DNA from: Naegleria lovaniensis | Taxonomy: Eukaryota > Heterolobosea > Eutetramitea > Acrasida > Naegleriidae | Direction: 5' to 3' | Assembly: GCF_003324165.1 (NCBI RefSeq) | Contig: NW_025407857.1 | Span: forward strand, 310,001-374,000 | Length of the DNA stretch: 64,000 nt | In this document: positions 1 to 64,000 of the stretch, piece after piece | How positions within the stretch are numbered: position 1 is the stretch's first letter | Layout: every line of letters starts with the position of its first letter | The notes under the pieces: generated by a model | What the model saw: the letters and a program-made list of their open reading frames with translations, nothing else | Databases searched by the model: none | Told to the model about the DNA's origin: nothing | Translations under genes and position numbers: made by a program

Positions 1-377
1 AAAAGGGTGTAACTGTGACCTTTAAAAAGTTAGTCGTGCGAAACGTTGCTTTCGAAGCTACTCGACAAGATTTGTATCAGCTCTTCAGCACGTACGGTCA
101 AGTGAAAACCATTCGTTTACCAAAGAAAGTGGGTTCCAACTCACATCGAGGTTTTGCTTTCGTGGAATTTGTTTCTCCAAAAGAATGTCATCAAGCGTAT
201 CAAGCTCTCAAACACAGTCACTTGTATGGTAGAACACTCAAACTCGAATTCAGTGAAGATGTCAACATGGAGAACATTCGAGATGTTCAGGAACGAAATC
301 GAGAAGAATACTTGGAAAAGGAAACAAAGAAAAGCAAAGCCAGTGCAGGAAAGCGAAAACGTGATGCTTTCTTATAA
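1..377 (+). CDS. RBM19/MRD1-like RNA-binding protein, C-terminal end (5' partial)
   Basis: The gene enters from outside the window and is read in the frame starting at base 3; no start codon is visible, and the first in-window ATG is not needed. What remains is one complete RRM: RNP2-like LVVRNVAF, then RNP1-like HRGFAFVEF, then a short charged tail (residues KKSKASAGKRKRDAFL). The spacing and the wording KTIRLPKK...HRGFAFVEF...LYGRTLKLEF match the last RRM of RBM19 (yeast Mrd1), a multi-RRM nucleolar protein needed for processing of 18S pre-rRNA. Only about 124 residues are present, so the family call rests on this single domain. A generic multi-RRM protein is the alternative. Confidence 0.75.
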   Translation, partial: KGVTVTFKKLVVRNVAFEATRQDLYQLFSTYGQVKTIRLPKKVGSNSHRGFAFVEFVSPKECHQAYQALKHSHLYGRTLKLEFSEDVNMENIRDVQERNREEYLEKETKKSKASAGKRKRDAFL

Positions 378-549
378 GTGTGCACACTGGTCAAGAGTGG
401 ATTGACCATTTGTATCCTTCTTGTTGTGAAGTCAGGAAATGAATGAAATTTTCCCGCCTTCCATTCTCTACAATTCGTTCCTGCAATAACGAATTTTTTT
501 TATTTTTCCAATTGTCTCTCTCTCTGTATGCATTCTCCTTTCATATAAA

Positions 550-1518
550 ATGGCATCATCTCAATACTTGAAAGATACCATCGCTCCGATCCTCGCACGA
601 GGAATTGCAGAATGTATTGAAGTACAACCACAAGATCCAATTGAATATTTGGGCCTATGGATGTTGCATCATCAACAACAGCAAGCTCTCCGAGAGAAGA
701 GATTAAAGCAGGAAGAGGAGAATCAACGGGCTATGGATGACTGGATGGAAACGAAAGGAAAGTTGTTGCAAAAAGCAGTGGAAAGAATTCAAAGTGTGGT
801 TCGGGATTTCATTCGCAGACAGCGAGCTTACAAAGCAGAGGAACAGCAAAAAGTCATGCAATTGGAAAAACTGTGGGGCGAGTTGATGGTAAAAACACAA
901 CAAGATCAAAAAACAAAAGAAGCGGAATCAAAGGAGCATGAAGACGCATTGAATGAAAAGGAGAGAATCATGCACGAAAAGATGTTTGAGGCTTCGAAGG
1001 AGTTTATCACAAAACTAGAGAAAGATAGAATTACATACATCAAGAAGGCATTTAGGCCACCTCCATGCGTTCCTAGAATTATGAAAGCCGTTTTATTGGC
1101 ACTCGGAGTGGCACCTAAAGATGTAAAAGACTGGAATATGACAAAGGAAAAAATTGGCGCTCCAACATCGTTCATCAGGAAATTGGTAGCTTTTGAACCA
1201 GAGGCTTCCGTTGGAAAAACAGCAAGATTCAAAAGAGTGAGCAACATTTTGAAAAAGTGGGACATTGAAATTGTAAAACAACAATCCACCGTTGCATTCC
1301 TTTTGCATCAGTGGTTGACCAATTTATTGGCATTTAGAGAAAGTTTTATCTCCCTTAAAAAAGCCAAGAAGGAAGAAATTGAAGAAGAAGACGATCCAGG
1401 TATTATGGACGACATGGAAGAGGATGAAAAAGATGATCCCACCAATATTCAAGCATCGAGCTCGGAAGAGCCTAAACCTGAAACAAACGACGAACATTCT
1501 GAAGGTGACGAAGAATAA
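550..1518 (+). CDS. DPY30-IQ-coiled-coil protein with dynein-stalk microtubule-binding-like domain
   Basis: Single-exon, 322 residues. Residues 5-42 form a DPY-30 motif (YLKDTIAPILARGIAE, then DPIEYLGLWML), the helical dimer that docks amphipathic helices in radial spokes and COMPASS. Residues 80-90 fit an IQ motif (IQxxxRxxxxR), suggesting calmodulin binding. A charged coiled coil runs about 93-160. Residues 155-265 read like the stalk tip of dynein heavy chain: an ITYIKKAFRPPP turn, MKAVLLALG, a central Trp, a SFIRKLVAFE segment, and a Trp-containing helix near 255. The last 50 residues are acidic. No AAA motor or P-loop is present and the protein is far too short for a dynein. Likely axonemal, perhaps spoke or inter-doublet; the precise family is not recognised. 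It lies 106 bases upstream of, and convergent with, DRC1. Confidence 0.8.
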   Translation: MASSQYLKDTIAPILARGIAECIEVQPQDPIEYLGLWMLHHQQQQALREKRLKQEEENQRAMDDWMETKGKLLQKAVERIQSVVRDFIRRQRAYKAEEQQKVMQLEKLWGELMVKTQQDQKTKEAESKEHEDALNEKERIMHEKMFEASKEFITKLEKDRITYIKKAFRPPPCVPRIMKAVLLALGVAPKDVKDWNMTKEKIGAPTSFIRKLVAFEPEASVGKTARFKRVSNILKKWDIEIVKQQSTVAFLLHQWLTNLLAFRESFISLKKAKKEEIEEEDDPGIMDDMEEDEKDDPTNIQASSSEEPKPETNDEHSEGDEE

Positions 1519-1624
1519 ATGTCACAACAGTTTGTTTGATATTGTAATATAATTTAAATACTTTCTGATAGCATCGTCATTGGCCACTACTGTACAAGTC
1601 AAATATTACGTTTGGTAAATTGTA

Positions 1625-3787
1625 TTACAGCATCTTTTGAGTTGGCACCAAAAGTTCCTCGTTGATTTTCTGTTGCATGTACTGATTTAAAAGGTCTCTC
1701 AGCTCATTATTCTGTTTTCGAATCATTTCTGTTTCTGTGATCAGCTTTTCTCGTTTTGCGAGCAATTCACCATATTTTTCTAAACCTCGCTCGAGAGCTC
1801 CCCAAACGTTATACCTCGATTCTGGAATAATTTGTGCCATTCTTTTCCAAAATTCGCGTTCCTCTTTACGTTTTCTGTCCTTTGCTTTTTCAACAGTGCT
1901 CAGCACCTTCTTTTTTCTTCCAGTTTCATTTTGCTCCATCAGTGCCTTCTTATTTTGCTCTTCCACAAATTTTCGCAGTATTTTAATAAGCAACTCTGTA
2001 GAGATGTCATGAAGCTCTTCTGTACTTCCTTTTTCTTCCTCTATACATTGGCTAAAAAAGTTAATCATCTTGGTGGTTTCTTCAGGTGTGTCAATACCAA
2101 TAACCCGCAAAATATTATCCACTTTCAACACTTTTGACTCATCTGGTGGCAATTTCAGTAGTAATTTTTCAACCTTTTCCTCCACTAAAAATCCTGCACT
2201 GTCGCAAAGTGTCTCAAATATTAACCGAACTGTCTCTCCTGCTGGAGACATGGTGTTATTAGTCGTATCTTTGGATGACTCGCTCACAGATTCTGAAAAA
2301 GAGGTTTCCAAGTTGACTGGCGTTTCTTGAATCGTGGTAGTATATTCTTGTGTTTTTTCAGGTATGCTTTTGATGTCTTCCTCAGGAGGAATCCACTTGA
2401 GGCCAAGCTGTTGAGTGGTTATAATTTCATCAGCCTTTTTTAATTTTTCTGCCAAATCTTCCACAATTTCCTGATTCATTTTCCAAATATCCTTATATTT
2501 TTTGGTGTCAGCTTCTTCAAAATATTTAAACTTTTGTAGTAGATCCTTATATTGAATGCTGAGCCTTTTAAACTGTTCTGTCGTCTCATTGTTTTCTGCC
2601 TTGTATTTGTTGTCGTCACGAATGTACTTTGCTTTGATACCACTCAGCTGGTCCTGTAACTTGGCCAAGAGAGCTCTATTGTTTCGAACTGCGGTCTTGT
2701 TATCCTCCACTCTGTCCACAAGGACTTCAAAATAATACTCTAATTTTTGAGCCATGAGTTGGTATTCACCTCTTATAGAGTCAATTTCTTGCTCATATTC
2801 ATGAATTTCATCTAAGAGTTCCTTCTTCTTCTTGGCATACTTTTCCATTTCTTGATCTGCCAGTATTTTGAGCTGTTGTTCGTATTCGTCAACCTTTTGA
2901 ATTCTACCTAGCGCATAGTTCTCTTCTTTTTTACTTCGTTCCTCTGCTATTGCTTGAAACTCATCTAAATTTCGTTTGATCAACTCTTTTCTCTCTTTTT
3001 CAAAAGACGTTTCTATTCTTGTCAGCTCTAAAGTGTACAAGTCGGTGAGATCTTTCACCTGAGCGTTCATTCTCTCAATCAGAGTATCTAAATCTTTAGT
3101 TTGTTTTTTTAAGGCTTTTACATATTCTTCGTCTCGTTGCTTGAGTTCATGCCCTAACTCCTTAATAAGAGCTTGTTTACTCTCTATGACTTTCAAACAC
3201 ATCTCTTGTTGCTCTAGCAGCTTGTCCATTAATTCTTGATGAGTTTTCTTCTCGTATAAAGAAGGCCATTTCATTTGGATGGCTGCATTCTTTTTCGAGC
3301 TTACAATAGCCTCACTTTTCAGTTTTTGTTGTATTTCCTCTTTCTTTACATCATATTTGAGTCGTCTCTTATTTTCTTCCATATCACTTTCTACTTTTAC
3401 ATTGGTGACAAGTTTTGTGCCATCTCGAATTTTGGATTTAATAACTCCGACAGATTCGTCAATCTGAGTTCTTGAATCTTGAATTACGATGGGCACTTCG
3501 AGTTGATGAGCAACTTGGGTATTATTTTCGTTTGATGTACCGTCCTTTATGTTTGGTGAACCAACTGTTGGGCTCTCATTTCCCTCTTCATTACTCAACA
3601 ATGATGCGTTGTTGTTGTTTTCTTCTCCATCAATGACATCTTCATTTTGTTCCTTAGTAGTAATGCTATCTGCCCCGGGCATAGTGGATTCTTCTTCTCC
3701 GTTTGTTTCATGTTGCTCCTCCTCCATCACAATATTTGAAGAGGATGAAGAAGGATTTAAACGAGCTCCATTGATCGGTTCAGACAT
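1625..3787 (-). CDS. DRC1: Dynein regulatory complex subunit 1 (DRC1/CCDC164)
   Basis: Single-exon, 720 residues, close to the usual length (human about 740). The first 150 residues are acidic and disordered. A KWPSLYEKKTHQELMDKLLEQQ segment opens a long coiled coil (about 170-470) of the NYD-SP28/DRC1 type. The diagnostic stretch EADTKKYKDIWKMNQEIVED, followed by QQLGLKWIPPEE, is nearly unchanged from algal and animal DRC1. A C-terminal helical region with KDRKRKEEREFWKRMAQIIP follows. DRC1 anchors the nexin-dynein regulatory complex between outer doublets and sets motility waveform, so this is a strong marker for a motile 9+2 axoneme. The start codon at 3787 directly follows an A tract. Confidence is high. 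Confidence 0.95.
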   Translation of the reverse strand: MSEPINGARLNPSSSSSNIVMEEEQHETNGEEESTMPGADSITTKEQNEDVIDGEENNNNASLLSNEEGNESPTVGSPNIKDGTSNENNTQVAHQLEVPIVIQDSRTQIDESVGVIKSKIRDGTKLVTNVKVESDMEENKRRLKYDVKKEEIQQKLKSEAIVSSKKNAAIQMKWPSLYEKKTHQELMDKLLEQQEMCLKVIESKQALIKELGHELKQRDEEYVKALKKQTKDLDTLIERMNAQVKDLTDLYTLELTRIETSFEKERKELIKRNLDEFQAIAEERSKKEENYALGRIQKVDEYEQQLKILADQEMEKYAKKKKELLDEIHEYEQEIDSIRGEYQLMAQKLEYYFEVLVDRVEDNKTAVRNNRALLAKLQDQLSGIKAKYIRDDNKYKAENNETTEQFKRLSIQYKDLLQKFKYFEEADTKKYKDIWKMNQEIVEDLAEKLKKADEIITTQQLGLKWIPPEEDIKSIPEKTQEYTTTIQETPVNLETSFSESVSESSKDTTNNTMSPAGETVRLIFETLCDSAGFLVEEKVEKLLLKLPPDESKVLKVDNILRVIGIDTPEETTKMINFFSQCIEEEKGSTEELHDISTELLIKILRKFVEEQNKKALMEQNETGRKKKVLSTVEKAKDRKRKEEREFWKRMAQIIPESRYNVWGALERGLEKYGELLAKREKLITETEMIRKQNNELRDLLNQYMQQKINEELLVPTQKML

Positions 3788-3880
3788 TTTTTTAGCATGT
3801 TGTTCGAATGTTGTAACAAAAAAGGCGGGTAAATTTTTTCTCGATAAATTTGTTAATTTGTTACAACATGAACGAATTGT

Positions 3881-5972
3881 TTAATTCTGCTTGGCAACAG
3901 CTTCCAAAATGGCCTTGGTCAACTCATAAGTGTGAGAAACATCAGCAATTCTGACCTTTTCATCTGGAGAGTGAGCACCGATAATGGTTGGTCCATAGGA
4001 AATCATGTGCATGTTTGGATAAGTTTCCAAGAGCAATCCACTATGATTACGTTATCATAAGGTGAGATACAGATTCAAAATACGACACAAATGATCGTCA
4101 CAAATCAACGTCCATTCATCAATTGGTATAAATTAATCGTTGAATGACAAGGCAGTTAAAGAGTAATGTAAACTTACCATTCCAAACCAGCGTGAATAGC
4201 CTTAATTTCTGGTTGAGAACCATACTTTTGCGTATAGACATCTTTGCAGAGTTTGAGGAGAGGAGAATCCATGTTTGGTTGCCATCCAACATAACCATCA
4301 CCATGCTTAACTTCAGCGCCAGAGAGTCTGAAAGTAGAACCAACTGCAGTAGCAGCATAAACCTTGGCAGAGTCAACACTGGATCTTTGAGAAGTGCAGA
4401 ATTCAATCTTGCCGTCACGTGTAGTGATAATGGCCAAATTGGTGGATGTCTCAACAAGACCCTCAATAACAGGACTCATTTGAATGACACCATGAGGACA
4501 AGCGAAAATAACGCTAATCAACTTGTTCAACAATTCAGAGGTAATGACCTTGGTTGAGGTAGTTGGAGTCTCGACTGGTTGAACGGAAATCTTCAATCCT
4601 GGTTCAACAACACTGTATTCACCATAGGCGAGCTTTTCAAAGGAAGCAACTCTTTGCTTGACAGCTTCTAATTTATCCTTTCTGACGTAGGCATTTACCC
4701 AAGCTTCTCTAGGAATTGCATTTCTCTTGGAACCTGTCAGTATAAAAAATGTTCCACCACCACATGTTTCCACACTCAAAAAGTCACTTACCTGCTTCAA
4801 TGTAGTAAACCTTAACATTATCTGGTGTGACATCATCCAACACATATTTCAATGTTCTTCCCAATAATTTAATTGCATTTCCACGACCAGTATGAATGTC
4901 AATACCAGAGTGACCGCCCTTCAAGCCACCAACCATGATAGATACTTGTTCATATTCAGATGGATTTGTCAATTCCTCTTCCACAATATCGAAAGTGGCA
5001 ACAGTGTCCATACCACCAGCACAGCCTGTTGAATTGAAAGGACCAACAAATATTTTCACACATGACAGCATTCAAAATATTCATAGGCATTCATCAAATT
5101 GATATTACTTACCAACATAGAAAGCACCAAGCTCTTCAGCATCCAAATTCAACAAATACTTGGCAGTACAAAAGTCAGGAGTCAAAGCCATGACACCTGT
5201 CATTCCGGTTTCTTCATCAATGGTCAACAACAATTCCATTGGACCGTGAATTGCATCTTTATCAGTAGCAAGAGCCAATCCTGTACAAACACCAATACCA
5301 TTATCGCTTCCGAGAGTAGTTCCATTAGCCTTTATCCATTCTCCATCTTCAGTACGAAGGAGAGTAATAGGATCATTATCGAAATCGTGTTGAGTGGTTT
5401 TCTGAAAATCATGGTAGTAGTATGTATCATCATGTGTTCACGAAAGGTTGAATGATGACGATTCATTGCTGCATGAGAATCCCAACTGTCATCAATAAAA
5501 CTTACATTTTTCTATTGATTGTGTGATATCATCATCAAGAGTATGATTCAATACATTCAAATGAATACAATAATCATGGAATAAGAGCATATTTAAATGA
5601 TTCAATCATAACAATATTTGAATGTGTTAAATTCATAACAATTTTCGTCATCATCGGAATCCATCATCTCTGTATCATCATGAATTCAAAACAACCTACC
5701 TCACAAACCATATCAATATGTCCTTGAATAGCAACAGTTGGAGCATTCTCATATCCAGGAGTAGCTGGTACTTTAATCAAACAATTTCCAACTTTATCCA
5801 CCTTGATTTCAAAGTTATTCTCCTTGGCATATTCCTTCAAGAATTCAATAGCTTTGGTTTCCTTCTTGGAAGGACGAGGGCATTGGGAGAGTCTGACAAA
5901 GTAATTCCAAACTGGAGCTGGATTCAAGCCTTTGATGGCTTCCAAGCTTTTCTGAAGAGAGGATGAGCTCAT
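3881..5972 (-). CDS. PepD-type aminoacyl-histidine (Xaa-His) dipeptidase, M20 family
   Basis: Five exons by frame and splice sites: 5972-5700, 5401-5113, 5025-4792, 4733-4178, 4040-3881, giving 503 residues, near the bacterial PepD length. Family marks in order: [12 protein letters not shown] (metal His/Asp), [16 protein letters not shown] (metal Asp), [10 protein letters not shown] (Glu-Glu, catalytic base and ligand), [38 protein letters not shown], and a final SPDEKV with a late His. These are the di-zinc M20 residues. It would cleave Xaa-His dipeptides such as carnosine-like substrates, probably in the cytosol. An in-frame ATG at 6029 would add 19 residues rich in Arg/Lys/Ser, a possible mitochondrial presequence; I chose 5972 because it matches the family. 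The family is mostly bacterial, yet four introns show it is well settled here. Confidence 0.92.
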
Positions 5973-6200
5973 TGGTTGGTGTTGTAAGATTTTTTTCAAT
6001 CGATTCGAGTGTATCAGAGAGCTTCTCACACCACGTTAATTATTGCGTCCATGATCGAATTCGATCCATCACGATACCAGAAATAAATTAAACTGGAAAG
6101 CAACTGCACAAGTCTGCCAATAAACTTGTAACTCAGTCAGTGGAAGCTTTCAAGCCTTAAACTTGTAGATGGTAAGGTTTTAACATCCGTAATTAAAAAA

Positions 6201-7454
6201 ATGCATGACATGACCTTGTGGCCACGCGTGTTGATCTTGGACGGAGCCATGGCAACCGAGCTGAACAAGCGAGGATTCCAACTGAGTCCATCGTTGTGGT
6301 GCGCACATTTGCTACAGGAAAATCCAAAAGCCATTCAACAAGTACATGATTCCTATTTGCAAGAAGGACACTGCGATGTTTGCACCACTGCAAGCTATCA
6401 AGTTTCAAAAGAAGGATTTGCACGATATGAAAAATTGCAAGATCGGAACAAACAGTTACAGCACATCGATGTGAACGAGCCCAACACACATGATGAAAAT
6501 ATAAATCAACACTGTGAAACGATCGTCAATCAAGCTTTACGACAATCCGTACAAATGGCAAAACAAGCCATTCAACAATTTGATCATGAAAATAACAAGG
6601 CAACTGAATTGCATACGAATGATGACAATCCATCTAAAAGGAAGAAATTTGTGGCTGCAAGTTTGAGTTGTTTTGGGGCCTCAATTTCTGACATTACAGG
6701 TATTGCAAAAGAATATTATGGAGATTATTTAGATGATGATGTGGACAAGAATCGAGAGCATTATGTGCATGCGGTAATTAAAGAATTGAGTGATGAGTTG
6801 TACAACATTGATCAGACGCTACAGGGTGGTGGTATTGAACAAGTCATCTATGAATTTCATCTTCCAAGAGTGAGGGAGTTATTGAGAGAAGAGCCTGATT
6901 TTCTACTCTTGGAAACAATGCCAGTATTGAGAGAAGTGAAAATTTTGTGTGAGCGAGTCATTCCTGACGCCTTAAAAGAATTGAAATTGAATAATCAATT
7001 GCCACAGGCAAGAAAGCAAATGGTCCTGATATCATTTCAATGCAAAGATGGCGAACATACAGGTCACGGAGAGTCTATAATTTCATGTGCCAAATTTGTA
7101 AACGAGATGAATTCACAATTAATCATGTCACAAGGCGATTATCAAATTGTTGGAATGGGTGTGAACTGTGTACCACCATCCATTACACCATCACTACTCG
7201 AAAAAATTGACTCTGTTCTCAATTCTGACCTGGCTATCGTTGTATATCCAAATAGTGGTGAGATTTGGAACTGTTCACAACAGATCTGGCTTCCTCCAAG
7301 CAAGGAAAATGAATGGGATTATGAGAAAGATTTCATTCCATTCATTAAAGATTGGAGTGACAAACATCCTGTGAGAAGGTTAATTGTGGGTGGTTGTTGT
7401 AGAACTGGTCCAAATCATATTTGTAAACTCTCCAAGGAAATGCTCTCGAAATGA
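6201..7454 (+). CDS. Homocysteine S-methyltransferase
   Basis: Single-exon, 417 residues. The N-terminus has the DGAMATEL motif, followed by HDSYLQEGHCDVCTTASYQ, both typical of the Hcy-binding (betaine/SMM-homocysteine methyltransferase) barrel. ETMPVLREVK and the zinc-ligand sites GVNC (about residue 320) and GGCCRTGP (about 397-400) are intact, so all three zinc cysteines are present. It should transfer a methyl group from S-methylmethionine or SAM to homocysteine to make methionine in the cytosol. It is longer than bacterial MmuM (about 310) because of two insertions, around residues 85-155 and in the middle. The start follows seven A residues. It is divergent from the dipeptidase gene, with a shared 228-base promoter. 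Confidence 0.93.
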   Translation: MHDMTLWPRVLILDGAMATELNKRGFQLSPSLWCAHLLQENPKAIQQVHDSYLQEGHCDVCTTASYQVSKEGFARYEKLQDRNKQLQHIDVNEPNTHDENINQHCETIVNQALRQSVQMAKQAIQQFDHENNKATELHTNDDNPSKRKKFVAASLSCFGASISDITGIAKEYYGDYLDDDVDKNREHYVHAVIKELSDELYNIDQTLQGGGIEQVIYEFHLPRVRELLREEPDFLLLETMPVLREVKILCERVIPDALKELKLNNQLPQARKQMVLISFQCKDGEHTGHGESIISCAKFVNEMNSQLIMSQGDYQIVGMGVNCVPPSITPSLLEKIDSVLNSDLAIVVYPNSGEIWNCSQQIWLPPSKENEWDYEKDFIPFIKDWSDKHPVRRLIVGGCCRTGPNHICKLSKEMLSK

Positions 7455-7655
7455 CACAAAAATTCACTAATGATGATGAATTTACCAAAGTCTCATGTTG
7501 ATAAATATTGAATGAATTGAAATTTCATTTGAGATGATCAAATTAGCCATAATATATTGCACAGTTATATATTGGCAAATCAAGATTATGAAAGACTAGT
7601 CATCTAGAATCATCATTCCAATAAATATATATTCAAGATCGGATTTACTCCTACA

Positions 7656-7940
7656 TTATTTCTTACGCATATGCTCCTTTCGGGTTGCGTCCTGTAACGC
7701 TTCCGTATCCACATCGGCTACCGGAAGTTGAATATAACGCACGGTGCTACCTCTAATAAAACAATTCTTTATGCAACACAAATATGGATATTTCTCCTTG
7801 TCTTCCACTTGTACATTATTCAATTTTACATTCAAATATTGATCCACACTATGGAGTGTTCCTCGGAGCGACACATCATTCTTCAATTCAACAATCACTT
7901 CCTTGTCGACAAGAGTTTTAAAGAAACTGAAAAAGAGCAT
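7656..7940 (-). CDS. LSM2: U6 snRNA-associated Sm-like protein LSm2
   Basis: Single-exon, 94 residues from the ATG at 7940. An upstream in-frame ATG at 7961 would add seven residues but is out of family; the 7940 start follows eight A residues and gives the canonical N-terminus MLFFSFFKTL. The Sm1 motif (VELKNDVSLRGTLHSVDQYLN) and Sm2 motif (CFIRGSTVRYIQLP) are complete, and the short tail VDTEALQDATRKE is typical of LSm2. The product sits in the LSm2-8 ring on the 3' end of U6 snRNA in the nucleus and in the LSm1-7 ring in cytoplasmic mRNA decay. It lies 81 bases downstream of METTL16 on the same strand. Confidence 0.96.
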   Translation of the reverse strand: MLFFSFFKTLVDKEVIVELKNDVSLRGTLHSVDQYLNVKLNNVQVEDKEKYPYLCCIKNCFIRGSTVRYIQLPVADVDTEALQDATRKEHMRKK

Positions 7941-8021
7941 TTTTTTTGTGGTTGAATTCAACGCAACACTCTCATCTCCTTCAACAAGACATATTCATCA
8001 TAAAAGAACTCCACTCGCTTG

Positions 8022-9635
8022 TTACACGCAATGGCAAAACACTTGTTTGCTTAATACATCATACATTCTTTGAAAGGACACGGACACAGATTCCGACGTT
8101 GTTGCAGATCCAGACCCATGGCCTTGATAGCTTGTTTTCACAGAAAATCGTTTTGGTTGAGTCTGAATGATACTAATCTCAAATGCCTCTCTCGTATCCT
8201 GATCCAAATATCCCTTAATTTTTGCCATGAGAGTATCTCTACTCTTGATAGTAATAAAATCTTTGTGTTTCGAGAGAACATTTCCAATCGAGTTCAATAA
8301 AGAGCCTGCAGTGGCAAAACCTTTGGTCACTGTTTGATACATGTCTCGCTGAACTGCAATGGAGCTAACCATGGCTTTGGAAGATGTTGTGTTCATGGTT
8401 TGAATCTGTGTGCTTGATGATTCAGAAGAGGAGGAAATCTTTTGGAACTGCCAACAAATTCCCCATCGTGAAGTCTTTCCTTGAACAAACTCGGTGGTGT
8501 GAAAAATGATCAATCTCTGGGAATTTAAGAGTTTCATCTCATTGGCATTCAGTTGTGCAATGTATTCTTTCAATGGTTGCAAGGTCTTCTTCTTTCCCAA
8601 CATGGAACTGAACCAACAATTTTCAAAAATGGACATGGAGTGTTTGTGAGTCATTAAAAAGACACTGTCCTCAATCATTCGTTTTACAAATGTTTCCTCA
8701 CCTCCCACAGTAACCATTTCATTGGAATTTCCTCGACAATCATTTTTAGGATTTCTATTCACAGGTTCATCTTCATCAAAAAAGGGAGGATTACACATGG
8801 TAAAATCTACTCGTGTTAATTGCCGTAACCAAGAAGGTTTTTCATGAGGCATGGATTCAATATTTGAGAGAATGTTTTTCAAAATGTCTTGACTAGATTC
8901 ATCGACATGTACCAAATAGACGGATTGTTGAAAGGACTCGTTGTTTTTCATAATATTTTCGTGTGCAATTTTTAAACTTTCTTCTGAAATGTCTGTGGCA
9001 ATGAATTTCCATTGATACATTTTGTGACCCAATAGAGGATAAATACAGCTCGCTCCAGTTCCAACATCAATTCCAACAATGGGTCGATCCAATTCAGTTG
9101 AAGTGGTAATAGTTGACATTGTCGTTTCATTGGATTTTTCAAGTTCCAATAAATCATTTAACCAATGAATGTAATTGGCTCGATTGGTCACAGGAGGACA
9201 CAAATGATCCAATGGTAAGCTCCATTCAATATCGAAATCATGTTTTAATAGAACCTTAGTTAAATTCATGACTGCTTCTGCATTTTTCCAATCCAAAGAT
9301 CCTTGTTCATTCACACTAAATGCCAAAATTAATAAATTATCATAAATAAATTGTAAATGAATAATAAATTAATCATGATAAAAATCAAGATTATGTACTT
9401 ACTATTGTGCAAAGAATGGATACTCTTTGGCTAGTTGTAAAAAATTAGGAGTTGTATTGAGCATGTATTTGGAATTCCGATGTCGATTTAACATGGCATG
9501 TGACGGTTTTTGAATTTTGTTCTGGTAAGGCCCAACTGGTATTGATTTTTGATTCTTTGATTTTCGAGGTACAAGTAGAACGGCCTCTTCCTCCTCCTTC
9601 TCGTTGGGGTCTTCTTGATCACACAATTGTTTCAT
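8022..9635 (-). CDS. METTL16: METTL16-type U6 snRNA N6-adenosine methyltransferase
   Basis: Two exons, 9635-9403 and 9315-8022, joined through CAATA/T with an intact frame to give 508 residues. Exon 1 supplies a basic N-terminus with NRHRNSKYMLNTTPNFLQLA, the counterpart of the RNA-binding N-module. Exon 2 has NYIHWLNDLLE, the SAM loop DVGTGASCIYPLLG, and the catalytic NPPF motif in MCNPPFFDEDEP. Further family marks are FVKRMIEDS, SMLGKKKTLQPLKEYI and GKTSRWGICWQF. METTL16 methylates an adenosine in U6 snRNA and SAM-synthetase mRNA. The part after the methyltransferase fold is only about 140 residues, shorter than the vertebrate VCR region, so the accessory RNA-binding part may be reduced. 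A nuclear site is expected from the family. Confidence 0.95.
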
Positions 9636-9826
9636 TATTTTTTTGTTAAATAATAATAATTAAATATTTAATTCAGACTGATGATATTAGTTGTGTCAAA
9701 ATTCATCATGATGGTTGAACATGTACCTGTTGTCAAATCGATCTTCCGACGACTAGTTCCTCTTTCAAGTACAGTATTTCCTCTTCCAAAGTTGCCAATT
9801 ATTTTCCAAATTATTACCAAACCTGG

Positions 9827-10206
9827 TTACTGTGTATTATTCTCTTGTTCTTGGGATTCAATTTCTGCAAGTGTTTTCTTCACCAAATCTACTGCTTCCA
9901 TATACTTGGCAACACATCGATTTTCACAAATGGATTCTCCAGCATGAATATCGTTGTGTTTAAATTCAAGACCGATACAGTCCTTGAAACATTGTTTGAC
10001 CATACTGATAAATAATATTATGAAGATTGCAATTTGTCATTAATTCCGATGAAATAGATTTCAACGACTCGTCATGCTTTTTTGAATAATACTCACAGAC
10101 TGTAGTTATCTTTGAGAGTATAAGCCTCTATTTTAGCCATTTCCAGCTCTTCGGGAGTCTCTGCTGTTGCAACAATTCGATACACTGGATTATTCGCTGC
10201 CTGCAT
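9827..10206 (-). CDS. Small Tim chaperone, Tim10-like (mitochondrial intermembrane space)
   Basis: Two exons, 10206-10097 and 10004-9827, joined in frame to give 95 residues; too small for simple ORF listing. The start ATG follows eight A residues. The twin CX3C motif is complete: CFKDC and, after a 16-residue helix-loop-helix, CENRC. Around it are GESICENRCVAKYMEAVD, which fits the GE-x-C-x3-RC-x2-KY wording of Tim9/Tim10. Small Tim hexamers escort hydrophobic carrier precursors across the intermembrane space. The second CX3C context suggests Tim10, but Tim9, Tim8 or Tim13 cannot be excluded by eye. Its neighbours METTL16 and the P4 flippase are in the same orientation. Confidence 0.88.
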
Positions 10207-10322
10207 TTTTTTTGGGATGTCTTCATGCTGGAAACGAAGTGATTGGAAGGTCAACACTGTTCATGATACAAAATTGGATTAATAATTTATTATTTCAAAT
10301 TTCACTTGCAAAAACATGACAA

Positions 10323-13300
10323 TTACTTGGTCTCTTTGTCTCCATAATATTCTGAAATGAGATTTTGTTGGTTTTCTGTTTGAGAGAAAGCAAAACCACG
10401 GTATTCACCAGGTTTGGTAATGTTGGTGAAGAACTTCTTGAGATTTTGAGCTTCAAGTGGTGAGCGCTTCTTTCGCTTGATAGTGACAGGCAAACCTTCT
10501 TCGAATGGGAAGTGTTGCATAATTTCTTCTCTTGATTTCTTGTCGTGTGCAGCTTGGACTTCATAGTAAAGTTTTCTAGATTGAATTCTAACCCAGAATT
10601 TCCAGAAAACGTCACGTAAACAACAAAGAGCAACGGTTACCATCAAAACGATCCAAAAGTGTGGAGTAAGGAAAATTCGGTATTCCTGTAAAATGTCATA
10701 AAATTCTTTCAAAACTGGATATGGGAAACGGAATGCATAGAAGAGAGATCCGTAAATGAAGATGAACAGTGGCCAACTCAACAGACTTCCAATATAGAAT
10801 AGAACGTGCATCCATGTCCATGATGACGTTTCCAATGCAATCTTAATGGTAATAACCACTAAAACACATGAATAAACCACAATACCAATACTGTAAGTGT
10901 CGATGTCTTGTCCATCTGGGAACTTGGCTCCAACAAGGCAAAAGAATGGCACAAAGAAACAAACTAACGAGTGGAAAATGGAGTTCACAATCCATCCAAC
11001 AAATACTCTTGCATTGAACTGAATTTGTTGCATTTCCATAATGTCAACAAAAATTTCATGCCGATACAATCATGAAAAAGTAAGCTGATGAATATTTGAT
11101 AAGTAGTGTTAAATACTTACGAATGCATTCTTGTGTCCTTGATAATACAATTCTGGGAATTTCTCAGCCACGGTTGCAGGAACATCTCTGTCCAAAACAG
11201 CCAACACAAGGATAGGCATACAGGAGAATACAAGGTTGTACAAACCGATGGTCCATCTGTCGTGGATACTTGTTCCAGAGTATCCATTGAAGAAGACAAA
11301 CCACAATTGTGTCAAATATAAAATACTGTTCTTGTAAAAACAGTAAAGAACAAGTTTTGAAACACGTCTATAGCTCCATCTACCATGAACGAGAAGTAAT
11401 CTTTTGAGGAAACGGAACTGACCAATAGAATAGTCTGAGGAGTTTGCAGCTTGAAGACCTTCAACACCGCTGATACCAATACCAACATGAGCTGATTGAA
11501 TCATGGAAACATCATTTGCTCCGTCACCAATTGCAAGTGTAATACTGTCTACGTTTTGCTTGACCAATAGAACAACATCAGCTTTTTGTTTTGGAGATAC
11601 ACGGCAACACACCACAGATTTACATTTGACAGCAAGTTGCAAAAATACTTCTCTCAAGGTATGGTCTTCCAAGATGGAATGCAATCGTTCTCCATCCACA
11701 ACTAAACCGAGTACGTCTTCACTTTCCTTTGCATTATTAGCAGCATTCAAACTTGTCTCCAAAAATTCCTTAATATCTGAATAGGTGTGACCTTCTACGA
11801 TAAGAATGCTCATTGAAGAATTTAACAAATCACAAGCAAAACCAATATTGATAGCTGTTTCAAGTTTGTCGCCTGTGAGAACCCAAATTTTGATTCCAGC
11901 ATTACCCAACTCATAGATAGTGTCCGCAACTCCACTTTGCAGCTTATCTTCAATACCTGTTGCGCCAACTAATTCCATATTCTTTTCAATCTTGGCTGCT
12001 GTTGATTCTACTTTGGCCGTTCTGTCTTCAAGGGAAGTTTTGGCTTCTTCATATTCTCTATGCCACTGTTCATACTCTGCCTCGTCAAGGTAAGCTTTAG
12101 CACACAATAGAGTTCTCAAACCTTCTGTACCCATTACTTCGAGGTGTTTCAAAGTAATGTCTCCATAGGCTTGTGGTTGTTTGAGAAGTGGGTATAGAAC
12201 AGAATCTGCTCCTTTACACAACAAGATGAGCTTTCCTTGAGGATCTCGAACAATCACAGATTGACGTTTTCTGTCGCTTGAAAATTCAATAATGTCAAGT
12301 ACTTGATAAGTTTCATCAACGCCACTTAATCTAATTGTGACTTCATTTGGAGTTCTTGCGATAAATTCTACTCCCAAATATTTGGCTGCTTTAACTAGAG
12401 CTGCTTCGTCTGGAGATGAAGCTTGATAAATAATTTCTTGTCCCTTTCCTCGTTCGGGAATGACAGTGTGACAAACAGCAAGAAGTCGCAAGAAATCTTC
12501 AATAACAGCTCTACTTGCTCCCTTTTGCCAAACACCATTGGTTAGTCTTTCGTCATAAAATTGGAAATTTGGATTATTCTTGACATGAGGTGGTCTATTG
12601 TCAACAATGGTTTTTCCTTCTCTCTTGGCAGCTGCAAGCGCAATTTCAGTGACACCGGTGCCATAAAGTTCTCCTGCAACCGAACATTTCATAACTATTA
12701 ATCCATGTTGATTGTTGAATTGGATGACAAGGTTTGAAATTTTGGTTGAATTCGAAATAAATGCAAAACTTACAGTCCATCTTGTTTTCAGTTAAAGTAC
12801 CAGTCTTATCAGAGAAAATGAAATTAACTTGACCCAATTCTTCATTTAGTGCCGAAGACCTAACGTTTGCTGGAGTATCTGTGTCTTCATGGTACATTTG
12901 TAAATCTTTGCTAATAATGATACCTTGGACAAGCTTGGCAGCCTCAATAGACACATACAAAGAAATAGGGATCAAGTTGTTCAACAAAATAAGGAAAGTC
13001 CAAAATCCCTTAAACCCAATCCATGCAACTTCATTTGCATTGACAGTGAAACTCTTAAATAAATACCACATTTTTCCATTGTTGGCTGTCCAAATCATGA
13101 GACAAATGTCGCAAATTACAATGAGAGTAATTTCTAAAGCAAGAACTAGCAAAACAAGTTTGTTAGTCATTCTTTCAATTCTACTTGTTTTGTGAGGTGT
13201 TTCCCTATTGATGAAAATGAATTGATTCCGAATGTCATGGCTAAAGACAAACAAAAAACTTACTTGGTGTTCATCATAAGCTTGGTGTCATGACCTGTAA

Positions 13301-14622
13301 ACACAGCGATACCAATGATGAAATCCGTATTTCTTAAAGAGGAGCCCTACCAAAAGGTTAACAACAACAATAACAATTCAAATGATACATACTCTCAAGC
13401 ATACTTGTTCGGGATCCAATGAAAGTTTCTTTCCGTTATGCATGATAAGAGTTCCCTCAAATTTGTACAATCGATTGTTTGGCTTTTCAGATTCCAATGT
13501 CATTCGAGTATTTTCTAAAACATTTGGTGAAATCATGTCCATAGTTTCATGTCTTGATCTTCTAATTTTCAAGTTGGTCTCTCTATTATAAGAAGTGTCA
13601 CATTGCAAAAATCCAACATAAGATAATACTCACCCATCAAGACTCGATGTTTCAATGTAACAAATACCTTGATGTTCGCTGCTAGATATTACAATCAAAT
13701 CACAAGGGAAAGGCTCCTTATTGCACACTCTAACAATGTCACCAGTCTGTACATCCTTCCAAAATACATCAACAAACGCTCCATCCCTCAAAACGTGGGC
13801 AATTCTCTTGTTTGTAATGTTGTCAGAATAACGTCTTCTAATGTCTTCATATGCGTCCTTCATCATGGTAAATATCAAAACTAGTTAGTTTTTTTACATA
13901 ATAACATTTTTTGAACAATCATGAACATAATGAATTTTGAAAGCCCACTTACCCATTCCCAACGGAATAAACGTGGTAAATTGACCAGTTGGTGATAGAG
14001 TGGGAATCAACTGTAAAATGGCAATTACCAAAAAGTCTGCATAGTGTTGACCCAACAAAGTTTGACAATCATCCAAATTGCATCACGAATGACAAGTGGC
14101 GAATGAATTAAAAATTATTATAATAGCAGTAATGAACATTCGAAATGTCGATAAACACATGTCAGGCGTCCGAAAGCAATTCTCTCTATCAAAATAATAA
14201 TTATTGAAATAATAACACACTTACAACAATTTGCGAAACGATGAAATTGTTCCCACAAGTTTTTAAATATAAAATTCAAATAAGTATACTTTGTTGTTTT
14301 GATGTCATTCTTTGGGAATTTGAAAGGTTGATTAGCAACGTGGTCATTGACATAGATCACTCTTGTTGTTGATTTCAAATCGTGCTTCGGTGCTCTTGGA
14401 GTATTGAAAGTACCATTATCAGTATTGTAGGTTTGGAGGTTTCCTCCAGTTAATAGATCCTCGCTTTCATCGTCCGATGTTTTGGAGTTGATCAGCAAAG
14501 GCTCGTGCAAGGCCTTGTTGGAAGAAGGTGGTTTGGTGAGAATGGACTGTTTATTAGTCAATGATCATCATAAAACGGAACAACCAAGTACAAACCTTTT
14601 CCTCACTCCTATTGATACTCAT
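10323..14622 (-). CDS. P4-type phospholipid flippase ATPase (ATP8A/Drs2-like)
   Basis: Nine exons: 14622-14596, 14546-14225, 14036-13953, 13880-13634, 13582-13393, 13346-13264, 13204-12774, 12694-11121, 11018-10323. Every join keeps frame; total 1217 residues, typical for the family. Landmarks: LWEQFHRFANCYFL, LDGETNLKIR, phosphorylation site DKTGTLTENKMD, SSDRKRQSVIV, LTGDKLETAINI, and GDGANDVSMIQSAHVGIGI. Ten membrane helices are expected. The first exon codes only nine residues and is inferred, because the next exon has no in-frame ATG; its intron has a GTTTGT donor and a TGACTAAT-like branch site. The C-terminal tail contains GFAFSQ (10380-10397), the autoinhibitory motif of ATP8A/Drs2-type flippases. 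It would move phosphatidylserine or ethanolamine to the cytosolic leaflet of late Golgi or plasma membrane with a CDC50 partner. Confidence 0.95.
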
Positions 14623-14954
14623 CCCGTAAATTTAATGATGAGGATTTTGAAGAGGAGTCAGTGAAAAATAATGTTACGGGTGATGAAGTCAATACTCAGA
14701 TACGACCAGAAAGTTTGATTTTTTTTAGGGTTGAATTGAAAAAGGATATGATGGAGATGAATTGGAATGTTGCTGATCTTTCTGTCTCGTGCTCCGCAAC
14801 GAAGTTGAGGATATTAAGAATTAATGAAATTATTATTCTTGCAGATCCTAATACATAATGTTCAAAGACACCAAAAAAAATTATAAACTATCATTTCGTA
14901 AAATTTTGGCGGCTGAAAAAACTACCCGCTTCTCTAGAAAAACAAAAAAAATAC
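14623..14954. promoter_or_regulatory. Shared upstream region of the divergent flippase and coiled-coil genes
   Basis: This 332-base AT-rich stretch separates two divergent start codons. It contains T and A runs and short open frames without coding character. I see no recognisable RNA gene or repeat. A bidirectional promoter is inferred from the layout only. Confidence 0.4.
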
Positions 14955-17900
14955 ATGCAAATGGAAGAGTCTTCCTCTTGGGCTGGATTGTCTTTTTCAA
15001 AATCATCACCTTCTTCGTCGTCTTTTTCCCCTTCTGGAAGCGGGAGTGTACGGTTTGGCCTTACAAACCATCTACACAACGATCATGAAATGGCTCCTTC
15101 CCCGCTGAATTCGTCAGGTGAGGGCAGAAGCTTTTCCAACGACCAAGATAAAGAACAAGTCAAAGAGCTTCCTCACTTTCCATTATTTTCTTCCTCGATA
15201 AAGGTAAGGATATTCAATAAGTTGCTTATGAAGGTCAACATTGAAATTTCAAAAAAATAGCCAGCCGAAGATCAGCCTTCTGCTTTCTCATCTTTTTTAT
15301 TTGCAGACACTCCGATACGAGGAAATGACAACACTGAAGCTCTTCTTAAACTAACAAATCATGCAGAGGAATTAAAATTGGAATTAGATATGTGGAGAAA
15401 AGCATATCGAGAATTGCAAGCAAAACATACAGCGCGACTTGAATCGATATTCAAAGAACAAAAACAACGAGAGGACGAGCTGCGCGAAAAGTATGAAGAA
15501 GAGAAAGCGCTCTCTTTGAAATGCGTTTCAAAAGCTAGTTATGTCATTTTGACTGATTTGAAAAACCTAATGTACATGCTAAGACATCAAAATATTGAAA
15601 CTATTTATGAAATGATCAATAGTGATCTGATTGAAAAAGATCTCGAAACCGATCAATTTGTAACAACCTACAAGGAATTTAAAAATGTTCTGTACGGCGT
15701 CTTCAAAGCTCTTTCTCATGAGAGACAGGCCAGCAAAGACAACTTGATGGTTCTCAACAACTTGAAGAAAGAAAATGAACGGCTGGAGGCAACTCTTCAT
15801 GACCATCAAAGGGAAAAGGCCCTTACTATCGATTCACTTGTAGACAGCGACGACGATAGTGCAGCACAAGAGCGAATTGCCATGCTTGAAGAAAAAACAA
15901 AAACACTTGAGAACATTATCAAAGATCTGGAAGACAAGAGTGAAAAGATCAAGGCCGATAAAATAGAGCTTGAGAAGCAAGTCTTGGCAGAAACTAGGGT
16001 GCGAAAAAACATTGAAAGCAACGTTGAAACAATGACAAAGTTGAAGATTGACGCTGAAAGTCAAGTAAATTATCTGCGTGATCAATTGCAACAACGAGAG
16101 CAAATTATTAAGACAAAACAAATGGAAATTGATAGAGTTTCAGAATCACTTTCAATAGCCAATGACAAGTTACAAAACTTGGAAACCTCTCTCGAAAAAC
16201 TAAAAGAAAAATATGGAGAAGAAAATTCATATGATTATTCAGAACTGCAACAAGAGTTAGACGAAGTTACCAAACGATTAAACCACAAGAACCAAGAAAA
16301 TGAAGACTTGATAAGATCATATGAAATGAGAATTGCACAAATGCAAATGGTCATCCAGGAAAGTCAAAAAGTGATTGACTTAGAGAGCAAGAAAACAGAG
16401 AGTATAACGGCTCATCACACAGAGTTAATTGAGGCAGTTGACCGTCTGAAAGTTCTGTTGTTGGACTCGGGAGTAATTATCAAAAATAGTAGAGACCACC
16501 AGTCCATTGTTGACAAGGCGGTTGAGTTTATATCAGTAAGAAACCACCACCTTTCTAACATTACCAGAGACTTTGACCTTATCAAGAAGCGGCTTGAAGA
16601 GACAGAGAATGATAAGATAATTATCAAGAAAGAGTTGGAGAATGTTATAGAAAATTTACAACGAAAATTGAGCGAGGACGCCAGAGCAAGAGAAGAAGAA
16701 CGCCTAAAATTTGACTCAATTGTCCATACACTCGAGGAGCAGCTCCAACAAAAGAGAGATGCATCAAACGAGCAAGCACAGATGGCAGCTGAACAGACCA
16801 AGAGATTGACAAGAACGGTAGAGCGACTTCAAATCGATTTGGGCGAAAAAGACAAGCAACTGCAATCGGCAAACAACCAAATACGATCGTTGAGAGAAGA
16901 GAATGAGTTTGGACTGTCTGCAAGAGATGAAAGAATTAGACAACTGGAAGAGACAATTTCAAAGAAAGAAGACGATCTTGCCAAAATGACAGTTGATCTC
17001 AACAAGGAAGTAGATCATCTCAAAAAGAAGATTAAAAGGCTACAAGGTGATAATGAGGCGTTACAAATTCGTGTGGATACAGAGAGAGCAAACTTGGCAA
17101 AGGAAGCCCAAGCAGCAACTCTGCAACTTGAGGAAGCATATGCAGCACGATTACACGATTGTGAAATGAAAATGGATTCGATGGGCTCACAATTAAGTAG
17201 CTATGCTCATCAAATCAAAGAACAAGATGACAGGATACTGTTACTGCTGAAAGAGAAGGAAGAATTGATGAAGCGAGATCCCAATGGCTCCTTTGAGAAG
17301 CTTCTCGAGGAGCAAATTAAACAGCTTCAAGAACACTATGAATCCGAAAAGGAGAAGTATCGACTTCAATATGAGCATATGGTCAAAAAGTATAAGAATT
17401 TGAAAGAGAAGTATTTCAAGCAATCATTAAGGCAAAACGAGTTGCAGAACTACTTGCTCAAACTCAAGAAAAAACACAAGAAAAAGAAAGAGGAAGGAGT
17501 AGAGGAGCAAGATGAAGCAGCTATTGTGACCACTTCCATAGATCAAACACATTCAAAATTTACAGCCAACACAAGTCCCATGAATAATCAAATATTTGGG
17601 AATAATCCATACAGCTCGTCACCCGTGATACAAACAGATGTGCCAAGCCGGCATCAGCAGTACTATGACGCTCATCACGTCTCCTCACAATTCGAAGACA
17701 GTGGTTACCCTAAATTCATCTATCAACCTCCTCCTCCACAACAACACCATTCTCCCAGCATCAATGAAAACACTCCTCCAACATCTTTCTATCAGCCCAT
17801 AAGCTCAGTTTCCATAACTAAAAAGAGTCCTCCAAATGGTAGTGTAAGCAACCACCCTAGTCAACCCTCAAGTCTTTCCCACTCCACAACGACGTCACAA

Positions 17901-18014
17901 CATACAGCACCTAAAAAGAAGAAAAAATCGACGCAAGCTACAACAACAACAAATACTTCAAGTCATCACACAACCAGTAGAAGACCTTCCTCAAATCCTC
18001 ACACAAGAAGGTGA
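14955..18014 (+). CDS. Large coiled-coil protein of unknown function
   Basis: Two exons, 14955-15203 and 15261-18014, joined in phase 0 across a 57-base intron (GTAAGG..AATAG); 1000 residues. The first 120 residues are Ser/Pro-rich. From about residue 125 to 830 the protein is almost continuous charged coiled coil with frequent heptads (for example LEKLKEKYGEENSYDYSELQ). One less regular part, residues about 170-240, contains YVILTDLKNLMYML and may be globular. The final 170 residues are Pro/Ser/Gln/His/Thr-rich and end in a basic run SSNPHTRR. No motor, kinase or targeting domain is visible. Length and style suit a centrosomal/basal-body, tethering or flagellar scaffold. I do not recognise a family. 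Confidence 0.85.
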
Positions 18015-18095
18015 ACAACTTGCAATAATAAATCCGTGTGATCACCACGTATTCGAATCCCATTTCTTTTCAAAAAAATTATCTCACCATAACGA

Positions 18096-21000
18096 ATGGG
18101 AAACGCTCAACAAGTTGGAGCACTGCTCGGAAAGAAGGAATTTCCATATGAAATTGAGGACGTTTATGCCGAGACGTTTCTCTGGAAAATACATCGTGGA
18201 AAAAGGAAATCAGACAATGAAGTGGTTACAATTTTCAAATTCGATTTTGATAACACCACTCCACAGGGTAAGTGTTGTTGTTATGAATATTATGAACATC
18301 TCACTTCGGAATTTAATTATTCAATGAATGAACACTACTTCAACGGATCGTCATCAAAAAAAGATAAAATCGAATTGGCGAAAGGAAGTCTCAAACGATT
18401 GCGTGCTATTCGCCATCCGAGTGTTGTAACCTTTTTAGAGTATGTTATCAAGTTCTTTTAGCGTGTTTGGATGACAAACAATAATTTATTTCCTCAGTGT
18501 TTTAGAATTGAGTAACTCAATATTCATCGTAACGGAATATGTGGTTCCGTTATCTGTTGAAATTCAAAACATCAAAACGCAATTATCAGCTCCCGAGATG
18601 ATAGCTTGGGGACTCTATCAAGTAGCTGTATGTTCTATTGTCATCACGATCTCATGTTAATTTTTGTGTCACTTAATTGAGTACATTATAGAAAGCTCTC
18701 ATATTTTTACATGGAAATAATTTATATCATTGTAATGTGAACATTGATTCAGTATTTGTAGATAACGGAGGAGATTGGAAGATTGGTGAGCTAGGTTTTT
18801 TAACATCATTCCAGAGCAGCAATGGTGGAGTTGTGAATGCATCCGAAGCTTCCTATGGTGTTCCTGTAAAAAGATTTTTCAATTATATTCTCAACAAGTA
18901 CAGACCTTTAGAAGTTGCATCACAAAGGTTTGTTTTGCTTGATTTTTACAAGGAAACATGTTGATATTAATACCATTATTCATGGATCATCGTTGACGTT
19001 ATTTAAACAAAATATGGATCGTCTTTTGTGTACAAATTAATAATCCATGCATCATTTAATCATCAGATGGGACTATGTCGATGCCAATCCTTCAAAATTG
19101 GATTCATGGGGATTTGCTTGTTTAATTTATGAAATATTTGAGGGACCAATGAATGTGCCTGATGACTTGAAGAAAATTAATCTTCCCAAGATTCCAAAAA
19201 CACTTCGTGTGGCATTTGATCAATTAACTGACAAGAATGTCAAGATGAGATTGGAATTGTCAAACTTGTTAGAAAATCCATACTTTAACAATTCTCTCAT
19301 TGAAATACAACTATTTTTGGAAAATATCACAATCAAAGATGCAATTTCTGTAGAAACATTTCTGAACAGACTTCCCGAGTTACTACCACAATTGCCTCGA
19401 AATAACATGAAAAACAAAGTGTTGCCCAGTTTGATACAACTTATCAAGTTCGGAACTGCAGGACAAAAAGCAATTGTTCCAATCATGAAACTTGGGTCAT
19501 TGTTGAATGAAGATGAGTACAAGACGGTGTTCATTCCTAAAGTTTTGGATTTATTTGAAATTGCTGATAGAACCGTTAGAGTGAATTTACTCAAAGGTAT
19601 TGACCACATTGCTGTTTATTTAACACAAGAGCAAGCAGAGAATGTTTATGAGCATGTTTCAAAAGGATTTAGAGATACATCCCCAATTTTGAGAGAAATG
19701 ACTGTGAAATCAATGATTGCCATTGTTCCAAAACTTAAAGAAGACACCATTGATAACAGTGTAGTGAGATACATGTGGGCACTTCAAGGTGACAAGGAAA
19801 ATGCCATCAGAACAAATACTATTATTGCATTTGGAAAATTGGCACCAAGCCTTTCAGACAAAACTAGAAAGAGAATTTTATTGGCAGCATTTGTGAGAAG
19901 CTTAAAAGATCCATTTGTGCATTCGAGATTGGCTGCCTTGAAAGCACTTGTATCAACGAAACAATACTACTCTGTAAGTGACATGGCAGTGAAAGGGTTA
20001 CCATTTGTTGTGTCACTCACAGTCGATCCAGAAAAGCAAGTCAGAGATTTGGCATTTGTTGTGTTAAACGATTTTTTGAAAACCATTTCGGAAGTTTCTG
20101 AACAACCAAATTTCAATGAAATTATCAATAGCGAGAGGAACACAGAGGCAAATTCAACCACTGCAAATGGTACCAGCAATCAAGGTGGCAGTGAGTCTTC
20201 CAATGTTGGATCTGATTACTTCTCTTGGGCCATGAAATCTCTCAAAACCAAAGTATTGGGAGATCATCCAACACAACCTTCGTCAGGTACCTCTTCTTCA
20301 ACAACGACGAGTAGCAGTCAAATGAGTAGTAGTAGTAGCAGCAATACTTCTTCATATGGCTCAACAAGTACTCCACAATCATCAACCACCACCAACAACA
20401 CTGGAACCACATCCATTTATAAACCTGTGGTACTTTCGAGTGGTTCAACCCAACCTCAACAACCACAGCGAACGCAACCACAAGATCCATTCAGTCAAAT
20501 GACTGCAACTCTTCAGGCAAAATCGAACGTGTCATCATCTCCCAATATGAATAAGAAATTAGAGCCACAAAAAGCAACCAATAGCATGAAATTACCAAAA
20601 TCTTCAAACAACGATGTATTAGATGACTTTTTCGACATGTCTGACGACAACAATTCCAATACATTGGGAAATATGACCACTGGATCATCTTCAGAGCTGT
20701 TGGACGATGATTGGAGTAGTTGGGATAATTTGGATTCTCACTTTAATTCAACATCATCTTCAACTAAGCAATCACCCACTCCTTCTCAACAACAAAACAA
20801 AGCTTCTCAACCCTTAAAACTAAGTCACTCCACAACAACGAACAAGAGTACTGCAAGCAATAATCTTTTTGAAGATGATTTTTTTGCCTCCATGCAAAAT
20901 AACACTACTACGACTTCCAAAAAGACAAATATCATGCAACCTACAGCAACAACATCGACCACTTCAAGTCAGCAGCAGAATCGAATGAGTCCAATGTCAA

Positions 21001-21125
21001 GTTCAGGAACTACTTCCAATCGACCACAAAATAAGACACAAACGACAACAACATCTTCTCAGAACAAGAAGCCCTCAACTTCAGGCACCAATAATAACTG
21101 GAGTGATAATTGGGAAGAATGGTAG
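18096..21125 (+). CDS. SCY1-like pseudokinase with HEAT repeats (SCYL1-like)
   Basis: Five exons: 18096-18267, 18364-18439, 18498-18627, 18692-18927, 19067-21125; 890 residues. The kinase-like N-lobe starts FPYEIEDVYAETFLWKIHRG and lacks a glycine loop. The catalytic loop reads HCNVNIDSVFVD in place of HRD, and the DFG site reads IGEL, so it should be inactive. RLRAIRHPSVVTFL and the WGFACLIYEIF helix are typical of SCYL. Residues about 280-530 form alpha-helical HEAT-like repeats. The tail is Ser/Thr/Asn/Gln-rich with acidic-tryptophan clusters and ends NNWSDNWEEW. SCYL1 proteins bind COPI and Golgi membranes and act in retrograde traffic and tRNA export. The first intron is 96 bases with no stop, so an unspliced form would also be readable; I removed it because the spliced join DNTTPQDKIELAKG fits the family. 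Confidence 0.9.
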
Positions 21126-21256
21126 AATAAATTGTTCTTCTTATAATGCTAGACACTACTGTGACAACCTCATGAACATGGGTTAAAATCGTGTATGCTC
21201 GTTTTTGATTGTGCAATCAAAATTGCAACAACAGGGAAGAAACAGCTTGCGAAAAA

Positions 21257-22836
21257 ATGAAAAACCATAAAACCCTCCAAACTGTCTTTAAACTCTCGAC
21301 AACACCTGTTACTCGATATCAACAATCATCAAGAACCTCCTTCTTCTTGAACCAATCTTGCAAATATCATCATTCTCTTTCCGTGTCATTATTTTCAAAA
21401 ACCAAGCCTTCTCGATTTTCTTGCTCCGATCACGTATTCAGTTCAATTCTGCACTAACGGTCCAAGATTGGAAAGCATTATTTATTTCATACTTTTATAG
21501 AGGTATCCTTAATTCCTCTGTTGAAGACTTTTCTAAAGCTGCTGAAATCCAACCACTGAATAGCAGAGTTTATTTTAATCGTGGCCTTTCGTACTATAAT
21601 CAAGGTTTGAATGATCAAGCTTTGCAAGATTTCAATACTTCTCTGTCATTGGATCCAACTTTAATAGAATGTCTTTGGTTGAGAGGAAAATTGTATTTAT
21701 TTGAGAAACATGATAATCTCAAAAGTATTGCGGATTTTGAAAAAATTTTGGAGTTGAATCCTGAATTTTATGCACAAGCTCAAATTTATGTGCATTTAGG
21801 TGAATTATACAAAGATTTAGATGCCAAAGACGAAGAAGAACGTATTCAAAATTGGAACAAAGCAATTTCGTATTTCGTAAAGAGTATTGATCATATAATG
21901 AAGGTTGAGCAAGAAGAAGTTAGACTCTCCAAATTAATGCTTGTTTATTATTCTTTAACAGAATTGTATATGAATATGGAGATGTATGACAAAGCTCTGT
22001 ATGCTTGTTCTCAATTCATCAAATACTGTCCTAAAACGTATTCAAAGAAAGAGTTAGCAACCATGTATTGCTCACGAGGAACAATATTGAGCGAATACTT
22101 TCAGACATACGATCTTGCAATTACGGATTTTCTAAAAGCTGTTAAATTGGATCCTGAACTTGAAGAACCTTATGTGTTCTTGTCCAAAGCATACTATAAC
22201 AAGACGGATATGCAAAATGTGTATAAATATGCAAAACAAGCCGAAGAAATTATTGAACAAAAGGGGAGCGAATACAAGTTAACTATTGATCCCATGATGT
22301 TGAACACAATGTATGAAATGCTTGGTTTTTCATATGAAGCCAAGGAAGAGTACGAGTTAGCCATCAAATATTTTGAAAATGGTTTAAAATATGGAGATTA
22401 TGAATACCATGTTTTTGAGGCATTGGCCTTCTCATATTCAAGAGCAAAAAAAGAATTTGACAAAGGTATCCAATTGTTCACTCAGAGAATTGAGCAAGCG
22501 CAAAATGGCACTGTGTCAGAGAAATCATTTGTTCGTGAGGAAAATCGACTTACTGTAATGAGAGCATATCTACTGAGAGCTTGTGTGTATATCTTTGCTG
22601 AGCAGTACGAGTCGGCAATTCAAGATATTGACGTTATTTTGGAAAAGGAACCAGAAAATGCACTGGCAATTATTACACGTGGTGAAGCAATTTTCAAAAT
22701 GACAGGAAATTTAGAGTTAGCACAACCGTATTTCGATAAGGGATTGCGACTCTTTCCAGAAGCAAAAACGGAGATTGAGAACATGATCAACGATGTGATG
22801 ACTAAACGGAAAGAACAGAAAAAGGATGAAAACTAA
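21257..22836 (+). CDS. TPR-repeat protein, probably mitochondrial
   Basis: Proposed two exons, 21257-21382 and 21442-22836, giving 506 residues. The main frame has no upstream ATG, whereas the other frame offers an ATG after six A residues, so a splice is required. I place a 59-base intron (GTGTCA..TTCAG), whose donor is weak; an assembly frameshift is the alternative. The N-terminal 40 residues are rich in Lys/Ser/Thr with no acidic residue, like a mitochondrial presequence. From there on TPR units follow one another: ALFISYFYRGILNSSVEDFS, then YFNRGLSYYNQGLNDQALQD, continuing to the C-terminus, at least eight in all. General layout resembles TPR docking proteins such as Tom70, without a visible N-terminal membrane anchor. 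The exact role is unknown. Confidence 0.75.
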
Positions 22837-23014
22837 TTATATTTGCTTAATCATAAAAGCTCTCTATTGACATTATTAGTAAAATAGAAACGTCCTGAAA
22901 CGAAAATACAGTCAAATGCAAGAACATACAGATTTTCTCGTTTGTGTCATGGCCTTGATAGAAGGAAAAGATTGGTTCTGTTAATAACGAACCAAAACTG
23001 GTATGTGAAAAAAA

Positions 23015-25438
23015 ATGTTGCAAAATGCTTTTCAATCCATGCTCTCGTCATCATCAAATGGAGGCTTTCGGATTTCGAGTAATGATAGTCAAGGATCTTT
23101 AAATCCAATCATTCCATCATGGATGAAAGAATGGATGAAATTGAGCAATTCAAAGAATAATTTGAAAAACATGTTTGACAAGGAACAATACGGGTTCATT
23201 ATTGAACGCATAGAAGAGTTTGAAAAATCATTCCGAATGGAAAAAGAAAATCGAATCCGTGATCATGATCATGGAGGAATTGCGGAATTTAGAAATGATA
23301 TTTGTTATTTATCCGTCATGATTGATAAAGTTATTTGCTCCATCTTGAACCACGCTCCATTAAATGACGACTCTGTACGTACATCAGCACATAGTAGTGC
23401 ACTTGATGGCCATCTATCTCATCTCCATCGAGTTCTGGACACTTTTTCCAAGAAGGACGATCTTTCTATTCACGATAGCCTGTATTTAATTTTTGGATTG
23501 AAAGCCTATATCATCGGAGTGTACAATGATATTGTATTGAATCAAGCACATGAAACGACAAGGAAGGCCAAAGACATCATTCACTCCTTGAACCATTCAT
23601 TGCAGTTTTGTTTGAATATTGTGCTAAAGAAGTTTGTAAGAAAAGATTTGAAGGATTTTGATTATTTTGATTCATTGCAGGATGCCATTGAACAACACTT
23701 TTCTGGATATTTGTTTGAAGATGAGCAATTGGCTCCTAAAACAAAAAAGAGGAAAAAGTCTTCATCGAGCAATTTACCAATGAATGATTATGCAAATGCT
23801 TTGATGGATTATTTGGATTATGCAGATAATCAATTTATTTTTCCATTACTGAATTTGCATATTCATATCTTCCAAGCTTTCAATTACCTAAATTCATTGT
23901 GGTTGACAAAACGAAAATATTCCAATATTTTACGAACAAGTTACAACCCATCAACTACCAAGGGAGTTGTTACAACAGTTTTGAAAAAGCTCACAAATTT
24001 ATGCGCGCTCAATAACAATGCCAACTTGGAATTTACAATTTTGGACGTGGAAAGAACAAGTAATGTGCATATTATTCTCTCATTAATTGAGGAAGGGAAA
24101 CTTGAGGACGCAAAAAGTATATGCAATTGCATGACCGATTATATTCCCTCCCTTTTCCTTTTAGGAATTATTTTCTTGCAAGAAGATAACGTCAAGATTT
24201 CTAAAGAATGCTTTTTACAAGTCGTTCAGCTTGCTCATGAATCACATAACAGACATGAACATACCTATCTTATTCACAGCTGTAAATTAATATCTCTACT
24301 TTTTATTAAGGAATGGAATTTAGTCGATGGTTTAACATGGTTTCAAAAAGCATGTGATCTCGAGAAGACTGAAAATATTCAATCCAAAGTCGAATCTCTG
24401 TACAATATATGCAAAATTAAGGAATGGATTGGCGAATTGTATTCCAAACGAAAAGTACTCAAAGACATTTATCAAATTTTGACAACAACTGGTCATACCC
24501 TTCTCACTTCATCTGAAAAGGAAAGCATTTCGATCAATCCAATTCTCATTCTCTATCAAATTGGACTCTGCCTGCTGAAGGAAGAAAATTTTCAAAATGC
24601 ATGCCAATGTTTTGATTACATTCTTACGAACCTTCTCACGAATAATGAAAAATGTTGGGGAAGATTGAATCAAAATCCAGTTACAACTCATACAGATGAG
24701 CTAGTTTCACCTCTCATATTGCTTCGATTGTATATTTATTGCTTACTTCAAACGTTTAATTTCGAGAAGGCATTCTCTTTGTGTGATTTTGTCTTGAAGA
24801 AGCTCGGAAACGATTCTCCAGACATTTGGCCATTCCAATTGTACAAGTGTGATGCTTTGATGGCTCTTGAACGACCACTTAGTGAGTGTGAACTGGTACT
24901 TGACTCGGTCCTACAAGGAAAAGACAGTCATAACATTTCTCGAATTGTGAAATCGATCGTTTACAACAATAAGGCCCTCATTCTCATTTGTAGACATCAA
25001 CAAAATGATGCACTCAAATTGTTGAAGAAAAGTTTGGCACTGCTTCCAGAAACAGCATTCGATGATGACTACTTTAAAAAGATGATGTATGACTTACAGG
25101 CAAGCATAACTTTCAACATCACAACGACTTACGTGGCTTTGAATCAAATAGAAGACGCTGCCAAGTGGTGGTTCTCATTTCGAAAGATTCCATTCTCTAC
25201 ACACATCACTTCAGAGCAATATGCACAACAGTTCACATTATTAGAGCAAAAGCAAAGTTTAAAAGCCATTAAGGGAGATGTGTGTGGCAATCTGATTGAA
25301 GATCCAAATGATTCAACCACTTTCATGTTACTTTCTCATGTGACAGGAAAATGTACACGACAACAACAATTTGCTCTTGATTTATTAATGCTCAAATTAT
25401 ACAGCAAGCATTTGGAGAAAATGGAAGAAATGGTATAG
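23015..25438 (+). CDS. Helical-repeat (TPR-like) protein of unknown function
   Basis: Single-exon, 807 residues; the ATG follows eight A residues. The N-terminal 60 residues are Ser-rich. The rest is helical with Leu-rich amphipathic units, and several segments look like degenerate TPRs (for example LYQIGLCLLKEENFQNACQC, and VYNNKALILICRHQQNDALK). A basic patch KTKKRKKSSSS around residue 245 may be a nuclear localisation signal. The C-terminus includes YVALNQIEDAAKWWFSFRK. FANCG-type TPR proteins have a comparable size and layout, but I cannot support that by motif. It follows the previous TPR gene in the same direction after 178 bases. Confidence 0.7.
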   Translation: MLQNAFQSMLSSSSNGGFRISSNDSQGSLNPIIPSWMKEWMKLSNSKNNLKNMFDKEQYGFIIERIEEFEKSFRMEKENRIRDHDHGGIAEFRNDICYLSVMIDKVICSILNHAPLNDDSVRTSAHSSALDGHLSHLHRVLDTFSKKDDLSIHDSLYLIFGLKAYIIGVYNDIVLNQAHETTRKAKDIIHSLNHSLQFCLNIVLKKFVRKDLKDFDYFDSLQDAIEQHFSGYLFEDEQLAPKTKKRKKSSSSNLPMNDYANALMDYLDYADNQFIFPLLNLHIHIFQAFNYLNSLWLTKRKYSNILRTSYNPSTTKGVVTTVLKKLTNLCALNNNANLEFTILDVERTSNVHIILSLIEEGKLEDAKSICNCMTDYIPSLFLLGIIFLQEDNVKISKECFLQVVQLAHESHNRHEHTYLIHSCKLISLLFIKEWNLVDGLTWFQKACDLEKTENIQSKVESLYNICKIKEWIGELYSKRKVLKDIYQILTTTGHTLLTSSEKESISINPILILYQIGLCLLKEENFQNACQCFDYILTNLLTNNEKCWGRLNQNPVTTHTDELVSPLILLRLYIYCLLQTFNFEKAFSLCDFVLKKLGNDSPDIWPFQLYKCDALMALERPLSECELVLDSVLQGKDSHNISRIVKSIVYNNKALILICRHQQNDALKLLKKSLALLPETAFDDDYFKKMMYDLQASITFNITTTYVALNQIEDAAKWWFSFRKIPFSTHITSEQYAQQFTLLEQKQSLKAIKGDVCGNLIEDPNDSTTFMLLSHVTGKCTRQQQFALDLLMLKLYSKHLEKMEEMV

Positions 25439-25911
25439 TCTAGCAGTCTGTTCAAATAATTTGAAAATGGTCACACTACTCTGCATTTCTTATGACACAC
25501 GCCTCATTCAGAACGTCATCAAGTTGTGTTTGGATAGGAACATCAGAAAATGAGTTTTTTTCTACCATTTACAATGCCCTCTCTAGTTATTCGTGAATTG
25601 CGAATTGGATCACAAGTACAATGCTCAGAAACAAGCCTGCATTAGAAGCCATCAAAATAACCTCAACATGTCCGTTACACAACAATATCGAGGACTCGAT
25701 TTGAATTAGACAGAGAATTTAATGACAATTCCACCCAAGAAGAGGATGTTCTGGTGTTATGAAAGGTCGAGTGGGATCAATCATTGGTGGAAAAGATCTT
25801 TTGTTTTTAAACGTTTCATGAACTTTTAACAAGTCCATGGAGTTTCCATAAATTAAAGATATCACCTTTCAGAGAGAGAAATGTGAAATTTTGAAAACAC
25901 CCCACAACAAA
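25439..25911. other. Intergenic region with one small minus-strand reading frame
   Basis: A 473-base gap between a TPR gene and the TMEM144-like gene. It contains the 39-codon minus-strand frame listed separately. Otherwise I see AT-rich sequence, no tRNA-like fold and no repeat. Confidence 0.5.
25719..25838 (-). CDS. Possible small protein, 39 residues
   Basis: An ATG-started frame of 39 codons lies on the minus strand, 73 bases from the divergent TMEM144-like start. Its second half, PPMIDPTRPFITPEHPLLGW, is Pro-rich with an ordered, non-repetitive composition unlike random AT-rich sequence, and it ends NCH. Small mitochondrial membrane-complex subunits often have such tails. The start lacks the A tract seen at most genes here, so it could also be the last exon of a longer spliced gene, or chance. 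I do not recognise a family. Confidence 0.3.
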   Translation of the reverse strand: MDLLKVHETFKNKRSFPPMIDPTRPFITPEHPLLGWNCH

Positions 25912-27583
25912 ATGCCTCTAACCTCATCATTCACTTCATCCGTTCATTCATTCTATCCCATACTTCCATTCTTGTATGAAAATTATGAAATATTTCAAAA
26001 TTCAACAAATAATAACACAAATGGAACATCATCGTGGTTGTATTCAGAATGGTTTGGATGGATTGGTGTTGCTGTTTGGTAGGTTTTGATAAAAGTTGTG
26101 TTGTGATTGAATAATTTTCTTGAACAACAATTATTATTCAACTTGAAAAATTCAAAATTTAATTTGAATGAAAATTTCAATACCTTCCCACATGTCACAC
26201 ACATACACACACGCACTCGCACACTCACAGCATTCTCACATGGGGAACATTCACAGCTCCTCTCAAAATCAAATACGTCCGAGACGTCAACTTTGATCCC
26301 ATGATTTATCAATTTTACTTTTCTGCCGTCGTTTTTCTTCTCAGTTTTCTCGTTCTTGCTTGGAATGAATGGTATTTCTCATGGTATGGTGTAGCAGGTG
26401 CTGCCATTTGGATTCCTTCTTCGATCTTCTCAATTATAGCTGTGGATAAATTAGGATTAAGTGTGGCTCAAGGATTATGGAGTGGAGTGGTCATTCTCAC
26501 TAATTTTATATGGGGAGTGACATTATTTCAGAGTAAGATTGGAAATATTTATTTGACTGTTTTGGGATTAGTGTTGATGGTGTTGGGAATTGTTGGAGTG
26601 GCCACTTGTAGTAAGTGGAATGTCGAAACAAGTTCGAAAAAGGAAAATTTCACACAAGTGGATGATGATGATTTAGAGAAAAAAGATTTATTAGAGGATG
26701 AAAGTTTAGCGAGTTTGAATCCTACTCGTGACAACACGCCTTCCCAACAAGAAACCATGCCCTTATTTGGAAAACATCAAACCAGCTATGATCCTGCTAT
26801 GAAGAATGATCATCATGCACAAAAGGAGTATGGAGGAGTGATGAATCATCTCGATCATCTCATAGCTCAAGAAGAGGCCTCTCTGAAAGGACATGTTACA
26901 CTTCATTCATTTGGCACTCAAGTGTCAAATGCAAACAGCACTGACACTAAGTGTAAGGTGTAAGGTGCCAAAATATAACAACTCTTACTCAACAGGATCC
27001 ATCCTCTGCTATTTCCTTAAATTCCACTGAAGAGGAATATCAGACATACCCAATGATTAGTGACAGCAGCAACAAAAATAAGCAACGAAAACAACGACTT
27101 CTTGCTCTTCTTAAAAATTCAAAAGATTACTTGATTGGAATTCTAGCTGCTGTAGCTTGTGGAATTACGGGTGGCTCCATGTTTGTGCCATCACGATTGG
27201 ATGACAAAGGAAGTATCTATATGGTTGGATTTGGAATTGGTTCCATGGGAATTACAAGTGTCATGCTCGTTTTCTATTACTATTACTATTTCTTTCGATA
27301 CAAGAAGGAGCTAAGTTTTTATCCAAAATTGAGCATCTTTCCTTGCCTTACGGCTGTGTTGTGGCAAACAGGAAACTTTTTTGCAGCATTTGTGAGTGCT
27401 GGTCCATTGGGATTGACGATTGGAATGCCACTCACCGAAACGTCGTTGGTGGTTGCTGGTTTGTGTGGATTGATTTTCTTTAGAGAGTTGAAAGGATGGA
27501 AAGCAATTGTGCAGTTCTTTGTGAGTACATTGATCATGTTGGTTCCTGGATGCATTTTGTTGGCCTTATTTGGAAAGACTTAA
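25912..27583 (+). CDS. TMEM144-type transmembrane transporter
   Basis: Three exons: 25912-26078, 26231-26957, 27044-27583; 477 residues. The first join gives WIGVAVCILTWGTFTAPLK, matching the first helix and loop of TMEM144 (a sugar/nucleotide-sugar transporter-like family, DUF1632). Further helices follow, including WYGVAGAAIWIPSSIFSIIA and GLWSGVVILTNFIWGVTLFQ. After about residue 165 a hydrophilic loop of about 100 residues precedes the second half, which resumes with GILAAVACGITGGSMFVPSR. The second half ends GCILLALFGKT. Ten helices in total are likely, in an endomembrane or the plasma membrane. The second intron has a poor donor (GTGTAAGG), so that junction is the least certain. The first intron carries a CA-rich tract. 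Confidence 0.88.
26187..26230 (+). repeat. CA-rich tract at intron 3' end
   Basis: The acceptor end of the first TMEM144-like intron is a degenerate (CA)n run ending in CTCACAG. It takes the place of a usual polypyrimidine tract. Confidence 0.75.
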
Positions 27584-27741
27584 TAGTCGAGTCGAGGAGG
27601 AGATCTTTACAACCTCAACACCCTCGTAAAGACGATCAAAAATTTAAAAAAAGCAGCATTAGATGGAGTTGCACGTGTAACTCTTATGCTGCTGTAATAC
27701 ATTGACCGTACAGATTATCTGTGTGTTTTCTGAATGCCTAT

Positions 27742-28815
27742 TTATTGACTATTGTAAAATGACTTGAGTTGTTCTCGAAACGCTGCATTCGGGCAAGTGA
27801 CGCTTCTTTGGTTTTTCACATGATGAAACACTTGTTCAAAACTCAATCCATAATATTTCATAATGTATGAAATCACTGTGGTAGAGCTTCTGCTCACTCC
27901 CATATTACAATTCACAATGGCTTTACACTTCTTCTCGTATGCTTCTCTCAAAAACTCGTTGGCTTGCTCGAACAAATTAGATATACTGTGTGAAATTGTG
28001 TCACCTGTTCCCAACTTTAAATAGGAATACTTTTTCACACCTGGAGCGATTTCCAAAAGCTCCAAATCGTTGGAAACTTCCTCAGCCATATTTAAAATGT
28101 ACGTAATTCCCAAATCAGTGAGTTCAACATCACTCGAAGCACTTTCCTTATCTCCCAAATATAAAAAATTCTCAATAATTTCAGATGGATAAATTCCTTG
28201 ATAACCAATACCAGTTTCTCGCAACGTCAAGAGAAATCCATACTTTTCACAAAATGATTTGTAACTTGTCAGCACAATAATATTATCTAATTTTCCTTCT
28301 CTTCGTAACAATTCGCTCAACAATAAAATGGTATATCTTTGCATGTCGTTCCAATGAATTGGAGTTGAAATTTTCAAACTTGACGGTAAGAATAATTCAC
28401 AATTTGGATGAATTTCATTTGTGAATTTTTCAACAGGTGTTTCAAGTGGAGCTTGATTACACTCAACAGAATCCTCATGATTCCCAAAAATATTAATTTC
28501 ATCTCCATACAACAAGATGGTCTTGTATGAAAGTCCTCTCAATTTAAACATGGAATTCTTTCCAAAGAGTGTATTCAATTTGATGGTAATTAAATTTTCA
28601 TCCACTCGTTCCTTTCCATTGACCAGCTCCAACAAGGTTTGAATCATTTCCGATTCTTCAATTCCGAGTGAGAAACTCGCTCGAATATGACTATCATCGT
28701 AATGAGTCCTCGATCTTACATCAAAAATGGATTTTGAAACTGCAACGTCCTGAGTCTTGTTATAAAAATACGTTTGATCCACGAGCAGAACATTGGAGAG
28801 GTGAGGCCGAGACAT
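27742..28815 (-). CDS. Rhodanese-like plus dual-specificity phosphatase
   Basis: Single-exon, 357 residues, start after ten A residues. Residues 1-110 look rhodanese-like (VLLVDQTYFYN, SIFDVRSRTHYDDSHIRAS), as in MAP-kinase phosphatases and STYXL1. Residues 210-357 form a DSP fold: PSEIIENFLYLGDKESAS, GITYILNMAEE, and the loop IVNCNMGVSRSSTTVISYIM. The P-loop cysteine (about 303) and arginine (309) are present in C-x5-R, and an aspartate (about 272) could be the general acid. The usual His before Cys is Asn. The enzyme may still be active but with altered cysteine pKa, or it may be a phospho-binding pseudophosphatase. The substrate is unknown; a MAP kinase is a guess from the domain pair. Confidence 0.88.
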   Translation of the reverse strand: MSRPHLSNVLLVDQTYFYNKTQDVAVSKSIFDVRSRTHYDDSHIRASFSLGIEESEMIQTLLELVNGKERVDENLITIKLNTLFGKNSMFKLRGLSYKTILLYGDEINIFGNHEDSVECNQAPLETPVEKFTNEIHPNCELFLPSSLKISTPIHWNDMQRYTILLLSELLRREGKLDNIIVLTSYKSFCEKYGFLLTLRETGIGYQGIYPSEIIENFLYLGDKESASSDVELTDLGITYILNMAEEVSNDLELLEIAPGVKKYSYLKLGTGDTISHSISNLFEQANEFLREAYEKKCKAIVNCNMGVSRSSTTVISYIMKYYGLSFEQVFHHVKNQRSVTCPNAAFREQLKSFYNSQ

Positions 28816-28974
28816 TTTTTTTTTGGAAGTAGAACTTGATACTTGAAGGTTTCCAGAGAAGGAACAAGTTTACAAAATGTATCCTTTGGATAACGAAGGG
28901 TTGTAAATTGCTGATTGTATATTTTGATGTTGAATATTGTAAGATTGGTTTTAAGATTGAATGATTACAAAAAA

Positions 28975-30673
28975 ATGCTTTCACTTCACACCCAGAAAGA
29001 TCATCTTCGGGATGGTTTATGGGTGTTGTATTACTGCTGCGTGTCGAGTTTGAGTTCATTTTCATCGATGGAAGCTCATGGCAAAATTCACAATACAAAA
29101 TTTATTATCGATCGATATTTTTCGAATTATGAACGAGATGCAAGAACGGAAAAACGGATTTCACACATTGACTCGACCATCACGTGTCGTGTGGAGGGTT
29201 ATTTAGTAAGCGTTTCTCTGAGACATGTTTTTTTATTGATGCTTAGGGAGAAATTTCTGGAGGATTACAAAGAAAAATATTTGATGAGTGTAGGTTTTCA
29301 TTGAAGAAGATGAATTCCGAATTATGAAAATGATTAATGTTCAAAATGTGATCATTGAATGATGTAAATAACAATTTTGTTTAAATATTTTGGAATATTA
29401 TTTTCTGATAATTCAGGCATCGGCTGAAACTGTGACACTCATTGGATTAATTGCCAAGAAATGTTTACGATTATTGGAAGAAGGTTTTAAATCTGAAGAA
29501 ATTGTTCATGCATTAACTATATTTTGTGAAAAATGTATTCAACATATTCGAACGCATGCTGTTCGAATCAAAGAGAATGAGTTGCGCAAGTTTTTACATC
29601 ATATTCACAGCAAGGCAATTCAGGAAGACAATGAACCTCTTAGACTTGCTACGGAAACTCTATTGACCTTTCCTTTGGAAAATTTTCCACAAAATAATCA
29701 AACTCTTTCGCTATTAATTAATAATGGGAGCTTGAATTGCTATAAATTCATGGGAACAGGTAGGAAAAGTTTTATCTGTCAAGGATTAGTATTACCACTC
29801 CATTATTCCAATATTTCAAAGCTTGGATTCAATGTGGAGGTATGTTAATTACTATTTGGAACAATATTGAGCTCATGTCCGTACCAGGGAAAATGTATTC
29901 TCATGGAAGGCCATTTATCTGATACTCACGTTTTGAATTTCGTGCTGAAAAATTGTATCAAGATTGTATTCTGTACTGGAGAAATAGCTGAACCGCTAAG
30001 AGACATTTTCACAAATCATCAAGTCTACTACATGTATCATGTTTCACAAAAAGATACTCACAAAATTTCTCATATCTGTGATATTTTACCTCTTCCTTCA
30101 GTGTTGATGGAAGAATTATTTTCAGAGGAGCAACATTGTACCGAAATTTCAATTAACCTTTTAGAGGGATTTGAACACGAGAACATTTATCACACCTCAG
30201 TGGACAAGTATGTGACAATTCATGGAAAGAACTTCACATCCACTGTTATTTCCTGCATCATTTGTTGTAGCAGTTCCAAAGTTCGTCTCTACGAAGAAAA
30301 GTATTGGGAGTGCTTAGTGTTTCTTTGGAATTGTTTGAAGCAACAAGATTATACAGCAAGCAAACTACATACTCTCACGAAATGCATGCAAATGATGGAA
30401 ACCTATTCTGAACCTTTACAGACATTGTCGACACTTCCCCCAAACATTTTCTATGAGAGTCTTAGAGACATGCTTTGGATCGCACTGTCCACCTCTGGCT
30501 TAGAGTACAACAAATGTCATTCAATTACGCAAACCATTTGCAGTGATCAGCCATTGGAGAGCACAGATTCCATGTTTGCGAGTGAAACGGATACTCTCTC
30601 GTTAGAAAGAATGTTTGAAATTGTGCAAAATTTGTATACTATCATCTTGAATACGGATATAGTGATCAAGTGA
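28975..30673 (+). CDS. BBS6/MKKS-like chaperonin-related protein
   Basis: Three exons: 28975-29289, 29417-29839, 29888-30673; 507 residues, near MKKS length (570). All joins are phase 0 with GTAGGT and GTATGT donors. The product looks like a degenerate group II chaperonin: SMEAHGKIHN near the start, SAETVTLIGLIAKKCLRLLE (equatorial helix with the nucleotide-site GDGT motif lost), SFICQGLVLPLHYS, GKCILMEGHLSD, VLNFVLKNCIKIVFCTG, and a C-terminal helix ending NTDIVIK. It keeps the chaperonin order equatorial-intermediate-apical but not the ATPase residues. BBS6, BBS10 and BBS12 are such proteins and assemble the BBSome. I favour BBS6 by order and length, but BBS12 or another divergent CCT paralogue is possible. 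It is convergent with AP-4 epsilon, with 17 bases between stops. Confidence 0.55.
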
Positions 30674-30690
30674 GCAGTTATAATTGCTTC

Positions 30691-33342
30691 TCAACAAGTT
30701 ATGGTAATTTTCATTTCAGGTTCTTCTGTTTCCTGAAGAACAACCTCTGGAATTTGACATGTTGATATCCCATTTGTAGTGTCAGTACTGACCAAGTTAT
30801 GTGATTCAGACTTTACAAAATCCTTAATTGCTTGCTTATGGGAATTCATTCGATCCTCATCGCAGTGAAGCACATTTTGCTTTGCTTTCAATTTAGCTTC
30901 CATCTTTTTCACCAGTTCTGGCGTATCATTCAAATTATCTTCCTCCATCATGATAGAATCTTCAGGGCCCCAAATCACTTTGCTTTTCTTTGAACTCGCT
31001 TCATTTGTGGGGCGTACTTGATCAGATTTGAAGTTTAACTCCTGTGGATTAATGTTGTCAGTCTTAATTATTAGAGGTTTGTTTGCTCTTGACGAAGCTG
31101 TCAGTAATGAATCTAACACCTCTTTTTGCTTTTGATGGGAGTAGAGAGAAGCACCTTTCTTAACTTGCTCAATCACATAGCTCTTTAAAAAAGGTAACTC
31201 AGAATCTGTAGACACTTCCTCTCTTGAAAATACTTTTGATAAGTAGTCAATCTCCCCACAAAACTCTTTTCGAACGTTATGTATAGAATATAATTGATAA
31301 GTCCTCTCAACAATCTCTTCGTTTTTGCTGGATTTTAGCGCACTCAGAGAATTTTCCATTTTCTCAAACAGGGTATCTGCCCCATTTGCATTTGCATAAA
31401 TATCCATCAATGCGTTTAGAGAATAACATTTTACACAAGAATCCAAATCAAGAGACGACTCAAGTATACCAATGAACACGTCTACTTGCTTGTCTATAGA
31501 TGGTAGAATAGAGGTTTCATCTCCTAACACATAATTCATGCCTTTTAACACACAAACGGCAAGAGTGCAAACAGAATTTGAAAATCCATCTTTACAGCCA
31601 TTGGCAACATCTTCCAGCATTCTGTACAAAAAATTGCATACGAATTGAATAGTTTCATCCTCTTCACTTTCTAGCCATTTCAAACTTAACCTTACAAACT
31701 GGCTAGTTGCATTTTCAGAAATAAGCGGTTTTCCTTCTGCATTACGTTCATTTCCCACCATTTGGAGAAAGTTGATGAGTGCTGAAATGTACCATTTAAC
31801 ATCAAGCATGCCATACTTTTCTAAAACTACGATGATATATCGAATAACCTCTTCAGCCATATACAGATCATTGACAGATATCACATATTTCACATATTTA
31901 GTAAGTCTATCCACAATCAATTTTACATTTTTTCGATTGACCATTTTCACTAATAGCCTTGTGGTTAACTTTTGAATGGTTTCGTCATGACTATCCAGTG
32001 AGTCAATCACCATGTCTTGATGCTTTGAAACAAGTCCTGGATTTGCTTTGAGAACCATCCTCAACATTTCAAGAGAAATATATCTTTCATTTACAGTTTT
32101 GAATTCTTGATTCCAAAGGTAACGCGTTACAGCATCAAATATGAAATTAAGAAGTTGAGGCGAGGGGAAAATATTAGTTGCAGTCTTGATACATTGAAAC
32201 ATGACAGCCGTTCCAATATCATTCTTTGCTTTCTCCGCTCTTTTGTAAGTGGATTTGATAATTTCATACATTTCTTGGCTCACTTGTTTGTTATATCGTC
32301 CCAACAATGATAGACATTGCAACGCTTTGATTTGAAACCAGGGTGCTGGCAATTTACCATAGATGTAGTCTGAGAATATGTTACATTCTACGATTTGATT
32401 CAATATTGATACTAGCACTTGTGAGAGTTTTAAAACTCGTTTGTCAATAGTTTTCAGCTCCTCTGGTATTATTTCGATTAATTGCTGTGACAAATATTCT
32501 CTCTGTTTTGCAAGTAATTGAATGTGACAGTCTGCAGCATAGTCACACAAGAAGCACATTGCAACATGTAGCACAGAAGTGTCAAAATCGTTGAGAGACA
32601 ACTCAATATATTGCAAATAATCAGTGGATTCTCCCTTATTGCATTTTTCCTCTCGTTCAAGTAGATAGAATGAGTGCAGAGTTAATATAGCTCGTTTCCG
32701 TACTTCGGATCTTTGATGTTTTAACAACGAAACAACAAACGGTAAAATTGCAGGAATTGTTTCTAAATTAATTAATTTGGAAGAGGCAATTAAGGCTGAA
32801 ATAACATTCAAATAACGGGAGCTTTTTAAATCCTTCTGCAAGACATTAATCATAAGAAGCATTAATTCATGGTTTCGATGCAACAATAACGTCAAAGTCA
32901 AATATGCCAATCGCTTCTCATAGGTGGTCAAATCACTCAATGCACAAAAATTGACCACATGAATTGCTGCAAAATGCTCGGTTGAATGTCCCATCATCTC
33001 GCAATAGAGGAGCCTTAAAATCACTTCTTTCATTTCATACCGATCATTTAGCAAATTGGGATGTTGAGATAATTTTGCTCTCAATTCAATCTTCATTTTC
33101 AATATAACCTCATTCTCCAATTCGCGACTATGAACCTTTCCAATCCTCTCTATAAATTGAGCAAAATCTTCGGAAATGGCATCAAAATTTGAATGAGCAT
33201 CGGAGGAAGTTAAGGGTCGTACTGATTGAGTAGATGAATTTATGGCTAAATTTGGACCTGAAATAACAGAAGGCAAATGACTGGTAATCACCGAAGAAGC
33301 CTGAGAGAATGTGGAGGATACCAACTCGGTAATTTTGAACAT
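30691..33342 (-). CDS. AP-4 adaptor complex epsilon-like large subunit
   Basis: Single-exon, 883 residues from the ATG at 33342, which follows seven A residues; the frame is open further to 33444 but without support. The trunk is an adaptin alpha-solenoid: VILRLLYCEMMGHSTEHF, YEKRLAYLTLTLLLHRNHEL, SSKLINLETIPAILPFVVSL and VRKRAILTLHSFYLLE, best matching AP-4 epsilon among large adaptins. Solenoid helices continue to about residue 640. The rest is a charged hinge (KKMEAKLKAKQNV). At 883 residues it is shorter than typical AP4E (over 1,100 in human), and I see no beta-rich ear. AP-4 sorts cargo at the trans-Golgi network. AP-1 gamma is the main alternative. Confidence 0.85.
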   Translation of the reverse strand: MFKITELVSSTFSQASSVITSHLPSVISGPNLAINSSTQSVRPLTSSDAHSNFDAISEDFAQFIERIGKVHSRELENEVILKMKIELRAKLSQHPNLLNDRYEMKEVILRLLYCEMMGHSTEHFAAIHVVNFCALSDLTTYEKRLAYLTLTLLLHRNHELMLLMINVLQKDLKSSRYLNVISALIASSKLINLETIPAILPFVVSLLKHQRSEVRKRAILTLHSFYLLEREEKCNKGESTDYLQYIELSLNDFDTSVLHVAMCFLCDYAADCHIQLLAKQREYLSQQLIEIIPEELKTIDKRVLKLSQVLVSILNQIVECNIFSDYIYGKLPAPWFQIKALQCLSLLGRYNKQVSQEMYEIIKSTYKRAEKAKNDIGTAVMFQCIKTATNIFPSPQLLNFIFDAVTRYLWNQEFKTVNERYISLEMLRMVLKANPGLVSKHQDMVIDSLDSHDETIQKLTTRLLVKMVNRKNVKLIVDRLTKYVKYVISVNDLYMAEEVIRYIIVVLEKYGMLDVKWYISALINFLQMVGNERNAEGKPLISENATSQFVRLSLKWLESEEDETIQFVCNFLYRMLEDVANGCKDGFSNSVCTLAVCVLKGMNYVLGDETSILPSIDKQVDVFIGILESSLDLDSCVKCYSLNALMDIYANANGADTLFEKMENSLSALKSSKNEEIVERTYQLYSIHNVRKEFCGEIDYLSKVFSREEVSTDSELPFLKSYVIEQVKKGASLYSHQKQKEVLDSLLTASSRANKPLIIKTDNINPQELNFKSDQVRPTNEASSKKSKVIWGPEDSIMMEEDNLNDTPELVKKMEAKLKAKQNVLHCDEDRMNSHKQAIKDFVKSESHNLVSTDTTNGISTCQIPEVVLQETEEPEMKITITC

Positions 33343-33475
33343 TTTTTTATGTATGTAAGATCTTACAGTCGTACTTTGTAGTTCAATAAATATAATGTAA
33401 GAATGATTGAGTAAGCCATAAGATCCCATTAATTGAATCATCAAGAAAACTAATTGTCGCCGATTTAAGAAAAAA

Positions 33476-34369
33476 ATGAATTCCGATCAAGCAAGGCATT
33501 TTCCATCATCATCATCAAATTATTATCAACAGCAACAACAACAGCACCCACCACAAACAACAACTCCCAATCAACAACATGCCATTCAACCAAAAGGAAA
33601 GGAACCTTTTGTATTTGCAAAAGATCCAAACTCTATTCAAGTATCAGGAAGTACAACCATTGAAAAAGTTGCCAAAGTGGGTAGATTGATGTATCAATGG
33701 CAAACCGAGAATATGTATGAATTACAACCCGAAGATAATGTTGCTCGAATGAAATTAGCTAGCCAAAATTCTAATACAATTATGAAGGCTTTTATTGTTT
33801 CGAGTCTGATTTCATGGGTTGCCACGGTCGGACACAAGAAGGATGTTTTTTACTATCCTTTGAGATCATATATTATTAAACAAATTTGTAGAGTGAGACC
33901 ATGGCGTTCTTTGAATCCATTCACATCGCTTGCAGTTCAAGCTGGTATTTTTGCATATGCTTTGGGATATATCGGAAATGAGAGAATTGCTGCTTACACG
34001 TATACTTTTTCTCAAGTTTGTACTCCATACGGATACATGATGAGGAAGTTGATGGCTCAAATTGATGACCCAAAGCACAAGTACAAGCCAGCTGTATTGA
34101 CTACACAACATGACTATGATATGGAATTCGAGAGAAAGGTGAATGAACTTTTACACAAAAAACCCTCCGATGTAAATCATGAAGAGGAGCAACATGGCTC
34201 TGAATCATCGTCCACTAGATCTGTAATTCCACCTAGATATCAAAGAAAGCCACGAATTAACAGAGGTTTTTCACATGAGGAGAGAGTCAAATCGAGCCCT
34301 CACGATCTTGACAATCATTATTCTGACGAACCTCCACAAGAACAAAAACGTTACGACGATGAGCATTAA
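33476..34369 (+). CDS. Predicted two-helix membrane protein, unknown family
   Basis: Single-exon, 297 residues, start after an A tract. The N-terminal 50 residues are Gln/His/Pro-rich low complexity. Two hydrophobic segments are visible: TIMKAFIVSSLISWVATVGH (about 105-124) and SLAVQAGIFAYALGYIGN (about 160-177), joined by a basic loop with YYPLRSYIIKQICRVRPW. The C-terminal 100 residues are charged and Ser-rich. The pair of short helices with a basic loop recalls OCIA-domain mitochondrial proteins, but no decisive motif is seen. It is divergent from the AP-4 gene with 133 bases between starts. Confidence 0.75.
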   Translation: MNSDQARHFPSSSSNYYQQQQQQHPPQTTTPNQQHAIQPKGKEPFVFAKDPNSIQVSGSTTIEKVAKVGRLMYQWQTENMYELQPEDNVARMKLASQNSNTIMKAFIVSSLISWVATVGHKKDVFYYPLRSYIIKQICRVRPWRSLNPFTSLAVQAGIFAYALGYIGNERIAAYTYTFSQVCTPYGYMMRKLMAQIDDPKHKYKPAVLTTQHDYDMEFERKVNELLHKKPSDVNHEEEQHGSESSSTRSVIPPRYQRKPRINRGFSHEERVKSSPHDLDNHYSDEPPQEQKRYDDEH

Positions 34370-34543
34370 TTTGTCATGCACTTTTTTCTCTGGTAATTGT
34401 ACATACTCGTTGATAGTGTTAATCATTCAGAAATTTTTGGTATAAGCAGCCAACATAACAACACCGCTGTTTATTCATGGATGGGAAATTGAATTGGAAA
34501 GGAGGTCAATAAATTAATTTTAATTGCAAGATTTGGCAAACTC

Positions 34544-35707
34544 TTAATAAAAAACAGTATCAGGGGTTGAGTGCCTTTCAAACTTTCTGAATTCTTCCTG
34601 TTTACCCAACTCACCCCACAAATAATAATCCAAGTGTAAGCTATTGATATCTGCATTGTAGGGTTCACTATTGGCAATTCGAATTATTTCTTCTGATGCA
34701 TGAACAGCAAGAGCTCGCAATTCAACTTCTGCTGGGCTTCCATATTTGAATGGTTTGCCGTCATGAATTTTCAACTTCATCTCTTCATCTATTTCTAAAA
34801 CTCCTGCCTTGATCAATGTTGCAGGAATAACATTGTCCACAAAAATTGTCATTTCATGAATATCTGGGAAGAAAAATGTTGGATCCTCTTCGTGCAAATG
34901 GATGTGTAATTCCGCCACAATTAATTGAGCTTTCTTATACAGAAAGACTTTGAATTTTTCATGATTGGCATTCTCATATTGGGCGCTGTCATCAAGTGCG
35001 CTAGGGAAAGCCTTCACCAATTCATTGACCACAAATGCAGCTTTCCCAATTCCTCTGACCTCACTATACTTTTCCTCGTGTTGCTTCTTTCTTTCATATT
35101 CTGCAATTAGTTTTCTAATAAACGTGGCAAAAGAGTCCGAAGCTCTTTCTCTTAATTTTCTTGAAGTTTCACTCAAGACCATCCTCAAATTTTCGGCAAA
35201 AGGTTTCAATGGACTGTCTTTCTGTACTTTAATGAGTGGATACTTGTCGTGAGGAGCTTCTTCTTTGGCTGGTACTTGAAAATGTTGTTCAAGTGCGAAA
35301 TAATTGTCAGAAACTTTGTCCATCATGTCCACACCCAGTGATGAAATGGTGATGTCTTCCGAGAGGAAACAATTGATGAGACCTCTCTCAATAGTTTCAC
35401 AGGCTCCTTTGGATATTTTCTCATGCAATAATCTTCTAAATCCAGATCCAAATTGTAATAATCCATACAAACAACGGTAATTGGCTTCATGATCTACGGA
35501 ATCAAATTGGAAAGGAAGTGAAGCCTTCTTGCAAGCCTTTTCTTTAATACTTTGCAAATTTGGAAGTAAATATTGTTCAATAAATTTAGTAGCACCTTCC
35601 GAGCTGAATGTAACGTGGGTGGTTGTTGATTCTGTAGCTACTCGTTTGCAGCTTGATTTCACCCGTTCAAAAGGATTTAGTGATGTCCAGTCTGTCGATG
35701 AAGACAT
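34544..35707 (-). CDS. QNG1: Queuosine salvage protein (Qng1, DUF2419/C9orf64 family)
   Basis: Single-exon, 387 residues, start after seven A residues. It matches the queuosine-nucleotide glycosylase family along its length: LPFQFDSVDHEANYRCLYGL, LLQFGSGFRRLL, FSATFIRKL-like helix, AFPSALDDSA, FLYKKAQLIVAELH, DIHEMTIFVDNVIPATLIKA, GVLEIDEEMKLKI, EVELRALAVHASEEII and the C-terminal HLDYYLWGELGK. These enzymes release queuine from queuosine 5'-monophosphate derived from food or bacteria, so that the host tRNA-guanine transglycosylase can modify tRNA wobble bases. That suits a bacterivorous amoeba. Complete and unbroken. Confidence 0.93.
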   Translation of the reverse strand: MSSSTDWTSLNPFERVKSSCKRVATESTTTHVTFSSEGATKFIEQYLLPNLQSIKEKACKKASLPFQFDSVDHEANYRCLYGLLQFGSGFRRLLHEKISKGACETIERGLINCFLSEDITISSLGVDMMDKVSDNYFALEQHFQVPAKEEAPHDKYPLIKVQKDSPLKPFAENLRMVLSETSRKLRERASDSFATFIRKLIAEYERKKQHEEKYSEVRGIGKAAFVVNELVKAFPSALDDSAQYENANHEKFKVFLYKKAQLIVAELHIHLHEEDPTFFFPDIHEMTIFVDNVIPATLIKAGVLEIDEEMKLKIHDGKPFKYGSPAEVELRALAVHASEEIIRIANSEPYNADINSLHLDYYLWGELGKQEEFRKFERHSTPDTVFY

Positions 35708-35861
35708 TTTTTTAATATCGGAAAGAAGAACTTGTATTTTAATTTCCTTGCTTGTAAGCTTTGAAGGGGTTGTTGTTATTTATTGTTTGTTGTGAAAGCT
35801 ATCATCTAATGTTCTTGATCATTGAAGGAGCAGTTTTGAATTCATTTTAAAATTTAAAAAA

Positions 35862-37051
35862 ATGCAAACTGAGCAAAAGTACGTATTTTTCTTTTCATCA
35901 TCATGAATCACTCACCTTGCTCTATTTGATGATATTAAACAATAATATTTATTACTAATATTTCAATAATTTCAAAATATGATATCAATAGAAATTGCAC
36001 GTTTTATTGGAAAATCGGAGCTTGTAGGCTTGGTGATCGATGTTCTCACTTGCATCAAAAGCCAGCCTACTCTCAGACCATCATGATCCGACACATGTAT
36101 CCAAATCCGAGAGGAGCAAACTATGTCGATCAAGACGGAATTCTAAGACCATTCACAAATGAATTCTTGAGAGAATATTTTGATAACTTTTATGCTGATG
36201 TATTCAAAGAATTGGAAACCAAACATGGTCTGACCATTGAAGATTTATATGTTTGTGATAATACTTGTGAACACATGTTCGGAAATGTTTATATTTCATT
36301 TGCAAATATTGAGGATGCCAAAAAGTGTTTTCAACTAATGAAAGGAAGATTTTACGCAGGAAGAATGTTAGTTCCCGAGTATTCACCTGTTCTTGATTTT
36401 TCCGAAGCAAAATGTAGACCTTTTGAAAGAGGAGGAGAGGAACAATGTCCTAAAGGAGCCAATTGCAATAATATTCATCCATTGAAACCTTCCGAAGATT
36501 TGTTAAAACATTTACTAGGAGAAACTAGATATGAATTGTATAAACAGAAGCATGAAACACCAACTCATCATGATCATTATCATCATCGTGGTGGCTCATC
36601 CGACTACAATGCTCCATATGCAGGAGGAGGACAACACAGACATCATAGACCACAACAGCACAGAGATCAACAACAGCCACCACATCAACAACCTCAATTT
36701 TCCACACCTCCCTCAAAACCTGGATTTATTCCAAGAGGTGGCAATGTCAGTGGTGGTGGAGGTAGATACCATGACAACAGGGGAGGTGATAATCGAAGAT
36801 TTAGCTCATCATCTGGCTCAGGAGGAGGATACTACAATGAACAACATCAACAACCACGAGATTCCAGACATCAGGGTGGTGGGGATAATCGATATCCACG
36901 ATCCGATAATAGACCACCAAGTAATGATAGGTATTACAATGCCTCTACATCACCTCCAGGATCCTCTTCTGATTATAACAAGAGAAAGAGGAGAGAAGAT
37001 TCTGACAGCAATTATGGAGGTGGATCGTACTACAAGAGAAATAAGGAATAA
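35862..37051 (+). CDS. U2AF1: U2AF small subunit (U2AF35/U2AF1)
   Basis: Two exons, 35862-35878 (five codons plus two bases) and 35992-37051; 358 residues. The intron uses GTACGT and AG with a TTACTAATA branch-like site. Order: CCCH zinc finger 1 NCTFYWKIGACRLGDRCSHL; the U2AF homology motif region with VFKELETKHG and DLYVCDNTCEHMFGNVYISF; CCCH zinc finger 2 from KCRPFERGG to GANCNNIHPL; then a low-complexity tail rich in His, Gly, Arg and Ser, ending KRRRED-like and YYKRNKE. U2AF35 recognises the 3' splice-site AG. In zinc finger 2 the first two cysteines are ten residues apart (seven in animal U2AF35), so the finger carries an insertion. The tail is RG/RGG-like rather than RS-rich. Confidence 0.95.
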
Positions 37052-37268
37052 TTGTTGATCTTATAATAACATGTATTTTGTTTGTTTCGAAATTTAGGAA
37101 TAATTGTGTAAACACCACGAAAAGGCCATGAACATCAAAAAGAGGAATGACCTAGAGTGGAATCTTTTTCCACACACTCCTGAAGGCTTACCTTTAAGCA
37201 TCCTTCAACTTGTGGTCAGGATTGCCTTAACCAAAACAGAGCTGCAATCATCATCATCATTATGATTC

Positions 37269-39005
37269 CTACATGATGCAACAACACCTACGACGTTGAC
37301 CTTCTTGCTCCTTGAGCTCCAGTGCTCTCTTAAGCTCTTGCACTTCACGTTGCAACCTTATTTTCTCTTGATCCAAAAAGTTGTAGTTTCCTTCCAACTT
37401 TTTAATTTGTGCCTCCATTTCTTCCATGTGCTTCTTTGAGTGTTTAAGCTCTTCGCATTTCAATTCATAGTGGAATTTCAACTCTTCATATTTGAGTTGT
37501 GACATGCTGTGATCGTCTTCAAGCGTTGACAGCAATGTCCATGCTTGAGCACTCTTTCTCTTTTCCTCCTTCAAGAGCTGTTCATTTAATTCCAGTACTT
37601 GACTAGTTCTTTTCAAGTTATTGGCCATATTTAGTAATTTAGTTTGGAGAGCACTCGATCGAGGTGTAGCAATGGTTGAGGAATTTGAAAAATCATGTGG
37701 TTGATTTTTAAGGGCCATAGGTGATGAAGGTGGTGGAGCCATTAATTGTTGCTGTTCCTTAATTCGACTTTGTAAATATTCTTGTAAGCTGTGAAACTCT
37801 CGCGCCACAGAGTGTCTCTTTAAATTTCGTTGAATTTGAACTTTGGTTGGTGAAGAATTTCCGGAAGAAGGAACGTTTGTTTTTGAAGAGGAGCTTGATG
37901 TCACACTGTGTGCTGGTGTCGTAGAGGTTGTTTGTTGTTGTTGTTGTTGTGAAGATGCCTTATTTAAAAGAAGTAATTTTGCAATTTGTTTGCTCTTGGT
38001 TTCACCAAAATTCGATTTTTCAAACTCCTCTCCGCTTTGACTACTAGTTGCCACAATATATTGCAACTCACTTCTACTTTCTCGAGAGGTGTGAGGTCTT
38101 TTATATTTTCGAATCATTGCACTCGTCGACGTTGCAGAAGCAGTCGTCTCGTTCTGTTTTTGTGACGAACTGCTCATTTCTTTTGGTGTCGTGAGTGTTG
38201 ATGAGGAATTGGTCGTGGACAAGGAATTTAAAGAAATTTCAGTCGTCGAGTCCAAATGAGTACCTAAATCTCGATTGGAAGATGACGAGGAAGTGTGATC
38301 TTCGTTACTGCTGCTACTTCCAGTGTATTGATCATTGTCATCTTTGAAATGTTCGACTTTTCCTAAATTGAGTTTTGGAATGGCAGCAATTTGGAGTGCC
38401 GTGGTTTTGGCTTTTGGTGTCAGAACTGGTTCATTAGAATCCACAGATGAGTTTTCAAGTGCAAGTGTTGTTTGTGGTGGTTCAGCTGGTGGTGATTGTG
38501 CACGGTTGACATTTGACATAACCGTTTCAGAATTTCCTGGCTTTTTAATTTTCAATTGCAAACTTCTTCTTCGTTCCATCTTTTTAGCATCCACAGGCGA
38601 TGCTGCATGTCCTCTCGGCGATATATCAGACATTGTAATTTGTCCAATTCGATTTTTCAATGGATTTTCAGTTTCATAATAAGGCAATGCATAACATGGT
38701 GGTGCTTCCTCTAAATTTTGATCTCCATTTTCGTGATGATTCAAATGATTATTATTATTCGTGGATCGTTGATGATGATCATTATTCATTAAAATTGAAT
38801 TTTTTAAAGTGGAATGTTGAATCGTGGTAGTAGTATTGTTAGTTTGGGAATTTGCTGTCTTGGTGTTGTTATTGTTGATATTGTGTCGAGACGAAGAATA
38901 TTCTTCATCTTCGTCACCGCTGCTGTAAGTATCCATTTGAGAGATGGGAACGGATAATGACCCAATGTTGTTGGTGTAGTTGGGAGAGGAAGAAGAGGGT
39001 GCCAT
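37269..39005 (-). CDS. Low-complexity coiled-coil protein with C-terminal CAAX box
   Basis: Single-exon, 578 residues. Residues 1-440 are disordered and rich in Ser, Thr, Asn, Gln and His, with runs such as NNNNT and SSQQQQQQTT. Residues about 455-570 form one clear coiled coil (LKRTSQVLELNEQLLKEEKR through LKRALELKEQEG). The protein ends RRRCCCIM: a basic cluster, two further cysteines, then CCIM, a good farnesylation CAAX (Met last). The protein is therefore likely membrane-anchored by lipid, with palmitoylation possible on the preceding cysteine. I recognise no family. The gene starts 394 bases from CFAP97D in the same orientation. Confidence 0.8.
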   Translation of the reverse strand: MAPSSSSPNYTNNIGSLSVPISQMDTYSSGDEDEEYSSSRHNINNNNTKTANSQTNNTTTTIQHSTLKNSILMNNDHHQRSTNNNNHLNHHENGDQNLEEAPPCYALPYYETENPLKNRIGQITMSDISPRGHAASPVDAKKMERRRSLQLKIKKPGNSETVMSNVNRAQSPPAEPPQTTLALENSSVDSNEPVLTPKAKTTALQIAAIPKLNLGKVEHFKDDNDQYTGSSSSNEDHTSSSSSNRDLGTHLDSTTEISLNSLSTTNSSSTLTTPKEMSSSSQKQNETTASATSTSAMIRKYKRPHTSRESRSELQYIVATSSQSGEEFEKSNFGETKSKQIAKLLLLNKASSQQQQQQTTSTTPAHSVTSSSSSKTNVPSSGNSSPTKVQIQRNLKRHSVAREFHSLQEYLQSRIKEQQQLMAPPPSSPMALKNQPHDFSNSSTIATPRSSALQTKLLNMANNLKRTSQVLELNEQLLKEEKRKSAQAWTLLSTLEDDHSMSQLKYEELKFHYELKCEELKHSKKHMEEMEAQIKKLEGNYNFLDQEKIRLQREVQELKRALELKEQEGQRRRCCCIM

Positions 39006-39399
39006 TTGTTGATGGAATGATGTTTTTGTTAGTCTCTTTTTTTTTGAAAACTGACACTTGATGCTTTTGGCAGGTTTGGAAAAAATTGTTGTGCAAAAAC
39101 GCGATGAGTGACGAAAACGTTAAAAAAGTACACGGCAAGAAAAGGTACTAATTTTGTCTTCTGTGAATCATCCGTTGGTCTTCTTCGTTTCCTACCCTTA
39201 ATGGATGACTTTGCAGAACACTAATGTTGCTCTAACTACATGAATTTCTTTTCAAATTGAGACTACGACGCAGTAAGTGATCGGCAAAAACCATCGATCT
39301 CAGTTGGAAATCAGAACGGTTCACGGAGCTGTTGTTGTTTGTTGAAAGTGTGGCTGAAATAATTTATTTCTAATTTGTTGTTGTACACTACAAGGCGCT
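39006..39399. other. Intergenic region, nothing recognised
   Basis: A 394-base gap between two minus-strand genes. It holds a T tract near the downstream start and otherwise mixed sequence. I see no RNA gene, repeat or convincing reading frame. It presumably carries the 5' region of the CAAX coiled-coil gene and the 3' end of CFAP97D. Confidence 0.5.
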
Positions 39400-40342
39400 T
39401 CAATGCTGTGGTGCTTCTGTATTAGAAGCTTCTTCGTCGTAGCTGAAGGAGGCGTTGAAACTTGTGTCTCCTTCACCTGTTTCATGTTCCGTAGGTTGTG
39501 GTGGAGCGGGTGTTGCTTGAGAAGAGTCGTTTGTTGCTGTGGTGGTCATTTCTTGCTTGGTCGAGCTACTGTCAAGAACCGGAATAGGGGAAACAGAGTT
39601 TCCACCCTCATCAACATTTCGAGAAGGAACTTCTTGCTTACCGTTTTCGTCTTGTTTGTTGTTTTCTGGCTTTGTCTCACTTGTAATAGAAGTGTCATTG
39701 TTCTCAAATTCCTCAAAATCATGTTCTCGATAGTTTTCTTCGTCGTCACTAAATGCTTCATTTTCTTCTACAACCTCCATTCCTTTAATGTTGTCCTTGG
39801 ATCTATTCAAAGAGGTGAAACTACCTTGGTTCACAGGTTGAAGATTCCCTGACTTATCGGCCATCCATTTTCTACTCTTAGTCCATTCCTGCTCCCAGTG
39901 GAGATGATTATATACAGGTTGTCTGTTCTGGATTCTCTTTAAAATAGCTGAATTTTCCTCAGTGATCTTTTTTGCTTCCCTCTTTCTCAAGTCGCTATTT
40001 AAACTACCTATAAATTTGTAATTTTGATTCTTATTGTCCAAATAATGCTTTCCCATTATTTCAGTCATCTTATCGACAAGAATCCGATTATCCTTTCCGA
40101 TTTGATCTCCCCTTTCTATGATGTTTTTAAAAAACCGTGCTTGTCTCAGCCACAATATCGAAAATCTTACCTTTTTGCATTTGTTTCTTCTTTGCATTTG
40201 TCCTTAAATGTGGATAATCTTTTGGTGCTGTTGTATCGATAGATGGTTTGATGGAAGCTAAAGCGTCCCTATGCTTCTTGTAACTACGTTCCCGTACTTT
40301 CCTCGTACAGAGATAATTCTGTTGTGGTTCAGCCCGAAACAT
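39400..40342 (-). CDS. CFAP97/CFAP97D-type axonemal protein (hemingway domain)
   Basis: Two exons, 40342-40171 and 40115-39400, joined through AAAG/AA in frame; 295 residues. The CFAP97 (KIAA1430/hemingway) domain covers about residues 20-110: HRDALASIKPSIDTTAPKDY, PHLRTNAKKKQMQKERGDQI, then GKDNRILVDKMTEIMG and a basic helix. The order matches CFAP97D1/D2, which are sperm or flagellar axoneme proteins in animals and are conserved in flagellates. The last 140 residues are acidic and disordered. The exon-exon join falls inside the domain and is needed to complete it. It is convergent in theme with DRC1 and the DPY30 protein in this window. Confidence 0.85.
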
Positions 40343-40741
40343 TGTTAATGGTTAATTACAATCCCAAGGGTATACTATTTAGTATTCTACTGAATATTTA
40401 GAGGGGAAAGAAAATATTCGGAGCTGGTGGTGATGTTGCAATGATACTAATATTCTTGTTTCTCTCAAGGTCTATCAAACGACGAGTCGGAGTTTTTAGA
40501 CCTTCAGGTGACCTATTCAATTTTTTTTCTGTAAATTTATTTGAAACGGTTAGATGCGTTGAAGAGAAAAGGCGGCAACTTCACTTTGCTCTGTCGAATA
40601 TTGATTCAATCTCTTATGGCAAATGATGCTCAAAACTGTAAACTTGATAAGAACTGAAGCTTCTTTGATCAGAGAAACCGACCTAGTCTTAAACAATATA
40701 TTGAACAAAGCAACTCAACTGATACACACAAACAGTAAAAA
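40343..40741. promoter_or_regulatory. Shared upstream region of CFAP97D and ALG9
   Basis: A 399-base divergent gap. It has AT-rich and C/T-rich patches and short open frames only. I see no RNA gene. A bidirectional promoter is inferred. Confidence 0.4.
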
Positions 40742-42773
40742 ATGGCAAAAAACAAATCTTCTACGGGCAAGCTGCAAGCCTCGGGATCATCACCATCGCC
40801 CACAACCATCACTCCTGAAATGATCATGAGACCTACTCCCAATGTTTCTCTCTCCGATAGTATTGCAGAAGAGTTTAAATTACCACTCAAAGCTGCCAAT
40901 TACATGTTCTTTTGTTTCTTATTGAGTAATTTATTGGCTGCATTTTTAATGCCCATCAGTGATTGTGATGAAACATTTAATTATTGGGAACCTACACATT
41001 TGATTCTGTACGGAAAAGGCTTGCAAACTTGGGAATACAGTCCTGTATTTGCTCTTCGGTCTTATTTATATGTTTGGATTCATGTATTGATGGGAAAGAT
41101 CGCCATGCTTCTTGGATTTACTTCTTCTGTGGAAGTATTTTATGGCATTCGGATTGGATTAGCGGTTGTGTGTGCTCTCTCACAGACAGTTTTTACAAAA
41201 GGAATTTATGAAAGATTCGGAAGTAGGATTACATTGTTGTCAATTCTTGTCATGATGGGATCACCAGGAATGTTTATTTCATCAACAGCTTATTTACCAT
41301 CAGCTTTTTCAATGTACATGCTCATGTTTGCTTTCGGAAATTGGTATAGCGTTGCAATCACGGAATTGGACAAGAAAATGAAATGGTTCTTTTGTGTGTT
41401 CTTTGTGGGATCTTCGGTGATTATTGGATGGCCATTTAGTGTTGTGTGTGGACTTCCAATTGCAATTGATACCATTCACAAGTGTGGATTTTGGAGGACT
41501 TTAAAATATGCTATTGTTGTTAGTGTTGTCATAATATCTTCCACTATGGCTATTGATTACTATTACTATAAGAAAATATTTTTCACACCATTGAACCTTG
41601 TCATGTATAATAAGGGACAAGGAAGCGAAAAGTTTGGAGTCGAGCCATGGCATTTCTATACAAAGAATTTGATTTTGAATTTTAATTTAGCTTTTGTGCT
41701 TGCTCTTCTCACTCCATTCTTAGTATTGATACACTATCTTGTAACTAATAGTTGGGAACATGCACTTGTTGACAAATTGAGAGGAGCTTACATGAACCGT
41801 GCACAACGATGGACCATTCACTACCGATGGATCATATTTGTTTCTCCATTTTATGTTTGGTTTTTATTCTTCTCATCTCTTCCTCACAAGGAAGAACGAT
41901 TCATGTTTGTTGTGTATCCGTTAATTTGCCTTGCGAGTGCTATTGGAATTGAACTAATTCTCAGAATAATAGATATGATAATTTATAAGAAAGGAGCAAA
42001 TGAGGTGAGTAGTGACTTTTTGACCTTCTTCTGACATGATTAAATTGTATATGGCATCTTTTCCGACTGAATAGATCACAATAGCTGTAATTAGAGAATA
42101 TGAGGAAGAACCTCTCCAAAGAATTGACGACCACAAAATGGGATCTCTTGGAGTGAAGAGAAGCACTATTTCTATAATTATTGCAGTGATCATTGTGGGA
42201 ATTACCATGATTCTTGGCATGTCACGATCCATAGGAAATGTTAAAAATTTCCATGCACCTCTGAAAGTATATTCAGAGCTTCATAGCGAACTAACAACTT
42301 TAGAAAAGAATGCTCCATTTACTAACAAGACAATTCCAGTCAATGTTTGTGTCGGAAAAGAATGGTATCGATATCCTTCTTCATTCTTCTTACCAACCTC
42401 AAAAAAGTTTGATATTAGAATTCGATTTTTGAAATCAGGATTTTCTGGGCTTTTACCAAAATATTTTGCAGATGAAAATCCAACATCTTCCATTCCTACA
42501 GGAATGAACGATGAAAATCGTGAAGAAATGGATCGATATATTCCAGAAAACAAGTGCCATTATATCGTTGATTTCGATATTCCTGATCAAAAAGAAGAGA
42601 GTTTCAATTCTAAACCAGACAAGTGGACCCCAATCTTTCAAGTTCCATTTCTTGATGCCAATAATTCTCCAGCCTTATTCCGTTCATTCTATATTCCATT
42701 TTATAATATGAACAAGTATGGAAATTACACACTCTTTACACGAAAAATTGGCCAAGAAAAGACAAAGGAATAA
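40742..42773 (+). CDS. ALG9: ALG9 alpha-1,2-mannosyltransferase (GT22)
   Basis: Two exons, 40742-42004 and 42075-42773, phase 0, 653 residues, as in human and yeast. The GT22 signature is intact: SDCDETFNYWEPTHLILYGK with the catalytic acidic pair, then GLQTWEYSPVFALRSY. Multiple hydrophobic helices follow (ER membrane), including HKEERFMFVVYPLICLASAI. The luminal C-terminal part has NVCVGKEWYRYPSSFFLP and KCHYIVDFDIP, specific for ALG9. It adds the seventh and ninth mannose from dolichol-phosphate mannose to the lipid-linked oligosaccharide in the ER lumen. Presence implies luminal extension of the N-glycan precursor. Confidence 0.96.
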
Positions 42774-42908
42774 CGTGTTAACAATCGTTAGCATTAAATT
42801 TTCTCAGGGATATTTCTTTTCAAGATTTGTTATCTTTGCAGTTTACAATATGGCCCATATTGTTTGAAATTGCTAATCTTGCGTTGCTGCTGTCGTCCTG
42901 TTCGTCTT

Positions 42909-44225
42909 TTACAAATCGGCATTATTCCACATAAATTCTTCACTTTCTTTCACTAAATTTTCTGACATTCTTTTGAAATATTGTGCTTCAAATCCATTTG
43001 ATCTGTCTACACCGTCCCACCTCCATCCTGGCCTAATGTCAAAACGATTTTCTGGAGCTGGCCCTAAATAAACTTTTCTAATTTTCTTGTGCTTGATTTT
43101 TTCTTCCGTCGTCTTTTTTTCAGCCAAAATTCTTGCCATTGGATCTTCTTCCTTGAGCTGATCCTTCAAATGCTCATTTAATGAAGCGTCCTGTGCATAA
43201 ATAGGTTTGTATGCTTCAGATTTAGATTTATCCAGCTCATCCTGCATTTCTTGCCATTCTTCTTTCTGCTTTAGGCCTTTAGCCCAGGAAATTTCATTTT
43301 GAGTTATCTTTTTTGTTTGCTTTTTTTTCTTTTTCATGAGCTCAGCATATTCCTCAAACGAGATAATTTTCTTAGTTTCTGGATGTCTGTAAACGGTAGT
43401 TTCAGTCTCCCCTCCAGTAAGCCTTCGACTTAGCTGTTGATGAATAACGTCACTGCTGGGTGCAGTCGTTGAGTGTTTATCATTGGATGGAATGGTGCTG
43501 CTAGTTGTTAAGGGTTTTCTCAAAGGTGACAGGTCATCATCACTATCGTGACGTCGTTTGCTAACAGTAGATATTTCAACATTGGACATATTTTTTGAAT
43601 GGTGCACATTTCGAACTGGTGATAAGTCTTCATCGCTATCGTGCCTGTTCTTTTTTTCTGTGACAACATTTGGTTTCACAGCATTCCTTGGTGGTGATAA
43701 ATCCTCATCATCACTGTCATGTCTCTTAGTAATTGTTGTTGCTGGTTGTCGTGGTGGAGATAAATCCTCGTCGCTGTCATGCCTCAGCTTTGACTTAGCT
43801 GAATAATTATGATGAGCAATATTTGATGATTGTACACCCATTGGTTTTCGTGGTGGTGATAAATCCTCATCTTCGTCATCACTATCATGCCTCCGACGAG
43901 ATTCATTTATATTTTCAGTTATATCTTCCTTCTTATTTTTCACAGGTGATAAATCATCATCAGAATCATTTCGTTTACGTTTTAATAGTTCCGTTTTCTT
44001 TGAATGATCATCCACTCGTTCACGAATATTATTATTATTTTCAATCACGACTGGTTGTAACTCATCATCCTCTTCATCACCATAATTTCCCATGCTTGAT
44101 CCGCCATAGGACTTGGGTATAATAATCTTTCCTTCGTTTCCTCCTCGTTCTAGTCTCCGAGAAGATGTTTGCGCCGTAGAACCCGAAAGATACTTGGCAA
44201 GATAAGCCTTATCCGAAACGGGCAT
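42909..44225 (-). CDS. BUD13: BUD13 homologue, RES splicing complex
   Basis: Single-exon, 438 residues, start after nine A residues. The N-terminus MPVSDKAYLAKYL and the C-terminal block from TVYRHPETKKIISFEEYAEL through DPMARILAEKK to PGWRWDGVDRSNGFE are diagnostic for BUD13/CWC26. Between them (43520-43980) lie six tandem copies of a HDSDxDLSPxR unit, each a Ser/Asp-rich phosphorylation-like block. BUD13 with Snu17 and Pml1 forms the pre-mRNA retention and splicing complex in the nucleus. No truncation. Confidence 0.96.
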   Translation of the reverse strand: MPVSDKAYLAKYLSGSTAQTSSRRLERGGNEGKIIIPKSYGGSSMGNYGDEEDDELQPVVIENNNNIRERVDDHSKKTELLKRKRNDSDDDLSPVKNKKEDITENINESRRRHDSDDEDEDLSPPRKPMGVQSSNIAHHNYSAKSKLRHDSDEDLSPPRQPATTITKRHDSDDEDLSPPRNAVKPNVVTEKKNRHDSDEDLSPVRNVHHSKNMSNVEISTVSKRRHDSDDDLSPLRKPLTTSSTIPSNDKHSTTAPSSDVIHQQLSRRLTGGETETTVYRHPETKKIISFEEYAELMKKKKKQTKKITQNEISWAKGLKQKEEWQEMQDELDKSKSEAYKPIYAQDASLNEHLKDQLKEEDPMARILAEKKTTEEKIKHKKIRKVYLGPAPENRFDIRPGWRWDGVDRSNGFEAQYFKRMSENLVKESEEFMWNNADL

Positions 44226-44304
44226 TTTTTTTTTGAACCCGAATGAATGGAAAACCTTACCACAGTGAGGAAAACAATGAATTTAATTTTCAATGGAAAT
44301 CAAG

Positions 44305-46359
44305 TTACAGAAATTCTCTGACTGTTACAGGATTGTAGTGCCAGCTGAGAGTCAACCGAGTTAGCTTGGGCATATTTTGTGAAATGCGTTCTTGTTGTGT
44401 TAATGCTTCTTCTCCTTGCTTGCTAATTTGATTGTCATGCACACTGAGAGAGGTGAGATTTTTAAAATGTTTTGCATGGGAAATCAAGATGGCTCCTTCA
44501 TTACCAATCTCGTTGAAATCTAATATCAATTCTAAAATGTTCAGAAAATTAATACTCTCTGTCATGAATTGCACTCCCTTTGCAGTAATATTATTTTTGG
44601 CTAAATTGAGAGAGGTGAGACGTGGATGATGTCTATAATCACATTGTGAAATAATTTTCACACCTTCATCACCAATATTATTTCCATCTAAATTCAACAT
44701 GGTAATATTTTCAATTACATTCCTTCTATTTTCTGTAATAGTGAAAAGTGGACGAATGTGTTCATACCCAGTTACACTGGAAATCGTCTTTCGAATATTC
44801 AAATTGGTTATGTTGTGCATGTATTCGCTATTTGCTAAAAGATGCATGATTTCTGAAGACAAGGCACCATAGTTATTACTCAAATCGAGAATGGAAAGTC
44901 TACTCATTTGTGAACGCAAAGAGATGGCGACCACAGACTCTGATCCAATATTATTTCCATGTAAATTCAATGCTGTGAGTTGTCTCATTGAAGGACTTTG
45001 GGAAAGCGTGAGAATTGCCAAATCTTGAATGCCATTTCCATTCAATGCTAGACGTCGTAAGTTGTTGAGTGTTGTGCTGGATGCAATATGGAAAACTCCT
45101 TGATTTCCGCAATTGGTGTAACTCAGTGAGAGATCTGTCAGCTGATTAAGAAATTCACTCGATGCAATGAAGGAAGTGCCTTCGCAACCTATATCTGTGT
45201 GTGACATGCGCAAACAAGTCAAATTTTTCATATACTGACTCGATGCAATAAATTGTGCTCCCTGAGCAGTGATCTTGTTGTTTCCACCCACTCTTAATGA
45301 AGTTAAATGACTCATCAACTCACTATTCGCTATGGATTTAATTCCATCATTTCGAAGAAAATTGTTAGAAATATCCAATTCTCTCAAATTGCTCATGTAT
45401 TTGCTTGTTGCAATTTGGGAAGCTCCAAAATCATCAATACCACTTCTTTTGCAATTCAGTAAAGTGAGGTGTTGTAAGTTTTCACTGTTTACAATCGACT
45501 GTATGTCAAGTGCTTCTTGACGAATACTACTCATGCTAAGTGACGTTAAATGTTTTAAACAAGAATTCTGTGCTGTAAGCAATAGAGTAAATTCCTGTAA
45601 ATAGACGTCTGTGCCAAAAAATGGTGCTGAAACCTTCAATTCCAACAAGTTCTTCATCTTTTCACTGCTGAATATTTGATGTAATGAAGTTATGGGAACG
45701 GAACAATCATTCAATTTTAGAACTCTCAAATTACTCATAAAGTCGCTCTGTGAAATTGCTGTCAAATTTAATTCTGAACCTGGGTCAGTAAATTGCAAAT
45801 TTAGATAGGTCAGTTTGCTCAAGTATGTGCACTTTGCAATGCGTTTCAAGCCCCTGTGCTTAAACTTGTTATAACTCAAATTGAGTGATGTTAAATTGCT
45901 TATAAATTCACATTTCATAATGGACTTTAACCCTTTCTTACCAACTATACAGCCTTCCAAGTTGAGTTCTGTGAGATTTGAAAGAAGCAAGGGCTGAATA
46001 TTCTGTCTTTTGGTTCGGAAAATTAAATCGAACTTGTTTCTCGATATTTTACACTTTGAAAAATCCAAACTTATACTTCTTCCTGTAATGGAAGCACAAT
46101 ACCATTGTTTACAAACTTTCATAAAAACTCCTCCAATAAATTCATAATTACAATCATCAATAAAATCTAAAATTTGAAGTAAAATTTCATTGGGAAAAAT
46201 TGAACAATTAAGTGTGCTCTGGTTTTGAGAAATGTTTAGAGTACGGTTGAACATTGTGTTTTTTACATTCGGATCACTGTCCACTGGCTCTTTCGTTCCG
46301 TGTTCGCTCGATGTCGGAGAGGCTTTCCAAGAGGATATAAACTTTTTGATGAAAGGCAT
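44305..46359 (-). CDS. F-box and leucine-rich-repeat protein
   Basis: Single-exon, 684 residues from the ATG at 46359, which follows seven A residues; an upstream ATG at 46410 is less likely. Residues about 54-92 resemble an F-box (IFPNEILLQILDFIDDCNYE, then CKQWYCAS). From about residue 125 to the end there are some 20 RI-type LRRs of 24-26 residues, for example LTSLNLSYNKFKHRGLKRIA and LTSLNLAKNNITAKGVQFMT. Such genes are often expanded in amoebae. The likely role is substrate recognition for an SCF ubiquitin ligase; the substrate is unknown. The repeat array is regular and unbroken. Confidence 0.85.
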   Translation of the reverse strand: MPFIKKFISSWKASPTSSEHGTKEPVDSDPNVKNTMFNRTLNISQNQSTLNCSIFPNEILLQILDFIDDCNYEFIGGVFMKVCKQWYCASITGRSISLDFSKCKISRNKFDLIFRTKRQNIQPLLLSNLTELNLEGCIVGKKGLKSIMKCEFISNLTSLNLSYNKFKHRGLKRIAKCTYLSKLTYLNLQFTDPGSELNLTAISQSDFMSNLRVLKLNDCSVPITSLHQIFSSEKMKNLLELKVSAPFFGTDVYLQEFTLLLTAQNSCLKHLTSLSMSSIRQEALDIQSIVNSENLQHLTLLNCKRSGIDDFGASQIATSKYMSNLRELDISNNFLRNDGIKSIANSELMSHLTSLRVGGNNKITAQGAQFIASSQYMKNLTCLRMSHTDIGCEGTSFIASSEFLNQLTDLSLSYTNCGNQGVFHIASSTTLNNLRRLALNGNGIQDLAILTLSQSPSMRQLTALNLHGNNIGSESVVAISLRSQMSRLSILDLSNNYGALSSEIMHLLANSEYMHNITNLNIRKTISSVTGYEHIRPLFTITENRRNVIENITMLNLDGNNIGDEGVKIISQCDYRHHPRLTSLNLAKNNITAKGVQFMTESINFLNILELILDFNEIGNEGAILISHAKHFKNLTSLSVHDNQISKQGEEALTQQERISQNMPKLTRLTLSWHYNPVTVREFL

Positions 46360-46579
46360 TTTTTTACCTTGAAATGTGAACTTCAACATTGAGTTCTTCT
46401 TAAGAAACAAACAAACTTAAGAAAACATCACTGAACGTGTTTTGTGCGCTGTTTGTTACAGTGGTGTTCCTTAATTTTGTAACGAATTGGAAGAACAATG
46501 GGAAGGTAATTGTTTTGTTTATTATAATCGTTCATGAAATGCATTTTTCACTCGAAAAACAAGTCTGTTTCAAAAAGTA

Positions 46580-49500
46580 TTAAGGTTGATGAAAGGGATT
46601 TTGTTGCTGTTGTTGTTGTTGTTGCGTGTTTTGAAAGGAAAAGAATTGCTGAACTTGAGTATTGCCTAGTGATGTGGTTGTTTGATTAGATGATGACTGT
46701 TGTTGTTGAGGAAATGATTCATATTGTGAAAAGTGAGATTGATAAGATGTTGAATCAAACTGTGGCGCTTGTTGTTGAGGTGGTTGTTGTTGCTGAGTAC
46801 TCTCCATGTAGGTATTAAAAATGTTGAATTGAGTACTAGGTTGTGACAATTGTTGTTGTTGAGAAAATTGTGAGGAAAAATCTGTCGTGTTTTTTCGTTG
46901 AAGCATACTCATCAAAAGTGCACTCGAATAATCTTGTGCATCAACAACTCCCTGGCCACCACTACTACTAGCGGCAGTAGACGATGAAAATACATTTTGA
47001 GAAGCAATATTCATGGTTGAGGGCGAAATGAGTTGTTGAAGTGTGAAATTTGGATCTGCCACTGTTGGCGATCGTTGATAATATTGAGTGCTGGATTGTG
47101 GTGGTTGAACTGCTTGGAAATATTGAGTGCTGACCACATTGCCCGACGAGGAAAATTGTTGTTGTTGCTGTTGTTGCATGGGTTGTTGCAATGACATGGA
47201 TGGTTGAGGTTGTTGAAGCACAGGAGTGGGAGGTGCACTCATTTTTCGTTTCTTTCTCGAAGTATCGAGTGTCGTGACAGATTGGCTTGTCACAGCAGAA
47301 GGAGCCAACATTTGACCTAAATTAAATGATTGAGCACTGGTTTGTGAAATTTGAGTCGTAGTGGGCGTCATGGTAGTGGTGGTGCTTTGATCAAACATGT
47401 TGGTATTCGTTCCAAAATTATATTGATTGGCATTTCCCATTAAAGAGGTCATAAATCCTTGTGTAACATTGGATGTAAATTGAGGTGTCATTCCACTCAT
47501 CATTTGATAACCTGACGAAGTTTGTGGCATCATGAAACCTTGTTGTGAACTAGTCATTGTTTGTTGTTGAGATAGTTGTTGTTGCTGTGAAATCTCAGTC
47601 ACTTCTGGTCTCTTTTTCCTTTTCAGTTGTGTGGTTGAGGACGATACTGAGCTCGCTGCTGATGGAGTCACAGGTGAGATTTGTTGATAACTAGTAGTAG
47701 GATAATTTTGTACATGTTGTTGAGGAGAGGGTGTTTGCATTTGTGGAACATCCTGAACCACTACATTCAATTTACTTTGTTGCGCCCTTCTCTGAGGTTG
47801 TTTTCCAACATGTACCACAGATCTCATTTGTCCAATCATTGATCCAGTATTCATATTTCGAACATGAGTGTTTGTAATGACTCGTTGATGAGAAGACGTC
47901 GAAGAAGAGATGGACATGTTACTACTTTGAGTTGCTGAAGTGGTTGTTTCTGCATCGTCGTCAGATTCTCCGCCAGCATGTGAACCCTCTGCTGCCTCAC
48001 TACCTCCACTGCTTGATTGAAGAACAGATTTTGGATCGTTCTTAATGGCAACAATTTGTTTTTCGATTTTCATAATGTCATTTCTTAATTGCTCAATTCG
48101 AGAGGAGAGTTGATGCTTTTTAATGGGATCGAGAAGAATGCCAGGTGAGTCTTGCTTTTCTAGCTTTTCCAAAATGATTCTCTTTTCATTGATCTTGCTC
48201 TTGTATCTGTTAGGTTGATGCGGCATGAATAAATGTCATGCATGACAAGTGACATTCGTAGGTAAAAGTAGGATGTTGTATGAGTAAGTGCCGAAATGAT
48301 TCGACATTGTTATTATTGTATAACATTGCCATCAGTACATGAACACATTTCAATGATTACATGATCTCTCTCACACATGTGTACACATACAACTATCAAA
48401 TACTTACGATTGAATTTTTCTATAAGGCCATCGTGGTATCCCAATTCCTAATGTGATGATCATGGTCAGCATGTACAAATGTCGACATTGAGAATATTCC
48501 GATCATCATGATGAATCAATTTCACACAAGAAAGGGAATTTGAAAATGAATGAATTCAATTTTGATTCCACATGTGTGTCAATTGAGTCAATGAATAATC
48601 ACATGTGCATGACGATAGATGTTATTTTACATTTTCAAATGTTCCAATATATAAATATTGTATACAAAAGTTGACATAATGTCAATCAACAAATAAAGCC
48701 TTCAACAACATACCTCTACAAATTCGTTTGAGCTGAGTGAGGGAAATATTCAACATGGCTGCAACATTCTTGATCGGTGTTTCAAAGTAAGGCTGTAATT
48801 GAGTTATAGTAAACGTAACAGATGGAGTTGATTTTGCTGTGGATGATGATGCCGTAGGTGTTGTAGGCGATGATGCAATCATATTCTCTTGTTGTTGTTG
48901 TTGTTGAGAGAGTTGTTGTTGCTGTTGCATTACGTTTGTGGATGGTCGAGTACTGGTTGTAGAGGTGGTTGTTGTTGTTCCTAACCCAGATGAAGGCTGT
49001 TGAAAGTGAGAGATTGTTTGTTGTTGTTGTTGTTGAGGAAGTTGATGAAGGGATGAACCCAAAGAAGAAGTTGTAGTAGTAGTACCTTGTGCCATTCCAT
49101 AGAGTTGGCTCAGTAGTAGGGAATTATCACCACTAAATAGTTCATTGGTGCTACTTCCAAGAGGATGAGATCTCTCTAACGATTGTTGTTGTTGAGTGGT
49201 TGTTGGAGAGGCTGTTGTCGTTGTTGTTTGAAAAGGATGATCCTCCTCTTCACCCAATAATAACATGGAAGAGAATGGAATGATTGGAGGATTCATTCTA
49301 CTACTACTCGTTGTATCCCCTCCTTGATGCAGTTGTTGCTGTTCCATCATGCCATGATGATAGTGAGCAGCAAATTCATCCTCCATGATCATGGAATAAG
49401 AAGATGCATTGGATGGTTCATGATGATACTGCTGCTGTTGTTGTTGCTGAGTCGCTGCTGCTGTTGCAAACAACATGTTATTGATATTCTCTGTTGTGGA

Positions 49501-49794
49501 ATGGGATGAAAAGAAGCCTTCTTGTTGCAACTGTCCTGTTGTTGGTAATAAATTGCTTGGCGAATGATGATGATGACCAAGAATGGGAGAAAGAAAAGAG
49601 AATGAGGAAGAACTTGCTGATTCGGATTCGTACAAGGATGAAGCTGTTGTTGTTGTCGTAGTCGTCGTTGCGGTTGTTCTTGGTTGTGCACCAGTGCTTG
49701 TTGTTGTCGTAGAAGCAGGAATAGGAGGAGTCGTCGTTGTTGTTGTTGTCGTACTGAGATTTGCTTGAGAGTGTTGGTCTTTCTGTTGTGACAT
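46580..49794 (-). CDS. RWP-RK-domain transcription factor
   Basis: Three exons: 49794-48714, 48447-48408 and 48206-46580; 915 residues. The RWP-RK DNA-binding domain is split over all three: ITQLQPYFETPIKNVAAML and LNISLTQLKRICRG end exon 1, the 40-base exon 2 encodes GIGIPRWPYRKIQ, and exon 3 begins YKSKINEKRIILEKLEKQ. The joins are exactly in frame and rebuild the RWPxRK core with tyrosine at the x. A short coiled coil follows, possibly for dimerisation. The rest is low complexity, rich in Gln, Thr and Ser, with polyQ runs at both ends; activation-domain-like. RWP-RK proteins control nitrate response and gametogenesis in plants and algae and also occur in amoebae. The target genes are not known. 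Confidence 0.92.
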
Positions 49795-51533
49795 TGGAAG
49801 AGAGAGACACTCACAATATCGTTGTAGTTAATTTGTGAGTAATAAAAGTAGTAGAATTGTTGTTGTCGTGATTATTGTAATTGTTGTAATATTTAGATTT
49901 AATTGGTTTGAACTGTTATTGAATGGATGTAATAATGATGACGACGAATTCATGAAGAGTGCAACATTCGAACAAGTTTCGTCGTGTTCATAGGGTTGCC
50001 TTCGCTTGCGAGAGAATGCTGATGCTGTTGATGTAATTGTTGTTCTTGCAATTATTATAATAATTCTCTCTCGAGAGATTTCACCAAAAAACACAGTACC
50101 AACTCCTCTCGATTCAACTTGTATGGTGGAAAATTTCAACGCACTTGAGGTGTTGTTTTGGTACTTTTTTATGCGTTGGGAAGCTACAGGTGTGCGAGAT
50201 GTGTTGACAATTGTCAGTGCGACAGTACAAGTGTGTTTTTTTACAAATGCCAAAATCTGGAGTGTTTTTGATTCTTGCGAACTGCGAAAGAGGAGTGGAC
50301 CACACAAGAAGAATGCACAACCAATTTGATAATACTTGTTGGCTGAATATTTGGATACAGTTATATTGTAAACAAATCCAAGGGAAAATACTACTCAAGA
50401 AGTGATGCACGTGTGCAATGGTTGCACCAATATTCTAATACTGGACAACAATTTCCAAGATGAGAAGTAAATAACGGAAACAATTGGTTATGTCAGTTTG
50501 GAATGTTTGTTGAAAGAGAGAACGAGAGCATTCAGAGAGAGACACTACTGAATTCAATGTATTGAAAATTGGACAAGTGAATCCAACTCGGGTAACTTGG
50601 GTAGGTCAAAGGAAATTCGGTGCTGTTGGTTTTGACTCCAATTTTTTTAGAGATGGCAATGGAATGTCAAACTGTCAAAAATAAATCGGACCAGCGGATG
50701 AGAAATGGTGCGATATTGCAAAGTAAGGCCTTATCTAGTCAATAAGGTCACCCGTTAGATATTTAATTAGCAGGTCGCTCGATTCGTGATTTTTTATTAA
50801 ACATGGACTCTCTTTGCGAATCATGAGACGTGTGAATGTCATTCGAGGAAAGACGACATTCATAGAAGTACATGTTTCGTTTGATTTAGATGGTAAGCAA
50901 AGACTTCTAATGTATTCTCAAAAGTAATGCCTTACTGGTCTCGCTTATAGCTTTGAAGAATTGAATTTAGGAAGATTGGAGAAATGGATCTTGCCCTCAT
51001 TTGACTCGTGTTGCCTCAGAATGTCATGAAGGAATACAATGCATGATGGAGATCTCATTCATGGTGTTTGGTATGGAGAAGGTTGTATTAAAAAATTCTA
51101 AAATAGATTGATTTGGTCTAGCGGTTGACAGCAAGGGTGGATGACCGTTTATTAATTGTAAAAGGTTGAAAAATTGTAAAAGATATTGAGGTTGGTGTAA
51201 AAGTATCAAGGAATAAGAGGATAGGAATGATCCATGTCATGAATTTCATAAGAAAACAGTGTTTGGTTCAGCTCGACTATATTCACACTAAAATCATGAA
51301 TTTCACAGAAAAAGGAAATTGATCACAAACGATGCACAGAGCTCTTAAAACATTGTTGTAATCTCTTATTTTGGTAGTGTTCAGGACTTTGTGGGATTTT
51401 TACATTGTGAGTTATTCATGATGAGCGAGATTTAAAAATCATATTGTGAATGAGTCCATTAGTTATGAATGAATCATATTTCTTTATGATACAACTTTTT
51501 CAAACAACAGATTCGAATCTGTCAACATGTCGC
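49795..51533. other. Long non-coding region upstream of the RWP-RK gene
   Basis: At 1739 bases this is the largest gap in the window. It holds T/G-rich and C/T-rich runs near the RWP-RK start, a 12-base palindrome at 50067-50078, and several short open frames without coding character. A possible tiny spliced frame at about 50826-50966 is too short to call. No tRNA or snRNA fold is convincing. It probably contains the RWP-RK promoter and 5' leader and the 3' end of the MSC-domain gene. Confidence 0.5.
50067..50078. repeat. Perfect 12-bp palindrome TCTCTCGAGAGA
   Basis: A perfect inverted repeat made of GAGA units, about 275 bases upstream of the RWP-RK start codon. It could be a binding site for a dimeric factor or a chance CT/GA run. 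Confidence 0.6.
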
Positions 51534-52953
51534 TTAGAAAATTTCTTCTTCAGAAAGAAGTTCTTCTGAAGGTTGTTGCTCTTCGACAGCATTCACAGTA
51601 TTTGATGTGTTGCTGTTGTCACTACTTGAAATTTCTTCTGTTGGAGTTGGAGTTGTTGTTGTTTCCATTGGAGTAGAAGTCTCCTCAACTTCACTTGTAG
51701 TCGGAGCTGTCATGACTGTTTCAGAACTTGACACATTACTCAACATTTCCGTACTTGTTAAAAATTGTTCCTTTGGAATGATAAAACGTTGAAAATGTTG
51801 TTTAGCAAGTAGACATGATCCACTACTTTGGAATCGATACGAATGCATGGAATCTCCCTCCACTGCAATTCGATACAAGAATTCATTTTCCTCAAAAAGT
51901 TCAATCATGGTATTAAATGCATGTGTAAAAGTAGAATCCACTCCAATATGTTGTTCATGATGAGAAGGACTGCTTCCAACATGTTGATGTTGAACGAGAT
52001 ATGAAACAAGATAATCTTCCATTGAGGTTCTAGAAACTTTCTTGGTGACATTTGCTTTTCCTAAACAATCCACTTTGTAAGCTAAATTTTCGAGATAATC
52101 TTTGGAAATGATTGAAATTTGATAGCTCAATAATCCAGTGCTGTCATTTCGAATGCAGAGTTGACCGTTTTCGTGAATGGTATAATTGAATTCAGCGTTG
52201 GGAGATTGATAGCAACTTTCAATTCGGAAAGTACTACAGATGGCATGAGGAGGACATTGTCTACATGGATACCATGAAGAAGATGAACTACCTGTGTGCA
52301 TGGTTGGAAATGTTTTAAGCAATAACAAAATGGCATTTGACAGGTCAAGGATGAAATTTTCCAACATGATGCAAAAATATCATATTCACATATTTAAATA
52401 TCCGTTCAAATATATCAAATATTCCATCGGTAAACGAAAAAACTCATCAACAATACTTACAAAATGGTCGATACGACGATGCCATCCACACTCCAAACAA
52501 AGCCACGAACACCACAAACAACATGACCACTAATTGGTGGCTTGCCGAGTCGATCAAGTTCCTTTCTGTTTTAGCTCCATCGGCTTGCAAGTGTGAAATC
52601 AACTTGCTCAATTCCAATACAGTTGTTTCATGAGAAGTGTATGCGATTTCGCTCTCAGACAAACGTCGTGCAAATTTGGGAGTTTCATGTTTGGGTGTTG
52701 GTGGAGCATTAATATCGAGAATGATGGGTCGTTGTCCTTGTTGTGAAGTCTCATCATCATGTAGTTCTAATAATTCATCGACAAAGGATAATTCTTGATC
52801 GGGTATTTGAGAAGTGGAAGTGGATGCCCATGATGATGAGGATGGGGGAATTTCAAAAGAAGGATTGTTGATCAGCGGTTGTTGTTGTTGCCTTTTCACA
52901 AAAGTAGCTGGCTGTCGTTTGGTTGGAGTTTTGAAGGGATCAAGTCTTGACAT
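51534..52953 (-). CDS. MSC (MAN1/Src1 C-terminal)-like membrane protein
   Basis: Two exons, 52953-52461 and 52291-51534, joined T/GT in frame; 416 residues. Residues 1-145 are disordered and Pro/Ser/Gln-rich. One strong membrane helix lies at about 140-162 (LVVMLFVVFVALFGVWMASS). Then comes RPFC, CRQCPPHAIC, IESC and QLCIRND, the cysteine pattern of the MSC domain of inner nuclear membrane proteins (MAN1, Heh1/2, Src1). The luminal part runs to about residue 345; the tail is Thr/Ser/Pro-rich and acidic. I see no HeH or LEM motif at the N-terminus and no second strong membrane helix. The family call is moderate. Confidence 0.6.
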
Positions 52954-53224
52954 GGTGATGGGCTGATGTTGTTGATGATGGAAATTATTGAATGTAATTA
53001 GGATGATGGTGTGGAGAGGATTTGATGATGGTTTGGTGTGATGATGGCGTGAAACGTTTTAAAAGTGATGGAATTTTTTTGGCTTAACGCTTGGAAAGTG
53101 ACAAGCTGACAGCGACGCTTGCTTGTCCAAAAATCAAATACTACTAAACTTTAAAGGTTGGTGTTTACAAGTAATGTTGTTCTCATTTAAGGTTGATGTT
53201 CTACAACAACAAGTAATGCAATTA

Positions 53225-55933
53225 TTACCGCTTCACCAAATTAACAACACTCTTTGCTGGGGCAACCCCTTTTGGAGGAATGACAGACTTGCTTCCACTC
53301 AGGGCCTTTTTGGTTTGTTGTTTCGCCAAATAATTGACAGGGCTGTTGGTATAGGAGCGAGGAAGAGATGGTGTTTTGGAATGCATGGAAATTGGAGAGG
53401 AACCTGTGGGCGTTTCTGATTCAGGCTTCTTGTACAGCTCAAAGGGAGCCATTAGCAATTGCTCATGTGCAAAGAAAGAGCCACCCAAGACTCTCTTCAA
53501 CTCGTCAAAACCATTTGCTACGTTGAGCTCCCATTCCTCTCTGAACATATCCAACTCATTTTGCTTTTCACTAAACTCCACATAATTTGCAAGGACACGT
53601 TGCCGTTCATTGTCTTCAATATCTTTCAATCTCTTATTTCCAATGATAACCAATCTCTTCATTTCAAGTTCACTCAAAACAACCTTCAAATAGGGTGGTT
53701 TGGGTTTTTCAATAATTTCTCCGTTTTCGTCTCGAATGGACGAAGGATCAATGGAGGCTGCACCACCACTAAGAGCGCTCTTGGCTTGTAAAATGTACAT
53801 GAGTTGTTGAACTCTTCTTTCGTATTGTTGTAACTTATTCTTATAAATTTTCTGTGCTGTAATGTACTCTTTTCTTCGTTGTTTAAGGTCACTAGAAATG
53901 ATTTCTTTCTTAATTTCTAGAGGCATTCTCAAGAGTCGGAATCTGAATTTATCTTCACGTTCCATGTTATCAATAGGATCATCAAGAGTTGGAGTTACAG
54001 CAAGCTTGCTCTCTTCTCGAAGCAGCATGGGGCTTGAAAGCTGTGAAGAGGGTCTACGATTAAGAGGTATAACACCATTCGGAGGAAGCTTCTTCTTTTT
54101 AGGTGGTTCAACAACTTCGCCTTTCAATGGAATTCCACGAAGCATTTTGGCTTCGACGATAGAATACTGCAGTACTTGTATCATTATTTGCATTTGCTTA
54201 ATTTGGTGCCACTTTCGCAAAAAGCGTTGCACCTTGATCACTTTGCTCCAAAACAAATGAACTTGTCTGACGATTTGGAAAGACATGTTGGTCTCTCTGA
54301 GGAATGACTTGATAATCATTGTGGATTCCTTCTTTTTCTTTACACCAATCCAAAGACGGTAGAATATCCAGTGCCTTGAATTTGGTACAAATAAATGTAA
54401 CGTTCGTTCACGAAGAATACAAGGTATTGTAAGATAAATTTTCATAACAAAGTATCATATAGTTGTATGATAAATTTTCGAAATGATCAATCTCAACAAT
54501 CAGTACATACTTTTTAAAATCATCCCAGGCTTGCTTCCATTTTTGACTTCTTTTAGCCCAAATTACTGGCATCAAACTGGTGTAGGAAATCTTTTTAACC
54601 CTCTTGAATTTTTCTTCCTCTTTCCTTAAATATCGTCTTCTCAGGAGCTCTCTTGCAAAAATTAAAAATCTTGACAACAAACACACAAAGAACGACCATT
54701 TGGAGTACAATTCTGCGTCTTTGGCCTTATTTTCATTTTCTTGTCTGTTGTACTCAGCCAGTAACCTTCTCTTTTCATCCTTTAGGGCAAGATTTTCTTT
54801 TCTATCTTGGAATTCTTTCGTTAATTTTTCTTTCTTTTCTTGAGCTTGTGCAATCTTGTCGTTTCGTTTTTTAAACTACGAAATTGATTGGTACCACCAT
54901 TGTTTCAAAAGGAATCGACTCTTAATACTTACTGCCTCTTTTAATTGTTGCATTCTGGTTTCTTTGAAATTTTCTGGTACCTTCTTATTTCTGTTCACAT
55001 GAATCATTTGCATCTTTTTATCTTGTTCTGCTTCCTTTGTTTGTTTTTCGTATAGATAAATATCCTTCTCTAACCTTTCAAGCTCATCAGGATTATGATA
55101 CAAAATTTTAAGTCTCTCGTCAACTTGTTTCCTTACACTTGCATTTTTCTTTTGCTTTCTCTTAATTTGATCTTTCTTCTTCTTATTTTCTTTTTTTCGT
55201 CATAAGAGTTACATGTTTGAAAGAATTAGACACAATTTTAGAATTCCTCCGTTAATTCAACAACAATTAAGTGTTCTTACTTACCTAAATCCATTTCTTG
55301 CTTTTCCTCATCACACTTCATGGATAGAATCATGTTCTGAATGTCATCATAAATATCATTTTCTCTTAAATTTCTTCTGGGCTGAGTTCCAAGGTCCATG
55401 GCTTGTTTAAATTGTTGGTCGCTACCAAGATTTGTTTTTTGTAAATAATCCCAACAAGACTCTACGAGCTGATTATGAGAAAGAGTAAATGATGAAAGTT
55501 CGGGTGCAAACAACTCTTCTTCTAAACTGTCATAGTCAACTTCATACTCATTATTGTCCATACAGTTCATACTTCTTCGCATGGCGGTACCGGCTGAAAG
55601 TAAGCGACGTGTTCCTCGTTTTGCTGACGGTGGTTTTCCTCCACGTACATTGGGAAACCTCAGATCAACCATGCCATACTCGCCAGTATTAAATATGGCC
55701 TTCTCAGTTTTTGGGGTTTCAATCCTCAAATCTTTTTCATACGATAATGATATACTTTCGGGTGTTTTTGAACTTCTTAACGAGGGTAGACCCTTCAGAT
55801 CCTTCTTGTTCGGTATTGTAATGTCGAGTTGTGATGATGGTCTCGAATGCACATCTGGAAGTGAGGACAAATCAAGTCTTGACGAGCTTGTTGATGAGCT
55901 TCTCAAGTGTTGATGATCAGCTGCACTAGACAT
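53225..55933 (-). CDS. Coiled-coil protein with IQ-like helix, unknown function
   Basis: Four exons: 55933-55285, 55189-54933, 54875-54511, 54374-53225; 806 residues, all joins in frame. The frame is open to 55945 but only via a TTG, so the ATG at 55933 is used. The N-terminal 215 residues are Ser-rich with an acidic patch (EYEVDYDSLEEELFAPE). Exons 2-3 encode very basic coiled coil (KKKDQIKRKQKKNASVRKQ). The start of exon 4 has Trp/aromatic basic helices, including VIKVQRFLRKWHQIKQ, which resembles an IQ motif. A further coil and a Ser/Lys-rich tail follow. The acceptor of intron 1 is an unusual AAAAAAAG. It is divergent from the XRRA1-like gene; a flagellar or cytoskeletal role is possible but unsupported. 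Confidence 0.8.
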
Positions 55934-56163
55934 TCTGCTGTACAATAGTCTTGTTGTTGTTGTGTCCTGTCTCGAGAATCAAATATATGTATTCGGGAAT
56001 TATAATTCTTGTCTTGTTGATGATCCCGAGCCGGGGAGGGAGAAGGGTTGTTTCAAAGCTTTTTTTTTTGGCGCTATCACGTCTACAGAGCGAGATATCT
56101 ACCGTTGTGTTTTTAAAGCCTTCATTCAACGATCATGGACCTCTCTCAAAGCACCAACAAAAA

Positions 56164-58446
56164 ATGGATGTTAGAATCGTGGACGAGGAGAGAAGAATTA
56201 ATGTGTCGACCTCTTCGATTTTCATCAATCATGATCAAATTGGTAACATCATGATGACGAATAATAATAGTAATCATCAGCAACATCAACATTACCAGAA
56301 TAGTAATAATAATAATCAGCATATGATTGGAGGAATCGGTACAAGTAATTTAAATGGACTAAGTGCAAATAATGGTGGAATGAAGGCAGGAGTTGTTCTA
56401 CGGACCAGAGTGGAGCTTCCGCAATTTGATTTCCATGGACTGCCTCAAATCCCACCCTCGTCGAGTTATGCTAAGAGATTGAGTGATATCAAGCAATATG
56501 GGCCCAATACTTTTGTTTTGAATAAAACAGAAAAACCTCCGTCGGCAGGAACCCGAGGCGAAATGGTCTATCAATACACTACGGAAAGTATTGCAAAGAG
56601 ACAATTAATACAAGAGAGGGAACAAATAACGTTGCCAAATATTCGATCACGGGAATCAACAAAATCAGCTCAGTCCTTGGGAAAACCAGTTCAACGCCTT
56701 AATCGACAAATGGTGGTAGGTTTTAACGCAGTCGTAATGTATGGATAAGCAGGAGTCGCTCAATACTATCCTATTGTTCGTCTCTAATGTCTATCGAATA
56801 TTATTATTATTCATGCCTGAAATGAATGTTACGTATTGTGGTTTACAGATAAGATTAGCTCATGCGGAGACGGAAGAGGAAGTTTTGGAATGTCTTGCAT
56901 CAGATAAGGACCTGGAGGGAGTGCAGCAAGAAGACATGGAGGTATTCAGAAATTTATATTTTCTTGATGTGTCTGGAAATTATATTCCTTTTGAGCAGTT
57001 GGCTTCCTTGCCCTCTTTGAAGAATTTAAATATTGGCTGTAATGCCCTTTCAGGAATTTCTATACCCCAACATGTGGATAATGCATTTTCAAAATTAGAG
57101 GTAGGTGTTTCCATTGCTATGCATAATTTATAAGAGATGAATATGGAATTGTTTTCATGCTTCACTTTTGATTTGAATAGATTTTAAATCTTTCGTATAA
57201 TACTTTTTCAGATCCCTATTTGTTCAATGAGCTGGGAAAATTGAAACAGTTACGAAAACTTGACTTGAGCGGAAATAACTTACAAGGGCTCCCAAATGAT
57301 CTCTCACAATTTAGCCTCACTGAAATTATTCTGGAAGATAATGTGCTGGATTTTTCTGTATTCTACTCTTTGAGCTCAATGCCAAGGTAGGTATTGTTGT
57401 TTTGTTGTAGAGGCTCTACATACTGATATTCATCATTTCTCCACTAAAAATATGTGCATATGAATCATTGAACGCTTTCACATCCATGTAGTCTGGTTGA
57501 AATCTCTCTCAACAAGAATAATATTGAAAAAATTCCAAAAATTAGAAAAGAAATATTTCCAAACCTCCTTCGCCTTCGATTGGAAGAAAACCAAATTACT
57601 ACACACGAAGATTTGTATGTTAACGAGTTTTCCTGTCTAGAAACTTTGTATATTAGTTCAAACCCTATTTCTAACAGAAGCAAGGACCTAGAGAGAGCTA
57701 GATATACCTGCAATAAGCGAAATATCCGGATAATAATTTCAGGATTAATTATGCCTTCAGAAAAACTGCCTGTCACCAAATTCTACAAGTTAAACTCCAT
57801 GATCAATGTAAATAGTATTAACAAGAAAAGTCAACCACCTGCGACCAGAGAGAAGGAAATGGATACCACAAAGGAAGAAGATACTGAAAGTTCGTTCTTC
57901 ATCACAGCTGTCCCAAGGCTAGATCTGAAGGCTGTTGCTGAAAAGGAGCCTACCTCAGAAAAAATTCTAACTCCAACAAGTCCTTTCCGATCTCCTACCA
58001 CAAAACTCTTTACAACTCAGTCTGCTTCTGAAATCAAGAAAATTACGGAATCCTATGACAGAATGAATGATATTGGTAAGAAAGTCAAGGTCACCTACGA
58101 TGTCAAAGATCTAAGAAAGAGTTCCCGAATGCCAGCTGATAGGTATGAATACAATAAGGATTGGTTCGATTTGGATGTGGCCCTTAATAATGTGGATGAA
58201 TCGCTAGATGAAGAAATTAAGAAAAACGCCTCAATGATTTCCCAAGAAAAGCAAAAGCTAGCCCTCTATAATGACAGTGTTGACCTCTACAAAACCAATC
58301 TAACGGACAAAAAGAATACATATCGTGCTCTCAAATTTGCAATTGAAAATCCCATTAAATTGCCATTCGCCGCTACTAGAGAGAGTACGAGTGATGCCAC
58401 CAAGACTTCACTCGATGTGAGTGCTTTGAAGAGTTTGTATAGCTAA
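56164..58446 (+). CDS. XRRA1-like leucine-rich-repeat protein
   Basis: Four exons: 56164-56715, 56849-57100, 57181-57386, 57492-58446; 654 residues, every join in frame. The N-terminal 180 residues include an Asn/His-rich insertion. LRRs span about 185-410: FRNLYFLDVSGNYIPFEQLA, LRKLDLSGNNLQGLPNDLSQ, LVEISLNKNNIEKIP and LETLYISSNPIS. The order DLEGVQQEDMEVFRNLYFLD, the capping helix with NIRIIISGLIMPSE, and a later FFITAVPRLDLK all resemble human XRRA1 (X-ray radiation resistance associated 1). The C-terminal 100 residues are helical and charged. XRRA1 function is poorly known; no catalytic motif is present. Any general LRR protein is the alternative. Confidence 0.78.
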
Positions 58447-58595
58447 TATGGAGTATATTCATGAATGGGAGATATAACCACAAATATTTGGTCCTTTTGA
58501 GAATGAGGCATGATGGTTTCGCTTGGAATCTTTTTTGCAATGAAATGGCTATAGCAGGCACAATAAAAAGGCGCAAGGTCACCCTCTGGATCAGA

Positions 58596-59147
58596 TTATC
58601 TTGATTCATCTTCTTTGGTAATTGCTGGCATTTGTGAAAAGTCTTGCCCTGTCGTGTCAAGATTTCTTCGTTTCTCTTCATTAAAAATATTTGAAGGAAT
58701 TCCTTCGATAGACTTTCTCAATTTTTCAATCTCTTCTTCGGAAGAAATCAAATTTTTGACCTTCTCGGCCTCTATTCCTTCAAATATTGAAAAATTAATT
58801 GGTTTTAAATATTGCTTCAAGACTTGATTAAATATTGGAGCGACAGGATCTGTCAAAATTGATGTTAAAAAAGAAATCATTCTTCCTTTTTGTTCCTTCT
58901 TATAATCAATATATAATTTTCTCTTTTTTTCAATATTTTCCATTGCTTTTTTTCGTACATATTCGGCAAGAAGAGGATCATCACTCTTGGTGAATGGGAA
59001 TTTTTCATCATCATCACTTTGCAAACTTTTTGTGGATGATACTTCATCCTGATCTAAAGCATTGCTGTTCTCGGATTCAGTCGTGATTGACGATGAATTT
59101 AAAGATTGGTGATCATCTTCATTGGACTGGACGTCCTCTGGACTCAT
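58596..59147 (-). CDS. Small acidic helical protein, unknown
   Basis: Single-exon, 183 residues, start after six A residues. The first 50 residues are acidic and Ser-rich. The middle holds a charged helix (VRKKAMENIEKKRKLYIDYK) followed by a hydrophobic-amphipathic block ISFLTSILTDPVAPIFNQVL and a second helix ending EEKRRNLDTTG. No family is recognised. It is convergent with the XRRA1-like gene (149 bases between stops) and divergent from the oxygenase gene (116 bases between starts). Confidence 0.75.
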   Translation of the reverse strand: MSPEDVQSNEDDHQSLNSSSITTESENSNALDQDEVSSTKSLQSDDDEKFPFTKSDDPLLAEYVRKKAMENIEKKRKLYIDYKKEQKGRMISFLTSILTDPVAPIFNQVLKQYLKPINFSIFEGIEAEKVKNLISSEEEIEKLRKSIEGIPSNIFNEEKRRNLDTTGQDFSQMPAITKEDESR

Positions 59148-59263
59148 TTTTTACTTGCGTCTGTTATTAAAAGACCTCAATGAGAAGGCTGAGAAGAGAG
59201 TATGAAGAATTCTGAGAGTGGGACAAGAGTGAGAACAAGTTTGCTTTGAGCCTGCAAGTTCAA

Positions 59264-61078
59264 ATGAATTTCCAATCCCAACCAGAAAAAATGCAACAAA
59301 CACTACCTGCTTTATCACCATCCTCTCTTTTAGATAGTGAAATTACAGAATTGATGCGGAAATCCTTTTTCACCATCATCAGAGGAGAACGAGTTCCGAA
59401 TACTGATTTTTTACAATTATACAACTCCATTCATGTACTGCTTCACAATGTGGATATTAGCAAGAAAGATCACTCAGCTATTCATCGGGATTTATTTGGG
59501 TTGGTGCGTGAGCAAGTTTTTAAATCAATTACAGAGAGTGATGTAATGAAACAAGTGATCATGACATTCAATGATAATTTCGATGTTAATACAGATACCA
59601 AGTCTAAAAGCATAATTGATCTTTGGAGCAAATCAATCAAAACAGTTGATCACTTTATTCAGAGATTATTCAAAGGAAGGCAATATTTTCAAAATTGTTG
59701 CCCTTTGAGCTTGGTTTTAGCCAGTCATGTTTTTGAAGAAATGTGTTGTGAAGTTGCTCTGGACATGTCTGAAGAAGGAAACTCACAACACTGCTCCAGA
59801 ACTTGTTCCAATAATCATGAGCACTCTTTCAACTTGACTCATCTAGAACAATTGAAGTCAACACTTCAAGAATACTATCAGGAACAATCAAAAAAGAGTG
59901 AAGAGCTATTCAAGTCGTTCAAAACTCTGACACAACAACCAATCCCAAGACACAAATTTACCAGATCAAAAAATTTGATTCATGACGTACAGGGTGATAT
60001 GGGTATCAAATTTGCCGAAATTGATGGAAGCAAGTTAACCCGAACAGACATTCCTCTCTCAAAGGAGTGCAATCTTGTTGAAGAATCCATTGCTTTTTAT
60101 ATTGATGATGTGTTGACAAGTGAGGAATGCGAGCAAATTATTGAAAAATCTGAAACACAATATGGATACAGAACATTGGAGCATGAATTCTTGAAATACG
60201 AAAGAGACAATGACCGTGCTCTCATTTCCTTCCCATATTTTGCTGACCTGCTGTGGAAGAGGATTAAGCCAGTTCTTGAAAAAGATCCACATGTGTGGAG
60301 CGAGTTGAGACCTTTCGGTTGGCACAATGAAGGAAAATGGCAACCCTCATTCATTAACACATGCATGAGATGCTGTCGATACACAGGCCCATGCGTTGGC
60401 TTTATTCCTCACAGGGATGGCAACTTTGTTGCGAGCATGGACCAAAGATCCAAATTCACTATTATTGTAAGTACTGCATGCAGATGTTGTTATTCATGTC
60501 ACGATTACGGATATTAACAACAACAATGACATGAATTTCTGTAATAATTTTAACCTGTCATGTATGAACGTGTGTAATTATCGACCCGCATGATACAGAT
60601 CTACCTCAATGATGACTTTCCAGATGGAACCACTGATTTTCTGCGAGCTCACCAACCTGCCACCATGGGTGAGCTTGTTCGAGAGGAATTAGAACGAGGT
60701 TACACCTCCGAATTCAGTCTCAAACCCAAGAAAGGTCGAGTACTCTTATTCGATCATGTTCTTCTTCATCAAGGAGCTCCTATCCCAAGCGGCTTTCTCA
60801 AATACATCATTCGAACAGACCTTGTGTTCACTCGTGTCGAAAATCCAACTCCAGATCTTTCATACCTTCAAGATGAATATTATTGGAAAATGCTGTACTA
60901 TTACAAAATTGCAGCCAATTATGAGTGTCATGGATTTGTTGATGTATCCTCTGAATTATACGAAAGAGCACTTTCCTTGCGAATGCACTATCCAAGAAAA
61001 GGGACACACATTCCAAGTGTAAAGAATTTGCCATCTCTTTCATCGAAAGGCTCCTCTGGTACGAATGATCATCACTGA
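59264..61078 (+). CDS. 2-oxoglutarate/Fe(II) oxygenase, prolyl-4-hydroxylase-like
   Basis: Two exons, 59264-60466 and 60599-61078, phase 0; 560 residues. An in-frame ATG at 59291 follows an A tract and may be the true start (551 residues). The first 260 residues are helical and unassigned. The P4H-like fold starts at VEESIAFYIDDVLTSEECEQ. The iron triad is visible: His and Asp in PHRDG (exon 1) and His in HVLLHQGAP (exon 2), with Arg in YIIRTDLVFTR for 2-oxoglutarate. Exon 2 begins IYLNDDFPDGTTDFL. There is no signal peptide, so it is probably cytosolic or nuclear and may hydroxylate protein or act in demethylation; the substrate cannot be told. Confidence 0.88.
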
Positions 61079-61413
61079 TGTAGAGTAGACATTTTACATT
61101 CGAGGTGCAGCAAGGATGAACATTACCTGGCATCCAAGTCATGTTGAATGCAGTGATACAAAGTAATGAGTGGACGCATTGGATGCATGGAAAAGATTCG
61201 TTGTCAATGAAGACCGCCCTTCAACACAAATTTCCTTTTTCAAACCCAATAACCAACATGTAGTGAAGCGCAATAAACAGCACTGTGTTTGGATGAGTCC
61301 TCAACGATCACTTTCGTTTGAACGTTTGGAATGCGAGGAGTCCACAACGTCATCATGCCAAATGTCATCGCAAATCTCCAACAAAAATTTGCGCTCTTTA
61401 AACTCCAATAAAA
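61079..61413. other. Intergenic region, nothing recognised
   Basis: A 335-base gap between two plus-strand genes. One open frame (from a GTG at 61170) crosses it and runs into the next gene in another frame, but has no ATG and no coding character. It probably holds the 3' end of the oxygenase gene and the 5' leader of the next. Confidence 0.5.
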
Positions 61414-64000
61414 ATGATTGCGGAGAGAACAACACCTTCTTCGCCATCTCCACCATCATCATCACCATTAAATCATCCTGGTTTTAGAGTCAATCCAAAA
61501 GAAACAAAATCTTTGACATCTGACTTGAGCCGAACGAGTAATAATAATTTTGAAACAACATTTCAAACACTAGACCATCAACAAGATTTTCTCGATTCTT
61601 TCCGCGATGATGATGATGAACTCAATTCTTCATTAGACATTGACTCCTCTCTTCTTCTTTCCAACATTTACATCAACACTTCCAAACCTATGAATCATCA
61701 TAACAAACCAATTTCCAATAACAAGAAGAACAATAACTTTCAAAATTCAGCCAATTTCGAACACAACCACTCCTTCACTCTCGATGATGGTAACAATCAC
61801 CATCCGATCACTTGCAAACTTACTCCCAATAATTCATCAACTTCTTCAATGACAAGTACAACGACCATGTCAACAACAACAACAACAGCAGAAACTCCTG
61901 TCACGGCTACCACAACCATGACTCATGATTCTTCCTCGTCTCAATTATTGATCATGAACGCTTCGAATATATTTGAAGAAAACGCATCCGATGCCTTGTT
62001 GTCTGTAGTTACAACAAAAACGAGTAATTCTTCATTATTTTCTTCAGCAACGGATTCATCATGTTCATTAACTACAAGTGGTCACGTGCCACTAGTTTTG
62101 AATATGGAGGAGGAGGAACCTTTTGAAGATGTTTTTGATGTTGTAGAACATGATGAATTGGATGTCATTGGAGGAGAAGCAATTCTCGAAGTGGATGATG
62201 AATTACAGAAATCAAGTAAGAAAACACATCAAAGTACATCAACGAATCAGTATGTGGATCGAAATCATTGTCGCTGTGACGAGAATGTTATGAACGATGA
62301 TGATGATTTGAAACGAAAAAATATCATGATAACGAATCATGGAATAACAACGATGGAAGATGTCAAACCACACAATACAATGGACAATGACGATGATGAT
62401 TTTGGATTGAAACCTTTGAATTTATCAAATTCTAAATGGAAATCACAAAATTTACACACCACTACAAATATCTCATCCCAAAAAGCCAATGTCACGAATC
62501 CAACCCAACAACATGTGGTCATTGAAGAAGAAATTGAAGAAGATTGTGACGAATTTGAGGACTATGATGAACATGAGGAAGAAGAACATGATCTATTAGT
62601 GAATACCTCCTCCACCAACACCAACACCACTACTACTGCAACCACATTGAAACAACAAGATCTTTCATTACTTCCGTTCCGATCCCAGAAAAATTCAAAA
62701 ACCTTCTCAGCTGCTCCATCTTCTTCTAATGTATCAACACCCCAGTACTCTCATCCAAGTGCCTCATCGGCAACAACTCCTTTCAAAGCAACACCAAAAT
62801 CTGCCTTTCATTTAAGAAATACTAGTGTGACGAGTGACATGACTGTCTATTCAAGCATGTATGATGATTCTTTGGATCCATCTCTGATACAGAAATATTA
62901 TGATGATTTTGATGATGATGATTATTTTGATTTGGAACCTCAAAAGTTAACAATTACTTCGAGTAAGCACAATTTTAATTTGAATGAGTTTGAAGAACCT
63001 TCTTTTGAAGATGGTCTCGAAGATATTCAGGATGACTTGTCACCGTTTATCATTCAAGTGAACACCAATATTAAACGACAAGTGAACAAAATTGGAGGTG
63101 AAGAGACTCGTCCTGAAGTGATTGGAAGTTCGCACTCGGGACGAAATCCAGTCTACACGATGGATCATGACGACGATGAGAAAATACCGAGTACTATTTT
63201 TGGTCGAATCAAAATTCCAAGAAAGAGTGGAGAAGCTAAAGCTCAACAAGCACTTTACAAAATGTTGGCCTCCAAAGAAGGAAGAACTCGAGCAGTTTCT
63301 GATGTCACAAGTTTCATACCAAAAATTGCTGCATCGATATCGAACTCGACAAGATCTGCCATCACACCTCCTACGAATTCAAATCTAGAAGATACTCTGT
63401 ATCTATTTTCTGTAAATAATGATCCACAATTGAACAATAGTGAACATTTTCGAATTCGAAAGGAGAGCGTCAAGCTTGTAGAAAACTTGGGATTGGATGG
63501 ACAAATTTCTGAATCACATTTCAGACAGTCTGACTTGACACTCGAAAAGCAACGAATCAATTTTTTGCATTTATATTCACCCATGCATCGAGAGAAGATT
63601 CGAACAGAAGTATCACTCGTTCTTCAATCACTGTTTAGAGGTTATGTTGCTCGAAAAAAGCTCATCAAAGGTCTTGTTTATATGGAATATATTTGTACAG
63701 CTGCGTTGGGTCATGCTTGGAGAATGAAATTGAAAAAGTTGAAAATGGAACGAGACTTGTTAAAACCTCAACGAACAGTGGTGGATGATGTGAAATCAAC
63801 TATAGAATACTCTCCTGTCAAAGGAGATGAAAAGGTGAATTTACAATCACAGAGAGTAGTCACACCAACAATGACCAAAAGCATTTCTTCTCCCAACAGT
63901 AGCAAATCTTCGAGTGTTCCATTGCAAGCAGCAGTGTCTCCAATAAGTGTCAAGTCAGCCGACTCTCAAGTGGTTCCAATGATGGTTGACAGCTCTTCCA
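61414..64000 (+). CDS. Acidic low-complexity protein with IQ motif (3' partial)
   Basis: An ATG after an A run opens a frame that stays open for 862 codons and leaves the window without a stop. Residues 1-450 are low complexity: Ser/Thr-, Asn- and Asp/Glu-rich tracts, with acidic runs such as EEEIEEDCDEFEDYDEHEEE and FDDDDYFD. From about 590 the sequence is more ordered (STIFGRIKIPRKSGEAKAQQ). An IQ motif appears near residue 740 (VLQSLFRGYVARKKLIKG), likely binding calmodulin, followed by basic helices. The remainder visible is Ser-rich. No family is recognised; an IQ-containing cytoskeletal or flagellar protein is plausible. Confidence 0.85.
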   Translation, partial: MIAERTTPSSPSPPSSSPLNHPGFRVNPKETKSLTSDLSRTSNNNFETTFQTLDHQQDFLDSFRDDDDELNSSLDIDSSLLLSNIYINTSKPMNHHNKPISNNKKNNNFQNSANFEHNHSFTLDDGNNHHPITCKLTPNNSSTSSMTSTTTMSTTTTTAETPVTATTTMTHDSSSSQLLIMNASNIFEENASDALLSVVTTKTSNSSLFSSATDSSCSLTTSGHVPLVLNMEEEEPFEDVFDVVEHDELDVIGGEAILEVDDELQKSSKKTHQSTSTNQYVDRNHCRCDENVMNDDDDLKRKNIMITNHGITTMEDVKPHNTMDNDDDDFGLKPLNLSNSKWKSQNLHTTTNISSQKANVTNPTQQHVVIEEEIEEDCDEFEDYDEHEEEEHDLLVNTSSTNTNTTTTATTLKQQDLSLLPFRSQKNSKTFSAAPSSSNVSTPQYSHPSASSATTPFKATPKSAFHLRNTSVTSDMTVYSSMYDDSLDPSLIQKYYDDFDDDDYFDLEPQKLTITSSKHNFNLNEFEEPSFEDGLEDIQDDLSPFIIQVNTNIKRQVNKIGGEETRPEVIGSSHSGRNPVYTMDHDDDEKIPSTIFGRIKIPRKSGEAKAQQALYKMLASKEGRTRAVSDVTSFIPKIAASISNSTRSAITPPTNSNLEDTLYLFSVNNDPQLNNSEHFRIRKESVKLVENLGLDGQISESHFRQSDLTLEKQRINFLHLYSPMHREKIRTEVSLVLQSLFRGYVARKKLIKGLVYMEYICTAALGHAWRMKLKKLKMERDLLKPQRTVVDDVKSTIEYSPVKGDEKVNLQSQRVVTPTMTKSISSPNSSKSSSVPLQAAVSPISVKSADSQVVPMMVDSSS

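What the first reader, a model, noticed from the sequence alone, without database searches (positions are those of the whole stretch)
550..1518. DPY30-IQ protein carrying a dynein-stalk microtubule-binding-like domain without any motor
Residues 155-265 align by eye with the dynein heavy-chain stalk tip: the ITYIKKAFRPPP turn, MKAVLLALG helix, central Trp, SFIRKLVAFE segment and late Trp helix come in the right order and spacing. They are fused to a DPY-30 docking dimer (5-42) and an IQ motif (80-90) in only 322 residues. This would make a small, calcium-tunable microtubule linker for axonemes. DPY-30 docking and the dynein stalk are established; the combined role is inferred. I do not know of a described protein with this layout, though that may be a gap in my memory.
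Basis: partly seen in the sequence, partly recalled or inferred. Interest (0 to 1): 0.78.

Follow-up and report, generated by a model that had tools for sequence, protein, structure and literature searches.

The report
Radial-spoke protein carrying a dynein stalk
This small flagellar protein from a Naegleria-like amoeba looks like the radial-spoke subunit RSP2, and its second half is built like the stalk with which dynein motors grip microtubules, which suggests how spokes might touch the centre of a beating flagellum.

Summary
Residues 107-275 pass Pfam's cut-off for the dynein stalk (26.8 bits, cut-off 24). The tip alone scores 46 bits against a profile of the genome's 11 dynein-type stalks; the best of 2000 shuffles scores 8.5. 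DPY-30 is clear. The IQ motif is only a pattern.

The protein is the best RSP2 candidate: its closest PDB sequences are radial-spoke protein 2, and among the genome's four DPY-30 proteins it is closest to T. brucei and Chlamydomonas RSP2. It lies beside DRC1; RSP3 and RSP4/6 are present.

Mechanism (inferred): DPY-30 docks on RSP3; a basic stalk tip reaches the spoke head, towards the central pair. Microtubule binding is untested. No paper seen here states this; the key structure papers were not held.

The parts
550..1518 (+). Coding frame of the RSP2-like protein, 322 aa, open without intron
   Evidence: 100% match at G000:C35:310550-311515
559..675 (+). DPY-30 docking/dimerisation motif, residues 4-42
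   Evidence: Pfam PF05186, 43.4 bits, cut-off 22
787..819 (+). IQ-like pattern IQSVVRDFIRR, residues 80-90, inside a long helix
   Evidence: pattern in 4 of 4 Naegleria-type proteins; no Pfam IQ hit
868..1023 (+). Ascending stalk helix (CC1-like), residues 107-158
   Evidence: Pfam MT match starts at residue 107
1024..1299 (+). Dynein stalk-tip (MTBD)-like core, residues 159-250, net charge +11
   Evidence: 46.1 bits against own dynein-type tips for residues 148-268; hhalign E 3.8e-11; charge
1300..1389 (+). Descending stalk helix (CC2-like), residues 251-280
   Evidence: Pfam MT match runs to residue 275; helix 247-279 in the low-confidence model
1390..1515 (+). Acidic C-terminal tail, residues 281-322, net charge -17
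1625..3787 (-). Convergent neighbour: DRC1, nexin-dynein regulatory complex subunit 1
   Evidence: Pfam NYD-SP28 and NYD-SP28_assoc; PDB DRC1 4.3e-88

Best explanation
The gene encodes RSP2 of the radial spoke, in a form whose C-terminal half is a motor-less dynein stalk. Step 1 (well supported, about 0.9): residues 107-280 are homologous to the dynein stalk (helix, microtubule-binding-domain-like tip, helix). Step 2 (well supported, about 0.85): the protein is the RSP2 orthologue. Step 3 (inferred from RSP2 elsewhere, about 0.7): its DPY-30 motif docks on RSP3 at the spoke neck. Step 4 (inferred from Chlamydomonas, about 0.6): the stalk runs out to the spoke head surface. Step 5 (speculative, about 0.35): the strongly basic tip makes transient electrostatic contacts with the acidic face of the central apparatus or with tubulin, so that the spoke feels the central pair; calmodulin on the IQ-like helix may tune this.
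Confidence: 0.7

Rival explanations
1. The stalk-tip domain is a static scaffold piece: buried in the spoke head or neck, it binds acidic spoke-head proteins and helps assembly, with no contact to microtubules or central pair.
For: The central-pair-facing spoke head surface is reported as negative (PMC10774353; PMC9113940), a fitting partner for a basic tip. The trypanosome-type tips have diverged far and carry inserts, as a non-microtubule domain could.
Against: The Naegleria tip keeps dynein-like sequence strongly enough for 46 bits, including the S-x-x-A-x-x-L-x-x-W line of the last helix in 3 of 3 proteins. In Chlamydomonas the C-terminal part reaches the head surface.
Confidence: 0.4
2. 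One reading: a free-standing, calcium-tunable microtubule linker of the axoneme that is not RSP2.
For: DPY-30, stalk tip and IQ-like pattern are all present.
Against: Reciprocal closeness to RSP2 and no better RSP2 candidate among the four DPY-30 genes found; same order of parts suggested for T. brucei RSP2.
Confidence: 0.1
3. The similarity to the dynein stalk is a chance or coiled-coil effect.
For: The Pfam score is only 2.8 bits over cut-off and P0003 is below it.
Against: Tip-only profile 46 bits against 8.5 for the best of 2000 shuffles; hhalign probability 97.
Confidence: 0.02

Closest known systems
Radial spoke protein 2 (Chlamydomonas RSP2, PDB 7JRJ/7JTK/8GLV; T. brucei RSP2, PDB 9E5C chain 2e)
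   Same: N-terminal DPY-30 followed by a long helix; I and Q of the IQ-like site invariant in 11 of 11 trypanosome-type RSP2s; stalk-like C-terminal half indicated by structure
   Different: Much shorter (322 aa against 738 and 518 aa) and with a far more dynein-like tip: it passes the Pfam MT cut-off, which the Chlamydomonas piece and 10 of 10 scanned trypanosome-type RSP2s do not. The full IQ-like pattern is in 1 of 3 trypanosome proteins tested
Dynein heavy chain stalk / microtubule-binding domain (PF12777; PDB 5AYH, 8I3J, 3WUQ)
   Same: CC1-tip-CC2 order, PP turn, central Trp, S-x-x-A-x-x-L-x-x-W
   Different: No AAA+ motor; 322 aa in all; tip net charge +12 against -5 to +5
Mammalian Rsph2 / DPY30 domain-containing proteins 1 and 2 (chains 8wzb_A, 8j07_c3, 9fqr_HU; that these are the RSP2 counterparts is recalled)
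   Same: DPY-30 motif
   Different: Only 159-177 aa; the long C-terminal part of RSP2 is reported absent in mammals (PMC10774353, passage)

Membership tests
RSP2 (radial spoke protein 2) | N-terminal DPY-30 motif followed by a long helix | tested here: met
   Pfam 43.4 bits at 4-42; helix 30-116 in the model, block means of pLDDT 73-83 for residues 51-110, but 42-58 before that
RSP2 (radial spoke protein 2) | Reciprocal closest relative among DPY-30 proteins | tested here: met
   Best PDB hits are RSP2; T. brucei RSP2 finds only this gene; best of 4 DPY-30 proteins for 4 of 4 RSP2 N-termini
RSP2 (radial spoke protein 2) | Dynein-stalk-like C-terminal half shared with other RSP2s | tested here: inconclusive
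RSP2 (radial spoke protein 2) | Binding to RSP3, calmodulin binding, place in the spoke | not testable with these tools
   needs biochemistry or microscopy; an RSP3 gene is present
Dynein stalk / MTBD domain (PF12777) | Profile match over the curated cut-off | tested here: met
   26.8 bits, cut-off 24; P0002 31.2 bits; P0003 22.1 bits, below
Dynein stalk / MTBD domain (PF12777) | Stalk-tip fold | tested here: inconclusive
   own model too poor
Dynein stalk / MTBD domain (PF12777) | Binds microtubules | not testable with these tools
   no assay
Dynein heavy chain | AAA+ motor ring | tested here: not met
   322 aa, no AAA domain among the Pfam matches
IQ / calmodulin-binding proteins | Full IQ motif | tested here: inconclusive
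   pattern with G replaced by D; no Pfam IQ hit

The most novel reading that the evidence does not exclude
RSP2 is a captured dynein stalk: before the split of Discoba and green algae a motor-less stalk was fused to a DPY-30 dock and became the part of the radial spoke that reaches to the central pair. The spoke then senses the central pair with the same kind of tip with which dynein arms hold the doublet; mammals later lost it.
Probability: 0.4. Interest if true: 0.85.

Novelty: new variant of a known kind. Interest (0 to 1): 0.63.

Why it matters
How radial spokes read the position of the central pair is an open question; a model seen here in print is electrostatic repulsion (PMC9113940, passages). 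A dynein-type stalk tip on RSP2 would give the spoke a known microtubule- or acid-surface-binding module and make the question testable with one small recombinant domain. It would also give a domain identity to the part of RSP2 that mammals lack, and explain why it escaped sequence annotation: among the proteins scanned here only Naegleria-type ones pass or come near the Pfam cut-off.

Tried and rejected
AlphaFold2 of the Naegleria protein with three sequences gave pLDDT 50; its Foldseek and VIA searches are not used as evidence of fold. Domain alignment A6 of Naegleria and trypanosome-type pieces came out misaligned and A3 too; neither was used for a model or a search. A first dynein profile held 5 of 11 stalks read on the wrong strand; it was redone. 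One scan of viral contigs with A2 gave no relative.

Literature: no held paper contains both 'RSP2' and 'microtubule-binding domain' as whole words. The other searches showed no statement of a stalk in RSP2 in their listings. I read passages only, of PMC12399478, PMC10774353, PMC10309588, PMC6678824 and PMC9113940; a find in PMC10994176 for RSP2 gave nothing. Two 2021 spoke structure papers (one cited, one by recalled DOI) and Gopal 2012 are not held, so prior notice in them, or in the paper on 9E5C, cannot be excluded. The search by PDB code gave only unrelated papers.

Recalled, from no call: that Chlamydomonas RSP2 was described as calmodulin-binding with a GAF domain, and that loss of its C-terminal region spares assembly but disturbs steering (Gopal 2012).

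Full report
What is there. The frame 550-1518 (+) is open over 322 codons without intron and matches its genome once in full. I call P0001-P0004 'Naegleria-type'. The N. gruberi record (203 aa) agrees to about residue 171 and then reads unrelated sequence, as from a mistaken gene model.

Domains. Pfam gives Dpy-30 (43.4 bits, residues 4-42) and MT, the dynein stalk (26.8 bits, cut-off 24, residues 107-275). P0002 scores 31.2 bits for MT and P0003 22.1, the latter below the cut-off. To exclude a coiled-coil effect I cut the tips out of the 11 long stalk matches of the same genome, taken to be dyneins (a strand error was corrected), and made a tip-only profile: 46.1, 47.2 and 44.3 bits for P0001, P0002 and P0003, 8.5 for the best of 2000 shuffles, 7.9 for the best other window frame. 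hhalign gives probability 97 and E 3.8e-11, with 0 of 100 column shuffles near. The reverse profile, of the three Naegleria-type tips, finds the dynein tips at 30.2 bits and less; one of 4000 shuffles reached 14.8, so only the best four of 11 stand clear. In the genome MT rings in the 11 long matches and here (best candidates only).

Which protein. The best sequence matches in the PDB are RSP2 of Chlamydomonas and RSP2 of 9E5C, both over the N-terminal part; 9E5C is a T. brucei flagellum structure. The genome has four DPY-30 genes over cut-off; the frames around the other three read as a short DPY30, an adenylate kinase-like protein and a protein next to an NDK-like exon (my reading). T. brucei RSP2 finds only the window gene (3 candidates scored), and the four RSP2 N-termini tested all rank it first of the four, by 14 to 37 bits. 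RSP3 and RSP4/6 genes exist. The convergent neighbour is DRC1. I take the protein to be RSP2.

Do other RSP2s have the stalk? Sequence says maybe. A subthreshold piece of Chlamydomonas RSP2 aligned in register with the start of the tip. Residues 480-600 score 30.0 with the dynein profile (hhalign probability 62), against 21.0 for the best of 108 segments of other window frames and 19.5 for the best of 100 shuffles, and 14.1 bits with a dynein-Naegleria HMM against 8.1 for the best of 1000 shuffles. But the piece has no Pfam hit, gets probability 1 with the Naegleria profile and does not beat shuffles with the Naegleria HMM. Trypanosome-type RSP2s align along their length with the Naegleria protein, with acidic inserts in the tip. 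Against dyneins they score 21.7 (probability 5), 0 of 100 shuffles higher, but against the Naegleria profile 4 of 100 shuffles do as well, the HMM does not separate them from shuffles and Pfam MT is absent in 10 of 10 scanned.

How it may work. In mouse, DPY-30 motifs including that of Rsph2 contact Rsph3b, and the Chlamydomonas RSP2 has a much longer C-terminal part that extends to the spoke head surface and is absent in mammals (PMC10774353, passages). In Tetrahymena and Chlamydomonas RSP2s are alike only in the N-terminal DPY-30 part (PMC12399478, passage), which fits a fast-changing C-terminal half. The Naegleria-type tip carries +12 net charge in 3 of 3 proteins, the 11 dynein-type tips -5 to +5, the Chlamydomonas piece +10; the tail after the Naegleria tip carries -17. 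Spoke-facing surfaces of the central apparatus and the spoke head of 7JTK are both described as negative (PMC9113940, passages). A basic tip at the head surface could bridge them or be covered by the head itself; which of the two is open, and microtubule binding is untested.

Novelty. RSP2, DPY-30 and the dynein stalk are all known. The union was not found in print by the searches named under Tried and rejected, but the 2021 spoke structure papers could not be read, and 7JTK has been public since December 2020. I therefore call it a new variant of a known kind: an RSP2 in which the dynein origin of the C-terminal half is still readable in the sequence.

Noticed in passing
1625-3787 (-): DRC1 of the nexin-dynein regulatory complex lies tail to tail with the RSP2-like gene, 106 bases apart: two axonemal genes side by side.
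   Followed up: partly
P0004 (N. gruberi public protein): The public N. gruberi protein loses the stalk tip after about residue 171, perhaps a frame or intron error in the gene model, which may have hidden the domain from annotation.
   Followed up: no
1390-1515 (+), residues 281-322: Acidic tail (-17) directly behind the basic tip; it could fold back on the tip.
   Followed up: no
37269-39005 (-), 46580-48226 (-), 53225-54445 (-): Three long frames (578, 548, 406 aa) without any Pfam hit at E <= 0.001 (10 of the 21 frames of 330 aa or more scanned there).
   Followed up: no
3-377 (+): C-terminal end of an RRM protein directly upstream on the same strand.
   Followed up: no
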